NCBI RefSeq assembly: GCF_019278465.1
Contig: NZ_CP058983.1
Coordinates: 2,665,501 to 2,729,500 of the forward strand
Direction: 5' to 3'
DNA: 64,000 bases
Origin: Tenacibaculum sp. AHE14PA
Lineage (GTDB): Bacteria; Bacteroidota; Bacteroidia; Flavobacteriales; Flavobacteriaceae
The position numbers and the translations under genes are program-made. Every line of letters begins with the position of its first letter. Positions within the stretch are counted from its first letter, which is position 1. The notes below the pieces were generated by a model, which was given only the letters and a program-made list of their open reading frames with translations, was not told where the DNA came from and searched no databases. This document shows, in pieces, positions 1 to 64,000 of the stretch.

Positions 1-1370
1 ACGCAGTGTTTATAGCAAATCAAGGTAAAGAAAAAACAGAGATGTCAGAAGCTATTATACCAAGTAGTGGATTTTCTACACAGAGTTTATGGCGTGGTGT
101 TTTAGGAATGGTTTCTTTATTAATTATCGCATTTTTATTTAGTGCCAATAGAAAAGGGATTGATTGGAAAACGGTTGGTTTAGGATTGGCTTTTCAGTTG
201 GTTATTGCCATAGGTGTTTTAAGAGTTCCTTTTGTTCAAACAGCTTTTGAAATAGTTGGAGGTTTATTTGTAAGCGTATTAGATTTTACACGAGCAGGAA
301 GTGAATTTCTATTTAGTGGTTTGGTATCAGATATGAGTTCTTACGGATTCATTTTTGCCTTTCAAGTATTACCTACCATTATTTTCTTTTCGGCATTAAC
401 ATCATTATTATTTTACCTTGGCTTAATTCAAAAAGTAGTAAAAGCGTTAGCATGGCTTTTATCTAAAGTGTTAAAAATATCAGGTGCAGAAAGTTTATCT
501 GTTGCAGGAAATATATTTTTGGGTCAAACAGAAGCTCCTTTATTGATTAAGGCATATTTAGAAAAAATGAACCGATCAGAAATACTATTAGTAATGATCG
601 GTGGTATGGCAACAGTAGCCGGAGCTGTTTTAGCAGCTTATATTGGGTTTTTGGGAGGTGAAGACGAAGGTTTACGATTATTGTATGCAAAGCATTTGTT
701 GGCTGCGTCAGTAATGGCTGCACCCGGAGCCATAATTATATCTAAAATTTTGTATCCACAAACAGAAAAAGTAAATACAGAAGTTGAGGTTTCGTCTGAT
801 AAAATAGGTTCGAATATATTAGATGCTATTGCTAACGGAACAACAGAAGGTTTGCAATTAGCAATGAATGTAGCAGCAATGTTATTAGTTTTTATTGCTT
901 TCATAGCTATGATAAATGGTGTTTTAGGTTGGGTAGGAGATGTCACATCACTAAACACTTGGATGGCGGCAAATACAAGTTATACTAAGTTTTCTTTAGA
1001 GGCAATTTTAGGATATGTTTTTGCTCCTTTAATGTGGTTGATTGGTGTTGCAAAAGAAGATATGGCTTTAATGGGGCAATTGTTAGGTATTAAATTAGCT
1101 GCAAGTGAATTTGTTGGGTATATTCAGTTAGCAGAACTTAAAAATATTGCAAACGCAACGCATTTAACGTATAATAAATCTATTATTATGGCAACTTATA
1201 TGTTATGCGGATTTGCAAATTTTGCATCCATTGGTATTCAAATTGGTGGTATTGGGTCATTAGCACCAGGGCAACGTAAAACATTATCAGAATTTGGTAT
1301 TAAGGCTTTAATTGGAGGAACAATAGCTTCTTTAATGTCTGCAACCATAGCCGGTATGATTATTGGGTAG
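1..1370 (+). CDS. nupC: NupC/CNT-family nucleoside transporter, 5' partial
   Basis: This is a concentrative nucleoside transporter that imports nucleosides across the inner membrane with Na+ or H+. The frame is open to the left edge, so the true start lies outside the window. GTG at 6 and ATG at 42 are only possible internal starts. The visible part has about ten hydrophobic segments, and the central conserved block GNIFLGQTEAPLLIK followed by GGMATVAGAVLAAYIG is diagnostic of the CNT family. About 30 polar residues precede the first membrane segment; flavobacterial homologues commonly carry an extra N-terminal extracytoplasmic region, so the missing part may be that. A strong hairpin terminator follows the stop codon, and thyA lies next on the same strand, so nucleoside uptake and thymidylate synthesis are neighbours. 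Confidence 0.9.
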   Translation, partial: AVFIANQGKEKTEMSEAIIPSSGFSTQSLWRGVLGMVSLLIIAFLFSANRKGIDWKTVGLGLAFQLVIAIGVLRVPFVQTAFEIVGGLFVSVLDFTRAGSEFLFSGLVSDMSSYGFIFAFQVLPTIIFFSALTSLLFYLGLIQKVVKALAWLLSKVLKISGAESLSVAGNIFLGQTEAPLLIKAYLEKMNRSEILLVMIGGMATVAGAVLAAYIGFLGGEDEGLRLLYAKHLLAASVMAAPGAIIISKILYPQTEKVNTEVEVSSDKIGSNILDAIANGTTEGLQLAMNVAAMLLVFIAFIAMINGVLGWVGDVTSLNTWMAANTSYTKFSLEAILGYVFAPLMWLIGVAKEDMALMGQLLGIKLAASEFVGYIQLAELKNIANATHLTYNKSIIMATYMLCGFANFASIGIQIGGIGSLAPGQRKTLSEFGIKALIGGTIASLMSATIAGMIIG

Positions 1371-1422
1371 TGGCGAGTCGCCACAGATAACTAAATAGTT
1401 AATAACTTATTAATATAATTTT

Positions 1423-1455
1423 AAAAGCTTCAGCATTAAATGTTGAAGCTTTTTT
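1423..1455 (+). terminator. Rho-independent terminator after nupC
   Basis: A 10-bp perfect stem (1423-1432 with 1444-1453, core AAAAGCTTCA), extended by three inner pairs including one G-T, is followed by a T run. The T run merges into TATTTTTA at 1455-1462, a possible -7 element for thyA, so terminator and next promoter are nested. Confidence 0.85.
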
Positions 1456-1481
1456 ATTTTTACAGAAATCAAAAGTAGAAG

Positions 1482-2306
1482 ATGAAGCAATATCTAGATT
1501 TAGTAAAACACGTTTTAGAAAACGGAAACGAGAAAGGTGATAGAACAGGAACAGGAACAAAAAGTGTTTTTGGTTATCAAATGCGTTTTGATTTAAGTGA
1601 AGGTTTTCCGATGGTAACTACAAAGAAGTTGCACTTAAAATCGATTATATATGAGTTGCTTTGGTTTATAAAAGGTGATACAAATATTAAGTATCTACAA
1701 GAAAACGGTGTTAAAATATGGAATTCTTGGGCTGATGAAAACGGCGATTTAGGACCTGTTTATGGTCATCAATGGCGTAATTGGAATAGTGATGAAATTG
1801 ATCAATTAAAAGATGTTATTGAAACACTAAAAACGAATCCGAACAGTCGTAGAATGTTAGTTTCTGCATGGAATCCTTCTGTAATGCCTGATACTTCAAA
1901 ATCATTTTCTGAAAACGTTGCTAACGATAAAGCAGCTTTACCACCGTGTCATGCATTTTTTCAGTTTTATGTAGCAGACGGAAAATTATCTTGCCAGTTA
2001 TACCAACGAAGTGCTGATATATTTTTAGGTGTTCCGTTTAATATCGCTTCATATGCTTTATTTACAATGATGATTGCTCAGGTTTGTGGTTATGAAGCAG
2101 GAGAGTTTATTCATACTTTTGGAGATGCACATATCTACAGCAATCATATCGAACAATTAGAATTGCAATTGTCTCGAGAAACAAGGGCATTACCAAAAAT
2201 GAAAATGAATCCTGAAATCAAAAACATTGAAGATTTTACTTTTGAAGATTTCGAATTAGTAGATTATAATCCGCATCCACATATTAAAGGTGCTGTAGCA
2301 GTATAA
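1482..2306 (+). CDS. thyA: thymidylate synthase
   Basis: It converts dUMP to dTMP using methylene-tetrahydrofolate and yields dihydrofolate, which the nearby FolA reduces again. The 274-residue protein is full length. RTGTGT near residue 21 is the phosphate-binding loop. Cys156 in [11 protein letters not shown] is the nucleophile, followed by [22 protein letters not shown] and the dUMP-binding tail block DAHIYSNH. Compared with the usual 264-residue ThyA there are about ten extra residues just before the active site (roughly 138-148). TATTTTTA at 1455-1462 could be a -7 element, with no clear -33 box. The start ATG lies 26 bp after the upstream terminator, and the order thyA, small gene, folA suggests functional grouping. 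Confidence 0.97.
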
Positions 2307-2335
2307 TTTAACATTATTTTTTATAATTTCTTTAG

Positions 2336-2343
2336 TAGCTTTG
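2336..2343 (+). promoter_or_regulatory. candidate -7 element for the small gene and folA
   Basis: TAGCTTTG matches the Bacteroidota -7 consensus TAnnTTTG. It lies 30 bp after the thyA stop and about 26 bp before the next ATG. The -33 box is weak, so the call rests on one element. Confidence 0.45.
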
Positions 2344-2369
2344 TAATAGGAACCTAAAAAATATAGAAA

Positions 2370-2555
2370 ATGACTACAAATGTTGATGTTTTAAAAGATG
2401 CTCTGTATGATAAAATAGCTGATATTAATGATGAAAAGGTTTTAGAAGCAATAGAAACTTTAGTTGATAATATAAAAACAGATGTTTTAGGCGGAGCTAC
2501 TACAAGTAAAAGAGATTTAACAAGTTATATTAAAGAGTGGGCAAAGAGTGTCTAG
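2370..2555 (+). CDS. small protein of unknown function (61 aa)
   Basis: I do not recognise this gene. It encodes 61 residues, acidic and mostly helical, with a heptad-like hydrophobic pattern over residues 5-38 and a Gly-Gly-Ala-Thr-Thr break near 41-45. There is no signal peptide or membrane segment. It sits between thyA and folA, 63 bp after thyA and 20 bp before folA, and is preceded by a TAGCTTTG -7 element, so it is probably transcribed together with folA. The pattern is superficially like short Bacteroidota proteins of the addiction-module type, but no toxin gene is adjacent. Its even codon use and placement in a same-strand group support a real gene. Confidence 0.6.
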   Translation: MTTNVDVLKDALYDKIADINDEKVLEAIETLVDNIKTDVLGGATTSKRDLTSYIKEWAKSV

Positions 2556-2575
2556 CCATTTATTAAATACAATCT

Positions 2576-3064
2576 ATGATTACAATAATTGCTGCAATAG
2601 CAAATAACAATGCTTTAGGAAAAGATAATGATTTAATTTGGCATTTGCCTGCGGATTTAAAACGATTTAAGAAAGTTACTTCGGGACATTATATTTTAAT
2701 GGGGCGTAATACTTTCGAAAGTATTGGAAAACCATTACCTAATCGTACATCGGTTATTATAACTAGGAATAATGATTATTTTAAAGATGGATGTTTGGTC
2801 GCGAACTCAATTGAAGAGGCTATTGAATTATCAAAATCAGCTTCGGATGTTTTTATAATTGGAGGAGCCCAGGTTTATAAACAAGCCATCGAAAAAGGGT
2901 TGGTTGATCAATTAGATATTACGATTGTTCATCACGATTTTGAAGCAGATGTTTTTTTTCCAACCATTGATTTAGATGTTTGGGAAGAAATATCTAGAGA
3001 GGATTGCAAAGCAGATGAAAAAAATAAATACGATTACAGTTTCGTTTCTTACAAAAGAAAATAA
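2576..3064 (+). CDS. folA: dihydrofolate reductase
   Basis: It reduces dihydrofolate to tetrahydrofolate with NADPH in the cytoplasm. The 162-residue length is normal. The N-terminal strand MITIIAAIANNNALGKDNDL leads into WHLPADLKRFK, with Asp27 at the catalytic acid position. GRNTFESIGKPLPNR is the NADPH-binding turn, and IIGGAQVYK contains the conserved Gly-Gly pair. Standing just downstream of thyA and the small gene, it recycles the dihydrofolate made by ThyA. The gene is followed by a palindromic repeat rather than a clear terminator. Confidence 0.97.
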   Translation: MITIIAAIANNNALGKDNDLIWHLPADLKRFKKVTSGHYILMGRNTFESIGKPLPNRTSVIITRNNDYFKDGCLVANSIEEAIELSKSASDVFIIGGAQVYKQAIEKGLVDQLDITIVHHDFEADVFFPTIDLDVWEEISREDCKADEKNKYDYSFVSYKRK

Positions 3065-3083
3065 ACGGTTCTTAAATGTCAAG

Positions 3084-3129
3084 TCGAGCGCAGTCGAGAC
3101 CGTATAAAATACTTCTCGACTGCGTTCGA
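3084..3129. repeat. dispersed palindromic repeat, full copy
   Basis: Arms TCGAGCGCAGTCGAGA (3084-3099) and TCTCGACTGCGTTCGA (3114-3129) form a 16-bp stem with one G-T pair and a 14-nt loop. The GC-rich arms contrast with the AT-rich surroundings. A degenerate second copy lies at 29336-29385 and a single related arm at 44854-44870, so this is a dispersed intergenic family. Confidence 0.75.
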
Positions 3130-3187
3130 AGAGACACGATAATTTATGTTATTCTGATTTTATTTCAGAACCTCAATTGATAAAAAT

Positions 3188-4081
3188 ATGTCAATACAAC
3201 TTACTTCTATATCCAAAATTTACGGAACACAAAAAGCAGTCAATGATATTTCTTTTAAAGCAAGAAAAGGAGAAATAGTGGGGTTTTTAGGTCCAAACGG
3301 AGCAGGAAAATCTACCACTATGAAAATCTTAACCGGATTTATTCAGCCAAGTGAAGGAACTGTTTTTGTAAGCGGAATAAATGTTGTTAAAAACCCAATT
3401 GAAGCACAGAAAAAAATAGGTTATTTACCTGAACACAATCCATTGTATTTAGATATGTATGTGCGTGAGTATTTACAATTTCAAGCATCATTACATCAAG
3501 TTAAAAAAGAAGAAATAGAAACTGTTATTCAACAAGTTGGATTATCAGTTGAGGCACATAAAAAAATCAATAAACTGTCAAAAGGATATAGACAGCGAGT
3601 TGGTTTGGCAGCAGCAATTTTACACAATCCAGCAGTGTTAATTTTAGATGAACCAACCACAGGTTTAGATCCGAATCAATTAGTAGAAATTCGTGAGTTG
3701 ATTAAAGAGCTTGGTAAGAATAAAACAGTTTTATTATCTACCCATATTATGCAAGAGGTAGAGGCGGTTTGCGATCGTGTAATTATTATAAATAAAGGGG
3801 AACTGGTTATTGATAAACCAATTTCTGAACTTAAAACAAGCAAGGAACAAACAATTAAAGTTACGTTTGATTATAAGTTAGAAGAACAATTTATACAGCG
3901 TTTACCAAATATTGTTTATTATAAAAATACGGTAGAAAATAACTGGATACTTACTTTTGAAACATCAGAAGATATGCGCCCAGTAATTTTTGATTTTGCG
4001 CAAGAAAATGGACTTAAAATTCTTGGTTTAAATACCGAAAATAAAAATTTAGAAAGCTTGTTTAGAGAATTGACTAATTAG
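3188..4081 (+). CDS. gldA: GldA, gliding-motility ABC transporter ATP-binding subunit
   Basis: This is the ATPase subunit of the Gld ABC transporter (with GldF and GldG) needed for flavobacterial gliding. Residues 1-220 form a nucleotide-binding domain: Walker A GPNGAGKST (35-43), a YLPEHNPLYLD block near 79-89 typical of GldA, signature LSKGYRQR (130-137), Walker B LILDEP (151-156) and switch His186. The C-terminal 75 residues carry the GldA-type tail with EDMRPVIFDFAQENGLK. The 297-residue length matches the family. gldF and gldG are not in the window; gldA is known to be separate from them in Flavobacterium johnsoniae. The next gene begins 13 bp downstream on the same strand. Confidence 0.92.
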   Translation: MSIQLTSISKIYGTQKAVNDISFKARKGEIVGFLGPNGAGKSTTMKILTGFIQPSEGTVFVSGINVVKNPIEAQKKIGYLPEHNPLYLDMYVREYLQFQASLHQVKKEEIETVIQQVGLSVEAHKKINKLSKGYRQRVGLAAAILHNPAVLILDEPTTGLDPNQLVEIRELIKELGKNKTVLLSTHIMQEVEAVCDRVIIINKGELVIDKPISELKTSKEQTIKVTFDYKLEEQFIQRLPNIVYYKNTVENNWILTFETSEDMRPVIFDFAQENGLKILGLNTENKNLESLFRELTN

Positions 4082-4094
4082 AATAACTCCTATT

Positions 4095-4937
4095 ATGGGA
4101 ATCAAAAAGAACATAATTCTAGATAGAGTTGATAAAAAATCTATTTTAATTGATGTGTTTTCTTCAAGAGAAAAGAGTAATCAACCGATTGTTATTTTTT
4201 GTCATGGTTATAAAGGTTTTAAAGATTGGGGGGGTTGGAATTTAATGGCTGAATATTTAGCTAATGTAGGATTTTGTTTTGTTAAATTTAACTTCTCTCA
4301 TAACGGAGGAACTATAGAAAATCCTATTGATTTTACAGATTTAGAAGCCTTCGGGAATAATAACTACACAAAAGAACTTGACGATTTAAATGATGTGTTA
4401 GATTGGGCGGCTTCTTATTTTAAAGACAGTGAAAGTTTTAATACAAGCGATATTAATTTAATAGGTCATAGTAGAGGCGGCGGCATTGCAATAATAAAAG
4501 CATCAGAAGATAATAGAATTACAAAACTTATTACATTAGCAAGTGTTAGTGATTTAGGCAAACGGACTGCTACTGTTGGTAACTTAAAAGAATGGAAAGA
4601 ATCTGGTGTTAAATATGTTGTAAATGGAAGAACGAAACAACAAATGCCACATTATTATCAGTTTTATACTGATTTTAAAGATAATGAAAAACGCCTTAAT
4701 ATCAAATCTGCTGAAGAACAATTAAAGATTCCGCATTTAATTATCCATGGAGATAATGACACTTCAATCTCTATTAATGAAGCAAAAGAACTGCATGAAT
4801 GGAATCCTAAAAGTAAACTACAAGTTATTGAAGGAGCAGATCATGTTTTTAATGTAAAACATCCTTGGAATGAAACTCAGTTATCTGCTGAATTAGAAAA
4901 AGTGAGTGAAATTATTTTACACTTCTTAGAGAAATAA
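4095..4937 (+). CDS. alpha/beta hydrolase
   Basis: A serine hydrolase of the dienelactone-hydrolase/peptidase S9-like alpha/beta fold; the substrate is unknown. The oxyanion loop is HGYKG at 37-41, the nucleophile elbow GHSRGG places Ser126, the acid is probably Asp222 in HGDNDTS, and the catalytic His is His250 in GADHVF. There is no signal peptide, so it is likely cytoplasmic. It starts 13 bp after gldA and may be co-transcribed, though nothing suggests a gliding role. It converges with the minus-strand gene whose stop codon abuts its own. Confidence 0.85.
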   Translation: MGIKKNIILDRVDKKSILIDVFSSREKSNQPIVIFCHGYKGFKDWGGWNLMAEYLANVGFCFVKFNFSHNGGTIENPIDFTDLEAFGNNNYTKELDDLNDVLDWAASYFKDSESFNTSDINLIGHSRGGGIAIIKASEDNRITKLITLASVSDLGKRTATVGNLKEWKESGVKYVVNGRTKQQMPHYYQFYTDFKDNEKRLNIKSAEEQLKIPHLIIHGDNDTSISINEAKELHEWNPKSKLQVIEGADHVFNVKHPWNETQLSAELEKVSEIILHFLEK

Positions 4938-5294
4938 CTAATTAGAATAATTAGCTCGAAACCATACTTTTTTCCAAACTCTTTTTAATATTAAAAAGAC
5001 AATACTTTCGGTATAGGTGTCAATATTTGATGCTTCTTTTTTATAAGTCATTGTTTCAGGAATATCAACAATGTATAAAAGATTTTTATAGCTGTTTAAA
5101 TCCGCCAGAATTAAATGCTTTATTACTTTTGTTAACTCGTCCTTTAATGTAGTTGGTGTGCTGTTTTTAGTTAAATTAATTGCTAAATTGGCTAAGCTAA
5201 AATCTTTATTTAACTGAGTAATTAAATTTGCATACAGTTTTTCATTAACTGCCTTTACTAATAAAGCATCACTGTTAAGATGTTTAGAAAGCAT
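4938..5294 (-). CDS. small conserved-type protein coupled to dnaE, unknown function
   Basis: I do not recognise a domain. The protein has 118 residues, is rich in Leu, Asn and Lys, is probably all helical, and ends in a basic aromatic tail (RVWKKVWFRANYSN). It has no signal peptide or membrane segment. Its start is only 2 bp after the dnaE stop, so it is almost certainly co-transcribed and perhaps translationally coupled to dnaE. Its stop abuts the stop of the converging hydrolase gene. A role linked to the replicative polymerase is possible from position alone. Confidence 0.7.
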   Translation of the reverse strand: MLSKHLNSDALLVKAVNEKLYANLITQLNKDFSLANLAINLTKNSTPTTLKDELTKVIKHLILADLNSYKNLLYIVDIPETMTYKKEASNIDTYTESIVFLILKRVWKKVWFRANYSN

Positions 5295-5296
5295 TT

Positions 5297-8200
5297 TTAA
5301 TTCAATTTATAATTAATATGTTGCTCATCCAATAACTTTAAAAATTCATTAGAAATTTTAATTTTAGTATTTCTGCTTGGTAAATTCAGCTCTATTTTTT
5401 CTTCGGTATCCCAAATAGTAAAATGTAAATTCTGAGTTCCTCTATTAGTTGCAAATAAATGCTGTAAATCTTTAATTCTGTTTTCTTTTACATCTTGTAA
5501 AGGCATCTTTATGGTTATTTTTTTACACATTTTATCCATAATATCATGAAGTAGTAAAAACTCGTTAAAGCTAACTCTTGGTTCTCCTTTTACACCTTCT
5601 TTATTTGTCCAACCTGGTTTTACCATTGTTTTTACAAATAAGAAAGAATTAGGAACCAAAAAGTGTTTAAACCTAAGGTATTCTTCACCAAAAATTCTAA
5701 ACTCGAAATTCTCACTATAATCCTCAATAAAAAAAGTAGCCCAACCTTTTCCTGCTTTTGATATGCGATGCTGTACATCGGTTACGATGCCACCAAAAGA
5801 CAATGCCATGCCTTCGTATTTAGGTAAATCATTGTAATGAGATAGTGCAGCGTTACAAAACTTCAGTTCGTTTTTAAAATCATCTAACGGATGCGCAGAA
5901 ATATAAATACCTACTACTTCTTTCTCTCTTCCTAATAGCTCCATGGTTCCCCAAGTATCACAAGTAGGAATAATTGGTTCGGGCATTTCTTCTTCAGAGG
6001 CTCCACCAAATAAAGAAACCTGAGAAGAATTCTGATTCTCTTGATACTTATTACCAAAACGTAATGCTTTTTCTATAAATTTTTGATTCTTTTCATCCTT
6101 CACAAAATATTGTGCTCTGTGTGTATTTGTAAAAGAATCGAAACCGCCAGCTAAAATTAAACCTTCAAATGCTTTTTTATTTGCCACCCGTAAATCAACT
6201 CGTTTAGCAAGATCAAAAACAGAAGAAAAATGACCATTCTCTTCACGTTCATTAATAATTGCCTTTACGGCAAGACCACCAACACCTTTAATTGCAGCCA
6301 TTCCAAAACGGATTGCTCCTTCTTTATTTACCGAGAATTTAGAAAAAGATTCATTTACATCAGGGCCTAAAACGGTAATTCCGGCACGTTTACATTCTTC
6401 CATAAAAAATGAAACCGATTTGATATCGTTCATATTGTTAGAAAGAACCGCAGCCATATATTCAGCTGGGTAATGGGCTTTTAAATAGGCAGTTTGATAA
6501 GCGATCCAAGCATAACAAGTAGAGTGCGATTTGTTAAAAGCATAAGAAGCAAAGGCTTCCCAGTCTGTCCAAATTTTTTCTAATTTTTTCTCGTCATGTC
6601 CATTTGCAATTGCTTGTTTTACAAACTTTGGTTTCATTTTATCAAGAACCGCAATTTGTTTTTTACCCATTGCCTTACGTAAAACATCGGCTTCACCTTT
6701 GGTAAAATCGGCTAATTTTTGCGATAATAACATTACCTGCTCTTGGTATACGGTAATTCCGTAGGTTTCAGCTAGGTATTCTTCCATGGCAGGTAAATCG
6801 TACTCAATTTCTTCATCTCCGTGTTTTCTTCGGATAAAAGAAGGGATATATTCCATCGGTCCTGGACGATACAAGGCATTCATGGCAATTAAATCTTCAA
6901 AAACGGTAGGTTTTAAAGATCTCATGTGTTTTTGCATTCCTGGAGATTCATATTGAAAAATACCAACAGTTTCTCCTCTTTGGAAAAGTTCATAGGTTTT
7001 TACATCATCTAACGGAAAGGTCTCAGGGTCTAAAAGAACATCGTGTCGTGCTTTTACAATTTTAACGGTATCCTTAATCAAGGTTAACGTTTTTAATCCC
7101 AAGAAATCCATTTTTAGTAAACCAGCATCTTCAACAACCGAGTTGTCGAACTGAGTTACATACATGTCGGAATCTTTGGCAAGTGCAACAGGTACGAATT
7201 TGGTAATATCATCTGGAGTAATAATTACACCACAGGCGTGAATACCAGTGTTACGAACAGAACCTTCTAAAATCCGAGCTTTATTAATGGTCTCTGCCAT
7301 TAAATCATTTCCATTAGAAAGTCTTTTTAGTTCGTTTACTAATTCTATTTCTTCAGCACGAAGTTTTTCCTTTAAGGTCTTGTCATCCAAAGAGAATATT
7401 TTCTTTAGCTTCATTCCAGGAATCAACTTGGCAATTCTATCAGCTTCAAAAAGCGGTAAATCTAATACGCGAGCAGTATCTCTAATAGAAGATTTTGCAG
7501 CCATAGTACCATATGTGATAATTTGTGCTACCTGATTTGCACCGTATTTATCGATTACATAATCCATTACACGACCACGCCCTTCATCATCAAAATCAAT
7601 ATCGATATCGGGCATTGATACACGTTCGGGATTTAAGAAACGCTCAAAAAGTAAATCGTATTTAATAGGGTCTATATTGGTAATCCATAAACAATAGGCA
7701 ACTACAGATCCAGCGGCAGAACCACGTCCTGGCCCTACAGAAACATCCATGTTTCTCGCTTCGCGGATAAAATCTTCAACAATTAAGAAGTAACCAGGAT
7801 ATCCAGTTTTTTCAATTACTTCCAACTCAAAATCTAAACGTTCACGAATACTATCAGTTATTTCGCCATATCGTTTTTTTGCACCTTCGTATGTTAAATG
7901 GCGTAAGAAATTATTCTCACCTCGTTTACCTCCGTCTTCATTATCTTTTTCATCTTTAAATTCGTCAGCAATATCAAAAGCAGGTAATAAAACATCACGA
8001 GCTAAAGTATAAGGTTCTATTTTATCTACAATTTCCTGAATATTAATGATGGCTTCAGGAAGATCTGCAAATAAAGTTTTCATCTCTTCAGATGATTTAA
8101 AGTAGTACTCGTCGTTTGGTAAACCATAACGATAACCACGACCTCTACCTTTAGGTGTTGCTTGTTTTTCACCGTCTTTTACACAAAGTAAAATATCATG

Positions 8201-9670
8201 CGCATTGGCATCTTCTTTGATTAAATAAAATGTGTTGTTAGATGCAACTGTTTTTACGTTATGCTTTTTAGAAAACTTTAAGAGTGTTTCATTAACAACT
8301 TTTTCATCTTCTTGATTATGGCGCATCAATTCGATGTACAAATCATCACCGAATTGTTCTTTCCACCAAATTAATGCTTCTTCAGCTTGCGCTTCACCAA
8401 CATTTAATATTTTACTTGGCACTTCACCGTACAAACTACCAGTAAGTACAATAATATCTTCTTTATATTGTGCTACTACTTTTTTATCAATTCTAGGGAT
8501 GTAATAAAAACCATCAACAAAAGCAATAGACGACATTTTTGCTAAGTTGTGATATCCTTTTTTATTTTTAGCTAACAAAACAACTTGGTAACCGTTGTCT
8601 TTCTGACTTTTATTAGTGTGATCGTTACAAATATTAAATTCACAACCAACAATTGGTTTTAAAGGTTTTTGAGTAGGTTCTTCTCCTTTTTCTATAGCTT
8701 CAATATTAGCCGAATCAACAGCTTTGTTATGATTTAAAACTGCTTGTACGAAATGAAAAGCAGCCATCATATTACCTGTATCGGTCATTGCTACTGCCGA
8801 CATGTTATCTTTTGCAGCAGCTTTTACAATATTACCAATTTGTATGGTAGATTGTAAAACAGAATATTGTGTATGATTATGAAGGTGTGCGAACTGACTA
8901 TCTTTTAACTCAGCTAAACCTTCATTAGTACTTATTGTTGTTGTATCTCCTTTTGCTTTTTCTTTTCTAGCGCGAATTTTTTCACTTTCTCTTTTAAGAT
9001 TTAAGTGATTTAGTCCGATTATTTGAGTAACACTTGGGTTGTTTTGAGTGTAGCGATCAAAAAAATCGTCTGTAACCTGAAGTTGTTCTTTGGTAAACTG
9101 ACGTAAACGAATTAATTCTAAAAAACATCTAGTTGTTGCTTCTACATCGGCAGTTGCGTTGTGCGCATCTCCAAAACCGTCTCCAAATAAATGCTGGTGT
9201 AATTCGGTTAATGTTGGTAATTTAAATTTACCACCACGACCACCAGGAATCTGACACATTTTTGCTGTATGCTCTGTACATGTATCTAATATTGGTAGTT
9301 TTGTTAAGTTGTTATCAACACCTAAACGATGGAATTCACAGCCCATAATATTAATATCGAAAGCAAGATTTTGCCCAACTATAAATTTTGTTTTACTTAA
9401 AGCTTCATTAAATAACGCTAAACCTTCAGAAAGTTCAATTCCTTGCTCCTGCGCTAAATCGGTAGAGATACCATGAATTCTTTCTGCATCATACGGAATA
9501 TTAAATCCGTCTGGTTTAATTAAAAAATCGTTATGCTCAACTAAATTACCTAATTCATCATGTAATTGCCACGCGATTTGAGTAGCTCTAGGCCAATTAT
9601 TAGTGTCAGTAATAGGCGCATTCCAACTTTTAGGTAGTCCGGTAGTTTCAGTATCAAAAATTAAATACAT
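5297..9670 (-). CDS. dnaE: DNA polymerase III subunit alpha with N-terminal exonuclease domain
   Basis: This is the replicative polymerase catalytic subunit, 1457 residues against about 1160 in E. coli. The extra length is mainly an N-terminal DnaQ-type DEDDh exonuclease (about 1-190): Asp6 and Glu8 in DTETTG, Asp105 in NLAFD, His170 and Asp175 in HNATAD. A linker (about 190-258) leads to the PHP domain, starting HLHNHTQYS at 262. The polymerase core holds PDIDIDFDDE near residue 690 with the catalytic aspartates, then KMDFLGLK. The beta-binding/OB region with GGIVTDVQ and WATFFIED follows near the C-terminus. The fused domain would supply proofreading in cis. A small gene follows 2 bp downstream. 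Confidence 0.96.
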   Translation of the reverse strand: MYLIFDTETTGLPKSWNAPITDTNNWPRATQIAWQLHDELGNLVEHNDFLIKPDGFNIPYDAERIHGISTDLAQEQGIELSEGLALFNEALSKTKFIVGQNLAFDINIMGCEFHRLGVDNNLTKLPILDTCTEHTAKMCQIPGGRGGKFKLPTLTELHQHLFGDGFGDAHNATADVEATTRCFLELIRLRQFTKEQLQVTDDFFDRYTQNNPSVTQIIGLNHLNLKRESEKIRARKEKAKGDTTTISTNEGLAELKDSQFAHLHNHTQYSVLQSTIQIGNIVKAAAKDNMSAVAMTDTGNMMAAFHFVQAVLNHNKAVDSANIEAIEKGEEPTQKPLKPIVGCEFNICNDHTNKSQKDNGYQVVLLAKNKKGYHNLAKMSSIAFVDGFYYIPRIDKKVVAQYKEDIIVLTGSLYGEVPSKILNVGEAQAEEALIWWKEQFGDDLYIELMRHNQEDEKVVNETLLKFSKKHNVKTVASNNTFYLIKEDANAHDILLCVKDGEKQATPKGRGRGYRYGLPNDEYYFKSSEEMKTLFADLPEAIINIQEIVDKIEPYTLARDVLLPAFDIADEFKDEKDNEDGGKRGENNFLRHLTYEGAKKRYGEITDSIRERLDFELEVIEKTGYPGYFLIVEDFIREARNMDVSVGPGRGSAAGSVVAYCLWITNIDPIKYDLLFERFLNPERVSMPDIDIDFDDEGRGRVMDYVIDKYGANQVAQIITYGTMAAKSSIRDTARVLDLPLFEADRIAKLIPGMKLKKIFSLDDKTLKEKLRAEEIELVNELKRLSNGNDLMAETINKARILEGSVRNTGIHACGVIITPDDITKFVPVALAKDSDMYVTQFDNSVVEDAGLLKMDFLGLKTLTLIKDTVKIVKARHDVLLDPETFPLDDVKTYELFQRGETVGIFQYESPGMQKHMRSLKPTVFEDLIAMNALYRPGPMEYIPSFIRRKHGDEEIEYDLPAMEEYLAETYGITVYQEQVMLLSQKLADFTKGEADVLRKAMGKKQIAVLDKMKPKFVKQAIANGHDEKKLEKIWTDWEAFASYAFNKSHSTCYAWIAYQTAYLKAHYPAEYMAAVLSNNMNDIKSVSFFMEECKRAGITVLGPDVNESFSKFSVNKEGAIRFGMAAIKGVGGLAVKAIINEREENGHFSSVFDLAKRVDLRVANKKAFEGLILAGGFDSFTNTHRAQYFVKDEKNQKFIEKALRFGNKYQENQNSSQVSLFGGASEEEMPEPIIPTCDTWGTMELLGREKEVVGIYISAHPLDDFKNELKFCNAALSHYNDLPKYEGMALSFGGIVTDVQHRISKAGKGWATFFIEDYSENFEFRIFGEEYLRFKHFLVPNSFLFVKTMVKPGWTNKEGVKGEPRVSFNEFLLLHDIMDKMCKKITIKMPLQDVKENRIKDLQHLFATNRGTQNLHFTIWDTEEKIELNLPSRNTKIKISNEFLKLLDEQHINYKLN

Positions 9671-9872
9671 CTAGAGTGTTTTATTGAAGCGTTTAGGTAT
9701 AAGTAAAGTGTAAAAATACGAAGAATTTGTGTTGTTTTTAGTAGAAGTTATTAACGAGTTTGTAACGTGATATTGAGTTTTATAGTCAATAAATACACAT
9801 AATCTATTGTTACGTAGATGTTAAGTTTTAGTTTTATTGATATAAAATTAATTAAGAATCGAATTATAGAAG

Positions 9873-9880
9873 TATCTTTG
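9873..9880 (+). promoter_or_regulatory. -7 element of the cspA promoter
   Basis: TATCTTTG fits TAnnTTTG and lies 29 bp before the cspA ATG, giving a short leader. No convincing -33 box is seen upstream. Confidence 0.55.
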
Positions 9881-9909
9881 CACTTTATTAAATATAATAT
9901 TTTTTTACA

Positions 9910-10101
9910 ATGAAAGAAGGAACAGTAAAGTTCTTTAATGAATCTAAAGGTTTTGGATTTATTACTGAGTCAGGATCAAACACAGAGTATTTTGTACATG
10001 TATCAGGTTTAATCGATGAGATTAGAGAAGGAGATACAGTAGAGTATGATCTTAAAGAAGGAAAAAAAGGTTTAAACGCAGTTGACGTTAGAGTATTATA
10101 A
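9910..10101 (+). CDS. cspA: CspA-family cold-shock protein
   Basis: A single-stranded nucleic-acid-binding cold-shock protein acting as an RNA chaperone. The 63 residues form one five-stranded OB fold, with RNP1 KGFGFI at 14-19 and an RNP2-like YFVHVS at 27-32. The sequence begins MKEGTVKFFNESKGFGFI, the classical CspA start. It is monocistronic: its own -7 element lies upstream and a hairpin terminator follows. The name cspA is by family; the exact paralogue is not determined. Confidence 0.93.
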   Translation: MKEGTVKFFNESKGFGFITESGSNTEYFVHVSGLIDEIREGDTVEYDLKEGKKGLNAVDVRVL

Positions 10102-10126
10102 TACCTAAACTCACCAAAATTTTCTT

Positions 10127-10153
10127 AAGAGCTTGTTTTTCAGGCTCTTTTTT
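10127..10153 (+). terminator. Rho-independent terminator after cspA
   Basis: A 9-bp stem (10127-10135 with 10141-10149, one G-T pair, core AAGAGC/GCTCTT) has a T5 loop and is followed by six T. Confidence 0.85.
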
Positions 10154-10198
10154 ATTGCAATAATGTTACGTTTTTAATTTTTAATAAAAAAAAAGCTA

Positions 10199-10206
10199 TA
10201 CATTTG
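10199..10206 (+). promoter_or_regulatory. -7 element of the rpsP-rimM promoter
   Basis: TACATTTG fits TAnnTTTG and predicts a leader of about 65 nt containing two hairpins before the rpsP ATG. The -33 region is T-rich without an exact TTTG. Confidence 0.55.
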
Positions 10207-10212
10207 CGCACA

Positions 10213-10260
10213 CTTATCACGAGATGATAAGATTTGTTAATAATCAAGGTCGCGTACCTT
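10213..10260 (+). promoter_or_regulatory. structured leader of rpsP-rimM (two hairpins)
   Basis: Hairpin 1 has a perfect 7-bp stem CTTATCA/TGATAAG (10213-10219 with 10225-10231) and loop CGAGA. Hairpin 2 has the stem AAGGT/ACCTT (10246-10250 with 10256-10260) and loop CGCGT, ending 14 nt before the start codon. Both lie between the -7 element and the ATG, as expected for a ribosomal-protein autoregulatory leader. Function is inferred. Confidence 0.5.
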
Positions 10261-10274
10261 AAAAATTAAAAATT

Positions 10275-10784
10275 ATGCCTGTAAAAATTAGATTACAAAG
10301 ACACGGTAAAAAAGGAAAACCTTTTTACTGGGTAGTAGCTGCTGATTCAAGATCAAAAAGAGATGGTCGTTATTTAGAAAAAATCGGAACGTACAACCCT
10401 AACACGAACCCAGCAGTAATTGACTTAGATGTTGATACAGCTGTAGAATGGTTACAAAAAGGTGCTCAACCAACGGATACTGCAAGAAACATTTTATCTT
10501 ATAAAGGTGTTTTATTAAAGAATCATTTAGCTGGTGGAGTTAAAAAAGGAGCTTTAACACAAGAACAAGCAGATGCTAAATTTGCAGCTTGGTTAGAGGA
10601 AAAAACTGGTTTAGTAGCTGGTAAAGTTGATGGTTTAGCAAAGGCTGATGCTGATGCAAAAGCAAAAGCTTTAGAAGCTGAAAAAGCTGTAAACGCTGCA
10701 CGTATTGCTGCTAATACACCTGCTGCACCTGTTGCGGATAGTGAAGAAGTAGCTGCAGATAACGGAGCAGATAGCGAAGAATAA
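10275..10784 (+). CDS. rpsP: 30S ribosomal protein S16
   Basis: A small-subunit ribosomal protein. The N-terminal 80 residues (starting [20 protein letters not shown]) are the conserved S16 fold. The remaining roughly 85 residues form a tail rich in Ala, Lys, Asp and Glu, which makes this 169 residues against about 82 in E. coli. Such extensions are usual in Bacteroidota. rimM follows 14 bp downstream, the normal partner. The trmD and rplS genes found in many other phyla are absent, and a terminator follows rimM. The leader carries two hairpins that may allow feedback control. Confidence 0.97.
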
Positions 10785-10798
10785 AAAACTGTACTATA

Positions 10799-11335
10799 AT
10801 GATGATGCAAAAAGAAGAGTGTTTTTATCTTGGCAAAATCGTTAAAAAACATAGTTTTAAGGGTGAAGTGGTTATTAAGTTAGACACTGATGAACCCGAT
10901 CTTTACGAAAATTTGGAATCAGTTTTTGTCGATTTAGGCAATAATCTGGTTCCTTTTTTTATTGAAAAATCTTCGTTAAGTAAAAGCACTATGTTTCGTG
11001 TAAAATTTGAAGATGTAGATACCGAGCAAGATGCTGATGCTATTATGCGAGCAGGAATTTATTTGCCTTTAAATTTACTGCCAAAACTTACTGGAAATAA
11101 ATTTTATTACCATGAAGTTATAGGTTTTACGATTATTGATAAAAATTACGGAGAGGTAGGTACATTAGCATATATAAATGATAAAGCAGCGCAACCTCTT
11201 TTTGAAATTGAAAACGGTGATACCGAGATTTTTATACCTATGATTGACGACTTTATTAAAAAAGTAGATCGAGAGAATAAAACAATTGAAGTAGAAACGC
11301 CAAAAGGATTAATCGAATTGTATTTAGAAGATTAA
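10799..11335 (+). CDS. rimM: 16S rRNA processing protein RimM
   Basis: RimM is a maturation factor for the 30S head domain and binds S19. The 178-residue protein has the N-terminal RimM barrel (CFYLGKIVKKHSFKGEVVI near 8-26) and a C-terminal PRC-barrel (FYYHEVIGFTI to the end). The start is one of three consecutive ATG codons (10799, 10802, 10805); the first is given. It forms a two-gene operon with rpsP and ends at a strong terminator. Confidence 0.95.
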   Translation: MMMQKEECFYLGKIVKKHSFKGEVVIKLDTDEPDLYENLESVFVDLGNNLVPFFIEKSSLSKSTMFRVKFEDVDTEQDADAIMRAGIYLPLNLLPKLTGNKFYYHEVIGFTIIDKNYGEVGTLAYINDKAAQPLFEIENGDTEIFIPMIDDFIKKVDRENKTIEVETPKGLIELYLED

Positions 11336-11360
11336 CCTTTTCTTTTAAGAAAAATATTAA

Positions 11361-11397
11361 AAAAAGCCTAGAAAATTTAATCTTCTAGGCTTTTTTT
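11361..11397 (+). terminator. Rho-independent terminator after rimM
   Basis: A 13-bp perfect stem with core GCCTAGAA/TTCTAGGC (11361-11373 with 11383-11395) is followed by a run of T. Confidence 0.9.
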
Positions 11398-11493
11398 GTT
11401 TTACTGAAGGATAAAATTACTTTTTAACTATTATAAAAGCTTGAAGAAAAATAAAAATGTATTTTTACAGACATTAATTTATAGAGTAAAAAA

Positions 11494-12084
11494 ATGAGTT
11501 TATTAGAAGAATTACAAGATAGAAGTGGAAATCAATGTGAGTTATGCGCTTCAAAAGATAATTTATCAATTTATGAAGTTAAACCAATGGCTATTGGTGG
11601 TGTTGATGGTAGCTTATTAGCTTGTGATACTTGTGTTGAGCAAATTGAAGATGCTGAAAAAACAGAAGCAAATCATTGGCGTTGTTTAAATGATAGTATG
11701 TGGAGTGAGTTTAGAGCCGTAAAGGTTATTGCTTGGAGAATGTTATCTAGACTTCGTAAAGAAGGTTGGCCTCAGGATTTGTTAGATATGTTGTATTTAG
11801 AAGATGATGATTTACGTTATGCTAAAGAAAGTGGAGATCATTTAGATGAAAGTGAAAAAATAATTCACAGAGATGCAAACGGAGTAATTTTACAAGCAGG
11901 AGATTCTGTAGTATTAATTAAAGATTTAAAAGTAAAAGGTTCTAGTATAGTTGCCAAACAAGGTACTGCTGTTCGTAGAATTTCTTTAGATCATGAAAAC
12001 GCAAATTATATTGAAGGTAAAGTAGGGCCAACTCAAATCGTTATTATTACCGATTACGTTAAGAAAATGGCTGAGAAGGAGTAA
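11494..12084 (+). CDS. PhnA-like zinc-ribbon domain protein
   Basis: The protein has 196 residues. Its N-terminus holds a zinc ribbon with Cys15, Cys18, Cys44 and Cys47 (CELC and CDTC). The C-terminal 70 residues (ANGVILQAGDSVVLIKDLKV onward) form the SH3-like PhnA domain. PhnA-family proteins are often labelled as alkylphosphonate-uptake proteins from the E. coli gene name, but their function is unclear and no phn genes are nearby. A TATTTTTA element at 11460-11467, with TTG 16 bp upstream, may be its promoter. It is a single-gene unit between two terminators. Confidence 0.85.
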   Translation: MSLLEELQDRSGNQCELCASKDNLSIYEVKPMAIGGVDGSLLACDTCVEQIEDAEKTEANHWRCLNDSMWSEFRAVKVIAWRMLSRLRKEGWPQDLLDMLYLEDDDLRYAKESGDHLDESEKIIHRDANGVILQAGDSVVLIKDLKVKGSSIVAKQGTAVRRISLDHENANYIEGKVGPTQIVIITDYVKKMAEKE

Positions 12085-12140
12085 GAATCGAACGATGAGA
12101 TTCTGAAGCAAGTTTAGAATAGCATTAAAAAATAGGTAAT

Positions 12141-12173
12141 AAAAAAGGGAACGTTTTAAACGTTCCCTTTTTT
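12141..12173. terminator. bidirectional terminator between the PhnA-like gene and the nucleoid protein
   Basis: A run of six A plus GGGAACGTTT, mirrored as AAACGTTCCC plus six T (12141-12156 with 12158-12173), gives a strong stem with A/T tails on both strands. It separates two convergent genes. Confidence 0.9.
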
Positions 12174-12178
12174 AATTC

Positions 12179-13228
12179 TTATTTTTCAGTATTGTAAAAT
12201 ACTTTATAATATTTCATTTTTTTCTCTTCATCATAACCTTGTTCTAGATATTCTGAAGAAGCATCAGGTGCGTCTACATCAATTTTAATTAGAATATTTG
12301 TATCGAGTTTAAATTCTGTTTTAAACTTACTTTTTTCTTTTTTTAATACCGCATCCGAAACTTCAAAATTATTACGAATTAAAACATCATTCAAACCTTC
12401 AAAATGTTTTTTGTAGTCTTCAAACATACCTTTATGTTTCTCGTCTTCAAAAATTTCTTCTTTAAAACCATGATAATCTACGTTTTCATGCTCTTTAAAA
12501 TAATCAACCGTATTGGCTAAGAAATTGCTTTGTTCATGTTTTCCGAATTCAGGTTTTATAATTTCTTCAGAAAAATCTTTACACATTTCTAAATAATTCT
12601 GAGTATGTAAATTACGATCATCTGCAAATTTTGCATTTAAGAAATTTTTAATCCAATATTGCGCATCATAATTATTGTTGTCTACGGATAAAATTACGGT
12701 TCCTTCAGTATCCGAAGAATTTATGATTAAACATCCTTTGTCTAATTTTTTAGTTGAAATTCCTTTCTGAACAACCACATCAAAACTATCATCATCTAAA
12801 TATGTTTGTAAAAAATCTACTTTGCTTTCAATTTTAAAAACACCAACAGCTTCAGTTAAGATGTCTTTATATTCGATGCCTTCGAAATAAACCACCAAAA
12901 CATCACCTGTTTTTATATTGGCAGAATTTGATTGTTCGTATAAGTGATTTACAATGTTTTTAGAATGCTCTATGAACGTGTTTTCATCTTCAAAAATATC
13001 AGAAGTGTATTTGTTAATTTCGTTTAAACGAACATCAGCATGATGGTTAAAACGATAACTTTGTGTTACTGTACCAAAGTTTTTTAATAAAAAAGGCATC
13101 AATAATTCGTAGCTTTCCTCATCGAAACGAACTAAGCTTTCTGAAAAAGCATTTTGGCCACTATTGTATTTATTAGCAACTTTATGAATAATACATTTGC
13201 TAATTTCTGCACGCGTTCTTTTAATCAT
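12179..13228 (-). CDS. nucleoid-associated protein, YejK/NdpA family
   Basis: A cytoplasmic 37-kDa-type nucleoid-associated protein. The 349 residues match the NdpA family in length and layout: an N-terminal IIHKVANKYN segment, central DVLVVYFEGIEYKD strands, and a C-terminal charged region. In gammaproteobacteria YejK/NdpA binds DNA and interacts with topoisomerase IV. That role is family knowledge, not shown here. It ends at a bidirectional terminator and lies 33 bp downstream of rnhB on the same strand, so the two are probably an operon. Confidence 0.85.
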   Translation of the reverse strand: MIKRTRAEISKCIIHKVANKYNSGQNAFSESLVRFDEESYELLMPFLLKNFGTVTQSYRFNHHADVRLNEINKYTSDIFEDENTFIEHSKNIVNHLYEQSNSANIKTGDVLVVYFEGIEYKDILTEAVGVFKIESKVDFLQTYLDDDSFDVVVQKGISTKKLDKGCLIINSSDTEGTVILSVDNNNYDAQYWIKNFLNAKFADDRNLHTQNYLEMCKDFSEEIIKPEFGKHEQSNFLANTVDYFKEHENVDYHGFKEEIFEDEKHKGMFEDYKKHFEGLNDVLIRNNFEVSDAVLKKEKSKFKTEFKLDTNILIKIDVDAPDASSEYLEQGYDEEKKMKYYKVFYNTEK

Positions 13229-13261
13229 CTTCTAAAATATTGGAAGACAAAAATAGAGAAA

Positions 13262-13861
13262 CTAAAGTTTTAATTTAAATTGTTCGGGAAGTAATTTAAA
13301 AGTCATTCTGTGATAAGGAGTTGCACCAAATTCACGAATTGCGTTTCGATGTTCTTTTGTTGGGTAGCCTTTATTTTTTCGCCAATTATATTGCGGATAT
13401 TCTTGATGAATTTTTTCCATATATTCATCTCTATATGTTTTTGCTAATACAGATGCTGCTGCAATACTCATAAATTTAGCATCACCTTTTACAATTGTTT
13501 CGTGCGGAATTTCTTTATAAGGTTTAAATTTATTACCATCAACAATAATAAATGCAGGTTGTGGAGAAAGTTGTTCTATAGAGCGTTGCATACCAGTTAT
13601 AGATGCTTGTAAAACATTTATCTCATCTACTTCTTTATGATCTACAAAAGCAACGCCAAAGGCTAAGGCATGTTCTTCGATATAGGGGCGTAATTCACGA
13701 CGCTTTTTTTCTGAAACTTGCTTAGAATCATTCAGTAATTCATGATGAAAATTTTCAGGTAAAATAACGGCTGCTGCAACCACAGGCCCAGATAGGCAAC
13801 CTCTACCAGCTTCATCTGTTCCTGCCTCTAAAATATGTCCGCTATAATTTAATTTCAACAT
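13262..13861 (-). CDS. rnhB: ribonuclease HII
   Basis: It cleaves RNA in RNA-DNA hybrids, including single ribonucleotides in DNA. The 199-residue length is normal. The active-site carboxylates are Asp16 and Glu17 in GTDEAGRG, Asp108 in IIVDGNKF, and the Asp of TYRDEYM at 145. [11 protein letters not shown] near 44-54 is also conserved. It is divergent from the porin gene, with 70 bp between the starts. The nucleoid protein gene follows 33 bp downstream. Confidence 0.96.
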
Positions 13862-13918
13862 ATTACAAATTAACAGTTTTCAAAGAAATTATTCACAATT
13901 TTTGTCGTTTAATTATTT

Positions 13919-13926
13919 TACTTTTG
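13919..13926 (+). promoter_or_regulatory. -7 element very close to the porin start codon
   Basis: TACTTTTG fits TAnnTTTG. Only five bases separate it from the ATG at 13932, which implies a leader of a few nucleotides or none. This also argues against an in-frame start further upstream at 13902. Confidence 0.5.
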
Positions 13927-13931
13927 TCATT

Positions 13932-15896
13932 ATGAAGAAATTTTTTATAATCATTATTTTATTAGTGTTAAGCGCTCAAATGTATTCTCAGAAAAGAGAC
14001 CTTCCGAGAGGTTTAAATGTAGGGAATAGAGGTGGTTTTAATCAGAGCAATGATTCTATATATGAAGGAGAGGTTAACGTAAAACTTAGCGGTAAAACAA
14101 AGTATACCGATTATAAGATAATCTCTTTTAAAAACGATACTACAATTGTAGATACTACGTTAACGTTAAAAAAGCATTATAAGTTTAATTTTTTAAGAAA
14201 GGATAATTTCGAGTTATTACCCTTTCATAACCAAGGACAAACATTTAATAATTTAGGATATAATTTTAAAGGTATTTCTCAGTTCCCTGATATTGGTTTT
14301 CGAGCAAAACAGTTTAATTATTTCGAAAAAGAAGATGTAGATTATTACCATGTGCCAACACCAACAACCGAAGTTTTATATAGAACAGGATTAGAGCAAG
14401 GGCAAGTTTTAGATATTTTATTTACCACAAATTTTTCAAAACGATTTAATGTAGGCTTGTCCTACAAAGGTATTCGTTCGTTAGGTGCTTACAGGCGCGC
14501 ATTATCAAGTTCAGGTAATTTTAGAATGAGTTTTAAATATGAAACTCCTAAAGGACAATATGCTATAAAAGGTCAGGCAGTTAATCAAGATTTTTTTAAT
14601 CAAGAAAACGGAGGTTTAACAGCTACTTCTTTAGAGGCTTTCTTAAACGACGATCCTAACTTTAGTGGCAATAGAGGTAGATTAGATGTGAATTTAAATG
14701 ATGCCGAAAATACACTAGAAGGAAAACGTTTGTATTTTGAACATACCTTTAAGCTACTATCAGCAAAAGATAGCTTACATGAAAATGATTTTTCGAATTT
14801 AAAAATAGGACATTCTTTTACAAGAGATTCTAAATACTATCGTTTCAACCAGTCAACTGCAACACCATCTTATTTTGGTGACGCAAACACATCAGGAAGC
14901 ATAAATGATAAAGCCAGTTATTTACTTTACAATAATGAAGTTTTTTTAGATTTTAATTCTAAATATATATTGGGGAAGTTCCGCGTAAAAACAGGATATA
15001 CCTCGTATAGTTATGGGTATGAAAACCTACAGAATAATTTAGTTGGAATTACTAAGAATAAGTTAATAGGAAAAGCAGTTTCTTTTGGTGCAAATTGGAA
15101 CGGAAAAATAAAAAACTTTTATATAAATGCCTCTGGTAATTTAACACCAGGTAGCGCAAGACTTTCTGGAAACGATTTAAAAGCTGAAGCCTTTTATAAA
15201 AAGGATAGTTTATTTACGATAAAAGCGCATTTAGAAATAAGTAACAAATTACCAAACTTTAACTTTTTACTGCACCAAAGTAGTTATAACGACTATAATT
15301 GGGAAAACGATTTTGCTGCTGTAGGAACAAGAACATTAGGCGGTGTGTTTGAATCTAAATGGGGAAATGCATCTGTAGATATTACAAATATTGATAATTA
15401 CACTTATTTTGATGAAACAAGTTCTCCGCAACAATTTTCGGGGAGTGTTAATTATTTAAAAGCAAAAGTAGCCAAAGAATTTACTTTCGGAAAATTTGCT
15501 TTGGATAACACAGTAATGTATCAAAAAGTAGCAAATGGTAATGATGTATTTAGAGTTCCGGAAATTGTAACAAGAAATACCTTGTATTATTCTGATAGTT
15601 GGTTTAAAGGAGATCCTTTATATGTGCAAATAGGAACTACGTTAAATTATTTTTCAGAATACAAAGCCAATACTTATAATCCGTTATTAGCTGAATTCAG
15701 GCTGCAAAATGATACTGAAATAGGTTATCCTACGGTTGATGTGTTTTTTAACGCAAGAGTGCGTAGAACACGTATTTACTTTAAGGCAGACAATGTGAGT
15801 TCTTTTTTCTTAAAAAAGAATTATTTATCTGATTCTAACAACCCATACAGAGATTTTGTAATCCGTTTTGGAATTGTTTGGAATTGGTTTATATAA
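13932..15896 (+). CDS. putative outer-membrane porin (Porin_10-like)
   Basis: A predicted beta-barrel outer-membrane protein of 654 residues. The chosen ATG gives a clear signal peptide, MKKFFIIIILLVLSAQMYSQ, with cleavage probably after the Ser/Gln region near residue 20. The mature part is rich in alternating aromatic and polar strands (for example YKGIRSLGAYRRAL and FEHTFKLL) and ends with FVIRFGIVWNWFI, a C-terminal aromatic strand typical of barrels. It resembles the Bacteroidota 'putative porin' family. The substrate is unknown. Two small membrane-protein genes follow on the same strand. Confidence 0.8.
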   Translation: MKKFFIIIILLVLSAQMYSQKRDLPRGLNVGNRGGFNQSNDSIYEGEVNVKLSGKTKYTDYKIISFKNDTTIVDTTLTLKKHYKFNFLRKDNFELLPFHNQGQTFNNLGYNFKGISQFPDIGFRAKQFNYFEKEDVDYYHVPTPTTEVLYRTGLEQGQVLDILFTTNFSKRFNVGLSYKGIRSLGAYRRALSSSGNFRMSFKYETPKGQYAIKGQAVNQDFFNQENGGLTATSLEAFLNDDPNFSGNRGRLDVNLNDAENTLEGKRLYFEHTFKLLSAKDSLHENDFSNLKIGHSFTRDSKYYRFNQSTATPSYFGDANTSGSINDKASYLLYNNEVFLDFNSKYILGKFRVKTGYTSYSYGYENLQNNLVGITKNKLIGKAVSFGANWNGKIKNFYINASGNLTPGSARLSGNDLKAEAFYKKDSLFTIKAHLEISNKLPNFNFLLHQSSYNDYNWENDFAAVGTRTLGGVFESKWGNASVDITNIDNYTYFDETSSPQQFSGSVNYLKAKVAKEFTFGKFALDNTVMYQKVANGNDVFRVPEIVTRNTLYYSDSWFKGDPLYVQIGTTLNYFSEYKANTYNPLLAEFRLQNDTEIGYPTVDVFFNARVRRTRIYFKADNVSSFFLKKNYLSDSNNPYRDFVIRFGIVWNWFI

Positions 15897-15916
15897 TTAA
15901 ATAAGAACTATTACGT

Positions 15917-16180
15917 ATGTTGTTTATTTTGATTTTTCTTATACTCTCATTAACATTCAGTTTTTTGAGTATTTTTTTTCTGGCAAGATGGAAAGAGTTA
16001 TTCTCTTTTATTTCATGTAATATCGTAATTCTATTTTTTTACACACTATTAATTTATTTTAGAGAAAGTGATAAAATAGAATTTGGATTTTATTTTAAGA
16101 TATTATTGTTAATAACGCTCCATTCATTTTTGATTTTTCTTTTCGCTATTTATAAATATCATATAATATCTAAAAAATGA
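15917..16180 (+). CDS. small membrane protein, unknown (87 aa)
   Basis: I do not recognise this gene. It encodes 87 residues with three hydrophobic helices (about 1-21, 31-47 and 59-80), so it is an inner-membrane protein. It starts 20 bp after the porin stop and its stop overlaps the next start (ATGA at 16177-16180), a sign of translational coupling. Confidence 0.6.
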   Translation: MLFILIFLILSLTFSFLSIFFLARWKELFSFISCNIVILFFYTLLIYFRESDKIEFGFYFKILLLITLHSFLIFLFAIYKYHIISKK

Positions 16181-16431
16181 AAAATCAATTAAAAAATAAT
16201 TGGAAACTATTTTTAATAGCTAGTTTAACCTTAGGATTGGCTCCTTTTAATCCGCCACATATTGTTGGTAAACTAAAATGGATTTTAGGAGGAAATGCTT
16301 TTTCAGGTGAACAAGCAATGCAATTTAAGGATTGGTTTGATGTTTTATTACACGGATTACCTTGGTTGCTTTTAACAGTATCTATGCTATTAAATCTTTC
16401 TGCATTATTGGTAAAAACCGATTCGGAATAG
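16177..16431 (+). CDS. small membrane protein, unknown (84 aa)
   Basis: The 84-residue protein has an N-terminal hydrophobic helix (about 10-25) and a C-terminal one (about 58-78), with NPPHIVGKLKW and a short polar loop between them. Similar short flavobacterial proteins are sometimes labelled RND transporter, but no such domain is visible here. It overlaps the upstream gene by 4 bp, and its last 50 bp overlap the end of the convergent GNAT gene. Confidence 0.6.
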   Translation: MKNQLKNNWKLFLIASLTLGLAPFNPPHIVGKLKWILGGNAFSGEQAMQFKDWFDVLLHGLPWLLLTVSMLLNLSALLVKTDSE

Positions 16432-16834
16432 AACTCTCCTTTTTGTCAATTATAACAAAGCCTTGACTTTTATAAAAGTCCACCGCATTTGGATCGGCTA
16501 ATAAAGTTAGTTTGTTTACTTTTAGGTTACGCGCTTTTGTAAAAGCGTGTAATAATAAATTTTTACCAATTCCTTTTCCAATAAATTCAGGAAGAATAAA
16601 CAGCATTTCTAGTTCAATTTTATTTTCTATGGGTTGGTTTAAAATGTAAAAGCCTGCAATTTTATCCTTTTGAAGAAATTTATAAACAAATACATCTTCA
16701 ATCATTTTAGATGTAACAGTTAAATCACTTCGCCAACTTTCTATTAATTCGTTAGAATAGCCCCAATGCGCTTTAGAGGTTAAAGCAATATTGGTTAATA
16801 AATTCCTATCGTTTATGGTGGCTTTTTGTATCAT
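16382..16834 (-). CDS. GNAT-family N-acetyltransferase
   Basis: A predicted acetyl-CoA-dependent acetyltransferase of 150 residues; the substrate is unknown. The family core is visible as LEMLFILPEFIGKGIGKNLL near 73-92, with the acetyl-CoA pyrophosphate loop GKGIGK, followed by ADPNAVDFYKSQGF. The gene converges with the small membrane-protein gene and overlaps its 3' end by 50 bp. A hairpin terminator for nhaC sits directly upstream, so it probably has its own promoter or depends on read-through. Confidence 0.85.
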   Translation of the reverse strand: MIQKATINDRNLLTNIALTSKAHWGYSNELIESWRSDLTVTSKMIEDVFVYKFLQKDKIAGFYILNQPIENKIELEMLFILPEFIGKGIGKNLLLHAFTKARNLKVNKLTLLADPNAVDFYKSQGFVIIDKKESSIPNRFLPIMQKDLIA

Positions 16835-16836
16835 AT

Positions 16837-16873
16837 AAAAAAAATTCCGTCATTCTGAACAAAGTGACGGAAT
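16837..16873 (-). terminator. minus-strand terminator after nhaC, built from a repeat-like hairpin
   Basis: Stem ATTCCGTCA/TGACGGAAT (16844-16852 with 16865-16873) has a 12-nt loop, and on the minus strand eight T follow. The GTCATTCTGAAC-type arm resembles dispersed intergenic repeats common in flavobacteria. Confidence 0.75.
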
Positions 16874-16937
16874 CTATAAAATATAGTTTTTTGATTGTAA
16901 GATTACTTCGGAATAAAAATTCTTCGTAATAACGTAT

Positions 16938-18404
16938 TTATTTTTTAGCGATTTGTCTGATTTTAATTCTAAAAGCAGCAAACAACAACGTCATAAACGG
17001 ACTTAAGTAATTAAATATGGCGTATAAAGCATACTCGCCAACACCAACACCTAAAACACCAGCTTGGTAAGCACCACAGGTGTTCCACGGAATTAATACC
17101 GAAGTTACGGTTCCTGAATCTTCTAAGGTTCTACTTAAATTCTCAGGCGCTAAACCTTTGTCTTCATAAGCTTGTTTAAACATTTTACCAGGAATTACTA
17201 TCGCTAAATATTGATCTGAAGCAATAATATTTAACCCTAAACAGCTAATAACGGTACTTGCAAATAATCCGAATACAGAAGTTGCTATTGCTAATAATTC
17301 TTTTGTAAGTTTTGCTAAGGCACCAATAGCATCCATAACTCCACCAAAAACCATAGCACATATAATCAATAAGATGGTCCATAGCATTCCAACAACACCA
17401 CCTGCGCTAAATAATTCGGTTAACTTTTCATTATCCGTTTGTACTTGAGTATCTGTTATAACAGCATTTAAAACGGATTGATATCTAGATTCAGATAAAG
17501 CATCTAACACATCACCTTGAAAAATAAAAGCAAAAACAGCAGCTAAAACAACTCCAGTACCTAAGGCAACTAATGGTTTTGTTTTTAATAAAATCATGGC
17601 AATAACTACTGCTGGAACAATAAATAATACCGGTGAAATATGAAACGTATTTTTAATACTCGCTAATAAATTACTTATATCTGTACTTCCTGTAGTATCA
17701 ATTGTTGCACTTAATATAGCAAAAACAATAAGTGTAATTGTAATTGTTGGCACTGTGGTATATGCCATATATTTAATATGTGTAAATAAATCGGTGCCAG
17801 CCATAGCAGGAGCTAAATTTGTAGTGTCAGAAAGAGGCGACATTTTATCGCCAAAATAAGCTCCAGAAATTACAGCACCAGCAATCATTCCTGTCGGAAT
17901 TCCTAATGCACTACCAATTCCTACCAATGCAATACCTACCGTTGCTGAGGTGGTCCAAGAACTTCCTGTAGCTACCGATATAATTGCTGCAATTATTACC
18001 GATGCAGGTAAAAATATTTCAGGACTTAATACTTGTAATCCGTAATATACCATGGCAGGTATAATTCCACTTACCAACCAAGTTCCTGCTAAAGCTCCAA
18101 CTAAAAACAAAATCATAATAGGAACGAAAACACTTTTCCAGTTTTCTAAAACTTCAGAAACCATTTTTTTAAGTGATACTTTATTGTAAAACCCAACACC
18201 AGCAGCAACTAAGCCTCCTATTAATAAAATATATTGATTAGAATAATCTCCTAACCAAGCGCCGTCTGCATAAAAAATATTATACGCCAATAAACTCATT
18301 AAAATGATTACAGGAATTAAAGCTTCCCAAATATTTAATTCTTTATTATCAATAATTTTTTGGCTATCTATATTAATTTCAGATAAGTTTTTATCGTCTT
18401 GCAT
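16938..18404 (-). CDS. nhaC: Na+/H+ antiporter, NhaC family
   Basis: An inner-membrane antiporter that extrudes Na+ in exchange for protons, fitting a marine organism. It has 488 residues with about eleven to twelve hydrophobic segments after a polar 24-residue N-terminus. Diagnostic stretches are ATGSSWTTSATVGIALVGIG and GAYFGDKMSPLSDTTNLAPA, the latter typical of the NhaC family. It is divergent from the YdjM-like gene, with 80 bp between the starts, and ends at a hairpin terminator. Confidence 0.93.
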   Translation of the reverse strand: MQDDKNLSEINIDSQKIIDNKELNIWEALIPVIILMSLLAYNIFYADGAWLGDYSNQYILLIGGLVAAGVGFYNKVSLKKMVSEVLENWKSVFVPIMILFLVGALAGTWLVSGIIPAMVYYGLQVLSPEIFLPASVIIAAIISVATGSSWTTSATVGIALVGIGSALGIPTGMIAGAVISGAYFGDKMSPLSDTTNLAPAMAGTDLFTHIKYMAYTTVPTITITLIVFAILSATIDTTGSTDISNLLASIKNTFHISPVLFIVPAVVIAMILLKTKPLVALGTGVVLAAVFAFIFQGDVLDALSESRYQSVLNAVITDTQVQTDNEKLTELFSAGGVVGMLWTILLIICAMVFGGVMDAIGALAKLTKELLAIATSVFGLFASTVISCLGLNIIASDQYLAIVIPGKMFKQAYEDKGLAPENLSRTLEDSGTVTSVLIPWNTCGAYQAGVLGVGVGEYALYAIFNYLSPFMTLLFAAFRIKIRQIAKK

Positions 18405-18471
18405 TGTATCTTTTTTTTCGGTTTGTAATGTTACGATTTTGTATAGAATTATACAAGTAGAATTCGTTTAC

Positions 18472-18479
18472 TACATTTG
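18472..18479 (+). promoter_or_regulatory. -7 element very close to the YdjM-like start codon
   Basis: TACATTTG fits TAnnTTTG and, as at the porin gene, lies exactly five bases before the ATG (18485). The predicted transcript is leaderless or nearly so. No good -33 box is seen. Confidence 0.5.
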
Positions 18480-18484
18480 CTTTT

Positions 18485-19507
18485 ATGGATTCATTAACTC
18501 AAATTGTTTTAGGTGCTGCTTGTGGCGAATTAGTGCTTGGTAAAAAGATTGGAAATAAAGCATTGTTATTCGGAGCCATTGGTGGTACAATCCCCGATTT
18601 AGATGTGTTTATTGGCGGATGGTTGTATAGTAATGAAATTGATGCGATGGCTTTTCACCGAGGGTTTATGCATTCCATTTTATTTGCTGTGTTTAGTTCT
18701 TTTCTCTTCGGATGGATCACTTTTAAATTATACAATAAAGGTAAACGTAGCGAGACAACGACATTAAAAAATTGGATTTGGCTTTATTTTTTAGCAATTT
18801 TCACGCATCCTCTTTTAGATAGTTTTACACCTTACGGTACACAATTGTTTTTACCTTTTTCTGATTATAGAGTTGCATTTAATAATATTTCGGTGGTAGA
18901 TCCTTTATACACATTGCCGTTTTTAATATGTTTAGTTGTTGCGATGTTTTATAATCGAAAAAGAACAAGAAGAGCAGCCTGGGTAAAAACAGGTGTTTAT
19001 ATTAGTTCGGCTTATATGTTATTTACTTTAGGGAATAAGATTTATATAAATAGGGTGTTTAAAAAATCATTTGATGAAGCAGGTATTTCTTATAGCAGAT
19101 TTTCTACACAACCAACAATATTTAATAATGTTTTGTGGTACGGAGTTGCAGAAACAGAGAAGAATTATAAAATAGGATTCTATTCTTTATTAGACACCAA
19201 AGTAAAAGTAGACACAATGCTAACGATTCCTAAAAACAGAAAATTGTTAGATGTAAATCATCCAGATATAAAAACCCTAACTTGGTTTAGTAATGGTTAT
19301 TACAATTTAGTGCCAATAGATTCTTCAGAAAACGTACAATATTTAGATTTACGCTATCCGTTATTAAATCCTAAAGACTTTACAACATCAGTATTTAAGT
19401 TTGAATTAAAAAAAGATGGAAATCGCTGGGATATGGTTCCGTTTTCAGGAAATCCACCTTCTAAAAAAGACTTAAACGAGTTTTTAAAACGATTTAAGGG
19501 AATTTAA
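18485..19507 (+). CDS. membrane-bound metal-dependent hydrolase, YdjM-like
   Basis: An inner-membrane protein of the YdjM/YfhO-type metal-dependent hydrolase family, 340 residues. Family motifs are PDLD near residue 37, HRGFMHS near 58-64 and THPLLDSF in the fourth helix, which supply metal-binding His and Asp residues. Four to five membrane helices occupy the first 180 residues, followed by a soluble C-terminal domain. The substrate is not established. The stop codon overlaps the convergent MarC gene by 4 bp. Confidence 0.85.
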   Translation: MDSLTQIVLGAACGELVLGKKIGNKALLFGAIGGTIPDLDVFIGGWLYSNEIDAMAFHRGFMHSILFAVFSSFLFGWITFKLYNKGKRSETTTLKNWIWLYFLAIFTHPLLDSFTPYGTQLFLPFSDYRVAFNNISVVDPLYTLPFLICLVVAMFYNRKRTRRAAWVKTGVYISSAYMLFTLGNKIYINRVFKKSFDEAGISYSRFSTQPTIFNNVLWYGVAETEKNYKIGFYSLLDTKVKVDTMLTIPKNRKLLDVNHPDIKTLTWFSNGYYNLVPIDSSENVQYLDLRYPLLNPKDFTTSVFKFELKKDGNRWDMVPFSGNPPSKKDLNEFLKRFKGI

Positions 19508-20142
19508 AGCGCTCTAAAAATATCTAATAATATTGGTTTTAATCCGCTAAAGAAAAATTCTACAGCAATAACCATAACAATTAATCCCATTAAACGCATC
19601 ATTACATTAATACCTGTTTGACCAAGTATTTTAATGATTTTAGAAGAACTGTATAATATAAAATAGGTTAGTAAAATAACAGTAAAAGCAGCGAAGATTA
19701 ACGCTATTTTCATTTCAAAAGTATGAGCATCTTCCATCATCACAATTGCATTTGTTAATGCCCCAGGACCACAAATCATAGGTATAGCAAGGGGTGTTAC
19801 AGAAATATCATCTACATAGGTTTTTATTTCAGACTCTTTTAATTTCACTTTTCCTAAACGAGCTTGTAGCATATCCATTCCCATTAAAAAGAAAATTACA
19901 CCACCAACAACTCTAAAACTATTTACTGAAATACCAAAAAAGTTAAATAAAACCTGACCCGAAAAGGCAAAAATCACAATTGTTATAAAACTAACAACAG
20001 CTGCTTTTTGAGCAGTTTTTGTTCTATGGCTCTGATCTAAATCAGCAGTCATAGTCATAAAAATAGGCATGGTTCCAAAAGGATTTATCAACGTAAAAAA
20101 AGACGTAAATGATAAAATACCAAAAGCGATTACTTCATTCAT
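19504..20142 (-). CDS. MarC-family integral membrane protein
   Basis: A six-helix inner-membrane protein of 212 residues. The opening FGILSFTSFFTLINPFGTMPIF and the central TPLAIPMICGPGALTNAIV are hallmark blocks of the MarC/UPF0056 family. The function is uncertain; the once-proposed multidrug-resistance role was not upheld and amino-acid transport has been suggested for some members. The upstream 212-bp gap to the divergent lrp gene contains a 12-bp palindrome, ATAACATGTTAT, at 20200-20211. Confidence 0.9.
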   Translation of the reverse strand: MNEVIAFGILSFTSFFTLINPFGTMPIFMTMTADLDQSHRTKTAQKAAVVSFITIVIFAFSGQVLFNFFGISVNSFRVVGGVIFFLMGMDMLQARLGKVKLKESEIKTYVDDISVTPLAIPMICGPGALTNAIVMMEDAHTFEMKIALIFAAFTVILLTYFILYSSSKIIKILGQTGINVMMRLMGLIVMVIAVEFFFSGLKPILLDIFRAL

Positions 20143-20354
20143 AATTAAAAATAGTGTGTAAATTTTCTTTAGGTTATGAGCTTTATCATTTTAAAATTCA
20201 TAACATGTTATTTAAATTGCAAAACACTCGTTTTTTTGTTTTTAAAGAAAGATAAAAGTTGAATTATAGATTATTTTACTATAAAATATGGTTATATTAG
20301 TTTTTAAAATTAAATTTATATAGTTATTCTTTAAAATACCAATATATTATTCAG

Positions 20355-20813
20355 ATGAAATTAGACGCAATAGATAAAAAACTTTTAGTTTTACTTCAAA
20401 AAGACAGTAAACAGACTACAAAACAGCTGTCTTTGTTCTTAGGTTTGTCGGTTACGGCTGTTTATGAACGCATAAAAAAGTTAGAAAGAGAAGGGGTAAT
20501 TACACAATACGTAGCAATAGTAGATAAAGAAAAAATCGAGAAATCGTTTTTAGCGTTCTGTCACTTAAAGTTAGAGAAGCATGCAAAAGAAAATATTATT
20601 GTTTTTGAAAAGGAAATCACCAAATTAGAAGAAGTAACTGAGTGTTTTCACGTGAGTGGTAATTACGATTATATCTTAAAAATATATGTAAAAGATATGA
20701 ACGAATATCGCGATTTTATGGTTAATAAATTAACCGCATTAAAACATATAGAGAGTACTTATAGTACTTTTGCTATAGGTAAAGTTAAGAGCTCTAAAGC
20801 AATAATTTTATAA
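20355..20813 (+). CDS. Lrp/AsnC-family transcriptional regulator
   Basis: A DNA-binding regulator of 152 residues. The N-terminal winged helix-turn-helix (about 4-55) has LDAIDKKLLVLLQKDSKQT followed by LGLSVTAVYERIKKLEREGVI. The C-terminal RAM/effector domain (about 65-145) has TECFHVSGNYDYILKIYVKD. The effector is probably an amino acid. Targets are unknown. The divergent neighbour marC is a candidate, since the gap between the two holds a 12-bp palindrome. Confidence 0.92.
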   Translation: MKLDAIDKKLLVLLQKDSKQTTKQLSLFLGLSVTAVYERIKKLEREGVITQYVAIVDKEKIEKSFLAFCHLKLEKHAKENIIVFEKEITKLEEVTECFHVSGNYDYILKIYVKDMNEYRDFMVNKLTALKHIESTYSTFAIGKVKSSKAIIL

Positions 20814-20844
20814 AAAAAAAGAGCAATTAATTGCTCTTTTTTTT
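20812..20844. terminator. bidirectional terminator after the Lrp-like gene
   Basis: GAGCAATTAATTGCTC (20821-20836) is a perfect palindrome flanked by eight or more A on the left and eight T on the right, so it can end transcription on both strands. It separates two convergent genes. Confidence 0.9.
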
Positions 20845-20868
20845 ATAAAATCACTCTACTATTAATTC

Positions 20869-22896
20869 TTATTTTTTAATTAAAACGATTTTTTCGGTTT
20901 GTTTACTTACTAAATCTTTATAAAAGCGTTGTAAACTGTTATAATGTTCAGGAGTAATTATGTTTGAATTAATTTGCATAATAGATGAAAGTTTAATTTT
21001 GTTTTGTTGAATAGTAATTTGAAACTTAAATATTCCTAAATTATCTGGCAGACCTATTGCTATATTTTCTGGATAAGATTCAATTGAATATGTTTGAGGT
21101 ATTGTAATTGAAACAGAAAAATTATCTTGCCAAGGCATAATATAATCTACAGGAAAATTTCTTTCTTTAGATTTAAAAGGATTATTAGTTGTAGCTAAGA
21201 AAAACATCGGGTGAAAATATAATTTACCGTTTATATTTTCAATAAAATCTTCACTGGTAAACTTAAAACTTCTAATTACAGGTTTAAGTAATTTTTTTTC
21301 ATTTAACAACTTATAATCGTTAATTTCAATAGAGTACTTTTCTTCAAGAGAAGCTTTAACTTCAGATTCTTTTTTCTGACTATTTTTTTTCCTAAAATAC
21401 ATTGCTGAATGACCTGATAATGTTTTTCTCATCATTCCATTAACCTCTCCTAAATTATTGATTTTTATGTGTAATATATTATTTTCTTTCGAAAAATAAC
21501 GAGGTGTTAGACTAACTTCCTTTGAACTTCCATCTTTAAAAACTTCTCTACCAAGCCAATTTAGAGCTCTATGTGGTAATGTATTTGGCATAGAGTATGT
21601 TTCTGTTGCATCTAGTAAAATAAACTTTCCGTCATTGAAATTAACTTTAGAAATGACATAGTTTAAGCCTTCTATTGTTGGGAATAATGGAATTCCGTTG
21701 TTTTTACTACTTATCAATACAGGGTTTGCATTTAGATTTGCACTACGTAGCATTGCGGTTAGCATTAGGTTTATATCTGCTGTATTTCCTACGCCTTCTT
21801 TAAATGCTTTTTTTACACCTAAATCCGTGTATTTACCATAATAACCATTCCATTTTACCTTAGCTTTTACGAACTGTAATATTTTAAAAGTTTTGTCTAA
21901 ATCGTTTTTTGCAATACTAATTAAATTAGTTAATTCATCATTATAATAATTGTTTTTTTCAAGTTCACCACCAAAAGAAGGTGATTTATATATTGTTTTA
22001 CAAACAGTTTCCCAGTTAGTTGAGTAGTTTTTATGTAACGATTGAGGGAATTTTGTGCCTGAAAGTTCATATTGAATTCCTCCTCTGTAATTTGCTATAT
22101 TGTAAATATGTGACTCATTACCTTTTAAAGCAGGTATGTTTTGATCAATAAATGTAGAGCTATGTATTGTATAATTTACTTGATTATTATTCACATTACT
22201 TTGGATTGTAGATCCAAATTTGCGACCAGTATTTGAAGATGTTCTCGTTCGAGTTGTCCAACTAGCTCGACCAGGCTTATTCGTTTGTTTTACAGGAACA
22301 TTATAATACCCCTTTGCTTTAGAGTTAAAAGTGAAATATTCAGGTATTTCTATTTGGTAATCAAGCTTTTTCACAGGGATTTCATATTGAAAATTTATTT
22401 TTTCTATACCCCAATACGGTGAAGTTAAAGTATATTTTATATCCAAAACACTTCCTTTATTTATATTAGGTAATGTTATTTTTTTTTGAGACCTATATTT
22501 ACTTAATTCATCATCGAAAATATTTTTTTTCGATAATTTTTGCTTAAGAATTTTTCCGTTTTCAAGATTAAAAGTATAAGCTTTAATTGAATTTATTTTT
22601 TCATGATCACCAGACTTAGGCTTGTAATACGTCATTTTTTTTGTAGCATATTCATAACCTTTAGTAGAATATATTTTTATTCTTTCGTGATATTCAGTTA
22701 CTACCAAAAAACCTCTAGATTTATCGTAAATAAAGTGAGTTTTCCTTTTCTTTAATAAATAAGCTGCATCTGCAGTAGAATCTAAAGGATGAAATTTTTC
22801 TTTTAATTCTTCTTTAAAAACTTCTCCAAATTTTATTTCTTGGGCTGTAGTTAATAATGAAAATGTTACGGCAATAAATAGTAATAGTTTCTTCAT
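20869..22896 (-). CDS. exported DUF3857/transglutaminase-like protein, catalytic Cys lost
   Basis: A secreted or periplasmic protein of 675 residues. The start at 22896 gives the signal peptide MKKLLLFIAVTFSLLTTAQ and a 13-bp gap from the upstream paralogue. The N-terminal half is DUF3857-like (IKAYTFNLENGKILKQKL, then DIKYTLTSPYWG). The middle is transglutaminase-like. At the catalytic position the sequence is GNTADINLMLTAML, with Thr at about residue 372 where an active family member has Cys, so it is probably not a cysteine enzyme. The C-terminus is beta-rich. It is the last gene of a three-gene minus-strand group and ends at a bidirectional terminator. Confidence 0.82.
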   Translation of the reverse strand: MKKLLLFIAVTFSLLTTAQEIKFGEVFKEELKEKFHPLDSTADAAYLLKKRKTHFIYDKSRGFLVVTEYHERIKIYSTKGYEYATKKMTYYKPKSGDHEKINSIKAYTFNLENGKILKQKLSKKNIFDDELSKYRSQKKITLPNINKGSVLDIKYTLTSPYWGIEKINFQYEIPVKKLDYQIEIPEYFTFNSKAKGYYNVPVKQTNKPGRASWTTRTRTSSNTGRKFGSTIQSNVNNNQVNYTIHSSTFIDQNIPALKGNESHIYNIANYRGGIQYELSGTKFPQSLHKNYSTNWETVCKTIYKSPSFGGELEKNNYYNDELTNLISIAKNDLDKTFKILQFVKAKVKWNGYYGKYTDLGVKKAFKEGVGNTADINLMLTAMLRSANLNANPVLISSKNNGIPLFPTIEGLNYVISKVNFNDGKFILLDATETYSMPNTLPHRALNWLGREVFKDGSSKEVSLTPRYFSKENNILHIKINNLGEVNGMMRKTLSGHSAMYFRKKNSQKKESEVKASLEEKYSIEINDYKLLNEKKLLKPVIRSFKFTSEDFIENINGKLYFHPMFFLATTNNPFKSKERNFPVDYIMPWQDNFSVSITIPQTYSIESYPENIAIGLPDNLGIFKFQITIQQNKIKLSSIMQINSNIITPEHYNSLQRFYKDLVSKQTEKIVLIKK

Positions 22897-22909
22897 TTTT
22901 TTATAATAA

Positions 22910-24823
22910 TTATAGTTTAGTAAGTTCAGTTCTAATATTATCATATTTAGCAACTGTTTTTCTGAATTTTCGATAAAATTTATAATCCTCTTTAGGATGT
23001 TTTCCTTCTTTTAAAGAAAACTCTCTGTTGTATTTAAAAGAGGTATCACTAATTTTTTCAAAGGTTACTTTATAGGTTCCAAATTTATTTTCAATACTTT
23101 TATCTAAAGGTAAATTCGCGATCGAATATTCTTCAGGTGTCTTAAATATAAATTCATCTTTATCTGTAAATCCTCTTACGATATACAATTCTCGTTGTCT
23201 TTTTCGATATCTTTTAGGAATAAAAGTAGATTTATTAAACACATTTAGTTTTAGTAAATAACTACTATCTCTTAGTGATGCATACTTTTCAATTTTTAGA
23301 GCTAAGTTTTCTGTAAATACTATTTTTTCTTTATCATTTTTATGAACGATATTTTCAATTGTTAAGTTGTTATTGTAGCCCCAAACATTCGATTTATAAT
23401 GTTTATAGAGTTCTTTTTGTGTATAATTTTCAATTTGATATTTATTATAATACTCTGTTCCATATGCTTCCCTGGTCAAAGCTGCAGTTATATTACCGTT
23501 GGCTAATAAATTAATAGTAGCTTCAGTTTTTTGAAGGTTATCGGTATTTGTATAAGCAGGAGTTCTTTTTATAATACCTCCTTCAGGGGTTATAACTAAA
23601 ACATCTCTATCATCAGTAAAATCGCCTAAAAAACCAAAAGGAATGGTTTGACTCGTGCATTCTAACCAGATATCATTGCCTTCATTCGGAATGTTTAATA
23701 TCATGTGGTTACCCTGAATAATGGTAAAGTCTTTATCTATATTTTTTTTGTTACCAGCATGAACAATTGTGTGGTAAGAGGTAATACCTACAGCATCTAA
23801 AAGAGCTTTAGTATAATTAGTTAGTCCTTTACAATCGCCATAACCCACAGCATCAACTTTATTTGCAGCTATTGGTTGCCAACCACCTATGTCAACCTGT
23901 ACACTAATGTAACGTGTTTTGTTTTGAACATATTGATAAATGATTTTAGCTTTTTCAATAGGTGTTTTTGCATTTTTCACTAAGTTTTTTGCTTTAGCGA
24001 CCGTAACTGGTGATAAATGATTTCGATTTGCAATCAATTTATTATGCATCCAACTTCCAAATTCTTTCCAGTCTTTAGCCTCTCCTTTAACTCCTTTTAA
24101 ACTAAATTTGTTTAGAGAAATAGAAAGATTAGGCGAAAAATGTTCGAAGTTAATGGTATGCGCTTCGTATTTTATTGCTTTTTGATTTGTTAAGGAATAA
24201 ACTAAGTTACTTTCATTTAAAGAGCTTTTGATAGGTAGATTTTTAAATTTTTTTTCTCTTTTTCTTAAAGGAATTTTTTCATGATTATTTAGTGTGTAAA
24301 TACTTTTTTCAATACTTAAATTATAATTCTCAATAGGGAACCAACGAGGAATAAATGCAGTTGATGAATTTTTATATTTAGATTCTAAAACAACAGTATA
24401 GGGATAAGAAGTTGGGGTGTATTCTAGATATTTTAATCTAGAATCAGAATACAAAGTGCCACCATTAATAGCACTTACATCTTTAAAATCATTTTTAGAA
24501 TATTTTTTAATTTTATCACCAAAAGCATCATATATAATTGCAGATAGTTTTATTATCCTTGTATCATCATTATAATACTTGTAAGCATCTATATGGGTTT
24601 TACCAAGTTTATTTAACACAGTAACTATTCTTTTTTGTGTAATAACCATTTCATCTACGGCTACAATATCAACAAGAATATCATTAAGTCTAATTACTGC
24701 GTTTGCATTTTCTGTTAATTCTTTAGATATAAAAAGGGAAGATAGATTGTCATTTTTCTGAGCAAATATATTCACACACAAAAGGAAAGCTATTAATAAA
24801 ATAGCTTGGGGTAATTTTTTCAT
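22910..24823 (-). CDS. exported DUF3857/transglutaminase-like protein, Cys retained
   Basis: A secreted or periplasmic protein of 637 residues. The ATG at 24823 gives the signal peptide MKKLPQAILLIAFLLCVNIFAQ; an in-frame start 12 codons upstream would spoil it. DUF3857-like N-terminal region: KIKKYSKNDFKDVSA, then YTPTSYPYTVVLESKY. The transglutaminase-like core keeps YGDCKGLTNYTKALL, with Cys at about residue 331, and GNHMILNIP with the His. The substrate is unknown; no bacterial partner is established. It is a paralogue of the gene directly downstream, which has lost the Cys. DUF4407 precedes it by 47 bp. Confidence 0.83.
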   Translation of the reverse strand: MKKLPQAILLIAFLLCVNIFAQKNDNLSSLFISKELTENANAVIRLNDILVDIVAVDEMVITQKRIVTVLNKLGKTHIDAYKYYNDDTRIIKLSAIIYDAFGDKIKKYSKNDFKDVSAINGGTLYSDSRLKYLEYTPTSYPYTVVLESKYKNSSTAFIPRWFPIENYNLSIEKSIYTLNNHEKIPLRKREKKFKNLPIKSSLNESNLVYSLTNQKAIKYEAHTINFEHFSPNLSISLNKFSLKGVKGEAKDWKEFGSWMHNKLIANRNHLSPVTVAKAKNLVKNAKTPIEKAKIIYQYVQNKTRYISVQVDIGGWQPIAANKVDAVGYGDCKGLTNYTKALLDAVGITSYHTIVHAGNKKNIDKDFTIIQGNHMILNIPNEGNDIWLECTSQTIPFGFLGDFTDDRDVLVITPEGGIIKRTPAYTNTDNLQKTEATINLLANGNITAALTREAYGTEYYNKYQIENYTQKELYKHYKSNVWGYNNNLTIENIVHKNDKEKIVFTENLALKIEKYASLRDSSYLLKLNVFNKSTFIPKRYRKRQRELYIVRGFTDKDEFIFKTPEEYSIANLPLDKSIENKFGTYKVTFEKISDTSFKYNREFSLKEGKHPKEDYKFYRKFRKTVAKYDNIRTELTKL

Positions 24824-24870
24824 AGAAGCAACTTTTTTCTTTTTTAACAAAAGAAGCAAAAAAAAGTTGA

Positions 24871-25971
24871 TTATAAAATTTTTTGTTCGTTTTTGTAAAA
24901 AGTATCAGCCTGAAGTTTCATGAGATTACGAGCCATTTTTTGCTTATAATTGTATAATTCTTCTTCCGTTTTTAAACCGGAATATACTTTATTGTTGATA
25001 TCAATGTCTGTTTTTAAAATAGCTTCTCGTTGCTGTACTTGTTGCTGAATCCACGTTTTTATAATTGATTCCTGGTTTTCGAGTTTATAATCATATTCTC
25101 CTTTAGAGCTGATGAGTTTCGAGAAAATAGGCGCCGTTTCAATAGCTAAGAATAACAAGAAAATAAAGAAAGATGGCAACAAAGGAAGTTTATTTAAGGC
25201 CTCTATACGTGCCATTAATCCGTCGAAATTAGAAATTATGGGTTGGGTTTTCGTTTCTGTTAATTTCTGATTTTCTTGTAAGTTTACAATCGCTAATTCT
25301 TTTGCTTTAATTTTTTCGTTATTACTTTCCTTTAATAATTGTAGCTCAGCTAAAGCAGCATCGTGTTTGGCTCGTTTTTCTTTGTATACAGGGCCTTTTC
25401 CTAAACGCTTCGTTCCTTTTGTGCCTTCAGCTTCTGCAATATATGTTTCGTAAAGAGAATTTGTTTCGCCTTCTTTTGCAAGAATTTCATTTTTTAAAAC
25501 TTCAATTTCTAAATTAATATTGTTTATTTCGGGTGTAAACTGTTGCGCAATTTGCGATTTATTAGCTAACGTCATTTGATTTTTCTCGGTAAGCAAAACT
25601 TGATTTATTTCTTTTTCGAAAATCTTTAATTCCAGAGGTTTTGAAATTACCACAGCAATAATAAAAGCTAAAAGCAAACGCGGAATTACCTGTGCTATTT
25701 CTTGACGTTTAGATTCTTTTTTTTTGAGGGTTGAAACAATAAAACGATCTAAATTAAAGATTAGCAACCCCCAAATGAATCCAAAAAAGATAGCGGAGTA
25801 TAAGTTGTCGAAAACTGTAAATAAAGCATAGCTACAAGCAATGGTTGCCATTAGCGCTGTAAAAAAAACAGTAGCACCAATACCTGCGTATTTGTTTTGT
25901 TCTCCGTTAGCGCAATCTTTAATTAATTGTAAATCTACTCCCGAACAAATAAGGAAAAACTGTTTTAACAT
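24871..25971 (-). CDS. DUF4407 membrane protein
   Basis: A membrane protein of 366 residues in the DUF4407 family. Helices lie near 30-52, 57-76 and 92-110, then a long charged coiled-coil-like region (about 120-250, with repeated Lys, Glu and Leu) and a further helix near 265-285, then a soluble tail. The opening FFLICSGVDLQLIKDC and IWGLLIFNLDRFIVS are typical of the family. The function is unknown. It heads a minus-strand group with two DUF3857 proteins and is separated from the upstream M56 gene by a terminator. Confidence 0.85.
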   Translation of the reverse strand: MLKQFFLICSGVDLQLIKDCANGEQNKYAGIGATVFFTALMATIACSYALFTVFDNLYSAIFFGFIWGLLIFNLDRFIVSTLKKKESKRQEIAQVIPRLLLAFIIAVVISKPLELKIFEKEINQVLLTEKNQMTLANKSQIAQQFTPEINNINLEIEVLKNEILAKEGETNSLYETYIAEAEGTKGTKRLGKGPVYKEKRAKHDAALAELQLLKESNNEKIKAKELAIVNLQENQKLTETKTQPIISNFDGLMARIEALNKLPLLPSFFIFLLFLAIETAPIFSKLISSKGEYDYKLENQESIIKTWIQQQVQQREAILKTDIDINNKVYSGLKTEEELYNYKQKMARNLMKLQADTFYKNEQKIL

Positions 25972-26018
25972 AAAAATAAGTGTATACTATAAGAACGATA
26001 CTTTCAAAGAAATGTTAC

Positions 26019-26045
26019 AAAAAAAGCCTCAATTAAGAGGCTTTT
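26019..26045 (-). terminator. minus-strand terminator after the blaI-M56 operon
   Basis: Stem AAAAGCCTC/GAGGCTTTT (26022-26030 with 26037-26045) has a 6-nt loop, and on the minus strand a T run follows (A run at 26019-26025). It lies just past the stop of the frameshifted M56 remainder, which supports the longer gene model. Confidence 0.85.
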
Positions 26046-26055
26046 AACAATTTTT

Positions 26056-26222
26056 TTAATTTTCTTTTTGCATTAGCTTTATAATTTTGTCCTGACTTTT
26101 AGAGATATACATATTTAGAGTAGTTTTATCTTTGTCAGTATAAGCGGAACCATAATGATAATCTTTATTATTTTTAAGATGATTAAAAAAATCTTTTTTA
26201 GATGTTTTTTTATCCTCTATAA
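26056..26222 (-). pseudogene. out-of-frame C-terminal remainder of the M56 gene
   Basis: Downstream of the M56 stop, another frame stays open for about 55 codons to a TAA at 26056-26058, with no start codon. It reads as an ordinary Lys/Asp/Asn-rich protein tail (for example SKKDFFNHLKNNKDY and SKSQDKIIKLMQKEN). One extra A in the A7 run at 26225-26231 would join it to the M56 protein. It is best seen as the original C-terminus, cut off by an indel in the homopolymer, or reached by frameshifting, or a sequencing error. Confidence 0.55.
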
Positions 26223-28559
26223 AATAATTTTTTTAAACGTTTCATCTAGTTTTTTAAATTCAGTAGACTTGTTAGATGTTGGTTTTTCTTTTGTGTCTTT
26301 TCTCTTATAAACGTCGCCGGTTTCAGTATTTACATCTTCTACTATATGTACCTCGTCTTCGACTACCCAGTTGTTTTTTGTTTTTACTTGTGGTTTAGCA
26401 GCTAATTTCTCTAAGTTTACATCTTCTATTATATGCACTTCATTTCCAACTACCCATTTGTTTTTTGCCTTTTCTTTGGATGAAGTTAGAGTTTTAGATT
26501 TGTTGTTTTCTTTATTTGTTTTAAAAGAGTCAGAATTTGTTTTAGTAGTTATATAAATTTTTCCTGACCCATCTTTGTTTTTTTTAACGGAGGTAGTTTT
26601 AATGTCTTTTGGATGAATTTTATTTAAATTTTCATATGCGATTATTTTTCCGTTTAAATAAAAAGTTATGTTTTTAAAATTTTCATCTTTAATTATTTGT
26701 AAGTCGTTTTTTACTACCCAACCTTTTTTTATTGCAGGAGACGGAGGAGGAATATTGGATACCTCACCTTTCTTTACAATTGGAGCAAGTGGCGGTGGAA
26801 TATTAGATTTTTCACCTTTTTTAATTACTTTTATTGATGTAGGTTTTAACGTTGGGTAAATAGGGAAGTTAGGAAAAGGTTCTGCACTTTGTTTTTGTTT
26901 ATCATTTAACAAATTATAAAGCTGTTTTATTTTATTATGATCTTTTACCTTAATTATTCTTTTGTTTAAAGGCTTACTATTATACTTTTTACTTAATCTA
27001 TTGTATTCTGTAATTTCTTTTAGGGATGCTTTTTTATTATTAGGTTTTATAGTGTCTTTTTTATTTATGCTTAGTTTAAGAGCATCAATATCTTTTAATT
27101 TCAGCTTAACATCATCTACAACTGATTCAGAAGCAATACTTTGTTTTGAAGATTCTCTTTTAATAGGTGCATCTATATATTTTTTCTTTGGATCTTCTTT
27201 AATCGTTATCTCTTCAATTTTATACTCGTTTTTTAAGTAATTAAAAAAAGCTTTTTCTCTTTTCTTATTTTGATAATCAAAATATTTTTTAGTAGATAAG
27301 CTTGCCTGATGTTCTTGAGGAAAACGTTTACTGCGTGCATTTTTGTACACAAAACTAACAGAATAGTTAGAGAAATCTGAAGCTTTGTAATTATTAAGGA
27401 TTTCGTTTTTTACCACTTTTTCATCAATCCAAATTGCATACTCTTTGTTGTTCTTTAAATCTTCAATTAATTTTTGACTTGGTACTTTCTTTTTAGTTTT
27501 TAAAGGAGGTGGAGGAGGTAGTTGCGCTTTTTCTTTTTTTGTTAACTCATCAAATCGTTTTTTAACTTTGTTTCCGTTTTTATCTTTTTTAATGTTAAAA
27601 CTATTTCTGTAAAAATAACTTTTGTAAATTTCACTATCAGATAGTTTTCCTTCTTTTAAAGGAACATCCTCTGTAATTTCTTCGATAATTGTTTCTTGTG
27701 CTTCAACTCTTTCAGCAAACAAGAATACGAATCCTACTGTAACTGGTATTACAGCCAGTTTTTTTAATAAGACTTTGGTTGGTGAACTTTGTTTTGTCAT
27801 CATTAGTAATCTTTTTTTTGTTAATAAATAATTCAAATTACTGGCCAAGTAATAATCGTTGTTCCAAGCAGTTTTATTCAATAATAAATGTTGATACTCA
27901 GAAATATTTTTATGATTAGAAATCACTTTTGTGTCTGCTAAAAACTCGTGATTTAATTGTATTGTTTTTTTTAAGAAGTAAAAAATAGGGTTAAACCAAA
28001 AAACAATTTTTAAAACTTCAATAAGCAATACATCAAAAGTGTGTTTTTGTGTAGCATGTGTAAGTTCGTGCGTAAATAATTCTTCTTCAATTTTTTGCGA
28101 ATTATATGCTGTTTTATTGATGAAAATATAATTCCAAAATGTATGCGGACTTATTTTATCATCAACTAAAACTAATGTTGCTTTTTGATGCTTTATCGTT
28201 GTGTTTTTTCTTGTTTTCTGATAAATAGCAACTACATTTTTTATAAACCGAATTAATAAAATTATCGATATAAAAATGGAGAAGTATATGAAGTAATTAA
28301 AATAATTAACAGGTGTTTCAATGACTGCTGCGGTTTCAAAAACAATAGGTTCTTGTGTTGTTAGTTGCGCAGTTTCTATAATTTGTAAAGGAGCAACTTT
28401 TGTGTAAATTATACATAACGGCGCTAAAAATGAAAATAACACACTGCCTAATAAATAAAAACGATTGAATTTGTGCATTTTTTCTTGCTCTAATACCAAA
28501 TGATAAAAAAGTAGCAGTAGCGTTAAGCAAATTCCAGATTTTATGAAATAACTAATCAT
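26217..28559 (-). CDS. M56-family (BlaR1/MecR1-like) membrane metallopeptidase sensor
   Basis: The membrane partner of the BlaI-like repressor. BlaR1/MecR1 relatives sense a signal, classically beta-lactams, and inactivate the repressor by proteolysis. Helices lie near 5-25, 33-55 and 87-110; the zinc motif HELTH is at 164-168, then NHEFLAD at 203-209, followed by another helix near 260-280. There is no penicillin-binding sensor domain. Instead the C-terminal 490 residues hold Pro-rich segments (PPPPP near 345; two SNIPPP repeats) and three WVV-type repeats. The start overlaps the blaI stop (TAATG). The frame ends early in an A7 run, and about 55 further codons continue in another frame. Confidence 0.88.
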   Translation of the reverse strand: MISYFIKSGICLTLLLLFYHLVLEQEKMHKFNRFYLLGSVLFSFLAPLCIIYTKVAPLQIIETAQLTTQEPIVFETAAVIETPVNYFNYFIYFSIFISIILLIRFIKNVVAIYQKTRKNTTIKHQKATLVLVDDKISPHTFWNYIFINKTAYNSQKIEEELFTHELTHATQKHTFDVLLIEVLKIVFWFNPIFYFLKKTIQLNHEFLADTKVISNHKNISEYQHLLLNKTAWNNDYYLASNLNYLLTKKRLLMMTKQSSPTKVLLKKLAVIPVTVGFVFLFAERVEAQETIIEEITEDVPLKEGKLSDSEIYKSYFYRNSFNIKKDKNGNKVKKRFDELTKKEKAQLPPPPPLKTKKKVPSQKLIEDLKNNKEYAIWIDEKVVKNEILNNYKASDFSNYSVSFVYKNARSKRFPQEHQASLSTKKYFDYQNKKREKAFFNYLKNEYKIEEITIKEDPKKKYIDAPIKRESSKQSIASESVVDDVKLKLKDIDALKLSINKKDTIKPNNKKASLKEITEYNRLSKKYNSKPLNKRIIKVKDHNKIKQLYNLLNDKQKQSAEPFPNFPIYPTLKPTSIKVIKKGEKSNIPPPLAPIVKKGEVSNIPPPSPAIKKGWVVKNDLQIIKDENFKNITFYLNGKIIAYENLNKIHPKDIKTTSVKKNKDGSGKIYITTKTNSDSFKTNKENNKSKTLTSSKEKAKNKWVVGNEVHIIEDVNLEKLAAKPQVKTKNNWVVEDEVHIVEDVNTETGDVYKRKDTKEKPTSNKSTEFKKLDETFKKIIL

Positions 28560-28927
28560 TATTGTTGTTTTTTAATTTGACTATCGATAATTTTTTTTAA
28601 GCTTTCTAATTCAGAAACAGACAAATCGGTTTCTTTGGTAAAAAAAGAAGCAAACTGACTAGCAGAATCGTTAAAGAAATTTTTTATCAATCCGTTTACG
28701 TGTTTCGAGAAATAATCTGTTTTTTTAACTAACGGATAATATTCTCTAGATTTTCCGAATAAATTATAGGCAATAAAACCCTTATCATTCATTCGTTTTA
28801 ACAAAGTTGCTACCGTTGTTGTTGCTGGCTTAGGTTCTGGAAACTCCGCTAATAAATCTTTCATAAAAGCCTTTTCTAACTTCCATAATAATTGCATTAC
28901 TTGTTCTTCGGTTTTTGATAATTGCAT
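28559..28927 (-). CDS. BlaI/MecI/CopY-family transcriptional repressor
   Basis: A dimeric winged-helix repressor of 122 residues. The helix-turn-helix region begins LSKTEEQVMQLLWKLEKAFMK and continues with TTTVATLLKRMNDKGFI, the recognition helix of BlaI-type repressors. The C-terminal half is the helical dimerisation domain. It is coupled to the M56 gene by a TAATG overlap. Two dyads matching the TACA/TGTA type of BlaI operator lie over its own promoter, so it is probably autoregulated. No beta-lactamase gene is nearby, so the inducing signal is open. Confidence 0.93.
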   Translation of the reverse strand: MQLSKTEEQVMQLLWKLEKAFMKDLLAEFPEPKPATTTVATLLKRMNDKGFIAYNLFGKSREYYPLVKKTDYFSKHVNGLIKNFFNDSASQFASFFTKETDLSVSELESLKKIIDSQIKKQQ

Positions 28928-28945
28928 GGTAATCTGTTTTATTGC

Positions 28946-28987
28946 TCTACAAACATAGAGTAAATATTTTAATTCTACAAGTGTAGA
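28946..28987 (-). promoter_or_regulatory. blaI promoter with two overlapping operator dyads
   Basis: On the minus strand, TTG (28978-28980) and TATGTTTG (28950-28957) form a -33/-7 promoter with a 20-bp spacer. TCTACAAGTGTAGA (28974-28987; arms TCTACA/TGTAGA) covers the -33 box. A weaker version, TCTACAAACATAGA (28946-28959), covers the -7 box, with centres 28 bp apart. This is the expected layout for BlaI-type autorepression. Confidence 0.7.
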
Positions 28988-29035
28988 GTTGAAGTATTTG
29001 CATTGAGATTGATTTTAAAGTTGATGAATCTGTTT

Positions 29036-29066
29036 GCGTTAAGGATTGAAACGGCATCCTTTTTTA
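29036..29066. repeat. truncated copy of a dispersed intergenic element
   Basis: GCGTTAAGGATTGAAACGG and the following bases match, with changes, the reverse complement of the right end of the element at 32315-32401 (GCGTTAGGGATTG). Here it forms the hairpin AAGGAT/ATCCTT (29041-29046 with 29056-29061) followed by T. This lies in the 461-bp gene-free stretch 28928-29388, which otherwise holds the blaI promoter, more repeats and a terminator. Confidence 0.5.
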
Positions 29067-29081
29067 TGATTATTAAATATT

Positions 29082-29277
29082 CGTCATTACGAGGAGGTAC
29101 GACGAAGTAATCTCATTGGAGTTAGAAATTACTTTATGTTGTTTGCAATGGCATTAAGATTTACTAGGAAAAAAGATATAGTGGAAAGCCTGCCGTAATT
29201 ATTCTCAAAATAATTACGGAACGCCCAATTTCTCGATACAATTTTATTTCATACTTCAATAAAATCACTCGAAATGA
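29082..29277. repeat. composite of palindromic intergenic repeats
   Basis: Three blocks are visible. Block one, 29082-29114, begins CGTCATTACGAGGAGGTACG and ends AAGTAATCTC, a short imperfect palindrome. Block two is a perfect 11-bp stem CCGTAATTATT/AATAATTACGG (29193-29203 with 29209-29219). Block three, 29229-29277, runs from TTTCTCGA to TCGAAATGAC around an 8-bp stem ATTTTATT/AATAAAAT (29241-29248 with 29258-29265). No gene is seen here. Such blocks are typical of dispersed flavobacterial repeats. Confidence 0.6.
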
Positions 29278-29283
29278 CAAGCA

Positions 29284-29315
29284 TAAAAAAATCCGCTCAT
29301 TGCTGAACGGATTTT
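29284..29315 (-). terminator. minus-strand terminator after the M20 peptidase gene
   Basis: Stem AAAATCCG/CGGATTTT (29288-29295 with 29308-29315), with an inner TCA/TGA pairing, is followed on the minus strand by a T run. Confidence 0.75.
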
Positions 29316-29335
29316 ATTTATGATGATAATGTCTG

Positions 29336-29385
29336 TTCGAGCGCAGTCGAGAACTTTTAAAACTTTACAACTGCACTCAAAGAGA
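29336..29385. repeat. dispersed palindromic repeat, degenerate copy
   Basis: The left arm TTCGAGCGCAGTCGAGA is almost identical to that at 3084. The right arm (ACAACTGCACTCAAAGAGA, 29367-29385) has decayed from the TCTCGACTGCGTTCGA form, so the stem is imperfect. Confidence 0.65.
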
Positions 29386-29388
29386 TAT

Positions 29389-30777
29389 TTACTTAGATAA
29401 TTCAGTAAAATACTTATAAAAATAAGGAATTGTTTCAATACCTTTTAGGTAATTCCAAATACCAAAATGCTCGTTTGGTGAGTGAATTGCATCCGAATCT
29501 AATCCGAATCCCATTAAAATAGTTTTACTTTTTAATTCTTGCTCAAATAAAGCTACGATAGGAATACTTCCTCCGCTACGTTGCGGAATAGGTGTTTTTC
29601 CAAAAGTTTCGGTATACGCTTTGCTTGCTGCTTTATAAGCGATATTATCGATAGGTGTAACATAACCTTGGCCACCGTGATGCGGCGTAACTTTTACGGT
29701 TACAGATTTCGGAGCAATGCTTTCGAAATGATTTTTAAACAATTCGGTAATTGCTCTCCATTCTTGATTTGGTACTAAACGCATCGATATTTTAGCGTAC
29801 GCTTTACTTGCAATTACTGTTTTTGCACCTTCACCGGTATAACCACCCCAAATTCCGTTTACATCTAAAGTAGGGCGAATAGAATTGCGTTGGTTGGTTG
29901 TGTAACCTGCTTCCCCATGTACATCTTCAATTTTTAAAGCATCTTTATATTTATCTAAAGAAAAAGGCGCTTTTGCCATTTCAGCACGCTCTTCACGAGA
30001 TAATTCTTCTACGTTATCGTAAAAACCAGGAATCGTAATATGATTGTTTTCATCGTGTAATGACGCAATCATTTTTGTTAAAATATTGATTGGGTTTGCT
30101 ACGGCACCACCATATAAACCTGAGTGTAAATCTCGATTTGGACCGGTAACTTCAACTTCTACATAACTTAAACCACGTAAACCTGTAGTGATTGATGGAA
30201 TATCGTTAGCGATCATTCCTGTATCAGAGATTAAGATAACATCGTTGGCTAATTTTTCTTTATTTCTTGGAACAAACCAAGCTAAACTTTCAGAACCTAC
30301 TTCTTCTTCACCTTCAATCATGAATTTAACATTACAAGGTAAGTTTCCTGTACTTGTCATGTATTCCATTGCTTTTACGTGCATATACATTTGCCCTTTA
30401 TCATCACAAGCACCACGCGCAAAAATTGCACCTTCAGGGTGAATGTCTGTTTTTTTAATAACAGGCTCAAAAGGAGGTGAAGTCCATAAATCAATAGGAT
30501 CCGCAGGTTGTACATCATAATGACCATACACCAAAACGGTTGGTAAATTTGGGTCAATTATTTTTTCACCATAAATAATAGGATATCCAGGAGTTTCGCA
30601 AATTTCTACTTTATCACATCCCGCTTTTTCTAAACTGTTTTTAACAACATCAGCAGTGTTTAATACATCTTTGCTAAAGGCAGGATCCGCACTTACAGAA
30701 GGAATTTTTAATAAATCGATAAGCTCGTTTATAAATCTATCTTTATGTTGAACAATATAATCTTGTACGTTTTTCAT
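29389..30777 (-). CDS. M20-family dipeptidase
   Basis: A zinc metallopeptidase of 462 residues, close to the CNDP/DapE-like dipeptidases. Metal and active-site motifs: His86 and Asp88 in YGHYDVQP, Asp125-Asp126 in ARGACDDKGQ, Glu157-Glu158 in IEGEEEVGS, and a C-terminal His in SDAIHSPNEH. There is no signal peptide, so it is probably cytoplasmic. The start at 30777 is chosen because the longer frame would run into the divergent tRNA-Leu promoter. TATTTTTG on the minus strand (30799-30806) may be its -7 element. Confidence 0.92.
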   Translation of the reverse strand: MKNVQDYIVQHKDRFINELIDLLKIPSVSADPAFSKDVLNTADVVKNSLEKAGCDKVEICETPGYPIIYGEKIIDPNLPTVLVYGHYDVQPADPIDLWTSPPFEPVIKKTDIHPEGAIFARGACDDKGQMYMHVKAMEYMTSTGNLPCNVKFMIEGEEEVGSESLAWFVPRNKEKLANDVILISDTGMIANDIPSITTGLRGLSYVEVEVTGPNRDLHSGLYGGAVANPINILTKMIASLHDENNHITIPGFYDNVEELSREERAEMAKAPFSLDKYKDALKIEDVHGEAGYTTNQRNSIRPTLDVNGIWGGYTGEGAKTVIASKAYAKISMRLVPNQEWRAITELFKNHFESIAPKSVTVKVTPHHGGQGYVTPIDNIAYKAASKAYTETFGKTPIPQRSGGSIPIVALFEQELKSKTILMGFGLDSDAIHSPNEHFGIWNYLKGIETIPYFYKYFTELSK

Positions 30778-30827
30778 GTGTTGTAATTTAGTAAGCATCA
30801 AAAATAATAAAAATTTTGTGCTTCTCC

Positions 30828-30857
30828 TTTGTAGTTTACAAGTATTGTTTATATTTG
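30828..30857 (+). promoter_or_regulatory. promoter of tRNA-Leu
   Basis: TTTG (30828-30831), an 18-bp spacer and TATATTTG (30850-30857) make the best match in the window to the Bacteroidota promoter. It ends 21 bp before the tRNA. Confidence 0.8.
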
Positions 30858-30878
30858 CAGCCACAATTAAATTTGTAT

Positions 30879-30960
30879 GCGGGTGTGGTGGAATTGGTAG
30901 ACACGCTAGACTTAGGATCTAGTGCCGCAAGGTGTGAGAGTTCGAGTCTCTTTGCCCGTA
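30879..30960 (+). tRNA. tRNA-Leu (anticodon UAG)
   Basis: The sequence folds as a class II tRNA: acceptor GCGGGTG with TGCCCGT, anticodon stem CTAGA/TCTAG around loop CTTAGGA (anticodon TAG at 30913-30915), a long variable arm (GTGCCGCAAGGTGT region) and T arm GAGAG-TTCGAGT-CTCTT. Discriminator A is at 30960. CCA is not encoded. It reads CUN leucine codons. Confidence 0.96.
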
Positions 30961-30967
30961 CAGATTA

Positions 30968-30999
30968 AAAAAAGCTTCTCATTTACGAGAAGCTTTTTT
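30968..30999. terminator. terminator after tRNA-Leu
   Basis: Perfect 13-bp stem AAAAAAGCTTCTC/GAGAAGCTTTTTT (30968-30980 with 30987-30999). The A and T tails allow use on both strands, which suits the convergent nuclease gene. Confidence 0.9.
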
Positions 31000-31022
31000 A
31001 TTGTTTAAAAAGTTACATTCAA

Positions 31023-31823
31023 TTACCTAAAACTCCAGTTTTTATAATTACTAGAAGCTTCTAGTTTTATTTCGATAGCATCTGGTAATTCAGGAAAAAA
31101 ATCGATTCCAGTTTTTTCTTCTAAGGTATCAATAGAAACTACAAAATCATATAAAGGTTTTTTACTTTCTTCATGAGGAAATAAAAAAGCAATAGCCTTT
31201 ATTTCTGGCTGTGAATAATCTAAGAGTATCTTATAAAATTCAGTAGGAACACTTACTTTATTTTTTCCAATAGTTTTTAAACCCGGTTTTAAAACACCAC
31301 CGGTTATAACATATAAATGTTGATTCTTTTTAGCCCAGTACCGTGTTTTTTGCTCTAATCTGTTCCAAATACCAGCATTAAAATCGTGTTTCTGTGGCGT
31401 AATATTAGAGGTGTAAAAAGTTTCGTCATGAGCTTCTTTAGAATAACGTTTATCGGCAGCAGGACATAAATGCCCCCTGTCGTACCCCGATTTTTTATAA
31501 CTCCTCCAATTGGCAGATTTTGTCTTTACTTTCGGGTCGTTAATAAAGTAAGGACGCTTAAAATCATTATAAACAATATCGTTTTTACTTAAAGAATACG
31601 CAACCCATTCCGCTTGTTCGTGTTCCTCATTATAAGATAACTGATATCCATCGTGTTTTATAATAGCACCTGTTGTTGAGCTTGGTAAATAATTAAAACC
31701 ATTTACATCTTCAATTACTATATCCGCAGGAAAATCAATAGTATTTTCTTGAGGTTTTAAATAATAACCAACGATTAAAACGATAATAGCAACTACTAAT
31801 TTTATTTTTTTAGAAGTACTCAT
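31023..31823 (-). CDS. DNA/RNA non-specific endonuclease, membrane-anchored or secreted
   Basis: A nuclease of the beta-beta-alpha-metal (NucA/EndA) family, 266 residues. An N-terminal hydrophobic helix (about 7-21) is a signal anchor or signal peptide, so the enzyme acts outside the cytoplasm. The active site is DRGHL at 115-119 with His118, and the Mg-binding region is TSNITPQ (Asn140) with FNAGIWNRLE near 148-157. It probably degrades extracellular nucleic acids. Its ATG overlaps the stop of the upstream thioesterase gene (TAATG), so the two are coupled. Confidence 0.92.
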   Translation of the reverse strand: MSTSKKIKLVVAIIVLIVGYYLKPQENTIDFPADIVIEDVNGFNYLPSSTTGAIIKHDGYQLSYNEEHEQAEWVAYSLSKNDIVYNDFKRPYFINDPKVKTKSANWRSYKKSGYDRGHLCPAADKRYSKEAHDETFYTSNITPQKHDFNAGIWNRLEQKTRYWAKKNQHLYVITGGVLKPGLKTIGKNKVSVPTEFYKILLDYSQPEIKAIAFLFPHEESKKPLYDFVVSIDTLEEKTGIDFFPELPDAIEIKLEASSNYKNWSFR

Positions 31824-32266
31824 TAACTTTTTAGCAGAATCTCTTTAAAATCATCCGTTTTTTCTACCTGATCAAATATTGTTTGAAATTTTGTTGGAGG
31901 CACCGATAGTTTTCTCTTTACCAAATCTAACCAAGCTCCGTACACGGTAATTACTGCCGATAATTTCCCTGCTTCATTAAAAACTTCATGTTGAATTTTC
32001 CAACGTTCTCCTTTACTCGATAACCCAATCACTTTAAGATTCACAGAAATATCGGTTCCCATATGAACTTCACGTAAAAACTTGGTGTTCTCCTCAAATA
32101 AAATCGGACCTGTTTTTTCCTTTGTAAAATCTTGTATTGTAATATTATGTTCTTTAAAAAAACGCAATCTTACCTCTGCAGCATAATCATTGTATGCCGT
32201 GTGGCGCATATGTATATTGGCATCGAAATCTGACCATCTTGTTTTAAAATCTACACTAAAACTCAT
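31823..32266 (-). CDS. acyl-CoA thioesterase, hotdog fold
   Basis: A 4HBT-type thioesterase of 147 residues; it hydrolyses an acyl-CoA thioester in the cytoplasm. The opening WSDFDANIHMRHTAYNDYAAE is the conserved WxDxDxxxHxxxxxY block with the catalytic Asp. The start at 32266 (MSFSVDFKTRW) is chosen over one 11 codons upstream because family members begin there. It overlaps the downstream nuclease gene by 1 bp. A dispersed repeat lies between it and the permease gene upstream. Confidence 0.88.
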   Translation of the reverse strand: MSFSVDFKTRWSDFDANIHMRHTAYNDYAAEVRLRFFKEHNITIQDFTKEKTGPILFEENTKFLREVHMGTDISVNLKVIGLSSKGERWKIQHEVFNEAGKLSAVITVYGAWLDLVKRKLSVPPTKFQTIFDQVEKTDDFKEILLKS

Positions 32267-32314
32267 TTTTGTATTTTTTTTTGAAAAGCGAAGATACAAA
32301 TTTTCATTTTTTTA

Positions 32315-32401
32315 GCGTTACCACGAGGGTCGGGCTTTTCGCACTCGCTTTTTGTTCGTGCCTCACAAAAGAGCTCAAACAAATGCTACAATCCCTAACG
32401 C
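32315..32401. repeat. 87-bp dispersed structured element with terminal inverted repeats
   Basis: Ends GCGTTA (32315-32320) and TAACGC (32396-32401) are inverted repeats. Inside are GGGTCGGGC and the hairpin TTTTGT/ACAAAA around a short loop. The GC content is well above the flanks. The right end recurs in altered form at 29036-29066. No coding capacity is seen. Confidence 0.6.
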
Positions 32402-32436
32402 AAATACAGTTATTAACTTTTAATGAAGTGTTAAAA

Positions 32437-33519
32437 TTAAGATTTTACATCTAAAGCATCACGAAGTGTATTTCCTATTAACATAAAAGCCATAACTAAA
32501 CTCATAATTGCCAAACCGGGAATTAACGCTAAAAATGGTTTTCCTAAAATAATATAGTTATAATGATTTTTAATCATGGCTCCCCAAGACGGAGTAGGAG
32601 GTTGCGCACCGATTCCTAAAAAACTCAAGCCACTTTCTATTAAAATAGCCGCAGCAAAATTAGCCGCCGATATTACAATTATAGGCGCTAAAATATTTGG
32701 TAATATATGTTTAAAAATAATTCTGAAATCAGAAAAACCTAATGCTTTTGCAGCTTCAACATATTGTTGTTGTTTGGTGGTAATTACTTGTCCGCGTACC
32801 ACACGAGCAACTTCTACCCACATGGTTAAACCAACGGCAATAAACACTTGCCAAAAACCTTTTCCTAATGCTAAAGTGATGGCGATTACTAATAATAACG
32901 TAGGTATAGACCATGTAATGTTAATAATCCACATAATAAAAGTATCAACCTTTCCACCAAAATAACCCGCGATTGCTCCAACCGGAATTCCGATTAACAG
33001 CGAAATAAACACGGCTATAAATCCTATAAAAAAAGAAATTCTTGCTCCGATTAATAACCTGCTTAATAAATCGCGTCCGTATTTATCGGTACCAAACCAA
33101 AAGGTTTTTTGCTGAATATATGTTGTAGGTTGATTATCAAATAAAGATAACGGATAAGTTTTAGCTAAACCGTCGGAATATTTTAAAACTGCTAATTGAT
33201 TCTCTGTTAACTCGTATGATTTTATAGGTATTTCGGTAGGTGAATGCTTTTTTCCATCCATAAAAACAGAAAACCATGATTGTTGTTTTTTTGATTTTGA
33301 CGGAATACTAAGCATCAATACTGAAAAACCTGGAGATTTAGAGTGAATTTCTAAATGCATTTGATTTGCAGCGTTACTATTATCTGGCACAATCACATAA
33401 CAAAAAACAGCTGTTAATCCACAAAAAACAATAAACAAAAAGCTAAAAACACCAATTTTACTTTGCTTAAATTTTTTGATTGCTAATTGCCATAAAGAGT
33501 GGCTTAGATTATTTTTCAC
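32437..33519 (-). CDS. oligopeptide-type ABC transporter permease (OppC/DppC-like)
   Basis: An inner-membrane permease of 360 residues. After a first helix (about 22-44) there is a periplasmic stretch, then FGTDKYGRDLLSRLLIGAR, the OppC signature, and five helices. The EAA loop is YVEAAKALGFSDFRIIFKHILPN-like near 260. The substrate is probably peptide or nickel. No ATPase, binding protein or OppB partner is adjacent, so it is an orphan here. Its start overlaps the end of the MscS gene by 11 bp. Confidence 0.88.
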   Translation of the reverse strand: MKNNLSHSLWQLAIKKFKQSKIGVFSFLFIVFCGLTAVFCYVIVPDNSNAANQMHLEIHSKSPGFSVLMLSIPSKSKKQQSWFSVFMDGKKHSPTEIPIKSYELTENQLAVLKYSDGLAKTYPLSLFDNQPTTYIQQKTFWFGTDKYGRDLLSRLLIGARISFFIGFIAVFISLLIGIPVGAIAGYFGGKVDTFIMWIINITWSIPTLLLVIAITLALGKGFWQVFIAVGLTMWVEVARVVRGQVITTKQQQYVEAAKALGFSDFRIIFKHILPNILAPIIVISAANFAAAILIESGLSFLGIGAQPPTPSWGAMIKNHYNYIILGKPFLALIPGLAIMSLVMAFMLIGNTLRDALDVKS

Positions 33520-34798
33520 GTACAGTATTTTCTTGTTTAGTAACCGAAAGGTCTCTTAGATTTTGTATATCAATACTTGATGGATTTTGAAAAATTTCTA
33601 AATCGAAATATTTAACAGAAGCTAAAATATGATCAAAAATATTAGCCATAACACGTTCGTAATCTTCCCATACTTTTTCTTTACTAAAAGCATAAATTTC
33701 TAAAGGAATTCCGTTAGGAGTTGGTTCTAATTGACGAGACATTAATAACATATCTTGATTTATTTGTGGGTGATTTTGAATGTAATGATCTAAATATACC
33801 CTAAAAGAACCAAAATTGGTTAAGTTTCTACCGTTTAATAAAACGGTCTTATCAATGTTATGTTCGGTGTTGTAATTATTTACCTTACCACTTGCTTCAT
33901 TGATATAATCAGTAATTAAAGCAATTTTCTTGAAATTTTCAATGTCCGATTCCGTTAAAAAGCGAATACTATTGATTTTAATCAATATAGCACGTTTAAT
34001 TCTTCTTCCACCAGAATTGCTCATTGTTCTCCAGTTTTTAAAAGAATCTGAAGTTAAATAGTAGGTTGGGATACTAGAAATGGTATTGTCAAAATTTCTA
34101 ATAATAACCGATGTTAGGTTAATCTCTACAACATCACCATCGGCACCGTATTTATCCATAGTAATCCAATCCCCAATCCTAACAGTGTCATTTACGGCAA
34201 CCTGAATACTGGCAACAAAACCAAGAATAGTGTCTTTAAAAATAAGTAATAATACGGCAGAAAATGCTCCTAATGCAGTTAAGAATTTAATAAGAGGTTT
34301 TCCTGTTAATACAGAGAAAGATAAGATGATACTTATAAGCCATAATGCAATCATAAAAATTTGCACATAACTATCTAAAGGTTTGTCTTTAAAAGCATCC
34401 ATAGTTCTTAAAAAGTCTTTAATACTGTTAAGCACACTTTTTAAAAACCAAACAACAGAAAATATAATAGCAATACTAAGAATGCGCTCGGAAGCGGATA
34501 ATACATTGGGGAAATCTGCTAAAAGTTCTTTTATGAAATTAAAGATAACAACTAAGATTACACTTCTAGAAAAATTTAAAAACACCCTATTTTTAATAAG
34601 CATATCATCTAACTGAGTGCCTGTTTTATCAGCTATTTTATGAATAGCTTTTCTACCAACATACCTAATTACTCTAAAAAGAATAAAACCTAAAACAAGA
34701 AAAACAATAAGGTTTGCTATAAGGTTTAAATAGGTTGCTAATGTTTCAGAAAGTGATAACTGTTCTTTAAAAAGATTATAAAAAAATTTATCTGGCAT
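33509..34798 (-). CDS. mechanosensitive ion channel, MscS family (YbdG-like)
   Basis: A tension-gated channel for osmotic protection, 429 residues, close in size to E. coli YbdG. It has five hydrophobic segments; the pore-lining helix is near TALGAFSAVLLLIFKDTILGF, followed by the beta domain with NDTVRIGDWITMDKYGADG and VVEINLTSVIIRNFDNT, the MscS signature. The C-terminal part is a longer mixed domain. Genes on both sides are close: the permease gene overlaps it by 11 bp, and yhhQ precedes it by 8 bp. Confidence 0.9.
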   Translation of the reverse strand: MPDKFFYNLFKEQLSLSETLATYLNLIANLIVFLVLGFILFRVIRYVGRKAIHKIADKTGTQLDDMLIKNRVFLNFSRSVILVVIFNFIKELLADFPNVLSASERILSIAIIFSVVWFLKSVLNSIKDFLRTMDAFKDKPLDSYVQIFMIALWLISIILSFSVLTGKPLIKFLTALGAFSAVLLLIFKDTILGFVASIQVAVNDTVRIGDWITMDKYGADGDVVEINLTSVIIRNFDNTISSIPTYYLTSDSFKNWRTMSNSGGRRIKRAILIKINSIRFLTESDIENFKKIALITDYINEASGKVNNYNTEHNIDKTVLLNGRNLTNFGSFRVYLDHYIQNHPQINQDMLLMSRQLEPTPNGIPLEIYAFSKEKVWEDYERVMANIFDHILASVKYFDLEIFQNPSSIDIQNLRDLSVTKQENTVREK

Positions 34799-34806
34799 AA
34801 TTTAGT

Positions 34807-35502
34807 TTAAGAATCAAAAGTAGGTATTTCTTGGCCAACTTTTAAGTTGAATTTTTTTCGAAACCAAAAAACAATTAGATATAAAATAGGTGTATCTAAA
34901 GCAGCTATAATAACTTTAAATAAAAATCCGCTAATTAACAAGCTTGTAAAAATATCCCAAGGAAGAATTTTAAAAGAGCATAATAAAAAAACAACGGTAA
35001 AAGTATCTATAAATTGAGAAAGAAAAGTAGAGAAGTTATTACGTAACCACAAATGTTTTCCGTTGGTTAATTTTTTCCAAAAATGAAAAATACGAATATC
35101 TATAAACTGAGCAAATAAATAGGCAAGCATAGATGCTAATACAGCAAGTGGAGATAAACCAAATACAGTAGAAAAGGTTTTATTGTTAATAGGAGAACTG
35201 TTAATTGCAGGAACATTATCTGCAACTAAAATAATTAACATAGAAAAGAACGACGCAAAAATACCGGCGATTACAACCTGATTGGCTTTCTTTTTTCCGT
35301 AAATCTCAGATAAAATATCTGTAATTAAAAAGGTAATAGGGTACGGTAAAATTCCTGCAGAAATTTCAAAGCGATACAAATTAAATGGTTCCCAATAAAA
35401 AAATTTCTGAAAAATTAAATTAGAAGTAACCAAAGAAGCAATAAATAATGCAGCTAAAACTAAATAGATAAGTTGCGCTTTATTTTTTAAATGTTCAGTC
35501 AT
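34807..35502 (-). CDS. queuosine precursor transporter, YhhQ/VUT family
   Basis: An inner-membrane transporter that imports the queuine or preQ0/preQ1 precursor for queuosine in tRNA. The 231 residues hold about six helices. Family blocks are ASLVTSNLIFQKFF, PITFLITDILSEIYGKKKA and LAYLFAQFIDIRIFHFWKK, the last being typical. It starts a minus-strand run with the MscS and permease genes and is divergent from fabD. Confidence 0.92.
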   Translation of the reverse strand: MTEHLKNKAQLIYLVLAALFIASLVTSNLIFQKFFYWEPFNLYRFEISAGILPYPITFLITDILSEIYGKKKANQVVIAGIFASFFSMLIILVADNVPAINSSPINNKTFSTVFGLSPLAVLASMLAYLFAQFIDIRIFHFWKKLTNGKHLWLRNNFSTFLSQFIDTFTVVFLLCSFKILPWDIFTSLLISGFLFKVIIAALDTPILYLIVFWFRKKFNLKVGQEIPTFDS

Positions 35503-35541
35503 AGAGCGAAATTACTAATTAATAATGATTTTAAAATTGTG

Positions 35542-35549
35542 TATGTTTG
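35542..35549 (+). promoter_or_regulatory. -7 element of the fabD promoter
   Basis: TATGTTTG fits TAnnTTTG and gives a leader of about 80 nt before the ATG at 35633. No clear -33 box. Confidence 0.5.
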
Positions 35550-35632
35550 CAACTTATATTTTACGATAATTAAAAGACATAATTTTTTTTATCGATTATA
35601 TCAAAAAATAATAACAAATTAGAGAAAAACAG

Positions 35633-36520
35633 ATGAAAGCATATATTTTTCCGGGTCAAGGAGCGCAATTTACGGGAATGGGATTAGATTTATATGAAAA
35701 ATCTCCATTAGCTCAAGAACTTTTTGAAAAGGCAAACGATATACTAGGTTTTAGTATTACAGATGTAATGTTTGAGGGTACACCAGAAGCATTAAAAGAA
35801 ACAAAAGTAACACAACCTGCAATATTTTTACATTCGGTAATTTTAGCAAAAGTACTAGGAGATGATTTTAAGCCAGAAATGGTTGCGGGTCATTCGTTAG
35901 GAGAATTATCAGCTTTGGTAGCAAACGGAGTGTTATCTTTTGAAGACGGATTAACATTAGTTTCTAAACGTGCTTTAGCTATGCAAAAAGCGTGTGAAAT
36001 TAAGCCATCTACTATGGCAGCTGTTTTAGGTTTAGAGGATAAAATAGTTGAAGATACTTGTGCAGAGATTGACGGAGTTGTAGTTGCTGCAAATTATAAT
36101 TGTCCTGGTCAGTTGGTAATTTCAGGAGAAGTAGAAGCTATAGAAAAAGCTTGTGAGGTTTTAACTGAAAAAGGAGCACGTAGAGCTTTGGTTTTACCTG
36201 TTGGAGGCGCATTTCATTCACCAATGATGGAGCCTGCTCGTGAAGAGTTAGCAAAAGCAATTGAAGAAACTGTTTTTAGTGAGCCAACATGTCCAGTATA
36301 TCAAAATGTAGTTGCAAAAGCAGTTACAAATCCTGCAGAAATAAAAGAAAATTTAATGGCGCAATTAACGGCTCCAGTAAAATGGACACAGTGTATCCAA
36401 GCAATGATTGCTGATGGAGGAACTGAGTTTGTAGAGGTAGGTCCTGGTAAAGTATTACAGGGTCTTATGCGTAAAATAGATAGAAGTGTAGCGGCTAGCG
36501 GAGCTAGTATTGACGCTTAG
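35633..36520 (+). CDS. fabD: malonyl-CoA:ACP transacylase
   Basis: It loads malonyl groups from CoA onto acyl carrier protein for fatty-acid synthesis. The 295-residue length is normal. The start MKAYIFPGQGAQFTGMG is the family opening. The nucleophile is Ser88 in GHSLGE, and the catalytic His is His195 in GGAFHSPMM. It is a single-gene unit with a strong terminator; no other fab genes are nearby. Confidence 0.97.
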   Translation: MKAYIFPGQGAQFTGMGLDLYEKSPLAQELFEKANDILGFSITDVMFEGTPEALKETKVTQPAIFLHSVILAKVLGDDFKPEMVAGHSLGELSALVANGVLSFEDGLTLVSKRALAMQKACEIKPSTMAAVLGLEDKIVEDTCAEIDGVVVAANYNCPGQLVISGEVEAIEKACEVLTEKGARRALVLPVGGAFHSPMMEPAREELAKAIEETVFSEPTCPVYQNVVAKAVTNPAEIKENLMAQLTAPVKWTQCIQAMIADGGTEFVEVGPGKVLQGLMRKIDRSVAASGASIDA

Positions 36521-36541
36521 ATAAATTATTTATAAAGTATT

Positions 36542-36575
36542 AAAAAAGCGAACTCAATTTTGAGTTCGCTTTTTT
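36542..36575. terminator. bidirectional terminator after fabD
   Basis: A 16-bp perfect stem (36542-36557 with 36560-36575, core GCGAACTCAA/TTGAGTTCGC) with A6 and T6 tails lies between two convergent genes. Confidence 0.92.
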
Positions 36576-36580
36576 AATAT

Positions 36581-36991
36581 CTATAATTCAGGATTTTTAA
36601 TTTTTAAAAGCTGATATATTTTATCTTCTTTAGGCGCTAAAAGAATCATATAAAATAAAAGAATAACTCCAAAAAGAATAAAATCTGGTTTTAGTAATAG
36701 AATTATAAAACACGCAGCTTCTATAATGGCCCATTTAAAAATAGAGGCACTTTGATAAATTGCAAACTTTTCATCATCACTATCACCTTCTTTTATTTTA
36801 TTTAAAGTGTTTTTAAATATAAAGTTGCTAAGCACGTATGCAACAGCAGGAATAAAAGAATAGATTAATGAAGCATTGTCTATTTCTAAATTTAAGATAT
36901 TTTTAAAATCACCAATTAAAAAATAAGCTAAAGTAACTCCAGCTATTAACGCGAGGTGAATTATTTTAAGTGTTTTTATTTTTTGATTCAT
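36581..36991 (-). CDS. small membrane protein, unknown (136 aa)
   Basis: I do not recognise a named family. The 136 residues hold four hydrophobic helices (about 9-26, 40-58, 87-101 and 104-120), with a charged loop near 62-78 (KIKEGDSDDEKF). It is an inner-membrane protein. It starts 6 bp after the DegT aminotransferase stop, so the two are probably one operon. Confidence 0.7.
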   Translation of the reverse strand: MNQKIKTLKIIHLALIAGVTLAYFLIGDFKNILNLEIDNASLIYSFIPAVAYVLSNFIFKNTLNKIKEGDSDDEKFAIYQSASIFKWAIIEAACFIILLLKPDFILFGVILLFYMILLAPKEDKIYQLLKIKNPEL

Positions 36992-36997
36992 AGTTGT

Positions 36998-38149
36998 TTA
37001 TTGAACAAAAGCATTAATTTTTTCTGTAATAAAAGCTAATTGTTCTTCATCTAACTCAGTATGCATTGGTAATGAAATTACTTCATCAATTAACTGATTG
37101 GTAACCGTAAAATCATCTTCATTATAACGTTCATCTTTATACGCTTTTTGAGCATGTAAAGGAACAGGATAATAAATTGCATTCGGAATATTATTATCTA
37201 ATAAGTACTGGTGTAATTCATCACGTTTTCCATTCGTAATTCTTAAAGTATATTGATGAAAAACATGGCAATTACAAGTGTCGCATATATTGTTACCACA
37301 AGAACTTGTAGAAGGTGTTATTATATTTGGATTATTAGTAAAGGCATTATTATAATATCTAGCAGCTTTTCTACGGGCATCACAAAAACTATCTAATAAA
37401 GGTAGTTTTATTTGTAAAACGGCAGCTTGTAAACTATCTAAACGAGAATTTACACCAACAACATCGTGGTAATAACGCTTGTACATTCCGTGGTTTACAA
37501 TTCCTCTAATAGTATGTGCTAAATCATCATCGTTGGTAAAAATTGCACCACCATCACCATAACAACCTAAGTTTTTAGAAGGAAAAAATGATGTTGTACC
37601 TACATTACCAATAGTTCCAGATTTCTTTTTTGTTCCGTCAGAAAATGTATAATCAGCACCAATTGCTTGAGCATTATCTTCAATAACAAATAGGTTATGC
37701 TCTTTGGCAATTTCCATAACCGCTTCCATATTTGCACACTGTCCGAATAAATGAACAGGAACGATAGCTTTGGTCTTTGGTGTAATAGCCTTTTTTAAAG
37801 CATCAATATTAATGTTAAAAGTATCAGCATCAACATCTACTAAAACCGGCGTTAATTTTAACAACGCAATTACCTCTACGGTAGCGGCAAAAGTAAAATC
37901 GGCAGTAATAACTTCATCACCTTGCTCTAAACCTAATCCCATCATTGCAATTTGCAATGCATCAGTTCCGTTAGCACATGGTATTACATGTTTTACATCT
38001 AAGTATTTTTCTAAATCAGTTCCGAAGCCTTTAACTTCAGGGCCACCAATATAATAAGCGGTGTCTAAAACACTTTCGAAAGCCTTATTTACTTGTGGTT
38101 TTATTTTTGCGTATTGACCTTGAAGGTCAACCATCTGAATTTTTTTCAT
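36998..38149 (-). CDS. DegT/DnrJ/EryC1/StrS-family aminotransferase
   Basis: A PLP-dependent sugar aminotransferase of 383 residues, likely acting on a nucleotide-linked keto-sugar for surface polysaccharide. The PLP lysine is Lys192 in FFPSKNLGCYGDGG. The cofactor-binding region is HLFGQCANM near 133 and EDNAQAIGA near 157. An unusual feature is a Cys-rich insertion at 284-294 with C-x4-C-x2-C-x-C (TSSCGNNICDTCNCHVFHQY). The substrate cannot be read from sequence. It is followed by the small membrane protein gene and is divergent from the acylase gene. Confidence 0.9.
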   Translation of the reverse strand: MKKIQMVDLQGQYAKIKPQVNKAFESVLDTAYYIGGPEVKGFGTDLEKYLDVKHVIPCANGTDALQIAMMGLGLEQGDEVITADFTFAATVEVIALLKLTPVLVDVDADTFNINIDALKKAITPKTKAIVPVHLFGQCANMEAVMEIAKEHNLFVIEDNAQAIGADYTFSDGTKKKSGTIGNVGTTSFFPSKNLGCYGDGGAIFTNDDDLAHTIRGIVNHGMYKRYYHDVVGVNSRLDSLQAAVLQIKLPLLDSFCDARRKAARYYNNAFTNNPNIITPSTSSCGNNICDTCNCHVFHQYTLRITNGKRDELHQYLLDNNIPNAIYYPVPLHAQKAYKDERYNEDDFTVTNQLIDEVISLPMHTELDEEQLAFITEKINAFVQ

Positions 38150-38194
38150 TTAACATGATTTTATAGAATTCAAAAATACGAATTAAATTTCTGT

Positions 38195-38202
38195 TATCTT
38201 TG
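38195..38202 (+). promoter_or_regulatory. -7 element of the penicillin-acylase-like gene
   Basis: TATCTTTG fits TAnnTTTG and lies 17 bp before the ATG at 38220. Confidence 0.5.
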
Positions 38203-38219
38203 AAGAAAAACCTTAGTAA

Positions 38220-40601
38220 ATGAAGTTATTTAAAAAGCTTTTTAAAATTATATTAATATTACTAATTGTAGTAATTACTGCTGTTTGGTTGTTTTCTAGA
38301 ACTTTACATCCTACTTATAGCGGGGAGTTAGAATTATCGGCCATTTCAGATAAAGTTACCGTGCATTATGATGAGGTTGGTGTGCCGCATATAGAAGCTA
38401 AAAATCAACAAGATGCTTATACAGCTTTAGGTTATGTACATGCGCAAGATAGACTTTGGCAAATGGAGTTGATTAGAAGAATTGCAGCAGGAAGATTAGC
38501 TGAGGTTTTTGGAAAAGAATTACTTAAAACTGATACTTTTTTCTCTGGATTAGGAATTGAAGAAGCAGCGAATAAAACGATTCATAATTTAGATAGAAAT
38601 TCTGAAGCATATAAATTAACAGAAGCTTATTTAAACGGAATAAATCAGTTTATAGAAGAAGGAGCCACTCCGTTAGAATTTTATTTAGTAGGTCTCGAAA
38701 AAGAAAAATATACGATTAAAGATGTGTATAATGTATTCGGTTATATGGCCTTTAGTTTTGCAGTTGCTCATAAAACAGATCCGTTACTAACAGAAGTAAA
38801 AGAAAAACTAGGCGATGCTTATTTTAAAGAATTAAACGGGGCAAATTATGAAAATCTTACATTTATCAAAAGTGAGAAAAAACCTGAGTTGAATGCCAGT
38901 TTTGCACAAGCAATGAATACATTATTAGACAAGTTACCAATTTCACCTTTTATAGGAAGTAATTCGTGGGTTTTAGGACCTGAGAAAACGAAAAGCGGAA
39001 AAGTAATTTTTGCTAATGATCCACACATTGGGTTCTCACAACCTTCTGTTTGGTATCAATCACATATTAAAACTCCAGATTATGAGATATACGGATTCAA
39101 TTTAGCGTTAACCCCATTTCCTTTATTAGGTCATAATCGCAATTATGCTTATGGATTAACAATGTTTGAAAACGATGATGTTGATTTTTATTACGAGGAA
39201 AACAATCCCAATAATCCGATGGAATATAAAACTCCGTTTGGATATGAGAAATATAAATTAATTGATAAAAAAATAAAAGTTAAAGGTGATGCTGATACTA
39301 CTTTTCAAGTAAAAGTAAGTAAGCACGGACCTGTGATGAATGGTTTAATTGATTTTATTGATGATGAGCGACCAATTGCAATGCAGTGGATTTATACTAA
39401 ATTAAACAATCAATTATTAAACGTTTCTTACGAAATGTCGCACGCCAAATCGTTGCAAGAGTTTAAAAACGGAGCAAGTAAATTACATGCTCCCGGATTA
39501 AATATAATGTACGGAGATGCCAAAGATAATATTGCTTGGTTTGCTTCTGGTAAATTATACAAGTACAGAGATAGCCTAAACACAAAACTGATTTTAAACG
39601 GAGCTTCAGGAAAAGACGAAATTAAAGAGTGGTTAGATTTCGAAGAGAATCCGCAAGCGATAAACCCGAGCTTAAATTATGTGTATTCAGCAAATAATCA
39701 GCCAGATTCTATTGCAGGAATGCTATATCCAGGTTATTATTTATCAGAAGATAGAGCACGAAGAATTGTTGATTTGTTAGCTCCTAAAAACGATTGGACA
39801 AAAGAAGATGTTGGTGAAATGATTTATGATGTTACCTCGCCAGTAGTGCCAGAAATTATTATGTATTTAAGTAGAAGTGTAAATAGATCTCAGCTTACGC
39901 CAAGTGAGAAAAAGGCATTTCATATTCTAAAAAATTGGAAAGGCTATTATGGAAAAGAAGAAATAGCTCCTGTTATTTACACTCGTTTGTGGTATGAGTT
40001 TGTTAAAAATACTTATAAAGATGAAATGGGTGCGGCTTTTAAGCAGTTTGCAAATACACCTTTAGAGGAAAAAGCAGTAGCGAGTCAGGTAAAGAAAGAG
40101 CAATCTGTTTGGTGGGACGATATTACTACCAAAAAGATAGAAGATAAAGAAGCCATAGTAACAAAGTCTTTTCAGAATACGGTTGCTTTTTTACAAAAAC
40201 AATTAGGTGAAAACGTTGAAGGTTGGCATTGGAAAAGAGTAACTTCGGTAGAGTATGAGCACCCAATAGGAAAAGCGGGTGGGTTATTGCGTAAGTTTTT
40301 TAATGTAGGACCTTTTGAAACAAATGGAGGAGATCAGGTAATTAACAATCAAATTTACACAATTGATAGTACAGGTGTTTATAACATAAAAGCAGGACCT
40401 TCTACGCGAAGAATTGTAGATTTTTCTGATGTAGAAAACAGTATGGCTATTTTACCAACAGGGCAATCGGGTAATGTATTTAGTACGCACTATAAAGATC
40501 AAGCTAAAAAATATTTAAACGGTGAGTTTGTGAAGATGAAATTGAATCAGTCGAGCATTAAAGAGAGTGAAAATAAATTGATTTTTTCTCCGAAGGATTA
40601 A
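38220..40601 (+). CDS. penicillin acylase (penicillin amidase) family protein
   Basis: An N-terminal-nucleophile hydrolase, 793 residues, made as a precursor. An N-terminal hydrophobic helix (about 7-25) exports or anchors it, so it probably works in the periplasm. The self-processing site is before Ser247 in FIGSNSWVLGPEKT, which becomes the nucleophile of the beta chain. Residues 60-150 include ALGYVHAQDRLWQMELIRR, the family start block. The natural substrate may be an acyl-amide or acyl-homoserine lactone, and is not shown. It ends at a terminator. Confidence 0.92.
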   Translation: MKLFKKLFKIILILLIVVITAVWLFSRTLHPTYSGELELSAISDKVTVHYDEVGVPHIEAKNQQDAYTALGYVHAQDRLWQMELIRRIAAGRLAEVFGKELLKTDTFFSGLGIEEAANKTIHNLDRNSEAYKLTEAYLNGINQFIEEGATPLEFYLVGLEKEKYTIKDVYNVFGYMAFSFAVAHKTDPLLTEVKEKLGDAYFKELNGANYENLTFIKSEKKPELNASFAQAMNTLLDKLPISPFIGSNSWVLGPEKTKSGKVIFANDPHIGFSQPSVWYQSHIKTPDYEIYGFNLALTPFPLLGHNRNYAYGLTMFENDDVDFYYEENNPNNPMEYKTPFGYEKYKLIDKKIKVKGDADTTFQVKVSKHGPVMNGLIDFIDDERPIAMQWIYTKLNNQLLNVSYEMSHAKSLQEFKNGASKLHAPGLNIMYGDAKDNIAWFASGKLYKYRDSLNTKLILNGASGKDEIKEWLDFEENPQAINPSLNYVYSANNQPDSIAGMLYPGYYLSEDRARRIVDLLAPKNDWTKEDVGEMIYDVTSPVVPEIIMYLSRSVNRSQLTPSEKKAFHILKNWKGYYGKEEIAPVIYTRLWYEFVKNTYKDEMGAAFKQFANTPLEEKAVASQVKKEQSVWWDDITTKKIEDKEAIVTKSFQNTVAFLQKQLGENVEGWHWKRVTSVEYEHPIGKAGGLLRKFFNVGPFETNGGDQVINNQIYTIDSTGVYNIKAGPSTRRIVDFSDVENSMAILPTGQSGNVFSTHYKDQAKKYLNGEFVKMKLNQSSIKESENKLIFSPKD

Positions 40602-40636
40602 CAATTGTTTTAATTAAAACTAAACAAAATACATAC

Positions 40637-40677
40637 AAAAGAGAAACTGCTAATTTTTTACAGTTTCTCTTTTTTTA
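40637..40677 (+). terminator. Rho-independent terminator after the acylase gene
   Basis: Stem AAAAGAGAAACTG/CAGTTTCTCTTTT (40637-40649 with 40661-40673), loop of 11 nt, then T. The right arm lies within the end of the convergent small gene. Confidence 0.85.
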
Positions 40678-40943
40678 TTTAATTTAAGTAAGCTGTCGTT
40701 TGTTTTTAAAAACTTTAACTCAGCTTTTATTATAGAATCTCTATGGTTTTTTGTTTTAATAGGGATTGTATCTGATAGCGTAATTATTTGATGCATCCAC
40801 TCTTGGTGTTTCTCAATAATATCTTCACCTTTATTTTGATTTATATTATTAAACTTGGTCACAACTTTATATGATGTGATAAGGATTACAACCATTACAA
40901 TACTGATTCCTATGAAAATGAGAGTGATTTTTTTGCGAGTCAT
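40650..40943 (-). CDS. small membrane-anchored protein, unknown (97 aa)
   Basis: I do not recognise this gene. It has a basic N-terminus, one hydrophobic helix (about 7-26), and a charged helical tail rich in Lys, Glu and Asn (about 40-97). The layout suggests a single-pass protein with its tail outside the cytoplasm. It follows the nitroreductase gene by 3 bp, and its 3' end contains part of the acylase terminator. Confidence 0.6.
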   Translation of the reverse strand: MTRKKITLIFIGISIVMVVILITSYKVVTKFNNINQNKGEDIIEKHQEWMHQIITLSDTIPIKTKNHRDSIIKAELKFLKTNDSLLKLNKKRETVKN

Positions 40944-40946
40944 TTA

Positions 40947-41681
40947 TTAAACTTCTTTATAAACATCATTAAAAGGAATTCTAAAACGCTCACCATATAC
41001 TCCTTTATCTGTTCTAATACCACAGCTAACAATCATGTTAATTTTCGCGCCTCTAGGTAATTTTAATAACCGCTTTACACGCCAAGTATCAGAGCCTTCC
41101 ATCGGGCAAGTGTCATAACCTTCAGCAGCCATAGATATCATAAAATTTTGTGCTGCTAATCCTGTAGTTTTTTGTGCTACTATTCGCATATCACTATTAC
41201 GAACCTCACGATATGTTGGTCTAAACAAGCCCGTAATTAATGTTACCAAGTATTTTAACCAACCAAAAATCCCTAAAAAATCGAAATAGATAAACGGAAT
41301 CACTTTTCCGTAATAATTTCTAGCTACTTTTTCTCTACTGCTTTGTGTTTCCTTCGGATTATCTTTTCCAAAAGTTTTATCCATAAAGGCTAAATTTGCT
41401 TTTGCGCGTTTACGCCATAAATCTTTTCGAGTAACAAAAACAACTAATTGTTGCGCGGTTTTTGCAGCGTTTTGGTTAAAACACAACGGTGCAATTTTAG
41501 CAATAGTTTCTTTAGACGTAATATGATAAAATTCCCACAATTGCATATTACTACTTGTTGGAGCTAAACTTGCTTGCTCAATACATTTTTTTACGATATT
41601 GGTGTCAATAGCTCTTTCTGCATTAAATATTCTTACAGAGCGACGATAATTAATTGCCGCTGAAACTGTTTTTTCTGTCAT
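40947..41681 (-). CDS. nitroreductase-family FMN oxidoreductase
   Basis: A flavin-dependent oxidoreductase of 244 residues. The opening AINYRRSVRIFNAERAID is the family RRSVR block that binds FMN phosphate. LAPTSSNMQLWEFYH follows, and GLAAQNFMISMAAEGYDTCPMEG near 175-195 is the typical C-terminal core. The physiological substrate is unknown. It is flanked 3 bp downstream by the small membrane gene and 35 bp upstream by the aldehyde dehydrogenase gene, all on the minus strand. Confidence 0.9.
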   Translation of the reverse strand: MTEKTVSAAINYRRSVRIFNAERAIDTNIVKKCIEQASLAPTSSNMQLWEFYHITSKETIAKIAPLCFNQNAAKTAQQLVVFVTRKDLWRKRAKANLAFMDKTFGKDNPKETQSSREKVARNYYGKVIPFIYFDFLGIFGWLKYLVTLITGLFRPTYREVRNSDMRIVAQKTTGLAAQNFMISMAAEGYDTCPMEGSDTWRVKRLLKLPRGAKINMIVSCGIRTDKGVYGERFRIPFNDVYKEV

Positions 41682-41716
41682 CTTTTATGTTATTTCTTAT
41701 TTTTAATAGCGGGTAA

Positions 41717-43090
41717 TTAACTTATCTTCATCAAGAATTTTAGTTGTTTTAACTTTCCTTTGTAAGGTGCATAACGCGTAGGAACATCCAACCAGTTACC
41801 TCTTGTAACTACACCCTTTTTATGAGAGAAAGTATCAAATGTTTTTTTACCATGATAGCCTCCAATTCCACTTTCACCAACACCTCCGAAAGGTAAACGA
41901 TGGTTTGCAAAGTGAACAGTGGTATCGTTAATTGTTCCGCCACCGAAAGAATATTTAGTAATTATTTTTTTAGCGAAACGGTTTCGGGTTGTAAAAACAT
42001 ATAAAGCTAAAGGTTTGTCGTATTTAGCAATAATAGCGTCGAATTCTTCTTCTGTTTCGTATGAAATTAAAGGAAATATTGGTCCGAATATTTCACCTTT
42101 CATAACTTCACTGTCTAAACTAGGTTCATCAATAACAGTAGGAGCGATATAGTTATCATCTCTATTTATTTGTCCTCCAATAGCAATTTTTTCACCTTGT
42201 AAAAGTGCGGCAAGTCTGTCGAAATTACGGGTATTTACAATACGCGGATAATCTTTAGAAGCTTCGGGGTTTTCACCATAAGCGTTTATGATTTCCTTTT
42301 TAAAATGATTTATAAATTCTTCTTTTACTGAAGTATGAATCAATAAATAATCAGGAGCAATACAAGTTTGTCCACCGTTAATAAATTTACCCCAAACTAA
42401 ACGTTTAGCGGCCAATTTTATATTAGCGGTTTCATCTACAATACAAGGGCTTTTTCCTCCTAACTCTAATGTAACAGGCGTAAGATATTCTGCGGCAGCT
42501 TTAGCTACAATTTTACCTACGGGTACACTTCCTGTAAAAAATATATAATCCCAACGTTGTGCTAATAATTCTTGAGAAACAGCAACACCGCCTTCTACTA
42601 CTGCAACATGGTTTTTATTAAAAACAGCTTCAATAATTTCTTTGGTTACTTTGCTTGTGTGAGGTGTTAATTCAGATGGTTTTAAGACCACATTATTTCC
42701 TGCAGCAATTGCTCCTATAAGAGGTGCGAAAGCTAATTGATAAGGGTAATTCCAGGGTGCAATAATTAATATTGTTCCGTAAGGTTCGCTATGAATTTTA
42801 GCAGAAGAAGGAAAATTTAATAAAGACGGTAAAACACGTTTTGGCTTGCTCCAAGAATGAATGTTTTTAATAGTCATTTTTAGCTCGGCTAAAACAATAG
42901 ATGTTTCTGTCATTAAAGCTTCATATTCCGATTTTTTAAAATCATTATAAAGTGCCTCAACGATATCTTTTTCTCTTCTGATAAGTTCTTTCTGTAGTTT
43001 TTTTAAGGCGTTTTTTCTAAAGGAAATGTCTTTAGTTTGTTGCGTTTTAAAAAAGTTTTTTTGGGATTTAACCAATTGTGATATATCCAT
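41717..43090 (-). CDS. aldehyde dehydrogenase, class 3-like
   Basis: An NAD(P)-dependent dehydrogenase of 457 residues that oxidises aldehydes to acids. The active site is Cys243 in NGGQTCIAPD, with general base Glu209 in LELGGKSP and Asn114 in APWNYPYQ. The short N-terminus and the tail with GGTINDTTVHFANHRLPFGG resemble ALDH3 fatty-aldehyde dehydrogenases. It begins only 4 bp after the AlkB-like hydroxylase gene, which suggests it oxidises the aldehyde derived from that enzyme's product. Confidence 0.93.
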   Translation of the reverse strand: MDISQLVKSQKNFFKTQQTKDISFRKNALKKLQKELIRREKDIVEALYNDFKKSEYEALMTETSIVLAELKMTIKNIHSWSKPKRVLPSLLNFPSSAKIHSEPYGTILIIAPWNYPYQLAFAPLIGAIAAGNNVVLKPSELTPHTSKVTKEIIEAVFNKNHVAVVEGGVAVSQELLAQRWDYIFFTGSVPVGKIVAKAAAEYLTPVTLELGGKSPCIVDETANIKLAAKRLVWGKFINGGQTCIAPDYLLIHTSVKEEFINHFKKEIINAYGENPEASKDYPRIVNTRNFDRLAALLQGEKIAIGGQINRDDNYIAPTVIDEPSLDSEVMKGEIFGPIFPLISYETEEEFDAIIAKYDKPLALYVFTTRNRFAKKIITKYSFGGGTINDTTVHFANHRLPFGGVGESGIGGYHGKKTFDTFSHKKGVVTRGNWLDVPTRYAPYKGKLKQLKFLMKIS

Positions 43091-43094
43091 AAAA

Positions 43095-44126
43095 TTAAAT
43101 TTCTTGTAGTTTTTTATTCATTACTAAAAACCATAAAGGCGGAATCAAAGAAAGTAGCATCATACCAGGATAACCGGTTGGCATTTGCGGACTTTCAGGA
43201 ACTGTTTTTAATAATTGATAATGTTTAGATCCGTTATAATGATGGTCTGAATGACGCGATAAATTAAATAATAATACTTGCCCGATTACATGATCAGAGT
43301 TCCAAGAATGTATTCTTTTTACGCGCTCATATCTTCCGTTTTCAAGTTGCTTTCTTAATAAACCATAATGTTCAATATAATTTATTGTTTCTAGTAATAC
43401 TATTCCGAAAACAGCAGCTCCTATAAAAGCGAATAGTACAAACGGAGTAAAGGAAAAATAGATTAATCCGAGAAATAATAGGTTGCAAACAGTATAAATA
43501 ACCATTCTGTTTTGGTAATGAAACCAATTTCTACCTGTGCTTTTTAAACGTTTATTTTCGCTTTGCCAAGCTTGGTAATAACTTGTAATGTGTGAGCGTA
43601 TCCAAAATAAATATAAAACTTCATTTTTTCTGGCAGTTGCAGCGTCTTTAGGTGTAGCTACATTTAAGTGATGCCCAGCATTATGATAAGGTAAAAAATG
43701 TGTATTTAAAGACGTTAATAATAAGAGTTCTCCTAAAAATTCATCAAAGCGATTATTGCGATGGCCTAATTCATGACCAACATTTATACCTATAACTCCG
43801 CACATAACTCCTAAGGCAAGAATACGACCTGTAATCTCTGTAGTTGTTAAGTTAATTTCTTGAATAACATAAAAAAACCATCCAACAAATAGTAGTTGAA
43901 TAGGTATTGTTGCGTATAAAATTAGTGTATATAATTTATTCTCTTTTTCAATTAGCGCTTCTTCTTTGTTTAGGTTTTTTTTATCTGTTTTAAAAAAAAG
44001 TTCGGCAAAAGGAACTGCAACAAAAAAAGTTAGTATAGGTAAGAATGTAATCCATCCTTTATTTGTAAAAGCTAAAAATACCGTAATTGGTAAAATAACT
44101 ATTGATAAATATTTAAGGGGTTTCAT
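43095..44126 (-). CDS. alkB: alkane 1-monooxygenase (AlkB-like)
   Basis: A membrane diiron hydroxylase of 343 residues that introduces a terminal hydroxyl into a medium-chain alkane or related chain. Histidine motifs: GHELGHRNN, then YHNAGHHLNVATPKD, then NYIEHYGLLRK and SRHSDHHYNGSKHY, matching AlkB boxes and the HYG motif. Helices cover the N-terminal third. The start at 44126 (MKPLKYLSIV) is chosen because it avoids overlap with the RluA gene and begins the conserved part. The aldehyde dehydrogenase gene follows 4 bp downstream. No rubredoxin gene is nearby. Confidence 0.88.
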   Translation of the reverse strand: MKPLKYLSIVILPITVFLAFTNKGWITFLPILTFFVAVPFAELFFKTDKKNLNKEEALIEKENKLYTLILYATIPIQLLFVGWFFYVIQEINLTTTEITGRILALGVMCGVIGINVGHELGHRNNRFDEFLGELLLLTSLNTHFLPYHNAGHHLNVATPKDAATARKNEVLYLFWIRSHITSYYQAWQSENKRLKSTGRNWFHYQNRMVIYTVCNLLFLGLIYFSFTPFVLFAFIGAAVFGIVLLETINYIEHYGLLRKQLENGRYERVKRIHSWNSDHVIGQVLLFNLSRHSDHHYNGSKHYQLLKTVPESPQMPTGYPGMMLLSLIPPLWFLVMNKKLQEI

Positions 44127-44152
44127 ACTTGAAATTTCCCTAAAGATACAAC

Positions 44153-44839
44153 TTACAAACAAGCATCCCAAATAGCTTCTTTTGGGGTTGGAGCGGTAAT
44201 TCTTATTAGCTCTTTACTTACAGGATGAATAAACTCAATTTTACGAGCATGTAAATGAATACTACCATCTTTATTGCTTCTTTTTGCACCGTACTTTAAA
44301 TCGCCTTTAATAGTAGCACCGATATTTGATAATTGTACACGAATTTGATGATGACGACCGGTTTCTAAGTCAATTTCAAGTAAAGAATAATTGTCTAGTT
44401 TTTTAAGAGTTTTATAATGAAGAATCGCTTTTTTACTACCGTCAATTTCTTTAGGATAGGCAGTAGACTTATTGTTTTTAGGGTTTTTCTTTAAAAAATT
44501 AATAAGAGTGCCTTCGCTTTTCTTAGGTTCGTTTTTTACAACAGCCCAATATGTTTTTTTGATGGTTTTTTCGCGAAGCATTTTATTTAAACGCTCTAAA
44601 GCTTTTGAGGTACGTGCATAAATTACAACGCCAGATGTTGGCCTGTCTAAACGATGAACGGTTCCTAAATAAACAGCGCCAGGCTTATTGTATTTATCTT
44701 TAATGTATTCTTTAACAACGTCTGAAAGTGGTTTGTCTCCTGTTTTATCACCCTGAACAATGTCACCTGCTCTTTTGTTAATAACCACGAGGTGATTATC
44801 TTCATGTAAAACTTGTAAATTGTCTTTGTTAGAATGCAT
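44153..44839 (-). CDS. RluA-family pseudouridine synthase
   Basis: It converts uridine to pseudouridine in rRNA or tRNA. The 228-residue protein has the catalytic Asp65 in GTVHRLDRPTSGVV, preceded by VVINKRAGDIVQ. There is no S4 domain, so it is the short RluA/RluC-core type. The target is unknown. A short repeat arm lies between it and engB upstream. Confidence 0.9.
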   Translation of the reverse strand: MHSNKDNLQVLHEDNHLVVINKRAGDIVQGDKTGDKPLSDVVKEYIKDKYNKPGAVYLGTVHRLDRPTSGVVIYARTSKALERLNKMLREKTIKKTYWAVVKNEPKKSEGTLINFLKKNPKNNKSTAYPKEIDGSKKAILHYKTLKKLDNYSLLEIDLETGRHHQIRVQLSNIGATIKGDLKYGAKRSNKDGSIHLHARKIEFIHPVSKELIRITAPTPKEAIWDACL

Positions 44840-44853
44840 TTTTAAAGTATCAC

Positions 44854-44870
44854 TTCGAGCTTGGTCGAGA
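44854..44870. repeat. single arm of the dispersed repeat family
   Basis: TTCGAGCTTGGTCGAGA is related to the TCGAGCGCAGTCGAGA arms at 3084 and 29336. It lies in the 33-bp gap between engB and the RluA gene. There is no second arm here. Confidence 0.4.
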
Positions 44871-44872
44871 AA

Positions 44873-45484
44873 TTATTTAAAGTCTTTAGCTATAGCTTCA
44901 TTAGTATTGTCAATGAATTTTAAGAATTCATCACGTCCTACACCTGTTTCAGATGAGGTAATAAATGAGGTTGGAAGAATTTCCCAATGTTTTAATAGTT
45001 TCTTTTTATAAGAAGCAATTTGTTGATTTATTTTAGAACTCCCTAATTTATCAGCTTTTGTAAAAACGATTCCAAACGGAATTTGGTTTTCTCCTAGAAA
45101 CTGCATAAACTCTAAATCTATTTTTTGAGGATCATGACGAGAATCTATCAAAACAAATGTAAAAACTAGTTGTTCTCTTTCTTTGAAATAGTTTTCAATG
45201 AAAAACTGAAAAATAGTTCTTTTCTTTTTAGAAATTTGAGCGTAACCGTAACCAGGTAAATCGACTAAAAACCACTCTTCATTTATTTTAAAGTGATTGA
45301 TAAGTTGTGTTTTACCGGGTTTACCAGATGTTTTAGCTAAACTTTTACGTTCCATCAACATGTTGATTAATGAAGATTTACCAACATTAGAGCGTCCTAT
45401 AAAAGCATACTCAGGTATTCTGTCTTTAGGAGCTTTCATAACATTACTGTTACTCATCACAAAATCGGCAGATTTTATTTTCAT
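44873..45484 (-). CDS. engB: ribosome biogenesis GTPase EngB/YsxC
   Basis: An essential GTPase for large-subunit assembly, 203 residues. G1 is GRSNVGKSS (30-38), G3 is DLPGYGYAQ near 75, and G4 is TKAD near 142. The start MKIKSADFVMSNSNVMKAP is typical. It lies 18 bp downstream of a hydrolase gene and upstream of the RluA gene, all on the minus strand. Confidence 0.95.
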   Translation of the reverse strand: MKIKSADFVMSNSNVMKAPKDRIPEYAFIGRSNVGKSSLINMLMERKSLAKTSGKPGKTQLINHFKINEEWFLVDLPGYGYAQISKKKRTIFQFFIENYFKEREQLVFTFVLIDSRHDPQKIDLEFMQFLGENQIPFGIVFTKADKLGSSKINQQIASYKKKLLKHWEILPTSFITSSETGVGRDEFLKFIDNTNEAIAKDFK

Positions 45485-45502
45485 AAATACTAAGTTATAC
45501 TA

Positions 45503-46267
45503 TTATATATTTCGTTTAGAAAGCCAGCTTTCTAAAATTTCATTAAATTCTGTTGGCGTTTCCATCATTGCTGCATGCCCGCATTTGTCTATCCAAAACA
45601 AATCAGAATCTGGTAATAATTTATGGAAATCATTGGCTACTTCTGGCGGAGTTACGCCATCTTGTTTTCCCCAGATAAGACATGTTGGTTGTTGCATGTT
45701 TGGCAAGTCATTTGCCATGTTATGACGGATGGCACTTTTGGCGATAGAAAGTGTTTTTAAAGCTTTAACTCTATCATTTACAATACTGTATATGTCATCA
45801 ACTAATTCTTTTGTAGCTATTTTTGGGTCGTAAAAAACTTCCTGAGCTTTTGTTTCGATATATTCATAATTACCTCTTTTAGGATAACTATCTCCCATAG
45901 ATTTTTCATACAAGCCAGAACTACCGGTTAAAACCAGTGCGCCAACATCTTTTGGGTAATGCTTAGTGTAATATAAAGCAATATGACCACCTAAAGAATT
46001 TCCTAAAAGAACAACGTCTTTAAGTTCTTTGTATTCAATAAAATCATGTAAGTAACTAGCTAGTTGTTTTACATTTGTTTTAAGTAATGGTAAGGTGTAT
46101 AAAGGTAATTCGGGAATTAAAACTCGATATCCTTTTTTAGAGAAATGTTTAAAAGTCTCGTCAAAGTTACTAAGAGCCCCCATTAATCCGTGTAATACAA
46201 TTAATGCTCTTCCTTCACCTGCCTCTGCATATGTAAAATCGCCTTCTTTTTTTAAAAAATCAGTCAT
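45503..46267 (-). CDS. alpha/beta hydrolase
   Basis: A serine hydrolase of 254 residues. The oxyanion region is LHGLMGALSNF near 24, the nucleophile elbow is GNSLGGHIAL near 88, WGKQDGVTPP holds the acid, and DKCGHAAMME holds the catalytic His. The substrate is unknown. It is likely cytoplasmic. It heads a minus-strand run (hydrolase, engB, rluA-type, alkB, aldehyde dehydrogenase) and diverges from mraZ. Confidence 0.87.
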   Translation of the reverse strand: MTDFLKKEGDFTYAEAGEGRALIVLHGLMGALSNFDETFKHFSKKGYRVLIPELPLYTLPLLKTNVKQLASYLHDFIEYKELKDVVLLGNSLGGHIALYYTKHYPKDVGALVLTGSSGLYEKSMGDSYPKRGNYEYIETKAQEVFYDPKIATKELVDDIYSIVNDRVKALKTLSIAKSAIRHNMANDLPNMQQPTCLIWGKQDGVTPPEVANDFHKLLPDSDLFWIDKCGHAAMMETPTEFNEILESWLSKRNI

Positions 46268-46402
46268 TGATATTATAGGTTTGACTTAACCACAAATGTA
46301 GTCCTTTTTTGTTAAAATTTCACTTTTATTATTTCATACTCATTAGCGAAGTTAACTACTCTTACTGTCAGTTTTTTAGCTTAAAACTCAAAACTTATCA
46401 AC

Positions 46403-46432
46403 AAAGTGGTAAAAAGTGGTAAAAAGTGGTAA
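46403..46432 (+). promoter_or_regulatory. MraZ operator: three direct repeats
   Basis: AAAGTGGTAA occurs three times head to tail with a 10-bp period (46403-46412, 46413-46422, 46423-46432). It ends 8 bp before the -7 element of the mraZ promoter, so it covers the -33 region. MraZ proteins are known to bind tandem GTGG-type repeats spaced by one helical turn upstream of mraZ. Confidence 0.75.
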
Positions 46433-46440
46433 ATATTCTT

Positions 46441-46448
46441 TATTTTTG
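46441..46448 (+). promoter_or_regulatory. -7 element of the dcw cluster promoter
   Basis: TATTTTTG fits TAnnTTTG. The MraZ-type repeats occupy the -33 zone, which suits repression or regulated activation. mraZ starts 22 bp downstream. Confidence 0.6.
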
Positions 46449-46470
46449 ATGCAAACTATGAGCGTGTAAC

Positions 46471-46938
46471 GTGGTGAATTTAATTGGAACATACGAGTGT
46501 AAGGTAGATGCTAAAGGGAGGTTGATGATGTCATCGGCTTTCAAGAAGCAATTGTCTGCTGTGTTGCAAGATGGTTTTGTGGTTAAGCGTTCTGTTTTTC
46601 AGCCTTGTTTGGAGTTGTATCCGATGAAGGAGTGGGGTTTAATGATGCAAAAGATTAATAAATTAAATCGATTTGTAAAGAAGAATAATGATTTTATTAG
46701 AAGGTTTACGGCGGGTGTGAAAACTGTTGATGTAGATGCTTCGGGTAGAATTTTGGTATCAAAAGATCTCTGTCAGTTTGCGGGTATAGGAAAGCAAGTT
46801 GTGCTTTCTTCTGCTGTAAATATTATTGAGATCTGGGATAAAGATAAGTACGAGAAAGTAATAGATGATGCTGTTGTTGATTTTGCTGATTTGGCAGAAG
46901 AGGTGATGGGAAATACAGGTGTAGATGAATTATCATAG
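46471..46938 (+). CDS. mraZ: transcriptional regulator MraZ
   Basis: MraZ is a DNA-binding ring-forming regulator at the head of the dcw cluster, 155 residues. It has two SpoVT/AbrB-like halves: GTYECKVDAKGRLMMSSAF at 6-24 and VKTVDVDASGRILVSKDL near 86-103. The start is GTG at 46471, or GTG at 46474; a nearby ATG at 46458 runs into a stop after three codons. It overlaps rsmH by 14 bp. The triple repeat upstream is a likely binding site for its own product. Confidence 0.92.
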   Translation: MVNLIGTYECKVDAKGRLMMSSAFKKQLSAVLQDGFVVKRSVFQPCLELYPMKEWGLMMQKINKLNRFVKKNNDFIRRFTAGVKTVDVDASGRILVSKDLCQFAGIGKQVVLSSAVNIIEIWDKDKYEKVIDDAVVDFADLAEEVMGNTGVDELS

Positions 46939-47821
46939 TCCAGTTTTACTGAAGGAAAGTGTAGATGCGCTTAATATTAAAGAGGATGGGGTGTATGTTG
47001 ATGTTACTTTTGGTGGCGGAGGTCATTCAAGAGAGATATTAAGTAGATTGGGTAAGAGCGGAAAGTTGTTTGCTTTTGATCAGGATCCAGATGCGCAGCA
47101 AAATACAATTAATGATGAGCGCTTTGTGCTTATTGGAGAGAATTTTCGATTTATATCGAGATTTCTTCGTTTTTACGGAATTCGTAAGGTAGATGGTGTT
47201 TTGGCTGATTTAGGAGTTTCTTCTCATCAATTTGATGAGGCAGAAAGAGGTTTTTCTACAAGATTTGATGCTGATTTAGATATGAGGATGGATCAGAAAT
47301 CGGATTTATCAGCAAAAAAAATTATCAATAAATACAGTGAAGAAAGATTAGCGGATGTGTTGTTTTTGTATGGAGAGTTAAGAAATGCACGAACACTGGC
47401 TAAGAAGATTGTGGAGGCAAGACAAGAAGAAGAAATTGCTACAAGTTTTCAGTTAAAAGAAGTTTTAAAAGAGTTTTTGCCGCAGGCTAAAGAGCATAAG
47501 ATATTAGCGCAAATTTTTCAGGCAGTAAGAATAGAGGTGAATCAGGAACTAGAGGTTTTAAAAGAATTCTTACAGCAAATGCCAGATTTGTTAAAGGAAG
47601 ATGGTCGATTAAGTGTTATTTCTTATCATTCGTTAGAAGATAGGTTGGTAAAGCGATTTATAAGAACAGGGTTGTTTAGTGGTGAGCCAGAAAAAGATTT
47701 TTACGGAAACATTAGTGTTCCTTTAAAGAAGGTTGGTAAAATGATTATACCAGCTAGAGAGGAAGTGAAAGTGAATAATAGGGCCAGGAGTGCAAAATTA
47801 AGAGCAGCAACACTTAAATAA
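46925..47821 (+). CDS. rsmH: 16S rRNA m4C1402 methyltransferase RsmH
   Basis: A SAM-dependent methyltransferase of 298 residues that methylates C1402 in 16S rRNA (old name MraW). The SAM-binding motif is DVTFGGGGHSREIL near 26-39, with GVLADLGVSSHQFD near 93 and VISYHSLEDRLVKRF near 233. It overlaps mraZ by 14 bp and the ftsL-like gene by 1 bp (TAATG). Confidence 0.97.
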   Translation: MNYHSPVLLKESVDALNIKEDGVYVDVTFGGGGHSREILSRLGKSGKLFAFDQDPDAQQNTINDERFVLIGENFRFISRFLRFYGIRKVDGVLADLGVSSHQFDEAERGFSTRFDADLDMRMDQKSDLSAKKIINKYSEERLADVLFLYGELRNARTLAKKIVEARQEEEIATSFQLKEVLKEFLPQAKEHKILAQIFQAVRIEVNQELEVLKEFLQQMPDLLKEDGRLSVISYHSLEDRLVKRFIRTGLFSGEPEKDFYGNISVPLKKVGKMIIPAREEVKVNNRARSAKLRAATLK

Positions 47822-48150
47822 TGTCTAAGGTAAGAGAGGGTATTTACGATGTTTTGCGAGGGCGCTTTTTAACGGATGATAGTTCTTTTAATAATTGGCG
47901 GATATTAATTTTTGTAGTAGTGTTATTATTAATCATGATATCGAGTTCTCATAGTTTAGATGCGAAAGTGGTGAAGATTGCGGAGCTAAATAAGCTGAAA
48001 AGAGAATTGCGAGCAGAAGATTTTGATACGAGTACCGAGTTAACAAGGATGAAGTTAGAAAGTAGTATTCGGAAAAGAGTAAAAGAAAAAGGATTGTTTC
48101 CGGCTGAGAAACCTCCTCAGAAAATAAAAGTAACAACTAAAAAAGAATAA
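47821..48150 (+). CDS. ftsL: FtsL-like cell-division protein
   Basis: A small bitopic protein of 109 residues in the position of FtsL between rsmH and ftsI. A cytoplasmic part (about 1-26) is followed by a membrane helix (about 27-43) and a charged, coiled-coil-like periplasmic segment rich in Lys and Glu. FtsL joins FtsB and FtsQ to recruit the FtsWI synthase. The match to FtsL is from position and layout, as the family is poorly conserved. The gene overlaps rsmH (TAATG). Confidence 0.8.
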   Translation: MSKVREGIYDVLRGRFLTDDSSFNNWRILIFVVVLLLIMISSSHSLDAKVVKIAELNKLKRELRAEDFDTSTELTRMKLESSIRKRVKEKGLFPAEKPPQKIKVTTKKE

Positions 48151-48156
48151 ATAAGC

Positions 48157-50169
48157 ATGGTAGAAAAGAAAGGGATATTAAACAAACTCTATGTGGTAGT
48201 TGTTTTAATGACGCTTTTCTTTGTGGTTATTGTTTTTAGAGTATTTAATCTTCAGTATGTAGATGGTGATAAGTATAGAAAGCTATCTCAAGAAAAAACA
48301 GTAAAAAACGACACTATATTTGCAAACCGAGGTAATGTATATGCTGCGGATGGAAATTTATTGGCGACTTCAATGTCAAAATATACAATTCGTATGGATG
48401 TTGTTGCTGTAAAATCAGAAGTGTTTGAGAAGAACATTCGAGGTTTGTCGGAATCATTGTCGGCGATGTTAGGTAAATCTACAAGTTACTATCAGAAAAA
48501 AATAAGACAAGCAAAAAAACAACAGAACCGTTATTTATTAATCGCTCGTAATGTGGGGTACAATGATTATGTAAGAATGAGAAAGTTCCCGATTTTTAAA
48601 GAGGGAATTTATAGAGGTGGTTTTATTGCAGAGCAAAGCACGGTAAGAGTACATCCGATAGGTAAAATTGCAGAAAGAACTATTGGTTATGATAATAAAA
48701 GAGGTGGAGCAGGAATAGAGGGTGCTTTTGCTGATTATATGCAGGGAGAAAATGGTTGGCGTTTGAAACAAAAGATTGCAAAAGGGCAATGGAGACCTAT
48801 TAATGATGTAAATGAAAAAGAACCAATAGATGGTAGTGATGTAATAACAACAATCGATGTAAATATTCAAGATATAACGCATCATGCATTGCTTAGTCAA
48901 TTAGAGTATTTTGAAGCAGATCATGGTTGTGCAGTGGTGATGGAAGTAGCAACGGGTGAGATAAAAGCAATTTCGAATTTAGGAAGAACGTCTAAAGGAA
49001 AATACTACGAAAAAAGAAATTACGCAGTTTGGGAAAGCCACGAGCCTGGTTCTACATTTAAACTAGCAAGTTTAATGGCTGCCTTAGAAGATAAAGTTGC
49101 TGATACTTCGGATGTAATTGATTGCGAAAAAGGTAGAATTTATATTAACAACAGAAAGGTAGAGGATAGTAAAAGAGGTGGATATGGTAAAATATCATTA
49201 GCGCGTGTTTTTGAGGTTTCCTCTAATGTTGGTATTGTAAAAACAATAAAAAAACATTACGATAAAAACCCTGAGAAATTTACAAAACGGATTAAGTCTT
49301 TTGGTTTAGACCAGTTAACTGGTGTTAAAATAAAAGGAGAAGGTAAACCGTACATTCCGAATTCTTCAGAAAAAAGTTGGAGTCCGATTTCATTAGAATG
49401 GATGGCTTGGGGGTATGGAGTTTCTCTTACACCATTACAAACATTGGCTTTTTATAACGCTGTTGCTAATAACGGAAAACTGGTAAAGCCTTACTTTGTT
49501 AAAGAGTTAAGAATTGGTGGGAAAACGGAGAAAAGTTTTGGTACTCAGGTTTTAAAAGAAAAAATAGCCTCTCAAACGACCCTGAATAAGGTGAGAAAAG
49601 TTATGGAAAATGTTGTAGAAAAAGGTACGGCAATGAATGTGTATTCTTCAAATTTTTCTATGGCAGGTAAAACAGGGACGGCAAAAAAATGGATTCCTAA
49701 GCACAAGGATGAAAATGGTAAAACTGTTTATGGTCATTATTCTAGTAAAAAATATGTAGCATCTTTTGCTGGTTTTTTCCCTGCTGATGAACCTAAATAT
49801 TCATGTATCGTAGTTGTTCATAGTCCGAAGAAGGAAAAAGGATATTACGGAGCTATAGTTGCTGCTCCTGTTTTTAAGGATATCGCACAGAAAATATACA
49901 CAACAACTCCTGTAAATAATCAATTAGTATCGGATGAGATTTCATCAGCAAGTATTGATAATGAATATCAGGATTATTATAAGAAATTAAGAAAATATAA
50001 AACAATTATGCCTAGGGTTTTAGGTATGAGCGGAATGGATGCGGTTGCTTTATTAGAAAACATGGGATTGAAGGTTAGGTTCTCAGGAATGGGAAAAGTA
50101 ACAGAGCAATCTATAGATAATGGGCTAAAAGTATCAAAAGGAGCAACTGTTTATTTAAAGTTATCATAA
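48157..50169 (+). CDS. ftsI: penicillin-binding protein FtsI with C-terminal PASTA domain
   Basis: The septal transpeptidase that crosslinks peptidoglycan, 670 residues. A membrane helix (about 11-30) leads to the dimerisation domain and the transpeptidase domain: SxxK at Ser299-Lys302 (PGSTFK), SSN at 355-357, and KTG at 505-507 (AGKTGTAKK). A single PASTA domain occupies about 615-670 (MPRVLGMSGMDAVALLENMG). PASTA domains are usual in Bacteroidota and Gram-positive FtsI/PBP2x. murE begins directly after the stop. Confidence 0.96.
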   Translation: MVEKKGILNKLYVVVVLMTLFFVVIVFRVFNLQYVDGDKYRKLSQEKTVKNDTIFANRGNVYAADGNLLATSMSKYTIRMDVVAVKSEVFEKNIRGLSESLSAMLGKSTSYYQKKIRQAKKQQNRYLLIARNVGYNDYVRMRKFPIFKEGIYRGGFIAEQSTVRVHPIGKIAERTIGYDNKRGGAGIEGAFADYMQGENGWRLKQKIAKGQWRPINDVNEKEPIDGSDVITTIDVNIQDITHHALLSQLEYFEADHGCAVVMEVATGEIKAISNLGRTSKGKYYEKRNYAVWESHEPGSTFKLASLMAALEDKVADTSDVIDCEKGRIYINNRKVEDSKRGGYGKISLARVFEVSSNVGIVKTIKKHYDKNPEKFTKRIKSFGLDQLTGVKIKGEGKPYIPNSSEKSWSPISLEWMAWGYGVSLTPLQTLAFYNAVANNGKLVKPYFVKELRIGGKTEKSFGTQVLKEKIASQTTLNKVRKVMENVVEKGTAMNVYSSNFSMAGKTGTAKKWIPKHKDENGKTVYGHYSSKKYVASFAGFFPADEPKYSCIVVVHSPKKEKGYYGAIVAAPVFKDIAQKIYTTTPVNNQLVSDEISSASIDNEYQDYYKKLRKYKTIMPRVLGMSGMDAVALLENMGLKVRFSGMGKVTEQSIDNGLKVSKGATVYLKLS

Positions 50170-51636
50170 TTGAGAAAGTTAAAAGATATATTATATAAAG
50201 TAGCTGTAAATAAAATTTATGGAGATACTGATGTTGCAATCAACAATATTCAGTTTGATAGCCGATTGGTGCAAAAAAACGACTTGTTTGTTGCGCAAAA
50301 AGGAGTTACTGTTGATGGGCATCAGTTTATAGAAAAAACATTGAACTTAGGTGCCACTGTTGTTGTTTGTGAAAGTATTCCTGCGGATAAAAAAGAGGGG
50401 GTAACTTATGTTGAGGTTAATGATTCTAATATTGCATTAGCAATTATGGCTGCCAATTTTTATGAGAATCCGTCAAGTAAATTACAATTGGTAGGTGTTA
50501 CAGGTACAAACGGAAAAACAACAATAGCTACCTTATTATATCAGTTATTTAAAAAAGCAGGTTATAAAGTTGGTTTATTATCAACAGTTAAAATAATGGT
50601 TGCTGATGAAACGCATAAGTCAACACATACAACACCAAATTCTCTAGCGATAAATAAATACTTATCGTTAATGATTGATGCAGGTGTTGAGTATTGCTTT
50701 ATGGAAGTTAGTTCTCACGGAATTCATCAAAAAAGAACTGAAGGATTGAGCTTTGTAGGTGGGGTTTTTACAAACTTATCACACGATCATTTAGATTATC
50801 ATGAAACATTTGCAGAGTACAGAGATGTAAAAAAATCATTTTTTGATTCGTTGCCAAAATCAGCATTTGCATTGGTAAATATTGATGATAAGAACGGGCA
50901 GATAATGCTGCAAAATACCAAAGCAAACAAGCAAACCTATGCATTAAAAACATTGGGTGATTTTAAAGCTAAAGTGTTAGAAAAAAGTTTTTCAGGAAGT
51001 TTATTAACGATTAATAATATTGAGGTTTGGACAAAGTTAATCGGTGAATTTAACGCTTCTAATTTATTGGCAATTTTTGGAGTTGCAGATTTATTAGGCT
51101 TAGAGAAATTAGAAATCTTAAGGCTTATAAGTGAGTTAGAAAGTGTAGATGGACGTTTTCAGTATACGGTGTCGGATGGCGGAGTAACTGCTGTTGTTGA
51201 TTATGCGCACACACCAGATGCACTTAAAAATGTGTTACAAACTATAAATGATATCCGTACAGGTAACGAAAAGGTAATTACTGTCATAGGTTGTGGAGGT
51301 GACAGGGATAAAACAAAGCGACCAAAAATGGCGTTGATTGCTTCTCAACTAAGTGGTCAGGCGATTTTTACCTCAGATAATCCAAGAACAGAAGATGCTC
51401 AGGTGATTATTGATGAAATGGAAGCAGGAGTGTCTCCAGAAAACTATAAAAAAACATTGTCGATTGTAAATAGAAAGCAAGCAATTAAAACAGCATGCAA
51501 ATTGGCAGTAAAAGGAGATATAATATTGATTGCAGGAAAAGGACATGAAAATTATCAAGATATAAATGGTGTAAAACATCATTTTGATGATTTAGAGGAA
51601 GTAGAGAATTGTTTCAATCAACTAAAAAACACATAG
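50170..51636 (+). CDS. murE: UDP-MurNAc-tripeptide synthetase MurE (meso-DAP-adding)
   Basis: It adds the third amino acid to UDP-MurNAc-dipeptide; 488 residues. The ATP loop is VTGTNGKTTIATL near 113-125. DNPR (in FTSDNPRTED) is the motif for meso-diaminopimelate-adding enzymes, so the peptidoglycan is DAP type. The start is TTG at 50170, exactly abutting the ftsI stop. MRKLKDILYKV is the normal N-terminus in relatives, so the rare start is well supported. mraY follows after 3 bp. Confidence 0.96.
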   Translation: MRKLKDILYKVAVNKIYGDTDVAINNIQFDSRLVQKNDLFVAQKGVTVDGHQFIEKTLNLGATVVVCESIPADKKEGVTYVEVNDSNIALAIMAANFYENPSSKLQLVGVTGTNGKTTIATLLYQLFKKAGYKVGLLSTVKIMVADETHKSTHTTPNSLAINKYLSLMIDAGVEYCFMEVSSHGIHQKRTEGLSFVGGVFTNLSHDHLDYHETFAEYRDVKKSFFDSLPKSAFALVNIDDKNGQIMLQNTKANKQTYALKTLGDFKAKVLEKSFSGSLLTINNIEVWTKLIGEFNASNLLAIFGVADLLGLEKLEILRLISELESVDGRFQYTVSDGGVTAVVDYAHTPDALKNVLQTINDIRTGNEKVITVIGCGGDRDKTKRPKMALIASQLSGQAIFTSDNPRTEDAQVIIDEMEAGVSPENYKKTLSIVNRKQAIKTACKLAVKGDIILIAGKGHENYQDINGVKHHFDDLEEVENCFNQLKNT

Positions 51637-51639
51637 AGC

Positions 51640-52866
51640 ATGCTGTATTATATATTTCAATATTTAGAGAGTGAATTTAATTTAACAGGAGCAAGTGTGT
51701 TTCAGTTTATTACGTTTCGTGCTGCAATCGCATTTATTTTGTCTTTGTTGATATCAACTATATTCGGGAAAAAAATAATTAATTTTTTAAGAAAACAACA
51801 AATTGGTGAAACAGTAAGGGATTTAGGTTTAATGGGGCAGGTGCAAAAAGCAGGAACGCCAACGATGGGCGGACTTATTATAATTCTTGCCACTCTAGTA
51901 CCGGTTTTGTTATTGGCAAAATTAGAAAACATTTACATCGTCATCTTGTTAATTACTACCGTTTGGATGGGTGTGATAGGTTTTACGGATGATTATATAA
52001 AAGTATTTAAAAAAGATAAGGCAGGCTTAAAAGGTAAATTTAAAGTGTTAGGTCAAGTCGGCTTAGGAATAATTGTAGGTTCTATGCTTTATTTTCATCC
52101 AGATGTAACAATTAAAGAGCAGCTTCCTATTTTACAACAAGTAGAGCAAGTAAACGGAAAAGTAAAGGTTTTTGGTGAGGCACATAAATCAACAAAAACA
52201 ACCGTTCCGTTTTTAAAGAACAATGAATTAGATTATGCAAAAGCGTTTAACTTTTTAGGTGATGGTTATGAAAAATACGGATGGGTTGTTTTCATCTTCG
52301 TAGTTGTTTTTATTGTAACCGGAATATCAAATGGCGCAAACCTAACAGATGGAATCGACGGGTTAGCGGCCGGTACATCCGCAATTATGGTGATCGCATT
52401 GGCAATATTTGCATGGGTATCAGGAAATATAATTTTTGCAGATTATCTCGATGTAATGTATATCCCAAATTCTGGAGAAATGACGGTATTTATATTCGCA
52501 TTTGCAGGCGCCTTAATTGGGTTTCTTTGGTACAATACATATCCTGCACAGGTTTTTATGGGAGATACAGGGAGTTTAACAATCGGAGGAATTATAGCGG
52601 TTATTGCTATTGCAATTCGTAAAGAATTATTGTTGCCAATTTTAGCAGGAATTTTTGTCGTTGAGAATTTATCAGTAATTCTTCAGGTGTTTTATTTTAA
52701 ATACACCAAAAAACGATTTGGAGTAGGAAAGAGAATTTTTAAAATGGCACCATTACATCATCATTATCAAAAATTAAATTACCATGAAAGTAAAATAGTT
52801 ACCCGTTTTTGGATTGTAGGAATCTTATTAGCTGTGTTAACTATTATAACCTTGAAATTAAGATAA
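51640..52866 (+). CDS. mraY: phospho-MurNAc-pentapeptide transferase MraY
   Basis: It makes lipid I from UDP-MurNAc-pentapeptide and undecaprenyl phosphate at the inner membrane. The 408-residue protein has about ten helices. Motifs: GTPTMGGLI near 68, the aspartate pair in GFTDDYIK near 113, [16 protein letters not shown] near 227, and the HHH-containing PLHHHYQKL near 371. It is about 45 residues longer than E. coli MraY because of an insert near 160-205. Confidence 0.97.
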
Positions 52867-52867
52867 A

Positions 52868-54202
52868 ATGAAAAGGTTGGTAGTTCTTGGCGGAGGAGAA
52901 AGTGGTGTTGGTACAGCATTATTAGGAAAAGAAAAAGGATTTGAAGTTTTTGTTTCTGATAAAGGTTGTATTGCAGAGAGGTACAAAAAAGTTCTTTTAC
53001 ATAATTCAATCGATTTTGAAGAAAATAAGCATACAGAAAGTAAAATTTTTAATGCCGATGTAGTAATGAAAAGTCCTGGTATTCCTGATGGCGTAAAGTT
53101 AGTTCAAGAATTGATTTCAAAAGGAATAAAAGTAATTTCTGAAATAGAATTTGCAGCTGAATTTACAAATGCAAAAATAATCGGAATTACAGGTTCAAAC
53201 GGAAAAACAACGACCACTCTGTTAGCAGGTCATGTACTTAAAAGAGCGGGGTTAAACGTTGGTGTAGGAGGAAATATAGGTGATAGTTTTGCGCAGCAGG
53301 TTGCACAGAGAGATTACAGTGAATATGTGTTAGAATTAAGTAGTTTTCAGTTAGATGGAATTATAGAGTTTAAACCACATATTGCAATTATAACAAATAT
53401 ATCAGCAGATCATTTAGATAGATACGAGTATAGTTTTGATAAGTATATAGCATCAAAGTTTCAAATAACAAAAAATCAAACGAAAGACGATTTTTTAATA
53501 TATGATGCAGATGATCAGGCTATACAAAATTGGTTAAGTAAAAATAAAGTTAACGCAAAAAAAGTGCCTTTTTCGGTTGAAAAAGAATTAGAATATGGTG
53601 CTTTTTTAAGACAAGATAAAATAATAATGAAATTAACAACAGAAGAAATATTGATGAACGTTTCTGAATTAGCATTAAAAGGAAAACACAACACTAAAAA
53701 TGCAATGGCTGCATCTATGGCTGCAAGATTGTTACAAGTAAGAAAAGAAACAATAGCCGAAAGCTTATTGGATTTTGAGGGTGTAGCGCATCGTTTAGAA
53801 TATGTGCAAAAAATTAATGGTGTACAATTTATCAACGATAGTAAAGCTACAAATATAAATGCTGTTTTTTATGCATTAGAATGTATGGATAGCCCTACAG
53901 TTTGGATAGTTGGAGGAGTTGATAAAGGAAACGATTATACCGATTTATTACCATTGGTAAGAGAGAAGGTAAAAGCAATTGTTTGTTTAGGTTTAGATAA
54001 TCAAAAGATTATAGAAACCTTTGGTAGTGTTGTAGACGTTATGGTTGAGACAGCTGGAGCGGAAGAAGCTGTTAAGGTTGCAAATAAAGTAGCAAAAGCA
54101 GGAGATGTTGTTTTGTTATCTCCAGCATGCGCTAGTTTTGATTTGTTTGAAAATTACGAGGACAGAGGTAATAAGTTTAAAGAAGCTATTAAAAATTTAT
54201 AA
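52868..54202 (+). CDS. murD: UDP-MurNAc-L-Ala:D-Glu ligase MurD
   Basis: It adds D-glutamate to UDP-MurNAc-L-alanine; 444 residues. The ATP loop is GITGSNGKTTTTLL near 107. The N-terminal Rossmann part (RLVVLGGGESGVGTA) binds the uridine moiety. FINDSKATNINAVFYAL is the typical core block near 318. It lies 1 bp after mraY, in the usual dcw order. Confidence 0.97.
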   Translation: MKRLVVLGGGESGVGTALLGKEKGFEVFVSDKGCIAERYKKVLLHNSIDFEENKHTESKIFNADVVMKSPGIPDGVKLVQELISKGIKVISEIEFAAEFTNAKIIGITGSNGKTTTTLLAGHVLKRAGLNVGVGGNIGDSFAQQVAQRDYSEYVLELSSFQLDGIIEFKPHIAIITNISADHLDRYEYSFDKYIASKFQITKNQTKDDFLIYDADDQAIQNWLSKNKVNAKKVPFSVEKELEYGAFLRQDKIIMKLTTEEILMNVSELALKGKHNTKNAMAASMAARLLQVRKETIAESLLDFEGVAHRLEYVQKINGVQFINDSKATNINAVFYALECMDSPTVWIVGGVDKGNDYTDLLPLVREKVKAIVCLGLDNQKIIETFGSVVDVMVETAGAEEAVKVANKVAKAGDVVLLSPACASFDLFENYEDRGNKFKEAIKNL

Positions 54203-54216
54203 AAATAAGTAGATTA

Positions 54217-55407
54217 ATGAAAACCATTTTTCAACATATAAAAGGAGACAGGGCTATTTGGGCTATTGTTGCTGTGTTGGCAATATTTTCATTTATGCCT
54301 ATTTACAGTGCTAGTACCAATTTAGTTTATGTGGTTGGTAATGGTTCTACATTAGGGCATTTAGTAAAGCATGTTGTCTTATTAATTACTGGTTTTGCAG
54401 TAATTTATGGGGTACATAAAGTTCCGTATAGGTATTTCAGTGGAGGTTCAGTTATAATGTTACCGATAGTGGTGCTGTTATTGGGTTTTACATTGGCTCA
54501 AGGAACAACAATTGGAGGTGCGAACGCAAGTAGGTGGATTCGTATACCGTTTGTAGGTATTGGTTTTCAGACCTCTACGTTGGCAGGCTTAGTGTTAATG
54601 GTATATGTATCTAGATATTTAGCAAAAAATAAAGAGAAATTAATATCGTTTAGAGATAGTTTAGTTCAACTGTGGTTGCCTGTAGCTTTAATACTATTGT
54701 TGGTGCTTCCTGCGAACTTCTCTACAACAGCTATTGTTTTTTTTATGATTTTATTATTAGCTTTTATAGGAGGATATCCATTAAAGTATATAGGGTATAT
54801 ATTAGGGTTAGGCCTTTTCTCGTTGCTTTTTTTCATACTTGTAGCAAAGGCTTTTCCAGATGCAATGCCAAACAGAGTAAGTACTTGGCAGAGTAGGTTA
54901 GAAGGGTTTTCTGATTCAGGCAGAAAAGAGAATTACCAAGTAGAAAAAGCAAAAATAGCAATAGCCACTGGCGGTATGTTAGGAAATGGACCAGGAAAAA
55001 GTGTTCAGAAAAACTTTTTACCGCAGTCATCTTCCGATTTTATATATGCGATTATTGTTGAAGAATATGGTTTGGTAGGAGCTGTTATTGTTGTATTCAT
55101 TTATTTTTTATTGCTATTTAGAATTTTAATAACAGCTAAAAAAGCAACTACAATCTTTGCGACATTGATGGTGTTGGGAGTAGGGATACCAATTGTTTTT
55201 CAGGCAATGATTAATATGGCTGTAGCTGTAAACATATTGCCAGTAACGGGGCAAACATTACCACTAATTAGTAGTGGAGGTACCTCTATTTGGATGACTT
55301 GTTTTGCTTTGGGAATGATATTGAGTGTTAGTGCTCATAAAAATGAAACAGAAGAAACAATTCTAGATGATAATCCTTTAAGTGTCTTACATGAAACAAT
55401 CGATTAA
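54217..55407 (+). CDS. ftsW: septal peptidoglycan polymerase FtsW
   Basis: A SEDS-family glycosyltransferase that polymerises glycan strands with FtsI at the septum; 396 residues and about ten helices. Conserved elements are [18 protein letters not shown] near 105-122, the pore block [13 protein letters not shown] near 216-228, and the C-terminal [18 protein letters not shown]. The end overlaps the murG start. Confidence 0.95.
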
Positions 55408-56485
55408 CGTTATTATAAGTGGTGGTGGTACAGGCGGGCATATTTATCCGGCAATAGCAATTGCAAACGAAATAAAAGTCCGTTATCCAGCGGCTAATAT
55501 TTTGTTTGTTGGAGCGAAGGATAAAATGGAGATGGAAAAAGTTCCACAAGCTGGTTATAATATAAAAGGATTGTGGATCTCAGGTATTCAAAGAAAGTTG
55601 ACAGTTGCTAATTTAATGTTTCCTTTTAAGTTGCTGAGCAGTTTATGGAAAGCGCATAGAATTATCAAAAAATTTAAACCAAACATAGTGATTGGCACTG
55701 GTGGTTTTGCAAGCGGACCAACGTTAATGGTTGCTAATAAAAAAGGAATTCATACTGTGGTGCAGGAGCAAAATTCATATCCAGGAATTACAAATAAGTT
55801 ACTAAGTAAAAAAGCAGGTAAAATATGTGTTGCTTATGATAATTTAGAGCGTTTTTTTCCGAAGGATAAAATTGTAAAAACAGGAAATCCTGTTCGTCAA
55901 GATTTGTTAAGTATTCATACAAAAACTGCAGAAGGAAAGGAGTTTTTTGAATTAGATACTTCTAAAAAAACAATGCTAATTTTAGGGGGAAGTTTAGGGG
56001 CAAGAAAGATAAATCAACTAATAGAAGAAAATCTAGACTTTTTTAAAAATCAAAACATTCAATTAATCTGGCAATGTGGTAAGTTGTATTTTGAAGATTA
56101 TAAAAAACATAATGAAGTTGAAAATGTACAGGTACATCAGTTTTTAAATAGAATGGATTTAGCTTATGCGGCGGCAGATTTTGTGGTTTCAAGAGCGGGT
56201 GCAAGTTCGGTATCTGAATTATGCATTGTAGGTAAACCAACTGTTTTTATTCCGTCACCAAATGTGGCAGAAGATCATCAAACAAAAAATGCGAAATCTA
56301 TTGTAGATAAACATGGTGCTATTTTAGTAAAAGAAAGTGAACTAGATACTTTTCCGATTGTAATAGAAACATTATTAAAAGATAAAGGAAAACAGCAGAG
56401 TTTAAGTGAAAATATAAATGAGTTAGCGTTGCCTAATGCAACGAGTGATATTGTTAACGAGGTAGAAAAATTAATAAATAGGTGA
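55391..56485 (+). CDS. murG: UDP-GlcNAc transferase MurG
   Basis: It converts lipid I to lipid II on the cytoplasmic face of the membrane; 364 residues. The opening [17 protein letters not shown] contains the glycine-rich loop, and [10 protein letters not shown] and [12 protein letters not shown] are the family blocks. The ATG at 55391 is chosen; a GTG at 55382 would extend it by three residues. It overlaps ftsW by 17 bp and murC by 4 bp. Confidence 0.96.
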
Positions 56486-57828
56486 ATTTAAAAACAGTAC
56501 ATAACGTTTATTTTATAGGTGTCGGAGGAATTGGTATGAGTGCTATTGCTCGTTATTTTGCTGTGAACGGAAAGCAAGTGTTTGGATACGACAAAACACC
56601 AAGTCCGATTACTAAAAAATTGGAGGAGATTGGTGTTAAAATCCATTTTGAAGATGCTGTTAAAAATATCGATATTTCTTGTTTAGATAAAAAACAAACG
56701 TTGGTGGTTTATACACCTGCGATTCCGAGTACGCATCAAGAATTAAATTATTTTATCAATAACGGATTTGAGATTTTAAAAAGGGCTGAGATTTTAGGAG
56801 AAATAACAAAAAATACTTTTTGTTTAGGTGTTGCAGGTACGCATGGTAAAACCACAACGTCTTCAATCTTAGGTCATATAATGCAGCCTGAAAAGGCAAC
56901 ATCTTTTTTAGGTGGAATTGCAGAAAACTATAACTCGAATTTAATTTTAGGAGAAGATAAAATATCAGTTGTAGAGGCAGATGAGTTTGATCGTTCGTTT
57001 TTAAAGTTATCTCCAAATATTGCGTGCGTTACTTCTATGGATGCTGATCATTTAGATATTTATGGAGAAAATGAAATGTTGCAACAGTCGTTTAGAGAAT
57101 TTGCAAATAAAGTTTCTGATACATTAATTGTAGAAAAAGGATTGCCTTTAAAAGGATTAACATATGCTGTAGATGATGTTGCAGATTACAGAGCATACAA
57201 TGTAAAAGTTGAAACAGGGATATATGTTTTTGATGTGCAAACACCAACATCAGAAATAAAAAATATAGAATTCCATTTGCCAGGAAAGCACAACATGATG
57301 AATGCTCTGGCTGCTTTAGCAATGGCTGATGTTTATGGTGTTTCGTTAGAAAGTATTAAAGAGCAATTAAGAACTTTTAAAGGTGTTCAGCGTAGATTTT
57401 CATATAAAATCAAAAATGAAAGCATAGTGTTGATTGATGATTATGCACATCATCCAACAGAGATTAATGCCGTAGAACATTCTGTGCGAGAAATGTATCC
57501 AAAAGAAAAAGTATTGGCTGTTTTTCAACCGCATTTATATACGAGAACAAAAGATTTTGTAGAAGATTTTTCAACTGCGCTTTCTAAGTTTGATGAACTG
57601 TTGTTATTAGATATTTATCCGGCAAGAGAACTGCCTATAAAAGGAATTACTGCTGCCTGGTTATTAGATAAAATAAATTCAGTTAATAAGGCGTTGGTAT
57701 CTAAAGAAAACTTAGAGAGAGAAATCTTAAAATCTGAATCGAAAATTATAGTAATGTTAGGAGCGGGAGATATTGGTTTATTGGTTGACGAAGTAAAGAA
57801 TAGTTTAGAGAAAAAATATAATATTTAA
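56482..57828 (+). CDS. murC: UDP-MurNAc:L-Ala ligase MurC
   Basis: It adds the first peptide residue, L-alanine, to UDP-MurNAc; 448 residues. The opening [18 protein letters not shown] is the N-terminal Rossmann block, [15 protein letters not shown] near 113 is the ATP loop, and [10 protein letters not shown] near 320 is the family motif. The start is GTG, overlapping the murG stop (GTGA). Confidence 0.97.
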
Positions 57829-57830
57829 GA

Positions 57831-58568
57831 ATGAAAAAAGTAGCAACATATCTTTCTTTTTTCGTGTTACTGGTGTTTATGGGCTTTTTATATGGCTTTA
57901 CAACTAGTAAAAATGGGGTTAAAAAGGTAGAAAACACTGTGGTTGAATTTGAAGCAGGTAACAATAACTTTTTGACACACAGTATGGTTGATAAATTGTT
58001 AATACAAAATAAAAAATTTGTTAAAAATCAACCAAAAAGAGTAGTAGATTTACACCTTTTAGAAACCAAGGTTTCTGAGAATCCTTATGTTGAAAAAGCA
58101 GCTGTTTTTTTAACAATTAATGGCGTCTTAAAAACACTGATAAAACAACGTACACCAATAGCTCGTGTTATTAATAAAGATGAGTCTTATTATGTAGATA
58201 AGTTTGGAGTGAAAATTCCCTTATCGATGAATTTTTCAGCAAGAGTTCCGTTGGTTTCGGGAGTAGAGAGTATTAAAGACATCAGTGAGTTAATAAACTT
58301 GATAAAAGTAATTGAAAGCAATGATTTTTTAAGTAAAGAAATTATTGCAATTCAAAAAAATACTCAAGATGAATATGTTTTTACAGTTAGAAGTGGTGAG
58401 TATCAAATAATTTTTGGAGCGCTAGAAGATATAAATGTAAAATTTAAAAAGTTAATAGCTTTTTATAATAAAGCATTGATTGATAAAACAATTAAAAATT
58501 ATAAGACAATAAATGTAAAATACCACAACCAAGTTGTGTGCACAAAACAAAAGCAAGATGGAGAATAA
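57831..58568 (+). CDS. ftsQ: cell-division protein FtsQ
   Basis: A bitopic divisome protein of 245 residues linking early and late division proteins. An N-terminal helix (about 4-24) anchors it; a POTRA-like region (about 45-110) and a beta domain follow. The sequence is poorly conserved, as normal for FtsQ; position between murC and ftsA supports it. Its last 11 bp overlap ftsA. Confidence 0.88.
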   Translation: MKKVATYLSFFVLLVFMGFLYGFTTSKNGVKKVENTVVEFEAGNNNFLTHSMVDKLLIQNKKFVKNQPKRVVDLHLLETKVSENPYVEKAAVFLTINGVLKTLIKQRTPIARVINKDESYYVDKFGVKIPLSMNFSARVPLVSGVESIKDISELINLIKVIESNDFLSKEIIAIQKNTQDEYVFTVRSGEYQIIFGALEDINVKFKKLIAFYNKALIDKTIKNYKTINVKYHNQVVCTKQKQDGE

Positions 58569-59901
58569 TAAAATTGCAGTTGGTTTAGATATTGGTACCA
58601 CCAAAATTGTTGCTATGATTGGTCGTAAGAACGAGTACGACAAATTAGAGGTTTTGGGTATTGGTAAGGCTAAGAGTTTAGGTGTAAAACGAGGAGTGGT
58701 AAACAATATAACCCAAACTATTCAATCTATTCAACAGGCAGTAGATGAAGCACAAAGTGTTTCTGGCCAGATGATTGAAAATGTAGTTGTGGGTATTGCA
58801 GGTCAGCATATTAGGAGCTTACATCATAGTGATTATATAACTCGTGAAAAATCAGATGAAGTAATTAATGAAGCAGATATAGAAAGTTTAGTAAATCAGG
58901 TACACAAATTGGTAATGCTTCCGGGTGAAGAAATTATTCATGTTTTACCCCAGGACTTTAAGGTTGATAGTCAGGCGGAAATTAAAGAGCCTATTGGTAT
59001 GTATGGAGGTAGGTTAGAAGCTAACTTTCACGTAGTTGTTGGTCAGGTTTCTTCTATCAGAAATATAGGGAGATGTGTTAAAAGTGCTGGTTTAAGTTTG
59101 TCAGATATAACATTAGAGCCATTGGCATCAGCATCAGCAGTTTTAAGTCAAGAAGAAAAAGAAGCAGGTGTTGCTTTAATTGATATTGGAGGTGGTACAA
59201 CTGATTTGGCAATTTTTAAAGATGGTATTATTCGCCATACAGCAGTGATTCCTTTTGGAGGAAATGTTATAACTGAAGATATTAAAGAAGGCTGTTCTAT
59301 AATTGAAAAGCAAGCTGAATTGTTAAAAGTTAAATTCGGATCTGCTTGGCCAGGAGAAAATAAAGAAACAGAAATTGTTTCTATTCCAGGATTACGAGGA
59401 AGAGAGCCTAAAGAGATTACTCTTAAAAATTTATCGAAAATAATTCATGCTAGAGTACAGGAAATTATAGAGCATGTGTATTTAGAAATAAAAAATTACG
59501 GGCACGAAACTCAGAAAGGAAAACTAATAGCAGGGATCGTTTTAACAGGAGGAGGATCTCAGTTAAAACATTTGCGTCAACTAGTAGAATATATTACAGG
59601 TATGGACGTTCGTATTGGATACCCGAATGAGCACCTAGCAGGTGATTCTGACGAGGTTTTATCTAGTCCGTCATATGCAACTGCAGTAGGTTTGTTAATG
59701 GAGGGTTTACGTAAAGATGCTTACAAGGTAGAAGAAGAAGTTGCTAAGGAGCCCATAGTTGCTGAGACACAAAATATTATAGAAGCAGAAAATGTTTCGG
59801 AGGAATTGAATGTTGAAAAACAAGTGGTTAGAGGGAAAACAAAATCTATTTTTGATAAATTTAGAGAAAGATTTACGGAGTTTCTAGATAACGCGGAATA
59901 A
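58558..59901 (+). CDS. ftsA: cell-division protein FtsA
   Basis: An actin-like ATPase that tethers FtsZ to the membrane; 447 residues. The phosphate-1 block is VGLDIGTTKIVAMIG at 7-21, the phosphate-2 block is LIDIGGGTTDLAIF near 206, and IVLTGGGSQLKHL near 326 is the adenosine block. An amphipathic C-terminal helix (FDKFRERFTEFLDN) is the membrane-targeting sequence. The ATG at 58558 is chosen over an upstream GTG. ftsZ follows 79 bp later. Confidence 0.96.
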   Translation: MENNKIAVGLDIGTTKIVAMIGRKNEYDKLEVLGIGKAKSLGVKRGVVNNITQTIQSIQQAVDEAQSVSGQMIENVVVGIAGQHIRSLHHSDYITREKSDEVINEADIESLVNQVHKLVMLPGEEIIHVLPQDFKVDSQAEIKEPIGMYGGRLEANFHVVVGQVSSIRNIGRCVKSAGLSLSDITLEPLASASAVLSQEEKEAGVALIDIGGGTTDLAIFKDGIIRHTAVIPFGGNVITEDIKEGCSIIEKQAELLKVKFGSAWPGENKETEIVSIPGLRGREPKEITLKNLSKIIHARVQEIIEHVYLEIKNYGHETQKGKLIAGIVLTGGGSQLKHLRQLVEYITGMDVRIGYPNEHLAGDSDEVLSSPSYATAVGLLMEGLRKDAYKVEEEVAKEPIVAETQNIIEAENVSEELNVEKQVVRGKTKSIFDKFRERFTEFLDNAE

Positions 59902-59980
59902 GTAAGTATATAAATTAAGTGTTCTTTTTTATCCCCTAGAAAAAGAAAGTAAATGAATAAAAATTAAAAGGAAAGTTATT

Positions 59981-61849
59981 ATGAGTACAGAATTCAATAA
60001 CATTTCATTCGACATGCCAAAAACACAATCGAATGCTATTAAAGTGATTGGTGTTGGTGGGGGTGGAAGCAATGCTGTAGACCACATGTTTAGTAAACAA
60101 ATTCACGGAGTAGATTTCGTAATTTGTAATACCGATGCGCAAGCGTTAGAAAGCAGTCCTATTCCGAATAAAATTCAATTAGGAGCACATCTAACTTCTG
60201 GTTTAGGGGCAGGAGCTAATCCTGATGTTGGTGCACAAGCAGCAGCAGAAAGTATCCAGGAGATTCAGCAAATGTTAAGCACGCATACTAAAATGGTATT
60301 CATTACTGCCGGTATGGGTGGTGGTACAGGTACAGGAGCCGCGCCTATTATAGCAAAGATTGCAAAAGATATGGATGTTTTAACGGTAGGTATCGTTACA
60401 ATGCCATTTCAGTTTGAAGGTAGAATGCGTACCAAACAAGCTCAAAAAGGTATAGATGAACTACGTCAAAATGTAGATTCACTTATTGTTATAAATAATA
60501 ATAAGTTACGTGAAGTTTACGGAAACTTAGGTTTTAAAGCAGGTTTTTCTAAAGCGGATGAAGTTTTAGCAACAGCTGCTAAAGGTATTGCAGAAGTAAT
60601 AACACATCACTATAAACAAAATATTGATTTACACGATGCTAAAACTGTGCTTTCTAATAGTGGAACTGCAATTATGGGATCTGCTAAAGAAACAGGAGAT
60701 AACCGAGCTAAAAACGCCATAGTAAAAGCATTAGATTCACCGTTGTTAAATGATAACAAAATCACGGGAGCTAAGAACGTTTTACTATTAATTGTTTCAG
60801 GTGCTAATGAAGTTACTTTAGATGAAATCGGAGAAATTAATGACTATATTCAAGATGAAGCAGGTTATGATGCAAACATCATTATGGGAGTTGGTGAAGA
60901 TGAGTCTTTAGATGATGGTATTGCTGTTACTATTGTTGCAACGGGTTTTACTGCAGATCAACAAGGAACAATTACAGATACTGAGGTGAAAAAAATTGTT
61001 CACACCTTAGAAGATGAACAGAAGGCTACCTATAATTTTGGAGAAAAAAAAGTACAGGTAGCACCAGGTCTTAATCAACCTTTCGCTTCAGCAACACCTA
61101 GTAAAGTTGTTCATGTTTTAGAGGAAGAAAAAGAAGCGCCAAAATCAAATTTAATTCCTACAACAGAGGCTATAAAAAACATTAATGTTGTTTATGAAGA
61201 GGTTGCTATAGAAACAATTTCTGAAGACGATTTTATTATTACAAATATTGCTGAGCAAGAAGTTGTTAAGCAAGAAGTACAACAACAGCCTGTTCAACAA
61301 GACTTATTGTTTGACTTACCGGTAAATTCATATGAAGAAATTACACCAGTAGCGCCAATTGTAACAACAACAAATGAAATTAAAAACATAAAAGTTGTAG
61401 CTCAAGAAGTAAAACCTCAGGTTCATCAAATAGAAAAGCGTTATGTTTTAGATGATTTTAATGCGCAGCCAACCATTGGTAAAAGTTCTACTCCGGTTAT
61501 AAAAGAGGAAGTTGAAGAAGCTTTACAATTTAAAGTGAAGACTAAAACTAAAGAAGAAATTAATAATATAGAAACGACAAGCGAAGAGGTTTCACCTTTA
61601 GAAATTACCATATCGGAATTGCAAAAAAGAACGCAAGAAAGACGTGATAAAATGAAAGGGTTTAATTATAAGTTCAACGATCAAGTTAGTAAAAATATTG
61701 ATGAAATTGAGCGTCAACCAGCCTACAAAAGATTAGGTGTAGATATTAATACAGGTTCTGATATTAGTAGATCAGATACTGCATTAAATACAGATAATAA
61801 CGATTTGTTACGTTCTAATAATTCGTTTTTACATGATAATGTAGATTAA
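59981..61849 (+). CDS. ftsZ: cell-division GTPase FtsZ, long C-terminal form
   Basis: The tubulin-like GTPase that forms the division ring. The first 330 residues are the conserved core: [13 protein letters not shown] near 24-36 and the signature GGGTGTGA at 113-120. The C-terminal tail of about 290 residues is unusually long and Glu/Gln-rich, and ends with [13 protein letters not shown], probably the conserved C-terminal peptide that binds FtsA. This long tail is typical of Flavobacteriaceae. A strong terminator follows, ending the dcw cluster. Confidence 0.97.
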
Positions 61850-61871
61850 TAAAATAAGAATATACTTTTTT

Positions 61872-61899
61872 AAAATTCCCGCCTTGTCGGGAATTTTTT
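61872..61899 (+). terminator. terminator of the dcw cluster
   Basis: Stem AAAATTCCCG/CGGGAATTTT (61872-61881 with 61888-61897), a 6-nt loop and a T run, lies 23 bp after the ftsZ stop. Confidence 0.9.
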
Positions 61900-61917
61900 A
61901 ATCATAAAAAAAGAAAG

Positions 61918-62364
61918 ATGAGTTTACAAAAACAAGTGATGGATAAGATGAAAGAAGCAATGAAATCGAAAGATACAGTTGCTTTAACAGCTCTTAGAGC
62001 TTTGAAGTCAGCTTTTATGTTAGCAAATACTGAAACAGGAACAGGGGAGATTACAGAAGCTGAAGAATTGAAAATTATTCAGAAACAAGTAAAACAACGT
62101 AAAGATAGTGCCGTAGTTTTTTCTGAACAAGGTAGGGCAGATTTGGCAGATCCTGAATTGGCAGAAGCAGCCGTTTTAGAACAGTTTTTACCTGAAGCTT
62201 TATCTGAAGATGAAATTGAAAAAGTGGTAAACGAAACTATTGTTAAAGTCGGAGCAGAAGGGATGAAAGATATGGGAAAAGTAATGGGGATGGTTTCAAA
62301 ACAATTAGCAGGAAAGGCTGATGGCAAAACTATTTCAATGATTGTTAAAAAAAGCTTAGCTTAA
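61918..62364 (+). CDS. GatB/YqeY-domain protein
   Basis: A helical cytoplasmic protein of 148 residues with the YqeY domain, found also as the tail of GatB, where it helps tRNA handling. Family blocks are ALRALKSAFMLANTE near 25-40, VKQRKDSAVVFSEQGRADLA near 58-77 and KDMGKVMGMVSKQLAGKADG near 118-137. The precise function is unknown. It sits between the dcw terminator and tRNA-Arg on the same strand. Confidence 0.9.
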   Translation: MSLQKQVMDKMKEAMKSKDTVALTALRALKSAFMLANTETGTGEITEAEELKIIQKQVKQRKDSAVVFSEQGRADLADPELAEAAVLEQFLPEALSEDEIEKVVNETIVKVGAEGMKDMGKVMGMVSKQLAGKADGKTISMIVKKSLA

Positions 62365-62371
62365 TAATAAT

Positions 62372-62445
62372 GGCTGCGTAGTTCAACTGGATAGAATATC
62401 AGATTTCGGCTCTGATGGTTGGGGGTTCGAATCCCTTCGCAGTCA
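62372..62445 (+). tRNA. tRNA-Arg (anticodon UCG)
   Basis: It folds as a class I tRNA: acceptor GGCTGCG/CGCAGTC, D stem GTTC/GAAT, anticodon stem TCAGA/TCTGA around loop TTTCGGC (anticodon TCG at 62406-62408), and T arm GGGGG-TTCGAAT-CCCTT. Discriminator A is at 62445 and CCA is not encoded. It begins 7 bp after the YqeY stop, so it may be co-transcribed. Confidence 0.95.
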
Positions 62446-62455
62446 CAAAAAGAAC

Positions 62456-62487
62456 AAAAAAGCAGTAGAAATATCTACTGCTTTTTT
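62456..62487. terminator. terminator after tRNA-Arg
   Basis: Perfect 14-bp stem (62456-62469 with 62474-62487, core GCAGTAGA/TCTACTGC) with A and T tails, usable on both strands. Confidence 0.9.
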
Positions 62488-62547
62488 AGGGGAATATAAA
62501 AAGGGGAACTTTTTTAATAAAGTGCTAAAGTATATAAGAATTATTTT

Positions 62548-62575
62548 ATGTTATGTAACTTAAGTTACATAACAT
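62548..62575. repeat. perfect 28-bp palindrome
   Basis: Each 14-base half is ATGTTATGTAACTT or its complement, with no spacer. The core TGTAACTTAAGTTACA looks like a dimeric regulator site. It lies 17 bp beyond the stop codon of the Crp-like gene and has no T run on the minus strand, so it is not a typical terminator. Confidence 0.6.
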
Positions 62576-62591
62576 TTTAATTTTCTTAAAA

Positions 62592-63224
62592 TTAAAGAGC
62601 TAGTATTTTTATTTGATTTCTATGTAATTCTATCTTCGATTGTTTCTCTAAAGCTTTCAATAATCTAGAGATGACAACTCTAGAAGTGTGTAAGTCATTA
62701 GCTACTTGTAAATGAGTAACATTTAAGACATCATTGCCAACGACCATAGCCTTATCTTTAAGGTATTTATATAAACGCTCATCCATATTTAAAAAAGCAA
62801 TAGAATCTACAGCTTCAATGAATTCATTAAGTCTAGAATGATAGCTTAGTAAAATATACTCTTGCCAACTTTTGTATTTACTTAACCACTCGGACATTTT
62901 GTTTTTAGGTATCATTAATAATGTAACATCCGTCTCGGCAATTGCTTTGATTTTACTTTTTGTTTCTCCCATACAACAAGAAAGTGTCATTGCACAAGTA
63001 TCACCTTTTTCAATATAGTACAAAACTAATTCTTCTCCCTCTTTATCTTCTCTTAAAATTTTAATAGCACCGCTAATTATTAAAGGGATAGAGACCATAT
63101 TACTATCAACATCAATAATAATAGTGTCTTCTTTAAATTCTTTATAAACGGCAACATTAGCGATTTCGTTAATTAAATCATCTTCAAATAAGTAACCGTA
63201 ATGTTGTTTAATTTTTTCTATCAA
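62592..63224 (-). CDS. Crp/Fnr-family transcriptional regulator
   Basis: A regulator of 210 residues with an N-terminal cyclic-nucleotide-binding-like beta roll (about 20-120) and a C-terminal winged helix-turn-helix (about 150-208), recognition helix LHTSRVVISRLLKALEK. The region DTCAMTLSCCMGETK holds Cys77, Cys83 and Cys84, a Cys cluster seen in many Bacteroidota members. No cAMP-contacting Arg-Ser pair is obvious. It follows rpe by 12 bp, so they are probably one operon. Confidence 0.9.
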   Translation of the reverse strand: MIEKIKQHYGYLFEDDLINEIANVAVYKEFKEDTIIIDVDSNMVSIPLIISGAIKILREDKEGEELVLYYIEKGDTCAMTLSCCMGETKSKIKAIAETDVTLLMIPKNKMSEWLSKYKSWQEYILLSYHSRLNEFIEAVDSIAFLNMDERLYKYLKDKAMVVGNDVLNVTHLQVANDLHTSRVVISRLLKALEKQSKIELHRNQIKILAL

Positions 63225-63236
63225 TTTATTTTAGTT

Positions 63237-63893
63237 TTAGTTAGCCAACTCTTTTAGTATTTTAATAGTTTTGGCAGGGTTATCACTTTTAAAAACATAG
63301 CTACCAGCTACTAAAACATCAGCGCCAGCTTCAATAAGTTTGTTCGCGTTTTTATTGGTTACTCCCCCGTCAATTTCTATTTGACATTCAGAATTCGAAA
63401 ACTCGATTAAATGTTTTAATTGAGTTACTTTTTTATAGGTATTTTCTATGAAAGATTGTCCGCCAAAACCAGGATTTACACTCATAATACAAACCAAGTC
63501 TAAATCGGCAATTACGTCTTCTATAACAGCAATTGGTGTGTGGGGGTTTAAGGCAATTCCGGCTTTCATTCCTGCAGCTTTTATAGCTTGAATTGTTCTA
63601 TGTAAATGTGTACAAGCTTCGTAATGTACCGTTAAAATATCGGCTCCTAAATCTGCAAATGTTTGAATGTACTGATCAGGATTAACAATCATCAAATGTA
63701 CATCGATTGTTTTCTTGGCGTGTTTCGTTATCGCTTTTAAAACAGGCATTCCGAAAGATATGTTTGGTACAAAAACGCCGTCCATAATATCAATATGAAA
63801 CCAATCGGCATCACTATTGTTTACCATTTCGATGTCTCTTTGAAGATTTGCAAAATCTGCCGCTAAAATTGATGGTGCAATTAATTTACTCAT
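63237..63893 (-). CDS. rpe: ribulose-phosphate 3-epimerase
   Basis: It interconverts ribulose-5-phosphate and xylulose-5-phosphate in the pentose phosphate pathway; 218 residues, TIM barrel. The start SKLIAPSILAADFANLQRDI is the family opening. Metal ligands are in WFHIDIMDGVFVPNISFG near 32-49 (His and Asp), DVHLMI near 64, and EIDGGVTNKNA near 173. A crp-like gene follows 12 bp downstream. On the minus strand upstream, TATCTTTA near 63923-63930 may be the promoter. Confidence 0.96.
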   Translation of the reverse strand: MSKLIAPSILAADFANLQRDIEMVNNSDADWFHIDIMDGVFVPNISFGMPVLKAITKHAKKTIDVHLMIVNPDQYIQTFADLGADILTVHYEACTHLHRTIQAIKAAGMKAGIALNPHTPIAVIEDVIADLDLVCIMSVNPGFGGQSFIENTYKKVTQLKHLIEFSNSECQIEIDGGVTNKNANKLIEAGADVLVAGSYVFKSDNPAKTIKILKELAN

Positions 63894-64000
63894 TTGTTTG
63901 TTGTTGTGTTGTTATGTAGTGTAAAGATAATTAATTGGTCGTTGTTTTTTGAAATTTAAAAGTAAGAATGCTAATTTTAATTCTCTTTTTTTCTTTTCCA

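Follow-up and report, generated by a model that had tools for sequence, protein, structure and literature searches.

We find that the gene for an M56 (BlaR1-like) membrane metalloprotease/sensor in Tenacibaculum sp. AHE14PA is interrupted close to its 3' end by a frame change at a run of seven A, and that the open frame beyond this run (hereafter, the extension) is, judged by its homology, the displaced natural C-terminus of the M56 protein. The best reading of the break is an ordinary one-base insertion or deletion at the A7 run, which we regard as reasonably probable. The analysis started from a window of 64,000 nucleotides, the whole stretch of DNA examined, and was extended to orthologous loci and to other genomes of the genus.

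The M56 open reading frame (780 aa, 26217-28559) lies on the minus strand, as do its neighbours. It matches the Pfam family PF05569 with 45.7 bits, above the cut-off of 31, and carries the HExxH zinc motif as HELTH at residue 164. A BlaI/MecI-type repressor gene of 122 aa (28559-28927; Pfam PF03965, E = 9.6e-27) adjoins it on the upstream side. On the downstream side, a terminator-type hairpin stem is found at 26022-26045 (fold z = -3.89); the pattern scan lists this stem as a plus-strand one, and a T run follows it on the minus strand as well. Similar hairpins are found 3' of the M56 gene in many of the orthologous loci listed. Further downstream lies a DUF4407 gene (24871-25971; Pfam PF14362, E = 2.6e-101), which we used as a reference for spacing. 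Of the 89 orthologous loci fetched, 73 have a DUF4407 gene downstream of the BlaI/M56 pair, which suggests a lasting functional or positional link. In two of the loci (L175 from genome G144 and L196 from genome G012) the DUF4407 gene is itself split into two frames.

Direct reading of the sequence confirmed that the M56 frame ends just past a run of seven A. More specifically, the zero frame ends in ACG TTT AAA AAA ATT ATT TTA TAG, with the TAG stop at 26219-26217 and a run of exactly seven A at 26228-26234 (T7 on the plus strand). In the shifted frame, a stop at 26235-26233 precedes 58 open codons (26232-26059) and a TAA at 26058-26056, so that the extension with its stop occupies 26056-26232. 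Because stops in both frames bracket the site, the change of frame must fall within about 13 bases, from roughly 26232 to 26220, an interval that the A7 run overlaps. The original prediction had counted about 55 open codons in the other frame; the frame is indeed open, and the count is 58 codons, 57 of them past the run. Its placement of the end of the extension 10 bp ahead of the terminator agrees with our reading, the TAA ending at 26056 and the stem starting from 26045. Among 3,064 off-frame windows of 58 codons taken within long open reading frames, 11 were free of stops and none of those 11 was as coding-like as the extension; the openness of the shifted frame is beyond chance. Its codon usage, taken by itself, marks the extension as weakly coding: 6.7% of 1,532 true coding windows score as low. 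Given this weak score, the case for the extension rests on homology.

A tblastn search with the extension against 75 loci, some of which share a genome, returned two clear matches outside the window, L062 (47% identity, E = 8e-15) and L067 (49%, E = 1e-11), both from uncultured Tenacibaculum. When 166 genomes of the genus were searched, 10 had a match at E = 0.01 or better, the genome of the window included; four of these matches were strong (E = 5e-11 to 4e-14) and five were weak (E = 0.002 to 0.009). All four strong matches, at 47-49% identity, correspond to the in-frame C-terminus of an M56 orthologue and stand shortly ahead of a similar hairpin. The genomes taken to be those of L067 and L062 (G171 and G172) are among the four. 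G061 and G172 are near-sisters with an identical extension, leaving three distinct lineages. A profile built from the four orthologous C-termini, with the window left out, matches the extension of the window over nearly its full length (E = 3.7e-21). In genome G179, the module comes after a WVV-type repeat resembling those near the end of the short form in the window. Most orthologues are without this ending, the four strong matches coming from 166 genomes of which 93 hold an M56 match. The nearest named orthologue, that of T. haliotis (83% identity over residues 1-288), ends earlier and is without the extension. Among the 43 tails listed, we noticed by eye no relative that stops where the short form does and lacks a counterpart of the extension, and four relatives carry the extension in frame, in line with the original prediction.

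The remark in that prediction that the extension has no start codon holds for its first 40 codons, which contain no ATG, GTG or TTG, and fails further on, codons 41 and 54 both being ATG. We rejected the idea that the shifted frame holds a gene of its own, given the absence of a start in these first 40 codons and the finding that all four strong relatives carry the extension as the end of the M56 protein.

Spacing to the DUF4407 gene points the same way. The gap from the M56 gene to the DUF4407 gene is 245 nt in the window if measured from the short stop and 84 nt if measured from the stop of the extension. For 63 of the 73 orthologues with a DUF4407 gene, the gap is at most 250 nt, with a median of 100 nt, and in only one of the 63 does it reach 200 nt or more (236 nt). 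The remaining 10 gaps exceed 250 nt; nine are found in broken-looking genes and one (L156) in an intact-looking gene with a small open reading frame after it. The short-form gap of 245 nt is thus rare, though not without precedent. Homology and gene spacing both support the view that the M56 gene naturally continues in the shifted frame.

The extension contains no stop and aligns to its relatives without internal gaps, and is thus little decayed. Identity between the window and its relatives is 54-64% in the core and 47-49% in the extension, and the corresponding values between intact pairs, with the near-sisters L198 and L199 left out, are 56-75% and 55-66%. Set against the intact pairs, the extension has diverged a little more than the core, which over 57 positions hints at relaxed constraint and so at a less recent change. 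Both the low coding score and the extra divergence are compatible with a recent change and also with an older end in slow decay.

What the short form lacks is only the last module, of about 57 residues; the M56 domain and the HELTH motif are retained. Lengths of the orthologues range from 358 to 977 aa among the 79 of 89 judged intact (nine broken genes and one cut by a contig end were left out), and an iterated profile that included the extension of the window found related modules inside the tails of other orthologues. These comparisons point to a conserved protease core with a strongly variable, fast-evolving tail in BlaI-paired M56 proteins. The lost module has no accepted Pfam match, the best being the Bclt model (E = 0.038; 14.3 bits against a cut-off of 25). 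AlphaFold predictions of the module from three sequences gave one model with a pLDDT of 88 and a beta-beta-alpha-beta-beta-alpha order, and four other models at 47-50. Foldseek of the module model against the PDB returned a best E of 3.2 and a further structure comparison a single row with Z = 2.1; the absence of better matches is uninformative on the fold. A TonB-plug-like character of the module was also considered; no such Pfam match was found in four full-length relatives. We infer that the short protein would remain a membrane protease of the M56 family whose tail is altered. This tail is presumably periplasmic, its alteration would perhaps alter sensing, and the truncated protein may well still work in part.

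At least 9 of the 89 M56 orthologues fetched are broken independently, each at a place other than the A7 site of the window. In-frame stops are present in four of them (L131, L144, L151 and L200) and frameshifts in another four (L128, L140, L155 and L189, the last at a TA repeat), while L165 carries an insertion with a DDE transposase (Pfam PF13701, E = 5.5e-46). The nine were judged by eye from the frame translations of loci with gaps above 140 nt, and the count is a lower bound, as breaks near the gene end could be missed and 16 loci had no DUF4407 match from which to take a gap. Caution applies to L140, in which the BlaI gene is split too, and to L200, whose protein has unknown residues and a further frame change. 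Splits in the neighbouring genes were seen in one of 86 BlaI and two of 73 DUF4407 genes; the breaks in M56 genes show no clear excess over these neighbours (about 0.14 against 0.08 per 1,000 codons). In-frame stops and an insertion are not usual homopolymer errors, which indicates that real loss occurs in this gene. With at least 9 of 89 orthologues broken elsewhere, loss of parts of the M56 gene is a recurrent and ordinary event.

An ordinary mutation would account for the break as follows: replication slippage would change the length of the A run near the M56 3' end by one base, the frame would shift past the run so that translation would stop a few codons on, and the product would keep the M56 domain with HELTH and drop the last module of a fast-evolving tail. 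The change would then be present in the living genome, and it is probably recent. Among the four explanations first put forward (a phase-variable homopolymer, programmed slippage, a disabling mutation and a sequencing error), a fixed mutation is the best supported, although the word disabling is too strong where a variable tail has lost no more than its last module. The main rival is that a homopolymer error was left in the assembly and that the gene in the living cell is intact and full length, which we judge possible but unlikely. Long reads are typically prone to one-base errors in A/T runs, and the extension is little decayed; the relative Polaribacter sp. MSW5 (L140), broken in both its M56 and its BlaI gene, also looks like a case of assembly error. 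As a control, we ran a codon-model scan for frame changes over 464 kb of the genome (400 kb sampled plus the window), which flagged 51 sites at a penalty of 8 nats, 13 at 12 nats and 7 at 16 nats, with 414 gene calls at 12 nats. On inspection of the 13 sites flagged at 12 nats, none was convincingly broken; most lay at normal gene ends or at the start of a neighbour, and a few (such as L215, L220 and L221) were ambiguous. This tells against an assembly error, within the limits of the scan as a control: 58 coding codons score 14.9 on average (sd 6.7), so that by our estimate roughly two thirds of such breaks should exceed 12, and the extension of the window, scoring 5.4, left the M56 site unflagged at all three penalties. 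The assembly does not seem to be full of insertions and deletions, as far as can be told from a scan that is weak for short tails.

The two other explanations ask more of the A7 run itself. Reversible changes of its length, among the explanations first put forward, could let cells switch their sensor between a short-tailed and a long-tailed form, and the frame just past the run is intact; A/T runs of similar size can mutate often in bacteria (PMC2831843). A7 runs are, however, commonplace in this genome. The 377 sampled genes (390,777 coding bases) contain 296 A7, 86 A8 and 17 A9 runs, and 212 of the 377 have a run of seven or more A, so that the tract at the M56 site is not unusually long; the same M56 gene reads unbroken through three A8 runs and three further A7 runs. 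The position of the run at the very end of the gene also speaks against switching, the same study describing A/T tracts of 5 to 8 bases as tending toward the 5' end as they become longer (PMC2831843). Finally, none of the four extension-bearing relatives has a frame change at the site, where the longest A run is four in each; A7 runs occur a few codons further on in three relatives (L146, L198 and L199) and in the extension of the window. Phase variation is accordingly improbable in our estimation, and the fuller version of it, in which the A run is a reversible 3'-end switch that yields long- and short-tailed sensors with different signal specificity in one population, a C-terminal switch and not an on/off one, strikes us as quite improbable. 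Transcriptional or ribosomal slippage at A7 could instead restore the full protein in part of the product. Bacterial transcription does slip on A runs (PMC1088944), and the extension is free of stops. Synonymous resampling of the 377 genes, on the other side, placed A7 at neutrality (296 seen against 310.3 expected), with mild depletion of A8 (86 against 113.2), strong depletion of A9 (17 against 45.9) and no run of A10 or longer against about 23 expected. As avoidance begins only at A8-A9, A7 is below the slippage-prone length in this genome. The study on avoided A and T run lengths is reportedly by Baranov and colleagues. It gives nine as the avoided length in many genomes, adding that eight may suffice in some species (PMC1088944). 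Reading the codons at the site revealed no in-phase slippery heptamer of the X XXY YYZ type, and the fold that lies past the run does not stand out (z = -1.42, with 18 of 200 shuffles at least as stable). With the site and the run not conserved in the four extension-bearing orthologues either, slippage of this kind is very improbable. Programmed slippage or ribosomal frameshifting, which the original prediction had listed, is contradicted by the non-conserved site and the run length and was rejected on these together with the absent heptamer; a programmed or conserved switch at the M56 site is not supported. Our literature search found no paper on homopolymer frameshifts in Tenacibaculum.

In annotation, the M56 protein of the window is best labelled as frameshifted, its natural C-terminus being encoded in a different frame. 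If the run did switch, the locus would be a case of C-terminal sensor variation. Listeria monocytogenes inlA and Bacillus subtilis swrA are given as poly(A) phase-variation cases in the study cited above, and resemble the present locus in having an A run of similar length at the frame break (PMC2831843); the run of the window differs from them in its 3' position, in not being conserved and in the lack of evidence of switching. Transcriptional slippage in Thermus thermophilus dnaX likewise involves an A run late in the gene and two possible C-termini (PMC1088944), whereas dnaX has nine A's and the M56 gene seven, at a length that is unavoided in this genome and at a site that is not conserved.

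The pair as a whole resembles BlaI/BlaR1 and MecI/MecR1, with a BlaI-type repressor adjacent to an M56 protease bearing HExxH and with an operator-like TACANNTGTA upstream. TACANNTGTA resembles the MecI/BlaI operator. In the window, a motif search placed a single copy upstream of the repressor gene, the BlaI/MecI-type operator-like palindrome TACACTTGTA at 28976-28985. Across the orthologous loci, 79 of 87 (window included) have TACANNTGTA in the 150 nt ahead of blaI, against 0.5% of mononucleotide shuffles; 44 loci have one copy and 35 have two or more, all 35 with a spacing of 26-30 nt. The motif is thus a putative conserved autoregulation-type signal of the BlaI/M56 pair. Compared with BlaR1 itself, the M56 protein of the window scores 30.2 on the NCBIfam BlaR1 equivalog model, below the cut-off of 400, and its 780-aa open reading frame gave no Pfam match to a penicillin-binding sensor domain at E up to 1. 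Unlike BlaR1 and MecR1, it has a long variable tail in the place of that sensor domain.
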